Origin: a virus
Direction: 5' to 3' (one strand)
IMG/VR virus record: IMGVR_UViG_3300010354_000296
Span: 1 to 34,111 of that record
DNA: 34,111 nucleotides
Below the pieces are notes generated by a model, which saw only the letters and a program-made list of their open reading frames with translations, did no database searches and was not told where the DNA came from. The translations under genes were made by a program, and so were the position numbers. Positions 1-34,111 of this stretch are shown here, one piece after another. How positions within the stretch are numbered: position 1 is the stretch's first letter; the number at the start of each line of letters is the position of its first letter.

Positions 1-61
1 ATAACTGAGTTCCATTTAACTTTGGACCAGTCCCATCGGAATATATGTATTTGGTTGCCAT
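1..61 (-). CDS. Partial gene, N-terminal 20 codons of an unknown protein
   Basis: An ATG on the minus strand at 61-59 opens a frame that stays open to the window edge. It begins MATKYIYSDGTGPKLNGTQL. It lies 13 nt downstream of the next minus-strand gene and points the same way, so it is probably the last visible member of the minus-strand gp4 operon. Too little is present to name a family. It would probably be a further head- or tail-completion or baseplate protein, but that is only inference from position. Confidence 0.5.
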   Translation of the reverse strand, partial: MATKYIYSDGTGPKLNGTQL

Positions 62-74
62 GAGACTTTTTTAT

Positions 75-425
75 CTATTTATTGACAAATTTTGCAAAAG
101 GTAATGACCGTAAATATTCAATCTCATTGTTTCTTACAACATGCATCTTTCCTGCAACTTCTTCCCATGTATAATTGCGTGATTGCCCCCAGTGAAAATT
201 AATTCCTTTGAATCCCCAACGCTCTACAGCAGTCACAGCAATTAATGGATGTTGATCATATTCGATATTTGGAGTTTTTGATACGTATATAAAGGTATAA
301 TATTTGCCAACATCAGGAATAAACTCAGATTCTGTAAAAACTTCAAGGATATTCATCATGATGAGTTCTGCATCTTCAGAACCATCTAATTTCTGTTGAA
401 GTCTTTTAACTCTTGCTGATGTCAT
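75..425 (-). CDS. Unknown 116-aa protein in the gp4 operon
   Basis: A complete 116-aa frame whose ATG overlaps the stop of gp4 by 4 nt (ATGA), so the two are translationally coupled. The protein has a charged N-terminal helix (residues 1-20), a central YYTFIYVSKTP stretch followed by YDQHPLI, and a GINFHWG motif. This aromatic pattern (a 'YtFxYxxKTPxxxYDxxPLI' arrangement) looks like small phage virion-assembly proteins, but I cannot assign a family. No signal peptide or membrane segment is seen. Its neighbours suggest a role in head completion or tail joining; this is inference only. Confidence 0.8.
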   Translation of the reverse strand: MTSARVKRLQQKLDGSEDAELIMMNILEVFTESEFIPDVGKYYTFIYVSKTPNIEYDQHPLIAVTAVERWGFKGINFHWGQSRNYTWEEVAGKMHVVRNNEIEYLRSLPFAKFVNK

Positions 426-865
426 TTGATTCCGAGTTCTTCTTCCGTGATGATTTTAAACTCAATCATATGATCCTTACAAAATTCTTCTGCAGCCTTC
501 CACTTCGCCTGATTGGTTGCATAAGTATAAACTTCATGAATGTATGATTTTGTTGTTCTTGATTTTGGTTTTGGTGGTTCAGTTTGTTTTTTGGGTTTGA
601 TCTCAATAATATATTTTTTAATTCGACCATTACTTTCCTTGACTTTAATAATAAAATCTGGAAAATAATTTCTAACCTTTTGACTTACGGGATCGTAGTA
701 TTTGATACGAATTTCTTCAGATCCCCATGCAATTATATTTTCATTCAAATCACACCACCGACAAAATACTCTCTCCCAACTACTTCTACAAATGATATTA
801 TTGGGATCACCTTGGTACTTTTTGGGATAAGATGGTTGATAGCGACTCTTAATACTTTCTGCCAT
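422..865 (-). CDS. 4: Head completion protein gp4 (PD-(D/E)xK nuclease fold)
   Basis: This 147-aa protein matches T4 gp4 (gp50/65 in older naming, about 150 aa), which acts on filled heads before tail joining. The nuclease-type core is visible: FPD at residues 68-70 and EIK at 88-90 form a PD...ExK signature. It is preceded by CRSSWERVFCRWCD (26-39), whose SxWE and FxxWxD pattern is typical of the family. The lysine-rich stretch at 90-105 and the IHEVYTYATNQAKWKAA helix (109-125) fit the same family. It is first in a minus-strand operon, divergent from the plus-strand tail genes. The ATG at 865-863 is 38 nt from the opposing start. Family identity is recognition by eye; the exact biochemical role of gp4 in cyanophages is not established. 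Confidence 0.85.
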   Translation of the reverse strand: MAESIKSRYQPSYPKKYQGDPNNIICRSSWERVFCRWCDLNENIIAWGSEEIRIKYYDPVSQKVRNYFPDFIIKVKESNGRIKKYIIEIKPKKQTEPPKPKSRTTKSYIHEVYTYATNQAKWKAAEEFCKDHMIEFKIITEEELGIK

Positions 866-903
866 TACCCATATACATAATATATAAGTAAATCTATTTA
901 GTA
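866..903. promoter_or_regulatory. Divergent intergenic promoter region
   Basis: This 38-nt AT-rich gap separates the divergent gp4 and tube-fold genes, so it must hold or lie near the start signals for both directions. On the plus strand TATAAGTA at 883-890 differs from the T4 late motif TATAAATA at one position and lies 14 nt before the ATG at 904. No clear minus-strand motif is seen. Assignment is tentative. Confidence 0.35.
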
Positions 904-1653
904 ATGCCTCATAGATCCATTTCGGATATAAAGCATATTATATTAAAACCTGCGTTAACGCATCTTTTTTTAGTGCAATTTCCGATACCAGGGAATCTTG
1001 CAAATGTAAATGAAGGATTGCGGAACTGGATGCTAAATTATACAGATTTGCCACTCGATCCACTTGATAATGGTGTGACAGATAAAATTTCTTTACTTTG
1101 CTCTGAAGCAAATCTTCCTGGTTCTTCGTTATTGACTCATGAAATTAATAATGACTATACGGGGCAAACGGAAAGACATGCATACCGTAGATCATATGAT
1201 GATCGAATAGATTTTACTTTTTATGTGGATGAAAGATATGATATTATGAAATTTTTCCATAATTGGATAACATTTATTGTCAATGACAAATCGCCAAAAG
1301 AAGAAGTAGCATCATATGGAATTAATCAAACGACTTATAATAGTAGAGTAAGATTTCCATCGGATTATTATACTCAGGAAATGAAAATTGTAAAATTTGA
1401 AAAAAGTATTGGACTTAAAGACTATGCATCAGGATTTAGCACTCCATTTACGGGAACATATAATTCACAAGCTAATGAACAAGAAAATGTTTTAGTGCAT
1501 TCTTTTGTTAATGCATATCCAATCAGTATGAATTCTATTCCGGTTTCATACGATCAACCGTCTCTTTTAAAATGTACTATTTCTTTTTCATACTCTAGAT
1601 ATTATGTTGGGTTAGAGAATGCTTCTAATTTTTCTAAAGGAGATCCAGACTAA
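904..1653 (+). CDS. Tail-tube-fold baseplate protein, gp48/gp54-like
   Basis: This 249-aa protein has the sequence style of the gp19 tail-tube fold used by tube, tube-cap and tube-initiator proteins of myoviruses. It has an early strand region (THLFLVQFPIPG, about 19-30), a 'lCseAnLPGSs' segment near residues 65-75, the 'Y-DRIDFTFYVDERYD-MKFFHNWI' strand-helix unit (about 99-123), and a final strand pair (LLKCTISFSYSRYYV, near 223-237). T4 gp48 and gp54 are longer, and gp19 is shorter. The position directly before gp26 and the tape measure favours a tube cap or initiator rather than the main tube. It is the first gene of the plus-strand tail operon. Which of gp48 or gp54 it is cannot be decided by eye. 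Confidence 0.65.
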   Translation: MPHRSISDIKHIILKPALTHLFLVQFPIPGNLANVNEGLRNWMLNYTDLPLDPLDNGVTDKISLLCSEANLPGSSLLTHEINNDYTGQTERHAYRRSYDDRIDFTFYVDERYDIMKFFHNWITFIVNDKSPKEEVASYGINQTTYNSRVRFPSDYYTQEMKIVKFEKSIGLKDYASGFSTPFTGTYNSQANEQENVLVHSFVNAYPISMNSIPVSYDQPSLLKCTISFSYSRYYVGLENASNFSKGDPD

Positions 1654-1656
1654 CCC

Positions 1657-1664
1657 GATAAATA
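1657..1664 (+). promoter_or_regulatory. T4-type late promoter motif GATAAATA
   Basis: GATAAATA lies in the 33-nt gap before gp26, 22 nt upstream of its ATG. T4 late promoters are TATAAATA at the -10 position, and cyanophage late promoters follow a similar NATAAATA pattern. The spacing suits a short leader. Confidence 0.55.
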
Positions 1665-1686
1665 CTCACATATATCATAATACATC

Positions 1687-2406
1687 ATGCCTTTACCTAA
1701 GATTTCTACACCAACATATGAGTTGGAATTGCCATCAACTGGAGAAACTATTCAATATAGGCCATTTTTAGTTAGAGAAGAAAAACTTCTTGTTCTTGCA
1801 CTGGAATCAGAGAACATGAAGGAAATTACAACCGCAATTAAAACTGTTATTAAGAGTTGTATTTTATCAAAAGGAATTAAGATTGAAAGCCTTCCTACTT
1901 TTGATATTGAATATTTGTTTCTGAATATTCGTGGCAAGTCTGTAGGAGAAGAGATTGAAGTTAATGTAATTTGCCCAGATGATGAAGACATCACGGTTCC
2001 TGTTACAATTTCTGTAGATGAAATTCAAGTAGTCAAGAACGAAAAGCATACAAATAAGATCAAAGTTGATGATTCTATCATGATGGAAATGAAGTATCCA
2101 TCATTGGATCAATTTATTAAATCAAACTTTGATTTTTCTGGTGCTAATTTAATGGATCAATCCTTCGATCTGGTTGCTTCATGTGTCGATAAAATTTATT
2201 CTGGAGATGAAGTTTGGACATCCGCAGATGTAACTAAAAAGGAAATTATGGAATTTCTTGAGCAGATGAACTCATCTCAGTTCAAGCAAATTGAAACATT
2301 CTTCGAGACCATGCCTAAGTTATCTCATACGGTCAAAGTTAAGAATCCAAAGAGTGGTGTTGAAAGCGAAGTAGTTTTGGAGGGTCTTTCCAATTTTTTC
2401 GCATAG
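1687..2406 (+). CDS. 26: Baseplate hub assembly protein gp26 / tail chaperone
   Basis: This 239-aa protein matches the T4 gp26 family of baseplate hub assembly proteins. The N-terminal 'LPSTGETIQYRPFLVREEKLL' type segment (about 15-35), the 'NIRGKSVGEEIEVNVICP' strand region (about 80-97) and the closing 'VKVKNPKSG...VVLEGLSNFF' unit (about 217-238) are the family's hallmarks. gp26 is needed to form the hub but is not a main structural part, and it sits where G-type tail chaperones sit, just before the tape measure. Its last codons contain the slippery heptamer T TTT TTC (2394-2400), followed by a stem-loop. Ribosomes slipping by -1 would bypass the stop at 2404 and continue into the next ORF, giving a product of about 298 aa. 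Confidence 0.85.
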   Translation: MPLPKISTPTYELELPSTGETIQYRPFLVREEKLLVLALESENMKEITTAIKTVIKSCILSKGIKIESLPTFDIEYLFLNIRGKSVGEEIEVNVICPDDEDITVPVTISVDEIQVVKNEKHTNKIKVDDSIMMEMKYPSLDQFIKSNFDFSGANLMDQSFDLVASCVDKIYSGDEVWTSADVTKKEIMEFLEQMNSSQFKQIETFFETMPKLSHTVKVKNPKSGVESEVVLEGLSNFFA

Positions 2407-2427
2407 GCCTGGTCCACATGGACCTGG
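2394..2427 (+). promoter_or_regulatory. Putative -1 programmed ribosomal frameshift signal
   Basis: The gp26 codons AAT TTT TTC give the heptamer T TTT TTC (2394-2400), a standard X XXY YYZ slippery site. After a 7-nt spacer there is a stem-loop: CC T GGTCC (2408-2415) pairs with GGACC T GG (2420-2427), 7 base pairs with one T-T mismatch and loop ACAT. A -1 slip continues as CGC ATA GGC CTG GTC CAC ATG and enters the 2418 ORF without a stop. The gp26 stop (2404-2406) lies just after the slip site. The signal is seen directly; that it works is inference. Confidence 0.75.
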
Positions 2428-2582
2428 AATCTTATTATAAATTGAACTTTTCCTTAATTCAGTATCATAAATACTCATTAACGGAGATTGAAAACATGAT
2501 GCCTTGGGAACGAGACATTTATGTTGCTCTATTACAACAGCATGTAGAAGAAGAAAAACTCAAGCAGCAACAAAATGCGTGA
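2418..2582 (+). CDS. Short downstream tail-chaperone ORF (gp51-position), probably made by frameshift
   Basis: A 54-codon ORF is open from the -1 frame of gp26 and ends inside the tape-measure start (ATGCGTGA, 8-nt overlap). Its sequence includes the helix-rich 'SLTEIENMMPWERDIYVALL' core (residues 21-40) and an acidic, glutamine-rich tail. That pattern resembles the T part of G/GT-type tail assembly chaperones, and it occupies the place of T4 gene 51, the hub assembly catalyst, though T4 gp51 is much longer. No Shine-Dalgarno sequence precedes its ATG, and the ATG is partly buried in the stem-loop (2408-2427). This favours expression as a gp26 fusion (about 238 + 6 + 54 residues) over independent initiation. 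A late-type motif CATAAATA (2466-2473) lies within it and could serve the next gene. Confidence 0.7.
   Translation: MDLESYYKLNFSLIQYHKYSLTEIENMMPWERDIYVALLQQHVEEEKLKQQQNA
2466..2473 (+). promoter_or_regulatory. Late promoter-like motif CATAAATA
   Basis: CATAAATA lies inside the short chaperone ORF, about 100 nt before the tape-measure ATG at 2575. It matches the core of the late motif seen before other structural genes here, but the longer distance and coding location weaken the call. Confidence 0.3.
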
Positions 2583-4467
2583 CCAATTAGTCAACGAAAC
2601 TATTGATGCAAGGATTCTAAGACTTGTTGGTCTTGAGGATGTTTTTGATCTGGATTATGAAACTTATCTAGTTCTTTTAAAAGAGGCGCAAGTAAAAGGA
2701 AAGAATACAATTCCTGTAGAAGAACAAGCACTTCTTGCAAATGAAAGAAAAAGAATAAGAGGAAAAGTTGGTCGATTCAAAGTTAAATCAAAGACGATCA
2801 GAGCTGAAAATATAACATCGGTTAGGACGATTGGGCGAAGGTTGCTGCCAGCAGCAAAAGGTGTTGGAACAGAACCACCAATCGTAAAATCTTTATTGGC
2901 AATAAGCAAAACTGTTGAATCAATTTCTTTAAGTTTAACTGAACAAAGTAAAGAAGAAAATAAAGAAGCGGAAGAGAACCGAAAGGAAGAAGAAAATAAA
3001 AAACGAGCAAAAAGGGAAGAAACTTTAGAGTCAAGTGCAAAAAAAGTTATGGCAGCAGCCAAAAAACTTTTTGCACCAGTAAAAGGAATATTTGATTCAA
3101 TTTTTAATTATTTTTATTATACTTTATTGGGAAAAGGAGTTACAACAGCACTCGAATGGTTTGCAAATCCTGCAAATGCTGAAAAAGTAAATGCACTTGG
3201 TAGATTTGTAAAGGATTGGTGGCCAACATTGCTTGGTGCTGCTGCTTTATTTTTAACTCCACTTGGGGGATTTATAGGAACTACTCTTGGTTTAATCCGC
3301 AATCTTGCTTTTAGATTCCCACTTGTAGCAGCAGCTGCAGGAGCTTCAATTGCTGGTGAAATTGGTGATAAAAAACTCCGAGAAATGACTGGTACTGGTT
3401 ATAGTACGGCAATGATCGGATCTACTCCAACACCATTTGGGGCACCGAAAGTAAAAACAAAACCCAAAACTGAAAAACAAATTAAAGAGAATCAAGAAGC
3501 TCCATATGGAAGAAATCCAGATGGTACTCCTAAATTATTTCCAAGTCTTTTTACATCTGGTGGATTAATTAATTCAAATACTGGGGTAAAAATTTCTGGA
3601 GCAGGTCAAGATACGCAACTGACTGCATTACAACCCGGAGAAATTGTAATGAATCGCTCTACTGTAAGAGCAGTCGGGGCAAATAATCTACTTGGATTAA
3701 ACAGAATGTTTGGTGGTCCAAGTGCAAACCGTCCAAAATTTGCAGGTAACATTCAATTTGCACAAAATGGTGGATTTATTGGAAGATTAAGGGGAATGTT
3801 TGGTGGCAATAAACAACCTCCAGCGAATAATATAAGATCAACAGATGTTTTCAAGATTCGTGGTGGACAAATGGTTGACCCACTGACGGGAATGTCACCA
3901 ACAGAATTTAAAGAAAATACTCAAAGAAACTATTATGAAAAACCAAATGCTTGGAAAAGATTTTTAAATTGGTACAATAAAGGAAGAAATGTAAGAATTC
4001 CGAATGAAAGTAGTGCTGGTTGGAGAAGAATTATAAAAGATGATATGCAACAAAGAGGAAAATTTAAAACATCTGCGGGTCAATTAAAAGGATGGAATCC
4101 TTGGTGGTCGTTTACTACTGGACTTGGGACGGGCCCTACACCATTAGGAAGACAAATTGTTGAAAGATCTCCAAAATTGGGTGTTAGATTCGCAACTATG
4201 CCAGTTATTGGAGACATGCTCAATGCAAGACCAGCTGGCGGAGATCTTGAGAGTGCGATACGAAGAGGAGATTATAAAGGTCCAATGCCCGGACCACCAA
4301 TGTCTAGAAGTAGATCTAGCATAATGACTCTTCCTCCAGTTGTACAGTCGGCAGCCACAGCAAATTCAGTAGCAAAATCGAATGGTTCTGAAGTCCCATC
4401 ATTCTCTGCGATTGCTCCTGGAAATAGAAGATCTGATAATGCTCAAATCTACGGATTAATCCCATAA
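2575..4467 (+). CDS. Tape-measure-type tail protein (first of two)
   Basis: This 630-aa protein follows the gp26/chaperone pair immediately, the usual place of a tail tape measure. Residues about 1-70 are charged and helical. A Glu/Lys-rich coiled coil follows (about 124-160), then a hydrophobic region with WWPTLLGAAALFLTPLGG and FPLVAAAAGASIAGEIG segments (about 214-260) like the membrane-active parts of tape measures. A later repeat-like segment contains GLINSNTGVKISGAG and LQPGEIVMNRSTVRAVGANN (about 328-368), similar to 'PGE-V' elements in other tape-measure proteins. At about 1.5 angstrom per helical residue the length would span roughly 95 nm, near myovirus tail length. T4 gp29 is of similar size. 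Homology to gp29 cannot be shown by eye; other possibility: a hub-internal structural protein. Confidence 0.55.
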   Translation: MRDQLVNETIDARILRLVGLEDVFDLDYETYLVLLKEAQVKGKNTIPVEEQALLANERKRIRGKVGRFKVKSKTIRAENITSVRTIGRRLLPAAKGVGTEPPIVKSLLAISKTVESISLSLTEQSKEENKEAEENRKEEENKKRAKREETLESSAKKVMAAAKKLFAPVKGIFDSIFNYFYYTLLGKGVTTALEWFANPANAEKVNALGRFVKDWWPTLLGAAALFLTPLGGFIGTTLGLIRNLAFRFPLVAAAAGASIAGEIGDKKLREMTGTGYSTAMIGSTPTPFGAPKVKTKPKTEKQIKENQEAPYGRNPDGTPKLFPSLFTSGGLINSNTGVKISGAGQDTQLTALQPGEIVMNRSTVRAVGANNLLGLNRMFGGPSANRPKFAGNIQFAQNGGFIGRLRGMFGGNKQPPANNIRSTDVFKIRGGQMVDPLTGMSPTEFKENTQRNYYEKPNAWKRFLNWYNKGRNVRIPNESSAGWRRIIKDDMQQRGKFKTSAGQLKGWNPWWSFTTGLGTGPTPLGRQIVERSPKLGVRFATMPVIGDMLNARPAGGDLESAIRRGDYKGPMPGPPMSRSRSSIMTLPPVVQSAATANSVAKSNGSEVPSFSAIAPGNRRSDNAQIYGLIP

Positions 4468-4471
4468 GATC

Positions 4472-6883
4472 ATGGCAGTTAACGCTCAGAAGTTATTACC
4501 ACCAGCAAGATTGTCAGCAGGCGAAAGAATGGCGGCTGCTTATGATAAAAAGATTGATGACTTGCTGAATCTTAAGATTAAAAAGAAACTCATTAATGTA
4601 GAGAAGATTGTAAACAAAACAAAAAAGGTTAAAGAGACAACACGAAAGAAAAAGAAAACAAGCAAAGAAAATGAAAAGCGACAATTAAAAGAAGAAAAAC
4701 TTGAAAAACAAAAACAACCAGAAACTAAAGTATTGGGGTTACCAAATCTACCAAAAACTGGATTTCTTGATAGTGTTCAAAACTTTTTAGGATATACTTT
4801 TCTTGGATATTTGTTTACGAACTATAGCGATAATCTTTCTCCATTACAAAAAGTTGTATCTTTATTGCCTGCAGCAATGGATACATTCAGTAAGGTTCTT
4901 GTTGGAACTTTAGATTTTTCTTCTGCACTAATTGCTGGTGGTTATAAGGCAAAGGATGAATTATCAAAACAAGTAAAATCTTTAGGCGGCGAAAACGCAC
5001 AGAAAACTTTTGATCAATTTACGACTGATTTTAGAGACATGATCAATTCAATCATGACTTTAGGATTGGTTCAACCCAAACAACCAGTTCCACAAAAAAC
5101 AAATGGTGGTTTGGTTACAAAAATGGCTGTTGGTGGAAATGTTGAAAGGTTGGGAAAACCTGTTGGAGGACCAGTAACCAGAACAATTGAAAAAGTCTCT
5201 ACAACTCGTCAACCCATAGTTTTTAAGCAAAAAACAGATCCAGGAAGAGATATTGGAGGACCTAAAAAAATTGAAAGAATATTCCCCAAATCAATAAATC
5301 CACAAAAACCTGGACCACTTAACAGTTTAATAGCAACATCTTCAGAATTGAAAAAAGTTCCATTAATTGGATCTTTGATGTCCGCTGCTGTTGATATCGC
5401 AATGGGTCAAAAACCCGATAGGAAAATTTATAAAACTTTTGGGCAATCAATCGCATATTTGATGGGCCCATCGATTGAAAACCAATCTAATATTGCAATG
5501 GGTAATTTGACAAGCACTATTGCAAAAATGGCTACAGGTGGTTTTATACCAGTAAATAGACAAATTACTACAAATATGAGTTCTACGGAACGATTTGTGA
5601 CACAGTTAGCTAATATTTTTCAAATTGCTATTGAAACAAGATTATCTAGAATATTTTCACAAATTTTAAAAACGAAAAATGCATCAGAAACTATTGAAGA
5701 TATAGAAAAAGCTGGAGAATATGGGGATATTGAATATGGACCATTGCCTCTTGACATGACGCAAAAGCAAGCATTTGCTACCATCTACGAACTTGCTAAG
5801 AAAAATGGTGCTGCGATGCCGGAACTGGTTGCTGGTATGGCAATGCACGAATCTGGTTATTTAACAAGTGCGTTAGCACGAGAAGCAAACAACCCATTTG
5901 GACAAACTGGAAAGGGAACTAAAGGAAGTATAACTTATAAAGATAGACAATGGGCAGCATATAACAGTTTGGATGATGCCGTTAAAGAGCATATTAGAAA
6001 TTGGAATAATGATTCTAAATTTGGAAAGGGCGCTGGAACATATCCAAGTGCAGTTGAGGGTTTAAAGGCAATACTTCCAACATATGCTCCAACGAGTGAT
6101 GGCAACAATCATTCAAATTATATTAGAAGTGTATCCAGCATTCTTTCTACGATGGGATTTAATCCTCAGAAAAAAAATGCTAAGGTAGATTTAAGTAAAT
6201 CGCAATTAATACAACAAAGAAGACCAACTTCAGCGGGAAAAATTCCTGGTTCAAAAGCAATAGATCCTAGAGTTTTGGATCAAAATGAAACTGTACCAGT
6301 AGAAGGTAGATTTAGATTGAGGGCAGATGCGGCAAGAGCATATCTTGATATGAAAAGAGCAGCAGCTACAGAGGGTGTAAGTATAACATTAACATCTGCA
6401 TGGAGATCTTATCAAGAGCAAAAATATCTTTATGATAATCAAAACAAACCCGGATTTAATCCAGCAGCTGCACCAGGCACATCGAAACACGAATTTGGTC
6501 TCGCAATTGATGTTGCAAGTGGTATACCTTGGGTTACAAGACACGGGTCTCGTTTTGGATGGATTGCAACGGTTCCTGGAGAACCATGGCATTTTGAATA
6601 TAATGGAAGTTATACTCCACGAGCTTCAAATCAAAAAACTCAAAGAGCATCTTCAGCAACAACTGCTCCCTCTGCTAATATTGCATCATCAACTCCAAGA
6701 GTTTCAAATACAGCGAACCAAATAGCAATGAATCCATCATATAATGAACCAGAAGTACTAGTGGTTCTTCAGGAAAAAATTGTTTTGAAAGAAATTGAAA
6801 GCCCAAATATGGGAGCATATCCAGGTTTATCTAACATTGCTTTTCCTGGGGTAAATAGTACCATACCAACATTAGTCGGATGA
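4472..6883 (+). CDS. Tail protein with glucosaminidase and M15 peptidase domains
   Basis: This 803-aa protein combines a tape-measure-like N-terminus with two wall-degrading domains. Residues about 25-90 form a very Lys-rich coiled coil, and 95-165 contain hydrophobic helices. Near 425-570 there is a glucosaminidase/lysozyme-type (GH73-like) domain: AGMAMHESGY carries the likely catalytic Glu460, followed by NNPFGQTGKG and the later YPSAVEGLKAILPTY region. Near 600-715 there is a VanY/M15 D,D- or L,D-carboxypeptidase domain: SKHEFGLAIDV (zinc ligands His673 and Asp680) and EPWHFEY (Glu704, His707). Together these can cut both glycan and peptide parts of peptidoglycan, the job done in T4 by the gp5 lysozyme domain. 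It lies between the first tape-measure-like protein and the gp27-like hub, which suggests it is carried in or at the tip of the tail. Confidence 0.8.
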   Translation: MAVNAQKLLPPARLSAGERMAAAYDKKIDDLLNLKIKKKLINVEKIVNKTKKVKETTRKKKKTSKENEKRQLKEEKLEKQKQPETKVLGLPNLPKTGFLDSVQNFLGYTFLGYLFTNYSDNLSPLQKVVSLLPAAMDTFSKVLVGTLDFSSALIAGGYKAKDELSKQVKSLGGENAQKTFDQFTTDFRDMINSIMTLGLVQPKQPVPQKTNGGLVTKMAVGGNVERLGKPVGGPVTRTIEKVSTTRQPIVFKQKTDPGRDIGGPKKIERIFPKSINPQKPGPLNSLIATSSELKKVPLIGSLMSAAVDIAMGQKPDRKIYKTFGQSIAYLMGPSIENQSNIAMGNLTSTIAKMATGGFIPVNRQITTNMSSTERFVTQLANIFQIAIETRLSRIFSQILKTKNASETIEDIEKAGEYGDIEYGPLPLDMTQKQAFATIYELAKKNGAAMPELVAGMAMHESGYLTSALAREANNPFGQTGKGTKGSITYKDRQWAAYNSLDDAVKEHIRNWNNDSKFGKGAGTYPSAVEGLKAILPTYAPTSDGNNHSNYIRSVSSILSTMGFNPQKKNAKVDLSKSQLIQQRRPTSAGKIPGSKAIDPRVLDQNETVPVEGRFRLRADAARAYLDMKRAAATEGVSITLTSAWRSYQEQKYLYDNQNKPGFNPAAAPGTSKHEFGLAIDVASGIPWVTRHGSRFGWIATVPGEPWHFEYNGSYTPRASNQKTQRASSATTAPSANIASSTPRVSNTANQIAMNPSYNEPEVLVVLQEKIVLKEIESPNMGAYPGLSNIAFPGVNSTIPTLVG

Positions 6884-8190
6884 CATATCAATCTGCCAAC
6901 TCAGCCGCACAAACATCGAATATAACTCGATTTATAATCACTCCAAATCGGGGCAAAGAACTTGATGTCTCCTTAGGATCAGTTCAATTGCAATACTACG
7001 AAAGTATCTTAGACAATACTATTCGTTTAACCGCTGCATTAGTGGATAGTGGAACGAGAACTAATGGGGATAATTCTTCGGCACTGGAAATGAGCGACTT
7101 GAAACTTACTGGAGGGGAAGAAGTCACTCTTGAAATGAAAGATAATTATCAGCAAACATTGAAGTTTTCTGGCAATACACAACTTCGAATAAAATCAATT
7201 CGAGATATTATTGAAGCAAATGTATCAACTTACATCATTGATTTATGGTCAAAAGAATGTTTGGACAATGAACTCGTGGAAACAAGAGTAACAAAAAGAT
7301 ATGATGGAAAAATTTCAGATTCTGTTCGTTCAATATTGACAAATGCCTTAAAGACTCCAAAAACAATTGATGTTGATGAAACTGAAAATCTATTCAGTTT
7401 TCTTGGTCGTTCGGAAAAACCATTTTACAAATGTACATGGCTCGCAAAGAGATCAATTCCAACTGGATTGAAAGGAAAGAGTGCTGGATACTTATTTTTT
7501 GAGACTTCAAAAGGATATAAATTTAAATCGATTGATAAGTTATTCCAGGAAAAGTACAAAAGAAAATTAATTTTTACAAGAACCCCATACCTTCCAGAGG
7601 AATATGATGCTAAAATATTAGAGTTTTCTTTTGATAGTACAATCGATGTAGAACAGGCATTAATATCTGGATCATTATTCAGAACTGAATTGAGAGCAAC
7701 AAACTTCTATGATAATAAACCTAGAAGAAATGAAACATCACATACTGCTCAAGAAAATGAGGAAACAATGGGCGGAAAAGAACATCCAGTTATTGCAGCG
7801 GATCAAAATCTTCAAGATAAGTCTACTCGCGTAGTTGTTCGCTATGATAAGAAAGGAGTTCTTCCACCAGGAAAAAACTTAGAAGAACAACTAACCAAAT
7901 CAAAAGAAAACGATTATGATATAGATGCGATTATTCGCCAAGCAACAATGAGATATAATCAACTATTCACTCAAAAATTATCGATCACAATACCAGGAGA
8001 CTTTGGTTTAAATGCTGGAGATCTGGTATACTGCGACTTTCCAGAAATCACAAGAAACACTATGAAGTCAGTAAGCAACAGAAAAGGTGGTCTATATATG
8101 ATAGTAGATTTATCTCATTTGATAACGACTAATAAAACTTTCACTAAGTTGAATTTAGTGAGAGAGTCTATAGGAAGAAAACCTTTCTGA
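6880..8190 (+). CDS. Baseplate hub protein, gp27/gpD-like
   Basis: A 436-aa protein of the size and sequence style of the central hub (T4 gp27, 391 aa; P2 gpD). It begins with strand-rich segments (about 13-60), has the 'DNELVETRVTKRYDGKISDSVRSIL' segment (about 129-153) that is typical of hub domains, and ends with 'GDFGLNAGDLVYCDFPE' (about 370-386) and a closing strand, like the second tube-like domain of hub proteins. Its ATG overlaps the hydrolase stop by 4 nt, showing coupled expression. The next larger gene is the gp5-like OB-fold protein, the normal partner that gp27 binds as a trimer. The call rests on context plus general pattern, not on an obvious motif. Confidence 0.6.
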   Translation: MTYQSANSAAQTSNITRFIITPNRGKELDVSLGSVQLQYYESILDNTIRLTAALVDSGTRTNGDNSSALEMSDLKLTGGEEVTLEMKDNYQQTLKFSGNTQLRIKSIRDIIEANVSTYIIDLWSKECLDNELVETRVTKRYDGKISDSVRSILTNALKTPKTIDVDETENLFSFLGRSEKPFYKCTWLAKRSIPTGLKGKSAGYLFFETSKGYKFKSIDKLFQEKYKRKLIFTRTPYLPEEYDAKILEFSFDSTIDVEQALISGSLFRTELRATNFYDNKPRRNETSHTAQENEETMGGKEHPVIAADQNLQDKSTRVVVRYDKKGVLPPGKNLEEQLTKSKENDYDIDAIIRQATMRYNQLFTQKLSITIPGDFGLNAGDLVYCDFPEITRNTMKSVSNRKGGLYMIVDLSHLITTNKTFTKLNLVRESIGRKPF

Positions 8191-8199
8191 TTTAAAACA

Positions 8200-8415
8200 A
8201 TGAACAGAACAATTCAACAACACATTAATGATGATCGGGACGAATTAGATAATCCCGAAATTAATTCGCAACGTCGTCGCCATATTGAGGATGAACTTGA
8301 TGCATTAGAACAGTATCAAGTCAATCATCCAGATGAAGATCATGATCCAAATCCACTTGAATTATTTTGTGATTCCCATCCAGATGCTGCAGAATGCAGA
8401 ATCTATGAAGACTGA
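8200..8415 (+). CDS. Small acidic baseplate-operon protein, unknown
   Basis: This 71-aa protein is strongly acidic and rich in Asp, Glu, His and Asn. It is helical over residues 1-40 (QQHINDDRDELDN and RRRHIEDELDALEQYQ) and ends with a short Cys-containing segment, LFCDSHPDAAECRIYED, whose two cysteines might pair or bind a metal. It sits between the hub and the gp5-like gene, starting 9 nt after one and overlapping the next by 1 nt. That placement suggests a hub-assembly helper or a small baseplate part. No family recognised. Confidence 0.75.
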   Translation: MNRTIQQHINDDRDELDNPEINSQRRRHIEDELDALEQYQVNHPDEDHDPNPLELFCDSHPDAAECRIYED

Positions 8416-10730
8416 TGCAAGGAACTTTATTTAATCAAGAGAACGCAGCTCTACAACCAATGTATTTTTGGTTTGGGCAAATTGTTGACGATGCGACTTG
8501 GAAAGATAACGAATTAAGAACAAAATGGGATAATCCTCGACGAATTCCCGGTTGGGGATCAAGATTTCGTGTGCGTATTTTTGGACGAGACATTGGAGAT
8601 GTAGAGAATTCTCGTCTGGATATGGCAGAGTGTATATATCCAGTTACATCGGGTTCTGGACATGCGGCGAGTTACCAGACCGCAAATTTAAAAAAAGGTG
8701 CATATGTCGTAGGATTTTATCGTGATGGAATTGATAGAGAAGATCCTGTAATTCTTGGTTGCCTTGGTAATAACGATCAAACACAATTATCACAAACAAT
8801 TCCACTCAAACCATTTGAACCCCATAGCGGTTTTGTTGGTGAAGGTGTACCATATTATTCAATTCCAGTTGCACCATACAGACCAATTGAAGGAAATACA
8901 GGATCTTCAACCACACAAGATAATACCAATGATCAGCAACAAAAAGATGATGGAAAACAGCAAAATCCAATTAAGTCAAAATGTGATCCTGCAGAACTTC
9001 AGGGGATACAAAAAATCATAAAAAATTTAATCAAAGACATTGAAAATGCTAAAAAACAAGTAAAAGATTGGAAGAACACTGTTCTAAAACCAATCAATTA
9101 TAAGGGGCAGCAGATGTCCGTGTCTGATTATATTCAGATGAAAATTAATAATGCTTCGAAGGATATTTCCAAATTCTTCAAAAATATTATTGATAAGACT
9201 AGAAAGTGGACCACGGAAAAAATTAATAACACGATGAAGGATACTTATTATCTTCTTCATCCCAACGAGAGACCCAATCTTAAATCGGCAGTAGAAAAGG
9301 CCAACGATATACTTTCTTGTTTATTCAATAAAATTATTTCCAATCTATTAAAAATGATTGGAAAGGCACTTCTTTCAATGGCAAATCAGGTAATCAATAC
9401 CGCAGAGTGTTTGCTTAATAACTTTGTTGGGGGATTGCTTGGAAAACTAGTTGGATTAATTTCCTCAGCACTTACAAATATTTTGAGACCAATTGAAGCA
9501 TTAATTGGTGGTGTATTTGATATTGGTGGAGAACTTTTAAACTTTGTTGGACAATTGCTCGGATTCTTTAGTTGCGAAGAGAAACCTTCTTGTGGTAAAT
9601 TAAAAGAGTGGAGTATTTGGGATGGAGCAAGCTCAAATACTACACTTAATTTCACCAATCTTTTCAATAAGGTGCAGGAATTTGCATCGGCAGCACAACC
9701 AATTATAAATCCAAATAATTTTAATTTTGATCTAGACTTTTCTGATATTTTCCAAGATAACTGCAATCTTGGCCCAGTTCTTTGTGGTCCTCCATCTGTT
9801 GTATTTTGGGGAGGTGGTGGTCAAGGAGCAGCAGCAAATGCAATCATTAGTGCAACTGGTGATATTCTTGGAATTGATATCATCTCATCAGGATTTAATT
9901 ATGTTAATCCTCCTTATGTTCGCTTTGAAGATGCGTGTGGAAAAGGTTCTGGTGCTGTCGGAAGAGTAACAATTGGTCCAGTTTCGCAACAATCAGATGG
10001 AACTTATGCTTCTGATCCAAATGGAACGACGAATGGAGTTACTCAAGTTGTGATTGAACAACCAGGAACAGGATATTTACCATCACCAGATGGAGATCTT
10101 GGTGGTGATGGAAGAGTATGGGCTACAAGATGTCAATCGACCATTCAAAGGGCAGATGGAACATGGGATACTCCATATGACCCAGGAGAAATTATGAATA
10201 TTCGTGTTGGGGATACTGTTCAATTAGCAGGACAATCATCATATATCTCTACAAAAAATGAATCAATTACTGCAGTTGAATGTCCATCATTTTCTGGCCA
10301 GGTTGGCAATCTTATTTCGTTGGCATCTCAACCAAGTTCAACAATTGCACAATACCCAATTGTTCTTTATATGTGTGATGTTAAAATTATCAATCCTGGT
10401 GTAGCATATAGTGACAGTGACAAGATTATTGTATCTCCAAGTAATGGGGCAATATTAGAACCAGTGTTTGGTCCATTTGGATCACTTGAGGATGTAAAGA
10501 TTGTATCTGCAGGAATTGGATTTACCGAAAAACCTGAGATCTACATTCAATCTGAGACGGGTTATAATGCAAAAATTGTTCCAGTATTCTGTGTAAATAG
10601 AGTTGGAGATGTTGCAGAAGACGATCTCATTTCAACCACTGGTCCCGATGGAGAACCAATTCGCACTCCACCATCATCTCCAGCAGGAGACAAGATTATT
10701 CATGTCATCGATTGTGTCGGTAAAGTATAA
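8415..10730 (+). CDS. 5: Baseplate hub protein, gp5-like OB-fold N-terminus, no lysozyme domain
   Basis: This 771-aa protein starts with a gp5-type OB-fold domain: YFWFGQIVDD, the PGWGSRFRVRIFGRD strand, and 'KKGAYVVGFYRDG-DREDPVILGCLGNND' (about 92-121) are the family's features. Unlike T4 gp5 it shows no lysozyme domain. The middle (about 190-370) is a long charged-to-amphipathic helical region with small-residue hydrophobic stretches (LLGKLVGLISSALTNIL). The C-terminal half (about 455-771) is glycine-rich and strand-rich, with repeats of an 'I-SPG/SAG-GY/F...P-' pattern (for example IISSGFNYVNPPYVRFED, VIEQPGTGYLPSP, IINPGVAYSDSDKI, IVSAGIGFTEKPEIYI). This resembles cyanophage gp5 proteins. 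The missing lysozyme function is plausibly supplied by the hydrolase gene at 4472. Confidence 0.75.
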   Translation: MQGTLFNQENAALQPMYFWFGQIVDDATWKDNELRTKWDNPRRIPGWGSRFRVRIFGRDIGDVENSRLDMAECIYPVTSGSGHAASYQTANLKKGAYVVGFYRDGIDREDPVILGCLGNNDQTQLSQTIPLKPFEPHSGFVGEGVPYYSIPVAPYRPIEGNTGSSTTQDNTNDQQQKDDGKQQNPIKSKCDPAELQGIQKIIKNLIKDIENAKKQVKDWKNTVLKPINYKGQQMSVSDYIQMKINNASKDISKFFKNIIDKTRKWTTEKINNTMKDTYYLLHPNERPNLKSAVEKANDILSCLFNKIISNLLKMIGKALLSMANQVINTAECLLNNFVGGLLGKLVGLISSALTNILRPIEALIGGVFDIGGELLNFVGQLLGFFSCEEKPSCGKLKEWSIWDGASSNTTLNFTNLFNKVQEFASAAQPIINPNNFNFDLDFSDIFQDNCNLGPVLCGPPSVVFWGGGGQGAAANAIISATGDILGIDIISSGFNYVNPPYVRFEDACGKGSGAVGRVTIGPVSQQSDGTYASDPNGTTNGVTQVVIEQPGTGYLPSPDGDLGGDGRVWATRCQSTIQRADGTWDTPYDPGEIMNIRVGDTVQLAGQSSYISTKNESITAVECPSFSGQVGNLISLASQPSSTIAQYPIVLYMCDVKIINPGVAYSDSDKIIVSPSNGAILEPVFGPFGSLEDVKIVSAGIGFTEKPEIYIQSETGYNAKIVPVFCVNRVGDVAEDDLISTTGPDGEPIRTPPSSPAGDKIIHVIDCVGKV

Positions 10731-11326
10731 TGTCAGAGTCTAAAAATTATCATACAATCAGATACGGAAATAAAGACGGTGAGATCAAATTTGGACACAT
10801 TCACAATGATAATGAGATCTCAGCCTTCATGGTTAGAAGTGGATCCGATACCAGACATTATATGTCGATGGATGCTACTGGTAACGAAGGTAGAAAGGGT
10901 GGTACAATTAATCGATGCCCGGGATCTTATCAAATTAAATGTGGTGACGATGTAAGAAGTGATCCTGAAGATGGACTACCTGCATTTTATGTTGAGTGTG
11001 TCAATGGAGACATCATTTTTAGCGCAACTCGTGGTAGAATTAAGTTTCAAGCAGAAAATATTGAGTTCCTTGCAAGTGGTGCAGACAATAAGAATGGCGT
11101 GATTACGCTTCAGTCTAATGAAAAAGTAGAAATTATTTCCAAGAATGTAGAAGTCAATGCAACTTCGGTTGCTAAGTTTTTCTCATCTGGAACATGTAAG
11201 GTTGTCGGTAATGCAATCTTAGATTTGTATGGTGGACTTTCTGCTTGTGCAACTGGAGCATCCAAAATTAAGAAGTCTAAATATGGTGGAACTGCAGAAA
11301 ATGAGAATAATCAATTTGGAGGTTGA
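10730..11326 (+). CDS. gp5-type C-terminal beta-helix spike protein
   Basis: A 198-aa protein whose second half (about 84-170) is a run of short alternating strands, such as GDIIFSATRGRIKFQAENIEFLAS and VITLQSNEKVEIISKNVEVNA. This is like the triple beta-helix of the T4 gp5 C-terminus and of VgrG needles. In T4 the spike is part of gp5; here it appears as a separate gene directly after the OB-fold hub, with the ATG overlapping the stop by one base. The N-terminal 80 residues (TIRYGNKDGEIKFGHIHN and MVRSGSDTRHYMSMDATGN) may attach to the hub. It probably forms the membrane-piercing tip. Fold assignment is inferred from pattern. Confidence 0.6.
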   Translation: MSESKNYHTIRYGNKDGEIKFGHIHNDNEISAFMVRSGSDTRHYMSMDATGNEGRKGGTINRCPGSYQIKCGDDVRSDPEDGLPAFYVECVNGDIIFSATRGRIKFQAENIEFLASGADNKNGVITLQSNEKVEIISKNVEVNATSVAKFFSSGTCKVVGNAILDLYGGLSACATGASKIKKSKYGGTAENENNQFGG

Positions 11327-11328
11327 TA

Positions 11329-12105
11329 ATGCAATTTGATGATATTGCCGTAGGAAAACGGCTCTTTGTTGGTGAAGGAAAACCGGAGGTTTTAGGAAGA
11401 GGTCCAACTGAAATTCGTGGTTCTTCTTATATTGAAGGACCAATGATCGTTGGAACACCACCGCCAATCTTAACGGCAACTCTGATGGTGGGTCCTGCAT
11501 CAAACTCAGATTTACTCGTACCACCGATTGTCCCTGGTGCATTATGCACTGGCGTAAATAATCCTTACAGTCTTGCCATTGATGGATCTTCTGCATTTTT
11601 AGGCGTTGTTGATACTTCCAATAATGTCAACGTTGGAGGTAACTTAATTGCTCAAGCAGAAGTAATGTCTCGTTGTGGAACTCATATTCTCTCTGCTAAA
11701 AAGAATTTTGATATTCCACACCCATCAAAAGAAGGATGGAGACTGAGACATACATGCCCAGAAGCTCCATACAATGATGTTTATATTCGCGGAAGAGTTA
11801 CAAATAAAAATGTAATTGATCTTCCAGACTATTGGAAAGATTTTGTAGACTTTAAAACGATTAGTGTACAATTAACACCCGTTGGTTCTCATCAAAGTGT
11901 CATCGTAAAACGTGTTGATGAGAATGCGATTCACTTACAATCAAACTATAGTATGCCGATTGATTGTTTCTATCATATTTTTGCAGAAAGAAAGGATGGA
12001 GAATCTTTGATTTCAGAGTATCAAGGTCAAACTCCAGCGGATTATCCTGGAGATAATGATCAATATTCAATTTCTGGTTATCACTATGATGTGAAGGAGG
12101 GATGA
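11329..12105 (+). CDS. Fibre-tip-type structural protein, paralogue 1
   Basis: I place the start at the ATG at 11329 because GGAGG (11318-11322) lies 6 nt upstream; an earlier TTG at 11323 is less likely. The 258-aa product has a variable N-terminal half and a C-terminal domain starting near residue 125. That domain has the 'KNFDIPHPSKEGWRLRH' strand, 'VYIRGRV', 'IDLPDYW' and 'LTPVGSHQ' motifs. It is typical of phage tail-fibre and related virion proteins ('FDIPHP-...-LRHxxxExP-...-YxRGxxx-...-LPDYW-...-LTPIG'). The next gene carries the same domain, so the two are paralogues. The role is probably a tip or accessory baseplate protein next to the spike. Confidence 0.65.
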   Translation: MQFDDIAVGKRLFVGEGKPEVLGRGPTEIRGSSYIEGPMIVGTPPPILTATLMVGPASNSDLLVPPIVPGALCTGVNNPYSLAIDGSSAFLGVVDTSNNVNVGGNLIAQAEVMSRCGTHILSAKKNFDIPHPSKEGWRLRHTCPEAPYNDVYIRGRVTNKNVIDLPDYWKDFVDFKTISVQLTPVGSHQSVIVKRVDENAIHLQSNYSMPIDCFYHIFAERKDGESLISEYQGQTPADYPGDNDQYSISGYHYDVKEG

Positions 12106-12779
12106 TGGAAAAACTCGTAACAAAAAATATTGGTAACAAAAGTTGTGGTGGATCAACATCAGGAACTCAAGATCCTGCATTAGATTTCATTGCAAAAGGT
12201 ACTACAGGAGATACTGATTATCCCATTGAGGCATGTGAAAGATATGTACATGGTGGAGCACAAATCAATACGATTCAAGTTAATACTGCAATCACTGGTA
12301 GTCCTACATGCACATTGGGTGCAATCACAGGAACAACTGCTAATTTTAGTGGTGCAGTAACTGCTTCTGAAGTCACTGCAGGTGGTATCACACTCACGTC
12401 CAGAAAAGCATTTGATATTGAACATCCAACCAAAAAGGGATGGAGATTACGTCACATTTGTTTAGAAGGCCCAGAGTCTGCAGTTTATTATCGTGGGAAA
12501 ATGCAAGACACAAATGTCATTCATCTTCCAGACTATTGGTTTGCCTTGGTTGATCCAGAATCAATCACAATCAATTTGACGCCGATTGGTTCGTATCAAG
12601 AATTATATGTTGAAAAAATTTCTTGGGGTAAAAATATTATTGTCAAAAATAGAGAAGGCGGACCAATATCTTGCCATTATGTAATCTATGGTGAAAGAAT
12701 TGATGGTGAGAAACTCATCGTGGAATATGAGGGTGACCAGTATCCTGGTGACAATTCTCAATATTCCATCAACAAATAG
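12105..12779 (+). CDS. Fibre-tip-type structural protein, paralogue 2
   Basis: AAGGAGG (12094-12100) lies 4 nt before the ATG at 12105 and only 1 nt before the one at 12102, so 12105 is preferred (224 aa). Residues about 101-224 carry the same domain as the preceding gene: 'KAFDIEHPTKKGWRLRH', 'VYYRGKM', 'IHLPDYW', 'NLTPIGSYQ' and the ending 'YPGDNSQYS'. The N-terminal 100 residues differ between the two proteins, apart from short Thr/Ala/Gly-rich linkers (such as GAITGTTANFSGAVTASEVTAGG) that look like fibre shaft repeats. It ends the central baseplate operon; a new promoter follows at once. Confidence 0.65.
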   Translation: MEKLVTKNIGNKSCGGSTSGTQDPALDFIAKGTTGDTDYPIEACERYVHGGAQINTIQVNTAITGSPTCTLGAITGTTANFSGAVTASEVTAGGITLTSRKAFDIEHPTKKGWRLRHICLEGPESAVYYRGKMQDTNVIHLPDYWFALVDPESITINLTPIGSYQELYVEKISWGKNIIVKNREGGPISCHYVIYGERIDGEKLIVEYEGDQYPGDNSQYSINK

Positions 12780-12781
12780 AC

Positions 12782-12810
12782 TTGACAGGTCGTAAAGCCA
12801 GTCCTATAAT
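12782..12810 (+). promoter_or_regulatory. Perfect consensus sigma-70-type promoter
   Basis: TTGACA (12782-12787) and TATAAT (12805-12810) are separated by exactly 17 nt. They begin 3 nt after the stop of the last baseplate gene and 25 nt before the next start at 12835. A full 12/12 match at ideal spacing in AT-rich DNA is very unlikely by chance. It should be read by host RNA polymerase and probably drives the accessory genes and tRNAs. Confidence 0.85.
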
Positions 12811-12834
12811 AGCCAAGTAATCAATCGATCCCAA

Positions 12835-13017
12835 ATGAAAGACGAATTTCTGTCACGCTGCGTTGTGGATCCTGTGAAACGCACAGTATATCTGTACTCC
12901 ACCGAAGGATCCGAAAAGGAAGTCAAGTGTGATACTGTCGAAGAGTTCATGAATGTGCTAAACTTTGTTCGTGATACTGTTGGTGAAGATGTTCTTTCTT
13001 ATGCAAGTCCTCTATGA
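12835..13017 (+). CDS. Unknown 60-aa protein
   Basis: A 60-aa protein directly behind the consensus promoter. It looks like two short strands (VVDPVKRTVYLYSTEGSEKEVKC) followed by one helix (VEEFMNVLNFVRDTVG), a compact alpha/beta shape with no known motif. The stop overlaps the next ATG by 4 nt (ATGA). Placement suggests an early-expressed accessory protein, perhaps acting on the host, but this is inference. No family recognised. Confidence 0.7.
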   Translation: MKDEFLSRCVVDPVKRTVYLYSTEGSEKEVKCDTVEEFMNVLNFVRDTVGEDVLSYASPL

Positions 13018-13169
13018 GACCTGAAACAAGACAATCCATGGAAATGTTATTCCAAGCAAAGTGGAACATTCCAACGGCAGCTAAAAACTGTGGTCTGACC
13101 AATAAAGAGATGAAGATTACATTTAATGAATACTGCCGTTTACATCCTCCCACATATGTGGTAGAATGA
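13014..13169 (+). CDS. Unknown 51-aa protein, possible helix-turn-helix
   Basis: A 51-codon ORF translationally coupled by ATGA to the previous gene. The segment 'WNIPTAAKNCGLTNKEMKITFNEYC' (about 17-41) has the spacing of a helix-turn-helix: helix, a Gly-Leu turn (C-GLT), then a second helix. The protein is too short for a firm fold call. Its last bases contain the -35 and -10 boxes of the tRNA promoter described separately. Confidence 0.6.
   Translation: MRPETRQSMEMLFQAKWNIPTAAKNCGLTNKEMKITFNEYCRLHPPTYVVE
13139..13167 (+). promoter_or_regulatory. Sigma-70-like promoter for tRNA-Leu
   Basis: TTTACA (13139-13144, 5 of 6 matches) and TAGAAT (13162-13167, 5 of 6) are 17 nt apart, and the tRNA begins 10 nt after the -10 box. 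Transcription would start within a few bases of the tRNA 5' end. The promoter lies wholly within the end of the 51-aa gene. Confidence 0.6.
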
Positions 13170-13176
13170 GTTTCTT

Positions 13177-13249
13177 GCCCGTGTAGCCCAGCGGAAGAGG
13201 CAAACGACTTAAAATCGTTCAAGCGACAGTTCGAATCTGTCCACGGGTA
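13177..13249 (+). tRNA. tRNA-Leu(UAA)
   Basis: A 73-nt cloverleaf. Acceptor GCCCGTG pairs with CACGGGT (one G-T pair), with discriminator A. The D-arm is GCC/GGC, anticodon arm AACGA/TCGTT with loop CTTAAAA, anticodon TAA at 13210-13212. The T-arm is GACAG-TTCGAAT-CTGTC. CCA is not encoded. The variable region is only CAAGC (5 nt), which is odd because leucine tRNAs are normally class II with a long variable arm. The anticodon reads UUA, a codon favoured in this AT-rich phage. Confidence 0.85.
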
Positions 13250-13261
13250 TGAGGTTTATCC

Positions 13262-13269
13262 TCTAAATA
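13262..13269 (+). promoter_or_regulatory. Late-type motif TCTAAATA
   Basis: TCTAAATA occurs between tRNA-Leu and the next gene, 21 nt upstream of the ATG at 13291. It shares the TAAATA core with the late motifs before the structural genes. Tentative. Confidence 0.3.
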
Positions 13270-13290
13270 AACAAAAGTAGGATGCATCCT

Positions 13291-13560
13291 ATGAAATACC
13301 GTATTGATGCCAGATACGTCTGGTACAATCAAGGACAACAAATCGTTCTCATGTATTTCATCGAAGGTGTACCATTTACTTTTGATGAACTTCCAGATGA
13401 ATCTATATTTGATCTGGATCTAATCAATGTGGCTGACAAAGAAAGACGTTACGAACCAGAAGATTTGTATAGAACATCATTCTATTTGATTGATGAGCAA
13501 TGCCATCCTCTTATGTTCGAACTTGAACTGGAAAATCCAGAGTGTCTGCCTCAAGATTAA
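13291..13560 (+). CDS. Unknown 89-aa acidic protein
   Basis: Two in-frame ATGs exist (13282 and 13291). AGGA at 13279-13282 is 8 nt from the second, so I choose 13291 (89 aa). The protein starts with strands (KYRIDARYVWYNQGQQIVLMYFIEG) and becomes strongly acidic at the C-terminus (ELELENPECLPQD). No motif or membrane segment is seen. It lies between the two tRNAs, a common place for small accessory genes in T4-like phages. Function unknown. Confidence 0.7.
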   Translation: MKYRIDARYVWYNQGQQIVLMYFIEGVPFTFDELPDESIFDLDLINVADKERRYEPEDLYRTSFYLIDEQCHPLMFELELENPECLPQD

Positions 13561-13563
13561 CTT

Positions 13564-13635
13564 GCCCTTGTAGCTCAGTGGTAGAGCAGCGGTTTTGTAA
13601 ACCGCCGGTCGTCTGTTCAAATCAGATCGGGGGCT
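13564..13635 (+). tRNA. tRNA-Thr(UGU)
   Basis: A 72-nt cloverleaf. Acceptor GCCCTTG pairs with CGGGGGC (two G-T pairs), with discriminator T. The D-arm is GCTC/GAGC, anticodon stem GCGGT/ACCGC with loop TTTGTAA, anticodon TGT at 13596-13598. The T-arm is GTCTG-TTCAAAT-CAGAT. CCA is not encoded. It decodes ACA, a threonine codon common in the fibre genes downstream. The start is 4 nt after the previous stop, so it is probably processed from the same transcript. Confidence 0.9.
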
Positions 13636-13653
13636 CTGAGTTTATTAACTCCA

Positions 13654-13827
13654 ATGTCACTTATTTCACAAAAAGACCGCCAAATGGTCATTGAAGCACT
13701 AGAGTATTATGTCTATGATATGGAAAAAAATAACTGCAATGAAGCAGCGATTTATTCCTATAACACCTTGCTCAACTGGATTCGATTGGAGTATTTCAAG
13801 CATGAAGATTCAACTGTGGTATTGTGA
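13654..13827 (+). CDS. Unknown 57-aa helical protein
   Basis: A 57-codon ORF (start MSLISQKDRQMVIEALEYYV) that is almost entirely predicted helix: two helices (6-25 and 29-48) split by an NNCNEA turn. It begins 19 nt after tRNA-Thr and overlaps the next gene by 26 nt. I accept it over the competing frame because its residue pattern (amphipathic helices, 'YNTLLNWIRLEYFK') is protein-like, while the overlapping part of the other frame is not. Function unknown. Confidence 0.6.
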   Translation: MSLISQKDRQMVIEALEYYVYDMEKNNCNEAAIYSYNTLLNWIRLEYFKHEDSTVVL

Positions 13828-13975
13828 TTCGATGAAGCAGTGGCGTTGGACATTATGTGATTCTACACGTCCTATTCGTCGTCAAGAATCTGGACAACAA
13901 CCTTTTCTTCGTGATGCTATGAATGATGTAGCAAATACTGTAGAGTATATGTTAGAATGCAAACAAAGTGAGTAA
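13802..13975 (+). CDS. Unknown 57-aa protein
   Basis: The frame is open from 13709, but the convincing protein starts at the ATG at 13802 (MKIQLWYCDSMKQWRWTL), with GGAG at 13788-13791 upstream. The first 20 residues look like a Trp-rich beta-hairpin and the rest is a helix (FLRDAMNDVANTVEYMLEC). It overlaps the previous gene by 26 nt and ends 11 nt before the Mom-like gene. Such small proteins are typical of cyanophage accessory regions. Function unknown. Confidence 0.6.
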   Translation: MKIQLWYCDSMKQWRWTLCDSTRPIRRQESGQQPFLRDAMNDVANTVEYMLECKQSE

Positions 13976-13985
13976 AAATGCTTAG

Positions 13986-14597
13986 ATGAAATCAGATTTT
14001 TATATAGATAGGGTGAGTAAGGAAGAAATCAAAGATCTTCTTTACACTTATCATTATCTTAAAGATGAATCCAAAGATTTTAAATCTGGTTTCAACTATG
14101 GACTATTTAAATCAACATTCGAATGCCCTCTTAATATTGGCGGGTGCCTTGGCACTTGCGTTTTTACTGGTCTCCCAGTTCCAGAAATTGCCGTAGGAGC
14201 ATTTGGATTAGAAAGAAATCAACAACAGGGAATATACGAACTTTCAAGGCTTTGTATACATCCCGACATACAAAAAGAAGAATATAACATTACATCTTGG
14301 TTCTTAAGTCGTTGCATTAGGAGGTTTAGAAAAGATGCCACAGTTCGTGCTATTCTTAGTTACGCTGACGCTGATCACCACACTGGAGTTATATACAGAG
14401 CTTGCAATTTTCAATATTACGGTTTAACAGATCCCAAAAAAGATTTTTATTATGCTGATGGTACAAAACATTCTAGAGGTAGTATTAGGGGTGCTGATGG
14501 TGAGTGGAGGGATCGTTCTCGTAAACATCGGTATCTTATGGTTTTTGAAAAGGGATTAAAGCCCTTGTGGAAACAAGAAAAATATGGTAATATATAA
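13986..14597 (+). CDS. Mom-like DNA adenine modification protein (GNAT-type fold), predicted
   Basis: This 203-aa protein has the pattern of the phage Mu Mom family, GNAT-like proteins that convert adenine in DNA to a carbamoylmethyl form and protect the phage from restriction. Seen are YELSRLCIHPD (84-94), a following helix (TSWFLSRCIRRF), and S-Y-A-D-A-D-H-H-T-G-x-x-Y-R-A-x-N-F-x-Y-Y-G (125-146), the conserved 'SYAD...HxGxxYxAxNFxYxG' core. A basic C-terminal region (DRSRKHRYLMVF) completes it. It is the last gene before a strong terminator and belongs to the accessory island with tRNAs. A plain GNAT acetyltransferase with another substrate is the main alternative. Confidence 0.65.
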   Translation: MKSDFYIDRVSKEEIKDLLYTYHYLKDESKDFKSGFNYGLFKSTFECPLNIGGCLGTCVFTGLPVPEIAVGAFGLERNQQQGIYELSRLCIHPDIQKEEYNITSWFLSRCIRRFRKDATVRAILSYADADHHTGVIYRACNFQYYGLTDPKKDFYYADGTKHSRGSIRGADGEWRDRSRKHRYLMVFEKGLKPLWKQEKYGNI

Positions 14598-14620
14598 TAC
14601 GTGTGAAGGAAGTGCGAAGG

Positions 14621-14648
14621 GGGGATCTATTTAGATCTCCTCTTTTTT
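14621..14648 (+). terminator. Rho-independent terminator
   Basis: GGGGATCT (14621-14628) pairs with AGATCTCC (14633-14640) around the loop ATTT: 8 base pairs including one G-T. The tail TCTTTTTT follows. It ends the accessory transcript just before the fibre-gene promoter. Confidence 0.85.
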
Positions 14649-14653
14649 CATGT

Positions 14654-14661
14654 GATAAATA
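14654..14661 (+). promoter_or_regulatory. T4-type late promoter motif GATAAATA
   Basis: GATAAATA lies 5 nt after the terminator's T-run and 30 nt before the ATG of the 2005-aa fibre gene. Terminator followed by late motif marks the border between the accessory island and the fibre operon. Confidence 0.6.
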
Positions 14662-14691
14662 ATCCATAACGGAAACTATAGAACTAATAAG

Positions 14692-17600
14692 ATGGGTCTC
14701 TCCAGATTAGATAATTTTCTGAAATCAACTCGTGGAACGATCATTTACGTTGATCCTAACGCAATCGATTCCACAGACTCGATTGAAAACCAAGGCAATT
14801 CTTTGGGTCGCCCGTTCAAAACAATTCAAAGGGCTCTAATCGAAGCATCTAGATTTTCATATCAAAGAGGACTTGATAACGATAGATTTAATAAAACAAC
14901 AATTGTACTTTATCCTGGAGATCACCTTGTAGATAACCGCCCAGGATGGATTCCTGATGGAACTGCTAATTACAGATTAAGGAGTGGTGCAACTTCATCA
15001 GACTTTGGTGAGTTTTCAAGCGTTACGGATTTTGACTTAACAAGTGCAAATAATTCGCTTTATAAGTTAAACAGTATTTACGGTGGTGTGATTGTTCCAA
15101 GAGGAACCTCCATCGTTGGTATGGATCTTCGTAAGACAAAGATTCGTCCACTTTATGTGCCAAATCCAGAAAATGATCAGATTGAAAGATCTGCAGTCTT
15201 TAGAATTACTGGTGCTTGCTATTTTTGGCAATTTACTATTTTGGATTCAGATCCAAATGGAGTATGTTATAAAGATTATACGTCTAACTTATTTGTTCCC
15301 AATTTTTCTCACCATAAACTCACAGCATTTGAATATGCTGATGGTGTCAATGATGTAAAGATTGCAGATGATTTTCAAACATTTGAAACTGCAAGAACTG
15401 ATCTTGATATCTACTATGAGAAAATTGGTATTGCATATGGAAATAGCAGTGGTAGACCAATCATCCCAGACTATCCAAGTGATGAGGATATTCAACCAGT
15501 TATTGATGAATATCGTATCGTAGGATCTCGTGGCGCAGCTGTAGGAATCAGCAGTATTAAGTCTGGTGATGGACTTTCAGGAAATACTACAATTACTGTT
15601 ACAACGACCAGTGCTTTCCCACAACTTTCTGTAGATTCTCCTATCCAGATCAGTGGTGTAAATGCTCTTGGATATAATGGTCAGTATGTTGTATCTTCTG
15701 TTGCGAGTTCAACTCAGTTTACATATCAAGTTCAGAACATTCCAACAAATCTTTTACCAACTGTCAATGGTGCAAATGTAAGTCTTGCTGTTGATACTGT
15801 CACATCTGCATCACCATACATCTTTAACATTTCACTGCGTTCTGTATTTGGAATGTGTGGAATGTTGGCTGATGGTGCAAAGGCTGATGGATTTAAATCC
15901 ATGGTTGTTGCACAATATACCGGTATCGGATTACAAAAAGATGATAAGGCATTTGTAAAGTATGATACAAATTCTGGTTCATATCAAGACTTCACATCGG
16001 TTTCAAATCTCCATAGCGATTCGTTAGCGAGATATAAACCATCATACGAGAGTTATCATATCCGCGCAATTAATAATTCATATATTCAAATCGTTTCAGT
16101 TTTTGCAATCGGATATGCAAATCACTTCCAAGTAGAAAGTGGTGGTGATTTTTCAGTTAATAACTCAAACTCAAACTTCGGTGCAAAAGCTTTCCAAGCG
16201 ATGGGATTCCGAAGAGATGCTTTTACAAAAGACGATCTTGGTTATATTACTCACATTGTTACTCCAAAAGAAAGAGACGTTAATCAAGTTTCAGTAGGTT
16301 TCTTACCACTGGATTATGCAAAAACAGTTTCTGTTGGTGATACGACAAAGTTATATCTTTATGGATATAATGATCAAGAAATTGCTCCACCTGAAGTTGT
16401 CGAAGGATTTAGAATTGGAGCACAGAATAATGATGTATTGTACTTGGACATTGCTCAGTCTGGAGTTACTACAACCTATTCGGCACGAGTTGTTATGCCG
16501 AATACTCAATTATCGGCAGAGAAAAAATACTATGTTGGCAGAAATGCTGGGATCAATAGCATCACATCAAGTCTGATTACACTCACATCAAGACATGATC
16601 TGATTAATGGCGAAACTATTCGTGTTATTAGTGAAACTGGTCAACTTCCAGATGGTTTAGAATCGGATACTGTATATTATACAATTACCGACACGGTTGC
16701 TGTTGGTATTGGTAGCAATCAAATTAAGGTTGCAAAAACATTAAATGATGCAGTTAATAATAATCCTATTACAATCAACTCCAGAGGTGGAGCATTAAAG
16801 ATTGTAAGTAGAGTATCTGATAAAGTTTCTGGATACATTGGACATCCAATCGGTTTTGATACAAGCAACTCACAATGGTATATTAAGGTTGCAATTGCTG
16901 CATCCGAAAATAGCATCTATCCAGCACTGCAATCATCAGTTCTTTATGATTCGACTGCAAGAACATATTTCAAGAGAACTCCAGACACAAGAGACTCTTC
17001 TGACACTATCTACAAAGTTCGCTATGTAATTCCTAAAGATGCAGTCAATCTTGGTGCAGCTCCAATCGAAGGTTATATTCTCCAAGAATCTAATAATATC
17101 ATTGGTGCAGGAACAACTGAAATTCAAAAGTATTTTTCTCCAACAGCCTCAACATTATCAAACTCGACGGAATTAAGAAACTTTAGATTTATTTCTGGAG
17201 CACAATGGTCTGGTGGTGTTGTTAGCATCGATACAGAACTTCCTCACGATTTAAGAGTTGGAGCACAAGTAGAAGTTTTAAATGTTGTTTCAACTGCAAA
17301 TACAACAGGAATTGCAAGCACAGCATTTAATGGAACTTTTACTGTTACTGGTATTACCAGTGTAAGACAGTTCACATATTCACTGACAAACAATCCTGGA
17401 ACATTCACTGGCGTAACTACAAATAGAACAACAAGCCTTCCATACTTTAAGAAAAAACAATTAGCAACGACATATCAGGTTTATAAATCCGAAGAAATTC
17501 AAAAGTATGTACAGAATATTCAAGATGGTGTTTATTATCTGACTTTAATTAACTACGGTAACGCTCCATCGACAGATCCATTTACACATTTAAGATTTGG

Positions 17601-20600
17601 ACAACCAATTGATAAGTTATATCCACAAACCAATAGAGATAGTGTAGTATCAGATGCTGCTTCAGCAAATACTTTTGCAAACTCTTTCGTAATTGGTCAA
17701 GTTGATATTGATGATCCTCAAAATAGCATCACAAAACAAACTGAAGAAAAGCGTCAATATGATCTTGGTGGCGTAATTCAAATCAATAATATTAGATCTG
17801 CAACGGGAACTGCACATACAATCTATACACCACATGGTCATAGATTATCTGGTATTACTTCTGTAAGTATTACAAATGCTGGTGCTGGATATACAAGTGG
17901 TACATTCTATGCAGTACCATTAGGATTATCAACGACTGGTAGAGCTGCAAATGCTCGTGTAACCGTAAGTGCCGCTGGTACTATCACCAATGTATTGATT
18001 ATGGATGGTGGTGGTGCATATAAAGTTGGTGATGTTGTCACTATTCTTTCTGGGATTGGAACTTATGCACCATACACACAAGCATCAGTAACCGTAACAA
18101 AGATTTATGATCATGTTGGAGAAAGTATTCGTGTATCTGGAGTAACTTCGGAAGGATATTCTGGTTACAATACTCTCTATAAGATTACTGGAATTAGTAC
18201 ATACAATCAAATTGATGTTCAGTCTTCAAGAGAAATTATTGGTATTGGTTCAGATCTTTCAGTTCAAGCTGCAAACGCTCAAGCAGTTCTGACTGGTAAG
18301 ACTCTTGGTATTTCAACTTTCACATATTATGCACAAACTGGTATCGGAACGCTTGCATTTACAAGTGCTCATGGATTAAGAAAGAACGGAAAAGTTAGAA
18401 TTAGTGGTGCAGATCAAGCACTGTTTAATAATGACTTTATCGTTACTGAAATTAATTCAAATACTTCAGTTTCAATTAATGTAGGTATTACAACATCTTC
18501 ACCTTCAACTGGTGGAAACATTACAGTTTATCTCCCATCATTAACTTCATATGGTGGCGATGTATTTGGTGAGAACTTTGTACATATTATTAATCCAAAA
18601 GAAAATGAAGCTTCTGCTGGTCGTCTCTTAACTCAGTATGCTGGTATCACTACAACTCTTGGAGGACAAATCTTATCGACAGATTCTGATTCAACTCCAG
18701 TTGTTATTAGTAATGCAGACATTCTTGGATTCAGAATTGGCGATTACTTCCAGATCGATGATGAAATCTTTAGAATTAAGGAAACAGTTCTTGGAAGTGC
18801 TCTCTTAGTTTATCGTGCATTGTTTGGAACTCCGAGACAAGATCATACTGCAGGAACTGCACTGAAGAGAATTAGAATCACTTCAGTTGAACTTCGCAGA
18901 AATTCAATCATTCGTGCATCAGCTCATACCTTTGAATACCTTGGATTTGGTCCAGGTAACTATTCAACTGCATTCCCTGATAGACAAGATCGTGTTCTTA
19001 CTGATAAAGAAATTGAATTAAGTCGTTCATCAAAACTTGATGGCGGCGCTGTTGTATACAGTGGAATGGATGACAGAGGAGAGTTTCGTAATGCAAAAGA
19101 GTATGAAATTCCTATTGAAACTGTAACTGGCGAACAACCAGATATATCTCCAAGTAAAAAAATTGAAACATTTGATAGTCCAGTTGTTCTGAATACAAAA
19201 CTGACATCAAATGATGAGATTGAAGCAAAGTCCCTACTTATTGCTGGTGATGCAAATGTTGCTCGTAAGTTTACTGTTGGTATTGGAACAACTCCTGCAA
19301 CTGCTGGTACTTCTGGTGATGTTGTTTATAAAGCAAGACCTGCACATAATGAATATCTTGGATGGATCTATACTGTAGATAATCAGTGGGAACCTTTTGG
19401 ATTCATTGGAACTCTTCCAAATGGTCTTGTGTTTGGTGCCGCAAATCAAATTCTTTATAAGAGTCCATTAAATACAAACACTGGTAATGGAAACTTTTTA
19501 TTCCAAGATAATTCCACGTTAATCATTGGTGCAGCAACATCAACAGGATTTGATAGTCAAAAACTACAAGTTACTGGAAATGCATACATTTCAAATGGAC
19601 TTGGAATCGGAACCACAGGATCAAGATCTTCTCTGGATATTGTTGGTAATGCAAGAATTAGTGGAATCGTAACTGTTGGCGCATTAAGCATTGGTAGTGG
19701 TGGTGGAAGCAATCAACTAAACATTGGAATTACATCAATTTCTTCGGGTATTATTACTGCATCAACAGGTATTGTCACATACTATGGTGATGGCTCACAA
19801 CTGACGAATTTACCTGCAGGATCCCAGTGGTCAAATGTTGGTGCCGGTCTTGGAACTGGAATTTATAAAAATAATAATGTCGGAATTGGAACAACACTCA
19901 CCCCAGCAAGATTGAATGTTTCGACTGGCGTTTCAACAAGTGTAGATGGTGGACTTGCAAGATTCTTAGCACCAAATCTTGCAGTATCAAGTTCGGCTGG
20001 AATTGCGATTGGAAGAACATTTGGAACAGATAACTTCCAATCCATTCTTCTTACATATAACTATCAAGGATCTTCAGCAAGTAGTGGTTCTTACTTATCC
20101 ATTGCTCATGCTGGTCAAGGCAACACTCTTGTAGTTGCTGATAGCAATCGAGTTGGTATGGGAACAGCGACTCCAAGAGCTGCTGCAGATATCATTGGTA
20201 ACGCATTTGTCTCCAACAGTATTGGAGTCGGAACTGCAAATGCAACGTCCAATTTACATGTCATTGGTACATCAAATATCACCGGCAATACTACAATAGG
20301 TGGTACATTAAATGTTTCTGGTAATACCACTCTGAATGGTAACTTGACAGTCACTGGTAATTTTGCAGCAACTGGTTCAGTTTCCGATACGCTTTATGCT
20401 TTTGGTAATACTGGATCCGCTCCAGTAATCAATCTTGCAAATGGAACATTTGTAACTGCAACATTGAATGCAAACGCAACATTTGCTCCATTCACAAATA
20501 CTCCATCCACAACAACAACATTTACATTATTCTTGACTAATGATGCAACTCCAAGCAGAACAATCACTTGGCCTGCGAATGTTAATTGGCCAAATGCTAC

Positions 20601-20709
20601 TGTTCCAACCAGAACAACCACCGCAAACAAAACTGATGTTTACACATTCTTTACTAAAGATGGTGGAAGCAACTGGTATGGTATTCTTTCAATTTACAAC
20701 TATTCATAA
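14692..20709 (+). CDS. Giant tail-fibre-type structural protein (2005 aa)
   Basis: The N-terminus (about 15-55, GTIIYVDPNA...GRPFKTIQRALIEASRF) is the typical opening of a right-handed beta-helix, pectate-lyase-like virion protein; the helix seems to run to about residue 500. The middle contains several strand-rich units with an 'H-x-L-x-x-G-x-x-V/I' plus 'NG-F-V-x-x-I' pattern, such as LPHDLRVGAQVEV, SAHGLRKNGKVRISGA and the SRHDLINGETIRV unit. From about 1560 on, 'VGIGTT-P--L-V-G-A-I' repeats (for example NVGIGTTLTPARLNV) form a fibre shaft. Residues 1904-2005 are a tip module shared with the next two genes. It probably forms a long fibre or a peripheral baseplate spike used in host recognition. 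I cannot tell which T4 fibre it replaces. Confidence 0.75.
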   Translation: MGLSRLDNFLKSTRGTIIYVDPNAIDSTDSIENQGNSLGRPFKTIQRALIEASRFSYQRGLDNDRFNKTTIVLYPGDHLVDNRPGWIPDGTANYRLRSGATSSDFGEFSSVTDFDLTSANNSLYKLNSIYGGVIVPRGTSIVGMDLRKTKIRPLYVPNPENDQIERSAVFRITGACYFWQFTILDSDPNGVCYKDYTSNLFVPNFSHHKLTAFEYADGVNDVKIADDFQTFETARTDLDIYYEKIGIAYGNSSGRPIIPDYPSDEDIQPVIDEYRIVGSRGAAVGISSIKSGDGLSGNTTITVTTTSAFPQLSVDSPIQISGVNALGYNGQYVVSSVASSTQFTYQVQNIPTNLLPTVNGANVSLAVDTVTSASPYIFNISLRSVFGMCGMLADGAKADGFKSMVVAQYTGIGLQKDDKAFVKYDTNSGSYQDFTSVSNLHSDSLARYKPSYESYHIRAINNSYIQIVSVFAIGYANHFQVESGGDFSVNNSNSNFGAKAFQAMGFRRDAFTKDDLGYITHIVTPKERDVNQVSVGFLPLDYAKTVSVGDTTKLYLYGYNDQEIAPPEVVEGFRIGAQNNDVLYLDIAQSGVTTTYSARVVMPNTQLSAEKKYYVGRNAGINSITSSLITLTSRHDLINGETIRVISETGQLPDGLESDTVYYTITDTVAVGIGSNQIKVAKTLNDAVNNNPITINSRGGALKIVSRVSDKVSGYIGHPIGFDTSNSQWYIKVAIAASENSIYPALQSSVLYDSTARTYFKRTPDTRDSSDTIYKVRYVIPKDAVNLGAAPIEGYILQESNNIIGAGTTEIQKYFSPTASTLSNSTELRNFRFISGAQWSGGVVSIDTELPHDLRVGAQVEVLNVVSTANTTGIASTAFNGTFTVTGITSVRQFTYSLTNNPGTFTGVTTNRTTSLPYFKKKQLATTYQVYKSEEIQKYVQNIQDGVYYLTLINYGNAPSTDPFTHLRFGQPIDKLYPQTNRDSVVSDAASANTFANSFVIGQVDIDDPQNSITKQTEEKRQYDLGGVIQINNIRSATGTAHTIYTPHGHRLSGITSVSITNAGAGYTSGTFYAVPLGLSTTGRAANARVTVSAAGTITNVLIMDGGGAYKVGDVVTILSGIGTYAPYTQASVTVTKIYDHVGESIRVSGVTSEGYSGYNTLYKITGISTYNQIDVQSSREIIGIGSDLSVQAANAQAVLTGKTLGISTFTYYAQTGIGTLAFTSAHGLRKNGKVRISGADQALFNNDFIVTEINSNTSVSINVGITTSSPSTGGNITVYLPSLTSYGGDVFGENFVHIINPKENEASAGRLLTQYAGITTTLGGQILSTDSDSTPVVISNADILGFRIGDYFQIDDEIFRIKETVLGSALLVYRALFGTPRQDHTAGTALKRIRITSVELRRNSIIRASAHTFEYLGFGPGNYSTAFPDRQDRVLTDKEIELSRSSKLDGGAVVYSGMDDRGEFRNAKEYEIPIETVTGEQPDISPSKKIETFDSPVVLNTKLTSNDEIEAKSLLIAGDANVARKFTVGIGTTPATAGTSGDVVYKARPAHNEYLGWIYTVDNQWEPFGFIGTLPNGLVFGAANQILYKSPLNTNTGNGNFLFQDNSTLIIGAATSTGFDSQKLQVTGNAYISNGLGIGTTGSRSSLDIVGNARISGIVTVGALSIGSGGGSNQLNIGITSISSGIITASTGIVTYYGDGSQLTNLPAGSQWSNVGAGLGTGIYKNNNVGIGTTLTPARLNVSTGVSTSVDGGLARFLAPNLAVSSSAGIAIGRTFGTDNFQSILLTYNYQGSSASSGSYLSIAHAGQGNTLVVADSNRVGMGTATPRAAADIIGNAFVSNSIGVGTANATSNLHVIGTSNITGNTTIGGTLNVSGNTTLNGNLTVTGNFAATGSVSDTLYAFGNTGSAPVINLANGTFVTATLNANATFAPFTNTPSTTTTFTLFLTNDATPSRTITWPANVNWPNATVPTRTTTANKTDVYTFFTKDGGSNWYGILSIYNYS
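20401..20706 (+). repeat. Fibre tip module, copy 1
   Basis: Codons 1904-2005 of the 2005-aa fibre. Key residues: GNTG at the start, 'V-TATL-ANATF', 'NDAT-SRTITWPA', 'PTRTTTA-KTDVYTFF' and the ending SIYNYS. The same module closes the next two genes. Similarity is visible also in the DNA, for example around CCAACCAGAACAACCAC. Confidence 0.9.
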
Positions 20710-20715
20710 TAAATA
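20708..20715 (+). promoter_or_regulatory. Late promoter-like motif AATAAATA
   Basis: AATAAATA overlaps the stop of the giant fibre gene and lies 32 nt before the ATG at 20748. A purine-rich GAGGGGAGAG (20730-20739) then gives a strong ribosome site 8 nt before the start. Confidence 0.5.
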
Positions 20716-20747
20716 GTAAAAACTCATCGAGGGGAGAGTGAACCTCA

Positions 20748-22892
20748 ATGGCTGGAATTACTAAAAACTTCATTGTTAAGAACGGTCTTGAAGTTAATGG
20801 TGGTCTATTCATAGTTAATACTGACAACAATAAAGTTGGCGTTGGAACAACCGTCTTAAACTATGACTTTAATGTTAAGGGCGGAATTGGCGTTACAAAC
20901 GCTGTAGTTACTGGTATCGCTACAGTTAATGAATTCCAATCAACATATTCCCAACTTGGAATTGCAACAGCATCAATTTATCGAGTAGGAACAACAACAG
21001 TATTTCAAACTTCTGGAGGACTTGTAAGTCTTTCTGGAATTCAAACTGTCGATTCAACTGCAAAAACAACACTTATAAGTCAATTACTAGGAAGTCAGGT
21101 TGACATCAATAATTTGTCTATAACTGGAGTTGCAACGTTCGCAAATCGTGCAGAAATTAGTGGTGGATTATATGTTGCAGGTCAAAGCGATTTTATTGGT
21201 GGAGTATACTCTGCTGGAATTTCAACGTTTGTCGGAATTGCAACACATCAAAATACACTTTTTGGAACACAGTTAAGTGTTTCTGGCGTTTCGACATTAT
21301 CATCTGCAATTGTAGGATCAGCAGTTACAGTTACTTCTGGAGGTATAGATGTGACTGGGGTTGTTACATCAACCTCAGCAAGAATTGGTTCTGCAGTCAC
21401 ATTGACTAATGGAGGAATTAATCTTTCCGGCATTGCAACAATATCTAATATCAATTCAACTCAAATAAATTCTACAAACATCAATGTAAGTGGAATTTCA
21501 ACTTCAGCATCATTAAATGTAACGGGAAGTTCCACATTATCATCTGCAGTTATTGGAACTGGTGTTACGATCAACTCAGGTGGAATTAATGTAACTGGTG
21601 TTACAACTTTTGCATCTCACGTTAAGATCTTAAGTGTAGATCAAGGTGGTGGACTTTTTGCTGGAGTTATTACTGCAACAAATGGTGGTCAACCAGTTGT
21701 TTATTTTGGTGATGGTTCAAACTTAACAGGTGTCAATGCAGCTCCAAATCTTGGTATTTCTACCGCTGGAGGATTCGTTGGATCTGGTGTTACTCTATTA
21801 AACTTCCGTGGATCTGGTGTTTCAACAGTATTCACTAACTTCACTGCAGGTATTGGTACAATCTTTATTGAAGGTGGAACAGTAACTCCTGGTGGATCAA
21901 ATACTCAAATTCAATTCAATAATGCTGGTGTTCTTGGAGGTTCTTCCAACTTTACATTTGATGGAACTGGTGTAACTATCGGAACAAGTAGATTTAATGC
22001 TTCGGGTATTAATGCTGGTATTATTACAGCGACAAGTTTTAGTGGATCTGGATCTGGAATCACTGGACTTACCAATAGTAATCTAAGTGGTTCTGCTGGT
22101 ATTACTACTGCCAATCTGGCACAGTCTACAATTTCGGGTATTTCTCTTGGTGGAACTTTAGGAACATTAACTCTTGCAACATCTGGAACAGGTTTATCTG
22201 GATCTGCATCCTATACTGGTGCCACAAGTCAAACATTTACTGTTACATCTAATGCTGCTTCAGCAAATACTGCTTCGGCTATAGTTGCTCGTGATGCTGG
22301 CGGTGGATTTGTTGCAGGAATTATTACTGCAGGAACATTCAGTGGAAATGTTGTTGGTAATATAAATTCGACTGGAATTTCAACTATATCATCTTTGATT
22401 GTTGGTTCTGCAACAACGATTACTGACAGTGGTGTAAATGCTGTTGGTGTAGTATCTGCGACCAGTTATACCACAAAAGGTTCTGGAAGTTATCAAATTG
22501 GTGGCACAGATGTTATTACATCTGGTAGAGAAATTCAGAAAGTTGTTATGAACAACTATTCCGAAAAATTAAATGCATTTGGAAATACTGGATCTGCACC
22601 AACAATTAATCTTGCAAATGGAACTTTTGTGACTGCTACATTAAGTGCTAATGCCACATTCGCATTTTCTCTTGGAACTGGAGTAACTTCTGATGCAATT
22701 CAATTCACATTGCACTTAACTAATGACGCAACTCCAGGTAGAACAATTACTTGGCCTGCTTCAGTTAAGTGGCCAAATGGTACAGTTCCAACCAGAACCA
22801 CCACAGCAAACAGAACTGATGTGTACAGTTTCTATACTCTTAATGGTGGCACAGATTGGTATGGAATATTGTCAATCTATAACTATTCTTAA
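20748..22892 (+). CDS. Tail-fibre-type structural protein (714 aa)
   Basis: The protein begins 'MAGITKNFIVKNGLEVNGGLF', the 'F-VKNGLxVN' start common in cyanophage fibre proteins. From about 70 to 560 it is built of short repeats of the form 'G-(I/V)-S-T-x-x-x-A-x-V-G-x-x-V-T-x-x-x-G-G-I-x-x-x-G-x-x-T', which are strand-turn units of a trimeric shaft. Residues 611-714 are the shared tip module ending SIYNYS. A strong GAGGGGAGAG site precedes the ATG. It lies between the giant fibre and the 465-aa fibre in one operon. It probably forms a second type of host-recognition fibre, or a segment that joins with the neighbours. Confidence 0.75.
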   Translation: MAGITKNFIVKNGLEVNGGLFIVNTDNNKVGVGTTVLNYDFNVKGGIGVTNAVVTGIATVNEFQSTYSQLGIATASIYRVGTTTVFQTSGGLVSLSGIQTVDSTAKTTLISQLLGSQVDINNLSITGVATFANRAEISGGLYVAGQSDFIGGVYSAGISTFVGIATHQNTLFGTQLSVSGVSTLSSAIVGSAVTVTSGGIDVTGVVTSTSARIGSAVTLTNGGINLSGIATISNINSTQINSTNINVSGISTSASLNVTGSSTLSSAVIGTGVTINSGGINVTGVTTFASHVKILSVDQGGGLFAGVITATNGGQPVVYFGDGSNLTGVNAAPNLGISTAGGFVGSGVTLLNFRGSGVSTVFTNFTAGIGTIFIEGGTVTPGGSNTQIQFNNAGVLGGSSNFTFDGTGVTIGTSRFNASGINAGIITATSFSGSGSGITGLTNSNLSGSAGITTANLAQSTISGISLGGTLGTLTLATSGTGLSGSASYTGATSQTFTVTSNAASANTASAIVARDAGGGFVAGIITAGTFSGNVVGNINSTGISTISSLIVGSATTITDSGVNAVGVVSATSYTTKGSGSYQIGGTDVITSGREIQKVVMNNYSEKLNAFGNTGSAPTINLANGTFVTATLSANATFAFSLGTGVTSDAIQFTLHLTNDATPGRTITWPASVKWPNGTVPTRTTTANRTDVYSFYTLNGGTDWYGILSIYNYS
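22578..22889 (+). repeat. Fibre tip module, copy 2
   Basis: Codons 611-714 of the 714-aa fibre. It matches copy 1 in GNTGSAP, INLANGTFVTATL, NDATPGRTITWPA, TVPTRTTTAN and the end YGILSIYNYS. The stretch between TATL and the NDAT motif is the most variable part. Confidence 0.9.
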
Positions 22893-22913
22893 TCCTCTAT
22901 CTCACTAAATAAC

Positions 22914-22921
22914 TCAAGGTA
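22914..22921 (+). promoter_or_regulatory. Late-type motif ACTAAATA
   Basis: ACTAAATA lies 22 nt before the ATG at 22944 in the 51-nt gap between the second and third fibre genes. It keeps the TAAATA core of the other late motifs. Tentative. Confidence 0.4.
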
Positions 22922-22943
22922 ACCACGACAAATTTCCCCTAAA

Positions 22944-24341
22944 ATGGCTATCAAACTTTCGGGCTCAAATATAATTGATGATAATAGACATATTGTTAGT
23001 GCTGGTGTTATAACTGCTACCAGGGCTGTAATCGGAACCGTTGGTGGTGTCGGTGTAGTAACCGTCACTTCGGGTGGTATTCATGCAGTTGGTCTTGCAA
23101 TCACTGCAGCATCATTCTCTGGTGATGGTTCTGGTTTAAGCAACACTGGTTCCACGTTAAGTGCTGCTTCTGGTTCACAGAGAGTCGTACTGACAAGTTT
23201 AACGTCAGGCACAATGACAGCATCATCTACAGATGCAGATCTGGCATTTGATGCAAACTCAAATACTTTAACTGTTGGTGGTGGTGTTGTTGTCGGTGCA
23301 GCTTTAACTGTTACCGGTGACTTAACAGTTAATGGAACTACAACAACTATTAACTCCACAACATTAAGTGTTGATGATAAAAATATCATACTTGCGGATG
23401 GATCTTCCACTGATACTGCAGCTGACGGTGGTGGTATCACACTGAAAGGAACAACTGACAAAACTTTGACGTGGGTAGATGCCACTGATGCATGGACTTC
23501 TTCAGAAGATTTTAACCTTGTTACTGGCAAGCAGTATGAAATCAATGGCACTGCAGTTCTCACATCATCACAAGTCCTTGGTAAAGCAGTTCCTACAGGA
23601 ACAATCGTTGGTACATCAGATACCCAAACATTAACCAACAAAACTTTAACATCGCCCACATTAACAACTCCAGTATTAGGTACACCTTCCTCGGGTACAT
23701 TAACAAATTGCACTGGATTGCCTATCACGGGTATTACTTCATCGACCACAGCTACTTTAGGAGTTGGTTTGATTGATTTGGGACACGCAAGTGATACCAC
23801 AATTACAAGATCTGCTGCTGGTACTGTTCAAATTGAAGGTGTTACAGTTGCAACAGCATCTAACACATTAACTTTAACTAATAAAACTTTAACGACACCA
23901 GTAATTTCTTCTATTTCTAATACTGGTACACTTACATTACCAACATCAACTGATACGCTGATTGGTCGTGCTACAACAGATACATTAACCAACAAAACTC
24001 TGACTGCATACGCAGAAACAGTTAATGCTCACGGCAACACTGGAACAGCAGCAACTTTAGCACTGTCAAGCGGAAACGTGATTACAGCAACTCTGACTGG
24101 TAACTGCACATTTACGTTCAGCACAACTGGCATTCCATCTGGTTCATATTCATTCACTCTGATTCTCGCTAATGATGCAACTGCAGGCAGAACAATCACC
24201 TGGCCTGCTTCGGTCAAGTGGCCAAATGCCACCGTTCCAACCAGAACAACCACTGCAAGCAGAACCGACGTTTATACCTTCTTTACCACTGATGGTGGTA
24301 CAAGTTGGCTTGGCAACCTTTCACTCTATAACTACTCATAA
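22944..24341 (+). CDS. Tail-fibre-type structural protein (465 aa)
   Basis: The N-terminal 30 residues (MAIKLSGSNIIDDNRHIVSAGVITATRAV) differ from the 714-aa fibre start but are of the same attachment style. Residues about 40-130 are Ser/Thr/Gly-rich strands. The 'LTVNGTTTTINSTTLSVDDKNIILADGS' unit (about 126-153) is a well-known fibre element in marine phages. A 'TLTNKTLTSPTLTTPVLGTPSSGTLTNCTGLP' unit (about 228-262) is another, and the TNKTLT motif recurs at about 312 and 350. Residues 363-465 are the shared tip module ending SLYNYS. It is the last of three fibre genes that share their tip. Confidence 0.75.
   Translation: MAIKLSGSNIIDDNRHIVSAGVITATRAVIGTVGGVGVVTVTSGGIHAVGLAITAASFSGDGSGLSNTGSTLSAASGSQRVVLTSLTSGTMTASSTDADLAFDANSNTLTVGGGVVVGAALTVTGDLTVNGTTTTINSTTLSVDDKNIILADGSSTDTAADGGGITLKGTTDKTLTWVDATDAWTSSEDFNLVTGKQYEINGTAVLTSSQVLGKAVPTGTIVGTSDTQTLTNKTLTSPTLTTPVLGTPSSGTLTNCTGLPITGITSSTTATLGVGLIDLGHASDTTITRSAAGTVQIEGVTVATASNTLTLTNKTLTTPVISSISNTGTLTLPTSTDTLIGRATTDTLTNKTLTAYAETVNAHGNTGTAATLALSSGNVITATLTGNCTFTFSTTGIPSGSYSFTLILANDATAGRTITWPASVKWPNATVPTRTTTASRTDVYTFFTTDGGTSWLGNLSLYNYS
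24030..24338 (+). repeat. Fibre tip module, copy 3
   Basis: Codons 363-465 of the 465-aa fibre. It keeps GNTG, 'VITATLTGN-TF', NDATAGRTITWPASVKWPN, VPTRTTTASRTDVYTFF and the end LSLYNYS. It is the most diverged copy at its N-terminal edge (HGNTGTAATLALSSG). Confidence 0.85.
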
Positions 24342-24351
24342 TTTTTGACCT

Positions 24352-24963
24352 ATGATGATTCCTGAACTGACTGAAAGATATATTGACTTCATTGGTTTTT
24401 ATGAAAATGTGTTTCCGCAAGGATTTTGTCGTCATGTCATTCAACAATATGAAATTATTTTTGAAAATGGTTTTTGTGGAACGCGAAAGCGTAACGAAAA
24501 ATGCCAAAAAACACAAAAAGATGGATCATTTTATTTTTTAAATATGAAAAATGGTTATGATGTAATGATGGAGGAATACAATGGTTTGAGTGTTATTGAT
24601 ATTTTAAGAAATGGATTGCAAAGATGTTTTGATGCATATGTTAATGAATTTGATATTCTTCAGGGTTCAATTCTTAGGGGGAGTGATATAAAAATACAAA
24701 AAACATTTCCAGGAGAGGGTTATCATGTTTGGCATTGTGAGCAATCAAATTCTGAACCAAACAGATGTCTTGTTTGGGCAATATACCTGAATGATATTGA
24801 TGAAGCAGGCGAAACTGAATTTTTATATCAAAAATTAAGAATTGTTCCTAAAGAAAATGCAGCAGTGATTTGGCCCGCGTGTTATACACATACTCATCGT
24901 GGCAATGTTGTACATGGAGAAAAATCTAAATATATAGTAACGGGTTGGTTTAATTTAGAGTAA
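24352..24963 (+). CDS. 2OG-Fe(II) oxygenase-like protein with an HxE metal motif
   Basis: This 203-aa protein has the double-stranded beta-helix pattern of 2-oxoglutarate/Fe(II) dioxygenases close to prolyl 4-hydroxylases. Visible are 'GYHVWHCEQ' (123-131; His128-x-Glu130 as likely iron ligands), RCLVWAIYLND, the GETEFLY strand, 'VIWPACYTHTHRG' with a distal His (180 or 182), and KYIVTGW with Lys193 as a possible 2OG binder. Prolyl hydroxylases normally use H-x-D; H-x-E is uncommon. Two ATGs (24352, 24355) compete and neither has a clear ribosome site. It sits between the fibre genes and the glycine-rich adhesin, so a virion protein is a plausible substrate, but this is inference. Confidence 0.75.
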   Translation: MMIPELTERYIDFIGFYENVFPQGFCRHVIQQYEIIFENGFCGTRKRNEKCQKTQKDGSFYFLNMKNGYDVMMEEYNGLSVIDILRNGLQRCFDAYVNEFDILQGSILRGSDIKIQKTFPGEGYHVWHCEQSNSEPNRCLVWAIYLNDIDEAGETEFLYQKLRIVPKENAAVIWPACYTHTHRGNVVHGEKSKYIVTGWFNLE

Positions 24964-24980
24964 ACTTACAAAAAAAAACA

Positions 24981-25925
24981 ATGGCAGCAGGAAGATCAAT
25001 CTATCGCGGCAATATGACAGCTGCGAGTTCAGTTACATTTAATTCTCCAGGAACTTTTACGTCTCCAGCTAGATTGTTGAGAGTTGATGTTCAAGGAAAA
25101 GGTGGCACTGGACAATCTGGTAATACTGGCACTGGTGGTTCTGCCGGCACTGGAGGAACAGGAAATCCTGGAAGCCAAGGCGGCGGCGGTGGCGGTGGTG
25201 GTGGAGGGTCAGGCCCTGGTGGTAATCCCGGAGGAGGATCAAATCCCGGCAGCGGCGGCGGTAGTGATCAATCTGGAAATGCCGGCGGAACAGGAAGTCC
25301 AGGTAGCGCAAACCCAGGAAATGCTGGTACAGCTGGAACTCCAGGAAATGCTGGATCAACTGGAACATCAAGCACAGCTTTAGGAATTACATTTCCTGGC
25401 GGTGCCGGCGGTAATGCTGGGGCTGGTAATGCTGGTAATCCCGGCAATGCAGGATCGGCTGGATCTGGAGGAGGTGGAGCTAACGGCGGAGGTGGTGGGA
25501 CGCATGGCGGCGGTGGCGGCGCCGGCGGTCACGGCCCTGGAGGAACCGGAAACGGCGGTGGAAGCGGATCTCATTCCGGTGAACAAACACAAGTTGATGT
25601 TCATGCTGGGTTTTCTAGAGGTGGAAACGGCGGGGGAAATGGTGGTCAAGGAGGCCACGGTTATCATATTAGCGTTACTCCAACTGGCCACTGGTGGGGA
25701 CAGCAGCTCGGCGGCGGCGGCGGTGGCGGTGGGGGCGGAGGATCAGGTTCTGGCGGATCTCCAGGAAATCCTGGAAATGCCGGAACTGGAAATGCTGGTG
25801 GTGCGGGATCGGCAGCAACACCAACAACTAGTCCAAATGTTACTACAACACCACAAACATCTTACCCAATTAGCGTCGGTCAACCAGGAACAGGATTTGT
25901 AACAATCAGTTGGAGTTCTCAATGA
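24981..25925 (+). CDS. Glycine-rich adhesin-like protein with collagen-like Gly-x-x repeats
   Basis: A 314-aa protein. Residues 1-40 (VTFNSPGTFTSPARLLRVDVQGKG) form a strand-rich base of the 'F--PGTFT-P' type. Residues about 40-285 are dominated by glycine, with two runs of ten or more Gly, and by GNPGNAGSAGS-type triplets (G-x-x with Asn, Ala, Ser, Pro). The end (ISVGQPGTGFVTISWSSQ) returns to strands. Glycine-rich loops of this kind form polyglycine-II sandwiches in the gp38 receptor-binding adhesins of T-even phages. The gene is markedly GC-rich in an AT-rich genome because of GGN codons. It follows the fibre genes and a 2OG oxygenase. It probably contacts the host surface. Confidence 0.7.
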   Translation: MAAGRSIYRGNMTAASSVTFNSPGTFTSPARLLRVDVQGKGGTGQSGNTGTGGSAGTGGTGNPGSQGGGGGGGGGGSGPGGNPGGGSNPGSGGGSDQSGNAGGTGSPGSANPGNAGTAGTPGNAGSTGTSSTALGITFPGGAGGNAGAGNAGNPGNAGSAGSGGGGANGGGGGTHGGGGGAGGHGPGGTGNGGGSGSHSGEQTQVDVHAGFSRGGNGGGNGGQGGHGYHISVTPTGHWWGQQLGGGGGGGGGGGSGSGGSPGNPGNAGTGNAGGAGSAATPTTSPNVTTTPQTSYPISVGQPGTGFVTISWSSQ

Positions 25926-26422
25926 TGGAAAACACTAAAACAATAAAACAAACTATTTGTTTAGATAAATTAACCAATGAAGTAATAAATTATGTAAATG
26001 ATATTCAATTTGGAACATTTGTTATGTTAACAAGTGAAAGAATTGTTCAACAAGGATTGAATGAAAATCAAATAAATTCATTAATTTCAGAACTATCAAG
26101 CACAGACCCCGAAACTTGTTTTCCTAAAGTTGCATTTATATCTGAAAATAACTCATTATGTTTAACTGTATCTAAAAACACTGAAAAATACAAATTTATT
26201 GAATTTAATGGTGAAAATGATCCAATAAATCAACCATCTAATGGTGCAATTTATGATGAAAATAAAAATGCTTTTATTCGACCATGCCCAGTTGAAGGAT
26301 ATATTTTAAATGAGTCTACCTTTGAATGGGAACCCGACCCTTCAATTACATATGACTTACATGATGATGCGAAACAATATAGATATGATGCAGAAAATAA
26401 CTGTTGGTGGCCTACTTGGTAG
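25922..26422 (+). CDS. Unknown 166-aa tail-accessory-type protein
   Basis: The frame is open from 25910, but GGAG (25912-25915) lies 6 nt before the ATG at 25922, which overlaps the adhesin stop (ATGA). I choose that start (166 aa). The N-terminal half is alpha/beta with no motif. The C-terminal part 'KNAFIRPCPVEGYILNESTFEWEPD' plus 'YRYDAENNCWWPTW' is of the 'NAFI-P-P--G-ILNE-TF-WEP' type found in small proteins next to phage fibre genes. This suggests a role linked to fibres, such as assembly or capping. Confidence 0.6.
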   Translation: MMENTKTIKQTICLDKLTNEVINYVNDIQFGTFVMLTSERIVQQGLNENQINSLISELSSTDPETCFPKVAFISENNSLCLTVSKNTEKYKFIEFNGENDPINQPSNGAIYDENKNAFIRPCPVEGYILNESTFEWEPDPSITYDLHDDAKQYRYDAENNCWWPTW

Positions 26423-26423
26423 G

Positions 26424-26431
26424 TATAAATA
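26424..26431 (+). promoter_or_regulatory. Perfect T4 late promoter motif TATAAATA
   Basis: TATAAATA, an exact match to the T4 late consensus, starts 2 nt after the previous stop and 24 nt before the ATG at 26456. It probably drives the 26456-28702 group. Confidence 0.65.
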
Positions 26432-26455
26432 TTTTTATTAATTTTTAGTTAAAAT

Positions 26456-26938
26456 ATGACTGCGAAAAAAAGACCATCAAAAACTAGACAAAAGATTAAT
26501 GAATTACATGAAGAACTTGAATACAATTCATTAACACAAAATAAAGATAGAGCAAGATCTTGTACAGTTGGCAGTTGTACTGGTGGATTAATAGAAATTT
26601 CTATGCGAGGTGATGCTGCCAGTTTGTGGTATGTTCTACATCCAGTAGAAGCTATAGAATTCATGGAACAATTAGCATCTGCTTGCGGTGTAGAAATTTT
26701 AAAGAGACCTAAACAAGATTTTACTTCATGGAGATCTTGGGAATTGGATCAACCAAATGCAAGTCATTGGAAAGGTGCTGCGCCATGGCAACTTAATGAT
26801 AAAGATAAAAAACAATTGGGAAAATTGAATGAACAAAAATACGGTGTGCTTCCTCCTGCGAATTTAGATTCAATGGAAAGACCAAAATTAGAAGCATCAT
26901 CTAAAAGAAACAAGAAGATACAAGAAATTGAAGAATAA
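26456..26938 (+). CDS. Unknown 160-aa protein
   Basis: The 160-aa protein has a basic, helical N-terminus (MTAKKRPSKTRQKINELHEELEYN) and a central segment (about 37-90) with SCTVGSCTGGLIEISMRGDAASLWYVLHPVEAIEFMEQLA. A Trp-rich stretch (WRSWELDQPNASHWKGAAPWQL) follows, then a charged, Lys/Glu-rich end. No enzyme motif or membrane segment is seen. Its stop shares one base with the next ATG. Function unknown; it lies in the late, fibre-linked operon. Confidence 0.75.
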   Translation: MTAKKRPSKTRQKINELHEELEYNSLTQNKDRARSCTVGSCTGGLIEISMRGDAASLWYVLHPVEAIEFMEQLASACGVEILKRPKQDFTSWRSWELDQPNASHWKGAAPWQLNDKDKKQLGKLNEQKYGVLPPANLDSMERPKLEASSKRNKKIQEIEE

Positions 26939-27489
26939 TGAAAAATTTTTATGTATTGGTTGACCCACAAAATAAAATTGTATTAGATCAAGTACAAGAA
27001 CTTCCAGAAAATTGGAGAAATATTGCTGGTCTCCCTGGACTTTCAGATGAAGAAATTCGTGATCTTAAATGGGCTGGTTGGGATAATCTTGGGTGGATAA
27101 ACATTCGTTCACCTGAGATTTCTGACTACGAATCAAGTCCAGAAAATCTTGAGATGAATAAACTTACTCTCAAAGTTTTGGTAACCGAAAGAGTAAATCA
27201 AAAAAAAGAATCTTTACTTAATTACAAACAAGTTCAAATTCCCACAGATTCTGAGACTAGATTAGAACTTCTTATTCTTAAAGAAAGAGCGCAGCAAAAT
27301 GCAGAAAAAACATTTGCACTAAAACTTCGTCTTCAGTATTATGAATTTTCTGCAGAAGACATCATCAATATTTCAAATTTAATTGAAGATCATAATGAAA
27401 GTTGCAATTTGTGGGAAAAGGAAGTATACTCAAAAATAGAATCTTGTCAGTCTATTGCAGACTTTTCAAATGTAAATTATGATTTCTGA
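26938..27489 (+). CDS. Unknown 183-aa fibre-operon protein
   Basis: Residues 1-60 ('FYVLVDPQNKIVLDQVQELPENWRNIAGLPGLSDEEI-DL-WAG---LGW') look like the small alpha/beta start found in proteins encoded next to phage fibre genes. Residues about 75-175 are helical and charged ('LKVLVTERVNQKKESLLNYKQVQI' and 'LILKERAQQNAEKTFALKLRLQYY'), a plausible coiled coil, reminiscent of fibre-assembly helpers. It overlaps the next gene by 11 nt. No family is certain. Confidence 0.7.
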   Translation: MKNFYVLVDPQNKIVLDQVQELPENWRNIAGLPGLSDEEIRDLKWAGWDNLGWINIRSPEISDYESSPENLEMNKLTLKVLVTERVNQKKESLLNYKQVQIPTDSETRLELLILKERAQQNAEKTFALKLRLQYYEFSAEDIINISNLIEDHNESCNLWEKEVYSKIESCQSIADFSNVNYDF

Positions 27490-28135
27490 ATATTTTTCTT
27501 ATAATTATAACTTTAGTGATATTATTCAAAATGATCCAACAAATAATAATGGATTAGAATATTGGTATTTAAATCATCATTCAACAGAAAATTGGTGTTG
27601 GAATACCAATGTTTTCACAGATAAAGAAATTGAAAGAATTATTGTAATTGGTAAAAGATTGAGTCCCAAAAGAGCTCAAACTGGTGGTCGTGGTGAAAAT
27701 TGTTTAGATCATAGAAGATCTTTTGTATCCTGGATTGGAGCAAATTCAGAAACAGAGTGGATATTCAGAAAAATAACTGATGTTGTAAAGCAGAATAATC
27801 AACAATTTTGGAATTTTGATTTGGAAAAAATTGAAAAACTTCAATTTACACACTACTTAAGTTCAGAAGAGGGAACTTATCATGCTCATACAGATCCAAC
27901 ACCTTGGACATTGCCACATAATCGTAAATTGAGTATGTCACTGCAATTATCAGATCCTAAAGATTATGAGGGTGGAGAATTGTTACTGCACTTATCACAT
28001 AATCCAACGATTATCTCAAAACAGAAAGGTATGATGATATTTTTTCCATCACATACCTTACATGAAGTTACACCAGTAACGAAAGGAGAAAGATATTCCT
28101 TAGTTGCATGGGTTCATGGACCAAATTTGAGGTGA
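27479..28135 (+). CDS. 2OG-Fe(II) oxygenase, prolyl-hydroxylase/PKHD type
   Basis: A 218-aa protein with a clear 2OG/Fe(II) dioxygenase core: 'GTYHAHTDPTPW' with iron ligands His137-x-Asp139, RKLSMSLQLSD, 'YEGGELLLH', then 'KGMMIFFPSHTLHEVTPVTKGERYSLVAW' with distal His195 and Arg205 as 2OG binder. This arrangement is that of PiuC/PKHD-type hydroxylases and prolyl 4-hydroxylases. The first 80 residues (aromatic, with 'LEYWYLNHHSTENWCWNTNVFTD') are less conserved. Substrate unknown; a virion protein or a host protein is possible. Confidence 0.85.
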   Translation: MISEYFSYNYNFSDIIQNDPTNNNGLEYWYLNHHSTENWCWNTNVFTDKEIERIIVIGKRLSPKRAQTGGRGENCLDHRRSFVSWIGANSETEWIFRKITDVVKQNNQQFWNFDLEKIEKLQFTHYLSSEEGTYHAHTDPTPWTLPHNRKLSMSLQLSDPKDYEGGELLLHLSHNPTIISKQKGMMIFFPSHTLHEVTPVTKGERYSLVAWVHGPNLR

Positions 28136-28138
28136 ATT

Positions 28139-28702
28139 ATGTTTAAAGAGAATGGATATGAAATTGTCAGAAATTTTTTAGATAAAGACTTCGTTCAGTT
28201 TATACAATCGTATTTCTATACAAGGCTTCGTGCAGATCAAGCAGTTATTGGTGATATACAAGCACCGAATAGTTTTATTTTTTATGGTGATCCATTAATG
28301 GATACTATTTTAGGAAACGCTGCAAATTCGTTAAGTAAACTGATTGGATATAATCTACTTCCCACCTACACTTACACCAGATTATATGGAAAAGGAGATG
28401 AATTAACAATACATCGTGATCGACCATCATGTGAGTTATCTGCAACATTGGCTCTTGGAATTCCAAATGAAACCACAATCAATCCGATCTATTTTTCAAC
28501 AAAAGAAGATCGCAGTGATGCTGTAGAAATTCTTCTTGAACCTGGAGATCTTTGTTTATATCGCGGGTGTGATCTTTATCATTGGAGACCACCTTTTGAG
28601 CAAGATTGGTACTTGCAAGCATTTTTGCATTATGTAAATGCCGATGGAGAAAATAAAAATAACATTTATGACGGGCGACTATACTTAGGTATGCCAAAAT
28701 AA
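28139..28702 (+). CDS. 2OG-Fe(II) oxygenase
   Basis: A 187-aa protein with the 2OG/Fe(II) pattern: 'TYTRLYGKGDELTIHRDRPSCELSATLALG' gives His92-x-Asp94, and 'LEPGDLCLYRGCDLYHWRPPF' supplies the distal His148, with 'YLQAFLHYVNADG' as the closing strand. The 2OG-binding basic residue is not obvious (Arg150 is a candidate). The family is common in cyanophages, usually of unknown substrate. It begins 3 nt after the preceding oxygenase and ends 14 nt before a strong terminator, so the two oxygenases are co-expressed. Confidence 0.8.
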   Translation: MFKENGYEIVRNFLDKDFVQFIQSYFYTRLRADQAVIGDIQAPNSFIFYGDPLMDTILGNAANSLSKLIGYNLLPTYTYTRLYGKGDELTIHRDRPSCELSATLALGIPNETTINPIYFSTKEDRSDAVEILLEPGDLCLYRGCDLYHWRPPFEQDWYLQAFLHYVNADGENKNNIYDGRLYLGMPK

Positions 28703-28716
28703 AAACTGTCCACCTG

Positions 28717-28744
28717 ACCCCTCAGATCGCCTCTGAGGGGTTTT
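28717..28744 (+). terminator. Rho-independent terminator
   Basis: ACCCCTCAGA (28717-28726) pairs perfectly with TCTGAGGGGT (28732-28741) around the loop TCGCC, a 10-bp stem followed by a short T-run (28741-28744). It closes the late fibre and oxygenase operon. Confidence 0.9.
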
Positions 28745-28770
28745 ATAATGGCTACAGTCAACGGGAGTCC

Positions 28771-28878
28771 ATGGGACTGACATTAACCGAAAAACTGGTC
28801 TTTATCGGTGCATTCGTGAACTTTTTGCACTGGGGTGTTAAAGTAACTGAATCGGTGCTGAATTATGCTCTTTCTTGA
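28771..28878 (+). CDS. Putative 35-aa membrane peptide
   Basis: A 35-codon ORF (MGLTLTEKLVFIGAFVNFL...) with a hydrophobic helix at about 9-20. GGGAG lies only 3 nt before the ATG, which is close. Its stop overlaps the start of the metalloprotease-like gene by 14 nt. Small phage membrane peptides exist, but nothing here proves expression. Without this ORF the 160 nt after the terminator would hold no gene. Confidence 0.35.
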   Translation: MGLTLTEKLVFIGAFVNFLHWGVKVTESVLNYALS

Positions 28879-29302
28879 TATTTCGGGTTATAACTACTCC
28901 AAACGCCGCTGTGAGCGCATTGTAGAGTGGTTTATAGGGAAACACCTTCCCAGACACAAATTAGATATTGTTGTGCATCATCGTGGCCTGTATCGTGAAG
29001 GTGTCTATGGATGGTGTACTGTGATGGATTGTGATCATCGTCCTCGTGCATTTGAGATTGAGATGCACAACTTCATGACACCAGAACATTATACCAAGAC
29101 GCTTCTACATGAACTCTGGCATGTTTATCAACACGTCAAAGGTGCTTTAAGAGACAAAGGTCAGAAGAGACTGTGGAAAGGTATTGATTGTTCTGATCTT
29201 GATTATGAGGAACAACCATGGGAAATCCAAGCAATGCAAATGGAAGAAGTGTTGTATAAAGAATATCTGTGGTACTTGACAGAACACAATAAATCCCTGT
29301 AG
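28865..29302 (+). CDS. Zinc metalloprotease-like protein (HELWH motif)
   Basis: A 145-aa protein with a zincin-type HExxH motif: 'LLHELWHVYQHVKG' with His82, Glu83 and His86. The later 'EEQPWEIQAMQMEE' (115-128) offers Glu120 as the third ligand, as in SprT-like and gluzincin-type peptidases. The first half (DISGYNYSKRRCERIVEWFI and FEIEMHNFMTPEHY) fits the strand-helix lead-in. No signal peptide. It starts a non-structural gene group after the terminator. Targets may be host or phage proteins; this is unknown. The end of the gene contains the -35/-10 boxes for the next gene. Confidence 0.75.
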   Translation: MLFLDISGYNYSKRRCERIVEWFIGKHLPRHKLDIVVHHRGLYREGVYGWCTVMDCDHRPRAFEIEMHNFMTPEHYTKTLLHELWHVYQHVKGALRDKGQKRLWKGIDCSDLDYEEQPWEIQAMQMEEVLYKEYLWYLTEHNKSL

Positions 29303-29305
29303 AAT
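29276..29305 (+). promoter_or_regulatory. Sigma-70-type promoter
   Basis: TTGACA (29276-29281) and TAGAAT (29300-29305) are 18 nt apart. They overlap the end of the metalloprotease-like gene and lie 21 nt before the ATG at 29327. Confidence 0.65.
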
Positions 29306-29326
29306 CGCTTTGTCCGGGTTGATAAG

Positions 29327-29839
29327 ATGGCTATAAAGATTGTAGAGAGACATAAGTACAACGGAGATGAGATCTTTAAGACACGTCGCTTAGAGTTTCA
29401 ACCTTACAGATACTGTGAATACAACATGGCTCTGGTGATGGGATTGATTAAACGCAATCTCACACCAGATCTTTTGTCACCTAAGTATCGTGCAGAGAAT
29501 CAAACAAATCCAACATATGGACATTGCTATCACTCTACACAAGCATTGTTCTATCTAATGGATACTGATAAGTTACAACCGATGAGTGGTATTGATTACC
29601 GTGGTGAGACTCATTGGTGGTTGCAGAATGGAGATAACATCTATGACCTTACTGCGGAGCAGTATCTTTCCGTAGGAAAGCTTCCACCATATGCTGTAGG
29701 TAAGAAAAGTAAGTGGTATGGATGGAAGGGGCGTCCACATCAGAGATCATTGGATCTCATGGTGAGAGTGCTTGGTAACAAAGTGACTGACACTGTGACA
29801 ACTGCTGAACTGGTCGGGGGCCTTGACGAGTTCTTCTGA
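29327..29839 (+). CDS. Papain-fold-like protein with a C/H/D triad pattern, unknown
   Basis: The 170-aa protein has the ordered residues of a papain- or transglutaminase-like fold: 'YGHCYHSTQALFYLM' (Cys67 at the start of a helix), 'GETHWWLQNGDNIYDLTAEQY' (His96 and Asp107). The N-terminal part is charged and helical, and the C-terminus is basic then acidic (KKSKWYGWKGRPHQRSLDLM). This C...H...D spacing is suggestive of a cysteine peptidase or amidase but is not proof. It has its own host-type promoter and its end contains the promoter for the next gene. I do not recognise a specific family. Confidence 0.7.
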   Translation: MAIKIVERHKYNGDEIFKTRRLEFQPYRYCEYNMALVMGLIKRNLTPDLLSPKYRAENQTNPTYGHCYHSTQALFYLMDTDKLQPMSGIDYRGETHWWLQNGDNIYDLTAEQYLSVGKLPPYAVGKKSKWYGWKGRPHQRSLDLMVRVLGNKVTDTVTTAELVGGLDEFF

Positions 29840-29851
29840 ATCGGTTATATT
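29823..29851 (+). promoter_or_regulatory. Sigma-70-type promoter for the 405-aa gene
   Basis: TTGACG (29823-29828, 5 of 6) and TATATT (29846-29851, 5 of 6) are 17 nt apart, over the stop of the previous gene. The leader to the ATG at 29921 would be about 60 nt, long for this genome. Confidence 0.65.
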
Positions 29852-29920
29852 GGCCACATGGTTGAGAAACCACTGAGTTAACCCTCGTTAAAAGGTTTTG
29901 TCTTTTACTTGTTTTTTCTT

Positions 29921-31138
29921 ATGACTACCACTCAAGATCTGACTGCTGAAATTTTTAGTGCAGTCAAAAACATGAGTTCTGTTTCAGCACTCACTATGAT
30001 TTCGGAACCTCGTTTCCGTGGACTGCGCTCCATTGTCCAAGATAACATTGATTCCGCAAATGTAAAGTATCCTATTGGTTTTGGGGATTCTTTCATGTCC
30101 CTGACCAAATTTTATGAGCATTATAACAACCAGACCAACCGCAAAGAAACTTATACGGTAAAAGTTCCTATTTCTAAAATTTTCTATAAGCAAGGTGGTG
30201 TGCGCTTGGTTCTCCCTGAGTATTGTTCTGAGAACTTTGAGTTGTATAACCATACGGTTGATTTCTGTGAGTCCGAAATTCCTGTGTTCTTCTATGATGA
30301 AGTAACTGGTGAATTTAATCCTGTCAAAAAGCAACATACTACAGCACAGATTGCTGCGATTGCACAAGTGACTGGTCAAGATCTTGAAGTGATGGCTCGT
30401 GTCGTTGCTTTTGAATCTTCTGTTTCCCAAACAGATCGTTCCCTTGAAGCATCCAAGGTTTTCTATAAGGAAATCAAAGGTATCAATGCCACTAAAGATT
30501 GGGAAGCACTTCCTCACCAAGTTGCATGTGGTGATGTAGATGCCATCAATACCATGAACTTCTACAAAAGCATTCCTGGTTTGACTTGGCAACCCATTTC
30601 ATTCCCCTTCCCTCTGGTAGCAAATCCACACTTTACTTGCACCAAAGTAGCACAGATGAAAAAGTTGGTTTCTTATGCTACCAACGACGATGCTCTGGAT
30701 ACTCTGAAAGACATTGTGCAAACTCTCTGCAACTCTGTCGATTGGGAAAAAGAGAAACCTGAGATGGAAATTTCTTCCTACCTGCTTCGTGGACTCTATA
30801 ACTTTGAGAAGCGTCTGCATCCTCTTCTGGATGATGCAATGGGTGGTCTTGGAATTAACTTCAACATGACCGCTCATATTGAAGATTTCTTCTCCACCTT
30901 TACTGTTAAGCGTTATCTGGGTTCCACTTCTACCGATAAGAAGCCTTGGCAACATCTTGTCAAATCTGCAAATAATGTCAACAACTATCTGATCAAATCT
31001 GGTCAGATCACCGATTCTTTCTTTAATGTGAAGAATCAGAAGTTTGTTGATGAGATCTATGCTCTTGCTAACCCTACTTCTAAGTCTTCTGTAAGTGCTG
31101 ATGATGTGAAGAATTATATTCGCTGCTATTGCCAGTGA
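29921..31138 (+). CDS. Unknown 405-aa protein, own promoter and terminator
   Basis: I choose the ATG at 29921 (MTTTQDLTAEIFSAVKNM) over a TTG at 29909. The 405-aa product is soluble and mixed alpha/beta. It has a compact strand region 'YTVKVPISKIFYKQGGVRLVLPEYC' (about 77-101), a basic-to-helical middle (about 130-200), and a C-terminal helical part with 'WQHLVKSANNVNNYL' and 'VSADDVKNYIRCYC'. No catalytic motif is evident. It is framed by a sigma-70-type promoter and a terminator, so it is a single-gene unit. Codon use differs from the structural genes, with more CGT/CGC for Arg and more C-ending codons, as in the next gene. This may reflect strong early expression. Function unknown. Confidence 0.8.
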   Translation: MTTTQDLTAEIFSAVKNMSSVSALTMISEPRFRGLRSIVQDNIDSANVKYPIGFGDSFMSLTKFYEHYNNQTNRKETYTVKVPISKIFYKQGGVRLVLPEYCSENFELYNHTVDFCESEIPVFFYDEVTGEFNPVKKQHTTAQIAAIAQVTGQDLEVMARVVAFESSVSQTDRSLEASKVFYKEIKGINATKDWEALPHQVACGDVDAINTMNFYKSIPGLTWQPISFPFPLVANPHFTCTKVAQMKKLVSYATNDDALDTLKDIVQTLCNSVDWEKEKPEMEISSYLLRGLYNFEKRLHPLLDDAMGGLGINFNMTAHIEDFFSTFTVKRYLGSTSTDKKPWQHLVKSANNVNNYLIKSGQITDSFFNVKNQKFVDEIYALANPTSKSSVSADDVKNYIRCYCQ

Positions 31139-31160
31139 TCCAGTTCTAGAACCGTCACAG

Positions 31161-31183
31161 GGGGTCCACACGGACCCCTTTTT
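31161..31183 (+). terminator. Rho-independent terminator
   Basis: GGGGTCC (31161-31167) pairs perfectly with GGACCCC (31172-31178) around the loop ACAC, followed by TTTTT (31179-31183). It ends the 405-aa gene. Confidence 0.85.
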
Positions 31184-31214
31184 GATGTATAATGGCCCTA
31201 TTGAAACGCAATTC

Positions 31215-32411
31215 ATGATTACGCTCCGCCCACATCAACACCGCGCTGTTGCTGCGATGCAGAAGTATAAGAAAGGTCAGATTTTGGTGCCAACGGGTGG
31301 GGGTAAGACCCTAAAAATGATCTATGATGCTCTGCGTCTGTTTCAATCAGAAACTCCTAAGACTGTTGTAGTGTGTGCGCCGCGCATCTTGCTGGCAGGT
31401 CAGTTGTCTAGCGAATTTCTTGAGCATATCAGCAATGTTGCTGTGATGCACGTCCATTCTGGTGAAACTCATCACTATTCTACTACTAAACCTTCTGAGA
31501 TTCAGTGGTGGGATTCGATTGTAAGTGGCGCATTTAATCCTGATGCTCCCAAACACAAACTGATCTTCACCACTTACAACTCTCTGCAGCGTCTTCAGCA
31601 GGCAGATATTCACGTCGATACGATCTACTTTGATGAGGCACACAACAGCGTCAAGCGTAACTTTTTCCCTGCTACGGAGCACTTCGCTGCTCATGCTGAC
31701 CGCTGCTATTTCTTTACGGCCACACCCAAACATTCCGCTACCATTTCTAAACCTGGCATGAACATGCCTGAAGTTTATGGTCAGGTAATCTGTCAGGTTC
31801 CTGCACCTGAACTGGTAGAGCAGGGTTATATTCTTCCTCCTAAGGTTGTTGTCAAGCAACTGCCGATGGTCAAGGGTAAGCAGGTGATTTTCTCCCGCGA
31901 TGCTGACAATCTGATCGAAACGATTGATGAGCAAGGTGTTCAGAAGATTCTGATCTGTGCTCGCACCACCAAACAGATCATCGGTCTGGTATCAGAATCT
32001 GATTTCTGTGTGCAACTACAACAGCGCGGTTATTCTTGGATGATGATTACATCCAAGACTGGTGCTGTGATTGATGGTCAAAAGGTCAATCGTGAGCAGT
32101 TCTTTGATACACTCAACGCATGGGGCAAAGATTCCTCCAAGAAGTTTGTTGTGATGCATCATAGCATCCTGTCTGAAGGTATCAACGTCAACGGTCTTGA
32201 AGCAGTGCTGTTCATGCGAAACATGGACTACATTGGTATCTCCCAGACCATTGGCCGTGTCATTCGCCTTGGTGATAAATCCAAGACATTTGGGTTGGTT
32301 TGTGTGCCTGTCTATGATAATGTAGGTATCAGCACCTCCCGCAAAGTGCAAGCGGTTGTGGATACCATCTTCCACAAAGGTCAACCTGCAGTTTCTGTAA
32401 TCAAACGCTGA
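31215..32411 (+). CDS. Superfamily 2 DNA/RNA helicase (DEAH, UvsW/ResIII-like)
   Basis: Starts at 31185 and 31215 are possible; I prefer 31215 (398 aa) because the protein begins directly with the Q-motif-like 'MITLRPHQHRAVAAM'. Helicase motifs in order: PTGGGKT (Walker A, Lys31), CAPRILLAGQL, FTTYNSLQ, DEAH at 140-143, FFTATP, and in the second domain 'ILSEGINVNGLEAVLF' and 'QTIGRVIRLGD'. This is a complete SF2 core but shorter than T4 UvsW (503 aa), lacking extra N-terminal or C-terminal domains. It probably unwinds or reanneals nucleic acid in replication or repair. Arg codons are mostly CGN, unlike the AGA-rich fibre genes. Confidence 0.85.
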   Translation: MITLRPHQHRAVAAMQKYKKGQILVPTGGGKTLKMIYDALRLFQSETPKTVVVCAPRILLAGQLSSEFLEHISNVAVMHVHSGETHHYSTTKPSEIQWWDSIVSGAFNPDAPKHKLIFTTYNSLQRLQQADIHVDTIYFDEAHNSVKRNFFPATEHFAAHADRCYFFTATPKHSATISKPGMNMPEVYGQVICQVPAPELVEQGYILPPKVVVKQLPMVKGKQVIFSRDADNLIETIDEQGVQKILICARTTKQIIGLVSESDFCVQLQQRGYSWMMITSKTGAVIDGQKVNREQFFDTLNAWGKDSSKKFVVMHHSILSEGINVNGLEAVLFMRNMDYIGISQTIGRVIRLGDKSKTFGLVCVPVYDNVGISTSRKVQAVVDTIFHKGQPAVSVIKR

Positions 32412-32653
32412 TGTATACTCTTTACATGCTCCAAGGCCTTGCACCATTTGTTGGTGCTTTGTGTTTGGATAATTATATACATCGGCAAGGTGAACTCTGC
32501 AATTTCAGAGACTATCCTGCAGCAGTCATAAAATATGATAGACCAGATCCCAAAGATGGTTGTTACCGAGACGGTATTTATTACCCTCGCTGTAAAGACC
32601 TAGATAATCCAGAGGTGGTATACTATCACAATCTATTCAAGAACGCAAAATGA
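32411..32653 (+). CDS. Unknown 80-aa protein
   Basis: The ATG overlaps the helicase stop by one base. Residues 1-20 are hydrophobic (YTLYMLQGLAPFVGALCL), which could be a membrane anchor or signal-anchor. The rest is polar with three further cysteines and a 'CYRDGIYYPRCKDLDNP' stretch. Its stop overlaps the next ATG by 4 nt. No family recognised. Confidence 0.65.
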   Translation: MYTLYMLQGLAPFVGALCLDNYIHRQGELCNFRDYPAAVIKYDRPDPKDGCYRDGIYYPRCKDLDNPEVVYYHNLFKNAK

Positions 32654-32808
32654 ATCACCAAATAAAATCCAGTTGGTATTATGTATTCTGGGGAATCATG
32701 GCTGCCGCTGTAGTCAGCGGGCAGATCTATGTTGGAACTGGATATAGACAAATGGCAGAGGCAACGAAGTCCACTGCGATTGCAGTATCATGTATTACGG
32801 ATAAGTAA
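32650..32808 (+). CDS. Putative 52-aa single-pass membrane protein
   Basis: A 52-codon ORF coupled by ATGA to the previous gene. A hydrophobic segment 'WYYVFWGIMAAAVVSGQIYVG' pattern covers residues about 9-29, followed by a polar tail ending with a single cysteine. This is a typical small phage membrane protein. It fills the gap before the 32811 gene, from which it is separated by 2 nt. Confidence 0.6.
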   Translation: MNHQIKSSWYYVFWGIMAAAVVSGQIYVGTGYRQMAEATKSTAIAVSCITDK

Positions 32809-32810
32809 CC

Positions 32811-33206
32811 ATGGGTATGTACGATTACTTCCGATCATCATATGATCTTGGAGAAGAATTTACAGATGTAGAGTGTCAAACCAAAGACATTGAAGACGGT
32901 TACAGTGGCACAATGTCACACTATTGGTTAGATCCTGCCGGATATTTGTATTTGATTGATTATTCACATACTGCAGACATGGTAATTGTTGGTGAGGATG
33001 ATCCTGACTACGATGATACTCATCAATGGAGAAACTTTAAATGGGTTTCTAATGGTAATCATGGAAAGGTAAAGTTACATCCAATCACAAAATACATTGA
33101 AGTTTATCCCTCTACCTGGGAGGGTGAGTGGCAAGATTGGCCCAGTTGCAAAATTCACTTTAAGTATGGTAGACTAGTGGACTATGAGGTCTTTACAAAT
33201 CAATGA
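32811..33206 (+). CDS. Unknown 131-aa acidic, aromatic-rich protein
   Basis: The protein begins MGMYDYFRSSYDLGEEF, a start style that I recognise as common in small cyanophage proteins. It is rich in Tyr, Trp, Asp and His, with strand-like segments (GYLYLIDYSH, YIEVYPSTW, KIHFKYGRLVDYEVF). This suggests a compact beta protein. No catalytic motif is clear. It overlaps the next gene by 4 nt. Function unknown. Confidence 0.75.
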   Translation: MGMYDYFRSSYDLGEEFTDVECQTKDIEDGYSGTMSHYWLDPAGYLYLIDYSHTADMVIVGEDDPDYDDTHQWRNFKWVSNGNHGKVKLHPITKYIEVYPSTWEGEWQDWPSCKIHFKYGRLVDYEVFTNQ

Positions 33207-33490
33207 ACCTAATTCAATTCAAGCATCGTTATGACTTTGGACATGAATATTATGTTCAAGTTGTGAATATTAAACGCTGGAGTTTGTTTCAATTTTCTGT
33301 AAGTTGGAACGATTGTCCTAGTTGGCCTTATGTTCAAATTACTTCTGGTAGTGGTACTGCTCTGGGTATTCTATTCTGGGCATATAAGTTTGGGTTTGAT
33401 ATTGATGTGCTTTCTCGCACTTGGAACTGGGATTATTTGGACAAATCCGATGAAAAACTTGTCGATTATCTTAAAATGGATGAATGCTGA
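33203..33490 (+). CDS. Unknown 95-aa protein
   Basis: Coupled by ATGA to the previous gene. It is aromatic-rich, with strand segments (YYVQVVNIKRWSLFQFSVSW and PYVQITSGSG) and a hydrophobic 'ALGILFWAYKFGFDIDVL' stretch (about 53-70) that might be a helix in the core or at a membrane. No family recognised. Confidence 0.7.
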   Translation: MNLIQFKHRYDFGHEYYVQVVNIKRWSLFQFSVSWNDCPSWPYVQITSGSGTALGILFWAYKFGFDIDVLSRTWNWDYLDKSDEKLVDYLKMDEC

Positions 33491-33816
33491 TGGACTTTGA
33501 TTACAAAAAATACTCTCTTGAGAAACTGGAAGACTGGGTACATGATGCAATCAATGGCGATGCATCACCACATGAGATTTATTTTACTATTCGTACAGTA
33601 GTTAAAGAGAATCTCGATCATCACAAAGAATATTATCAGAAATGTCTTGGTTTGTATGAACTGTTGAGCGGCCATCGTCCTGCTAAACTTGAATGTGATA
33701 AGGATGATACAACACCCGAATGTCAAGCTGCTTGGAACTCTTTTTGGGAAGGGTATGATGAAACTAATGGTTACGGACGTTATGAGGTAAATGGCAAAGA
33801 AACTAAACTGGATTGA
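33490..33816 (+). CDS. Unknown 108-aa helical protein
   Basis: ATGs at 33484 and 33490 compete. GGA at 33478-33480 is 9 nt from the second, and TGATG overlap with the previous stop is usual, so I choose 33490. The product is mostly helical and acidic ('YSLEKLEDWVHDAIN', 'PHEIYFTIRTVVKENLDHHKEYYQKCLGLYELL'). A final Trp/Tyr/Gly-rich part (WNSFWEGYDETNGYGRY) follows. Function unknown. Confidence 0.7.
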   Translation: MDFDYKKYSLEKLEDWVHDAINGDASPHEIYFTIRTVVKENLDHHKEYYQKCLGLYELLSGHRPAKLECDKDDTTPECQAAWNSFWEGYDETNGYGRYEVNGKETKLD

Positions 33817-34111
33817 GTATTACTTCGGTCACTGTTTTCAAACAGGATGGAGAGAAATCTGGAACAATTTTAAGATGTGGCGCGATCTTATCAGTGGAAA
33901 CTATGAGAACTATGCTCTAATGCCAGAGGATGATCCATATGAAGAATGTTATCAATGGTTCTGGTGTAGCATCAACCTAGATGAAACTTATCCCAAAGAG
34001 TTTCTAGAATACTTGATGGAAATGTGCGATAGAATTGATCGTGGTGAAGAAAAGTTAATTCCAATGGATGAAGACTTTATGAATAGACTAAAAGACCTTG
34101 TAGAAGATGTG
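33791..34111 (+). CDS. Partial gene, unknown protein (first 107 codons)
   Basis: An ATG at 33791, within the end of the previous gene (26-nt overlap), opens a frame that runs to the window edge. The product is Trp/Tyr/Glu-rich and helical (MAKKLNWIEYYFGHCF..., QTGWREIWNNFKMWRDLI, 'ECYQWFWCSINLDETYPKEFLEYLMEMC'). It looks like the other small soluble proteins of this stretch. No family recognised. Confidence 0.65.
   Translation, partial: MAKKLNWIEYYFGHCFQTGWREIWNNFKMWRDLISGNYENYALMPEDDPYEECYQWFWCSINLDETYPKEFLEYLMEMCDRIDRGEEKLIPMDEDFMNRLKDLVEDV

Follow-up and report, generated by a model that had tools for sequence, protein, structure and literature searches.

The window analysed here, a single stretch of viral DNA of 34,111 nucleotides, carries a gp26 gene at 1687–2406 and, directly downstream, an open reading frame for which a gene caller would take the ATG at 2418–2420 as the start of gp51 (the features of this locus given below lie on the plus strand). 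The question raised by this locus is whether these are two separate genes or, as a preliminary description of the sequence had proposed, one coding unit in which a -1 frameshift joins gp26 to the downstream frame in the layout of lambda G/GT. The gp26 product (239 amino acids) matches Pfam family PF12322 (T4_baseplate; E 1e-74) and PHROG 150 (E 6e-80), and would be the short form, TAC-N, of a tail assembly chaperone.

Read directly from the sequence in the frame of ORF 1687–2406, positions 2392–2406 are AAT TTT TTC GCA TAG; the slippery heptamer T TTT TTC (2394–2400), kept in relatives, is therefore in phase, and one sense codon (GCA) separates it from the zero-frame stop. A 7-nt spacer (2401–2407), which includes that stop (TAG, 2404–2406), leads to a 7-bp stem-loop at 2408–2427 with the stem CC.GGUCC/GGACC.GG and the loop ACAU; RNA folding returned the same hairpin, which is the putative stimulator of frameshifting. 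The slipped frame reads FF-RIGLVHMDLESYY... and ends with the TGA at 2580–2582, such that the -1 extension (2400–2582) would add 60 residues forming a gp51-like C-terminal domain (TAC-C) to 238 residues of gp26, giving a fusion of 298 amino acids. No Shine-Dalgarno-like 4-mer was found ahead of the ATG at 2418, two bases of which lie in the hairpin loop and one in the stem. On all of these points, that is the gp26 terminus, the spacer and stem-loop, the open -1 frame with a fusion of about 298 residues and the downstream ORF with no ribosome site and an ATG partly within the stem, the preliminary description was accurate; it had also placed the end of the fusion exactly at the tape-measure start, which is incorrect, as the fusion end overlaps the ATG of the next ORF (2575) by 8 nt.

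Taken alone, the 7-mer is no rarity in the AT-rich sequence of the window (17 copies against 21 expected), and the case thus rests on phase, position and conservation. Of the 10,409 codon positions in the genes of the window, 4 have an in-phase T6; among the gene ends of the window, the combination of an in-phase slippery heptamer with a long open -1 frame is unique to gp26.

Conservation was assessed in 416 gp26 loci gathered by protein similarity, a comparison that the preliminary description had named as able to refute the proposal. It did not do so: the in-phase heptamer, the -1 offset of the second frame and a downstream RNA structure are all retained in relatives. An in-phase T TTT TTN is present in 412 of the 416 loci, which excludes chance. 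All of 80 IMG/VR contigs, together with S-PM2 (whose gp26 is 46% identical to that of the window) and P-SSM2, have TTTTTTC followed by one codon and then the stop; the gp51 domain lies in the -1 frame in every one of these that reaches far enough for a match. The same layout was found in various Kyanoviridae and also, beyond that family, in Cronobacter phage LPCS28, Aeromonas phage PX29 and Vibrio phage nt-1; the Sinorhizobium phages phiM7 and phiM9 have T TTT TTT and T TTT TTG respectively. Among phages kept in the laboratory, Syn9 shares the layout with S-PM2 and P-SSM2, and the predicted junction of the latter two reads FF-RIS. When gp26 of Aeromonas phage PX29 was used as the query against viral contigs, only its own record matched. 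Among the relatives compared, the predicted frameshift layout thus hardly varies.

Codon-level analyses used a non-redundant set of 182 sequences (< 90% amino acid identity) drawn from the 412, from which the four exceptions are thus absent. In this set the first heptamer codon is TTT in 182/182 and the second is TTC in 173/182, as against a TTT:TTC usage of 69:31 elsewhere in the gp26 gene (TTC being only 31% of Phe codons). The codon preceding the heptamer Phe codons ends in T in 182/182, across nine different amino acids, and in a scan of codon conservation along the fusion F237 and F238 were among the highest-scoring positions. The distance from the heptamer to the zero-frame stop is 0, 1, 2, 3 or 8 codons while the heptamer position is constant; as the stop moves and the heptamer stays, conservation of the C-terminus does not explain the heptamer.

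The four exceptions comprise three phages (Ackermannviridae or relatives) with shorter T-rich sites, and Stenotrophomonas phage IME-SM1. In the former (the Vibrio and Salmonella phages L095, L096 and L103, which are unclassified or belong to the Ackermannviridae), the gp26 homologues end CTTTTTC, AATTTTC and CTTTTC, and the -1 frame is open for approximately 55 codons; these are probably variant slip sites like the GTTTTT reported for Pakpunavirus relatives. The slip site of the IME-SM1 record (L091:3241) is a run of five T, compared with six in the standard phase in the near-identical Mendera (L422:742), and gp26 of the IME-SM1 record is read through past the usual stop; the five-T site is probably a homopolymer error in that record. 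A further variant, T TTT TTT, occupies the slip site in L345–L347, L369, L371–L373, L398, L410–L412 and L418, several of these relatives having the stop directly after the heptamer; such natural variants could show how far the final base of the heptamer is important.

The downstream structure was compared with 100 shuffles per sequence that kept the -1 frame protein. The hairpin of the window gave a z of -2.97 by this measure. For the 182 non-redundant relatives, a 45-nt stretch starting 4 nt past the heptamer had a mean folding energy of -8.87 versus -4.37 kcal/mol in the shuffles (mean z -2.0), and no more than 5 of 100 shuffles were equally stable in 55% of sequences; the excess of structure falls to 0 by 34 nt downstream of the heptamer. 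The first paired base in relatives is mostly 4–10 nt past the heptamer. Clades differ in the stem found at this same place (7 bp in the window, a 13-bp perfect repeat in S-PM2 and approximately 11 bp in P-SSM2), and in some relatives the predicted stem is weak or absent. Among close relatives of the window, compensatory changes amounted to 20 double-change cells versus 11.3 in shuffles, with 0 of 500 shuffles as high, and slid controls gave fewer such cells than the actual stem position; this covariation is moderate, and relatedness among the sequences can inflate the count.

The 54-residue, ATG-started part of the -1 ORF matches PHROG 634 (E 3e-26), a family known as gp51 or baseplate hub assembly catalyst, and also matches PHROG 150 at its C-terminal end (E 3e-6), from which it follows that some PHROG 150 proteins hold both parts in one chain. 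We weighed whether this domain could be made as a separate gp51, with ribosomes reinitiating, or initiating internally, at an ATG close to where gp26 ends (2418 in the window). Public records do give gp51 as its own gene: roughly two dozen annotated cyanophage and T4-like records contained no joined or slipped gene at the locus and gave either two genes or missed the second, which is not annotated at the locus in the records of S-CAM4 and LPCS28. The fourth codon past the junction, 2 nt after the usual stop, is moreover an ATG in 85/182 relatives, where reinitiation could add some free C domain. That same codon is Leu in 93/182, however, and 65/182 (36%) have no ATG at all in the -1 frame ahead of a conserved YY motif, so that separate initiation cannot make the second domain in these. 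A Shine-Dalgarno-like 4-mer accompanies the first ATG in 15/181 sequences compared with 79/182 for gp26 itself, and in those relatives whose stop comes 8 codons past the heptamer, -1 frame homology starts before the stop. In the window and its relatives alike, the open -1 frame thus encodes a conserved domain without a conserved start of its own, and separate initiation would leave the conservation of the heptamer without explanation; we regard it as very unlikely, and the ATG at 2418 is judged not to be a real start.

Long T or A runs can provoke slippage of RNA polymerase, and the run of six or seven T at this site raises the prospect that a mixed mRNA population, and not the ribosome, gives rise to the longer product. 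Six T are short for slippage of the bacterial enzyme, and slippage of this kind would require neither the codon phase kept in 412/416 loci nor a hairpin 4–10 nt downstream; we therefore consider it very unlikely. The notion that the T run and the -1 ORF reflect chance or a sequencing artefact of the contig draws on the error-prone nature of homopolymers, of which IME-SM1 and Mendera may be an example, but is refuted by conservation, the layout being shared by many phage isolates and by hundreds of separately assembled sequences, and we attach practically no weight to it. On sequence evidence it is very likely that a -1 programmed frameshift of the lambda G/GT type makes both TAC-N (gp26) and TAC-NC (gp26-51) in this T4-like cyanophage, as the preliminary description had argued; this reading is supported by the conserved, in-phase slip site, by the -1 offset of the second frame and by the RNA structure downstream.

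What the analysis shows is the sequence layout and its conservation, the excess of downstream structure, the chaperone-like predicted fold of gp26 and the natural fusion in T4 gp51; ribosomal slippage at the site, how often it happens and a chaperone function of the products are inferred. Under programmed frameshifting, most ribosomes would finish gp26 and stop at 2404 to give the short form, and a minority, aided by the hairpin 7 nt downstream, would shift back by one base at U UUU UUC, bypass the stop and append the 60-residue gp51-like domain to give the 298-residue long form. If lambda gpG and gpGT are a guide, the N domain would coat the tape measure protein while tube subunits would be recruited by the C domain, with the ratio of short to long form presumably set by the rate of slippage.

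An AlphaFold2 model of gp26 (pLDDT 87) is consistent with such a role. Over residues 1–96 the top structural matches by VIA-align were 3fgx (Z 7.8), 2ob9 (Z 7.8) and 3klu (Z 7.4), with the next falling to Z 4.9 and 3.7. These three best matches are the HK97 tail assembly chaperone, YqbN (3klu) and RBSTP2171, and we take YqbN and RBSTP2171 to be chaperone relatives. The HK97 protein (gp13; 2ob9) matched at Z 7.8 over 84 residues, which is under 8, and a Z near 8 can reflect a common arrangement. Foldseek alone gave no significant match of the model to the PDB, and the gp26 sequence, searched against those of solved structures, returned nothing significant. The chaperone-like predicted fold lends some support to a mechanism like that of lambda G/GT.

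Chaperone genes of the lambda G/GT type lie between a tail tube gene and a tape measure gene. In the window, a tail-tube-like protein (gp54/tube-initiator-like) is encoded upstream of the chaperone at 904–1653 (Pfam PF23849, Phage_TTP_2, E 8e-12; PHROG 45, tail tube, E 2e-38). The next ORF downstream (2575–4467; 630 amino acids) is a candidate tape measure protein by position and a weak PHROG tape-measure match (E 0.085), and its equivalent in Sinorhizobium phage phiM7 weakly matches tape-measure PHROGs (E 2e-5). It was also considered as a homologue of T4 gp29, to which sequence comparison gave no tie. Elsewhere in the window, 4472–6883 encodes an 803-residue tail-region protein in which a glucosaminidase domain is combined with a VanY-type carboxypeptidase domain, both of them cell-wall-cutting. 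Three large fibre-like proteins encoded one after another (14692–20709, 20748–22892 and 22944–24341) have a closely similar C-terminal segment (TITWPA..VPTRTT...DVY.F...W.G.LS.YNYS), which suggests duplication, and genes for tRNA-Leu(taa) (13176–13250) and tRNA-Thr(tgt) (13564–13636) lie between structural genes.

In T4 itself, genes 26 and 51 had been described as separate. They are indeed two genes, but gp51 is not the second domain alone, since it also has a gp26-like N domain: it matches PF12322 (E 4e-52), its residues 147–246 match PHROG 634 (E 1e-23), and its alignment to the fused profile spans both domains (E 1e-9 at Z = 10,000, the best E among 1000 shuffles being 0.21). The match of T4 gp26 is confined to the N domain. 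The C domain encoded in the window is homologous to the C-terminus of T4 gp51, PHROG 634 matching both and profile alignments agreeing; the gp26 and gp51 proteins of the window are accordingly homologous to T4 gp26 (N only) and gp51 (N plus C). By these alignments T4 gp51 corresponds to the predicted fusion, encoded naturally in a single gene, and T4 thus carries the long and short forms as two separate, divergently oriented genes with no need of a frameshift, whereas relatives of the window phage most likely make both forms from one locus. Across cyanophages and the rhizobial, Vibrio, Aeromonas, Cronobacter and Stenotrophomonas relatives, we slightly favour the view that the U UUU UUC frameshift, with a hairpin conserved in position and changing fast, is ancestral at the T4-like gp26/gp51 locus, and that the T4 genes are later duplicates, one of them a permanent fusion. 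If so, the turnover of the hairpin would form a natural series for the evolution of a stimulator around a fixed slip site.

A frameshifted chaperone is not new in kind, having already been proposed for T4-like phages. Vladimirov, Gautam and Davidson (Virology, 2022) reportedly identified these chaperone genes in T4-like phages, and frameshifting is said there to be conserved in several T4-like groups, the T4 group using the separate genes 26 and 51. Its chaperones reportedly belong to the same 26/51 gene family and follow the same short and long chaperone logic as those of the window. The hairpin and stop-position analyses presented here may be additional to it. The literature searched contained no cyanophage-specific report of the frameshift, and no ribosome-profiling study of cyanophage infection was found in it.

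As in lambda G/GT, the locus follows a tube-type gene, the slip site lies near the end of the short form and the -1 extension would add a second domain. The lambda slippery heptamer is G GGA AAG; the window differs in its heptamer (T TTT TTC) and its larger N protein (239 amino acids), and its family in having a stable hairpin downstream in most members. Family searches detected no sequence homology to lambda G/GT, the roles of which in tail assembly have been described; an older review held the G-T frameshift to be conserved except in T4 (PMC5009743). A further known case is the chaperone of Pakpunavirus/Vandenendeviridae, another phage family, in which, as in the window, a -1 frameshift occurs at a T-rich site ending TAC-N and the downstream ORF belongs to the long form, although the motif is GTTTTT as opposed to TTTTTTC (PMC12846349). 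That source also cites poly-T slippery sequences as reported for T4-like TAC-N genes (PMC12846349).

Correcting the annotation of this locus would give the right set of tail assembly proteins for very abundant marine viruses, and the relatives, in their hundreds, supply naturally varied frameshift signals that keep a fixed slip site and differ in the stimulator.
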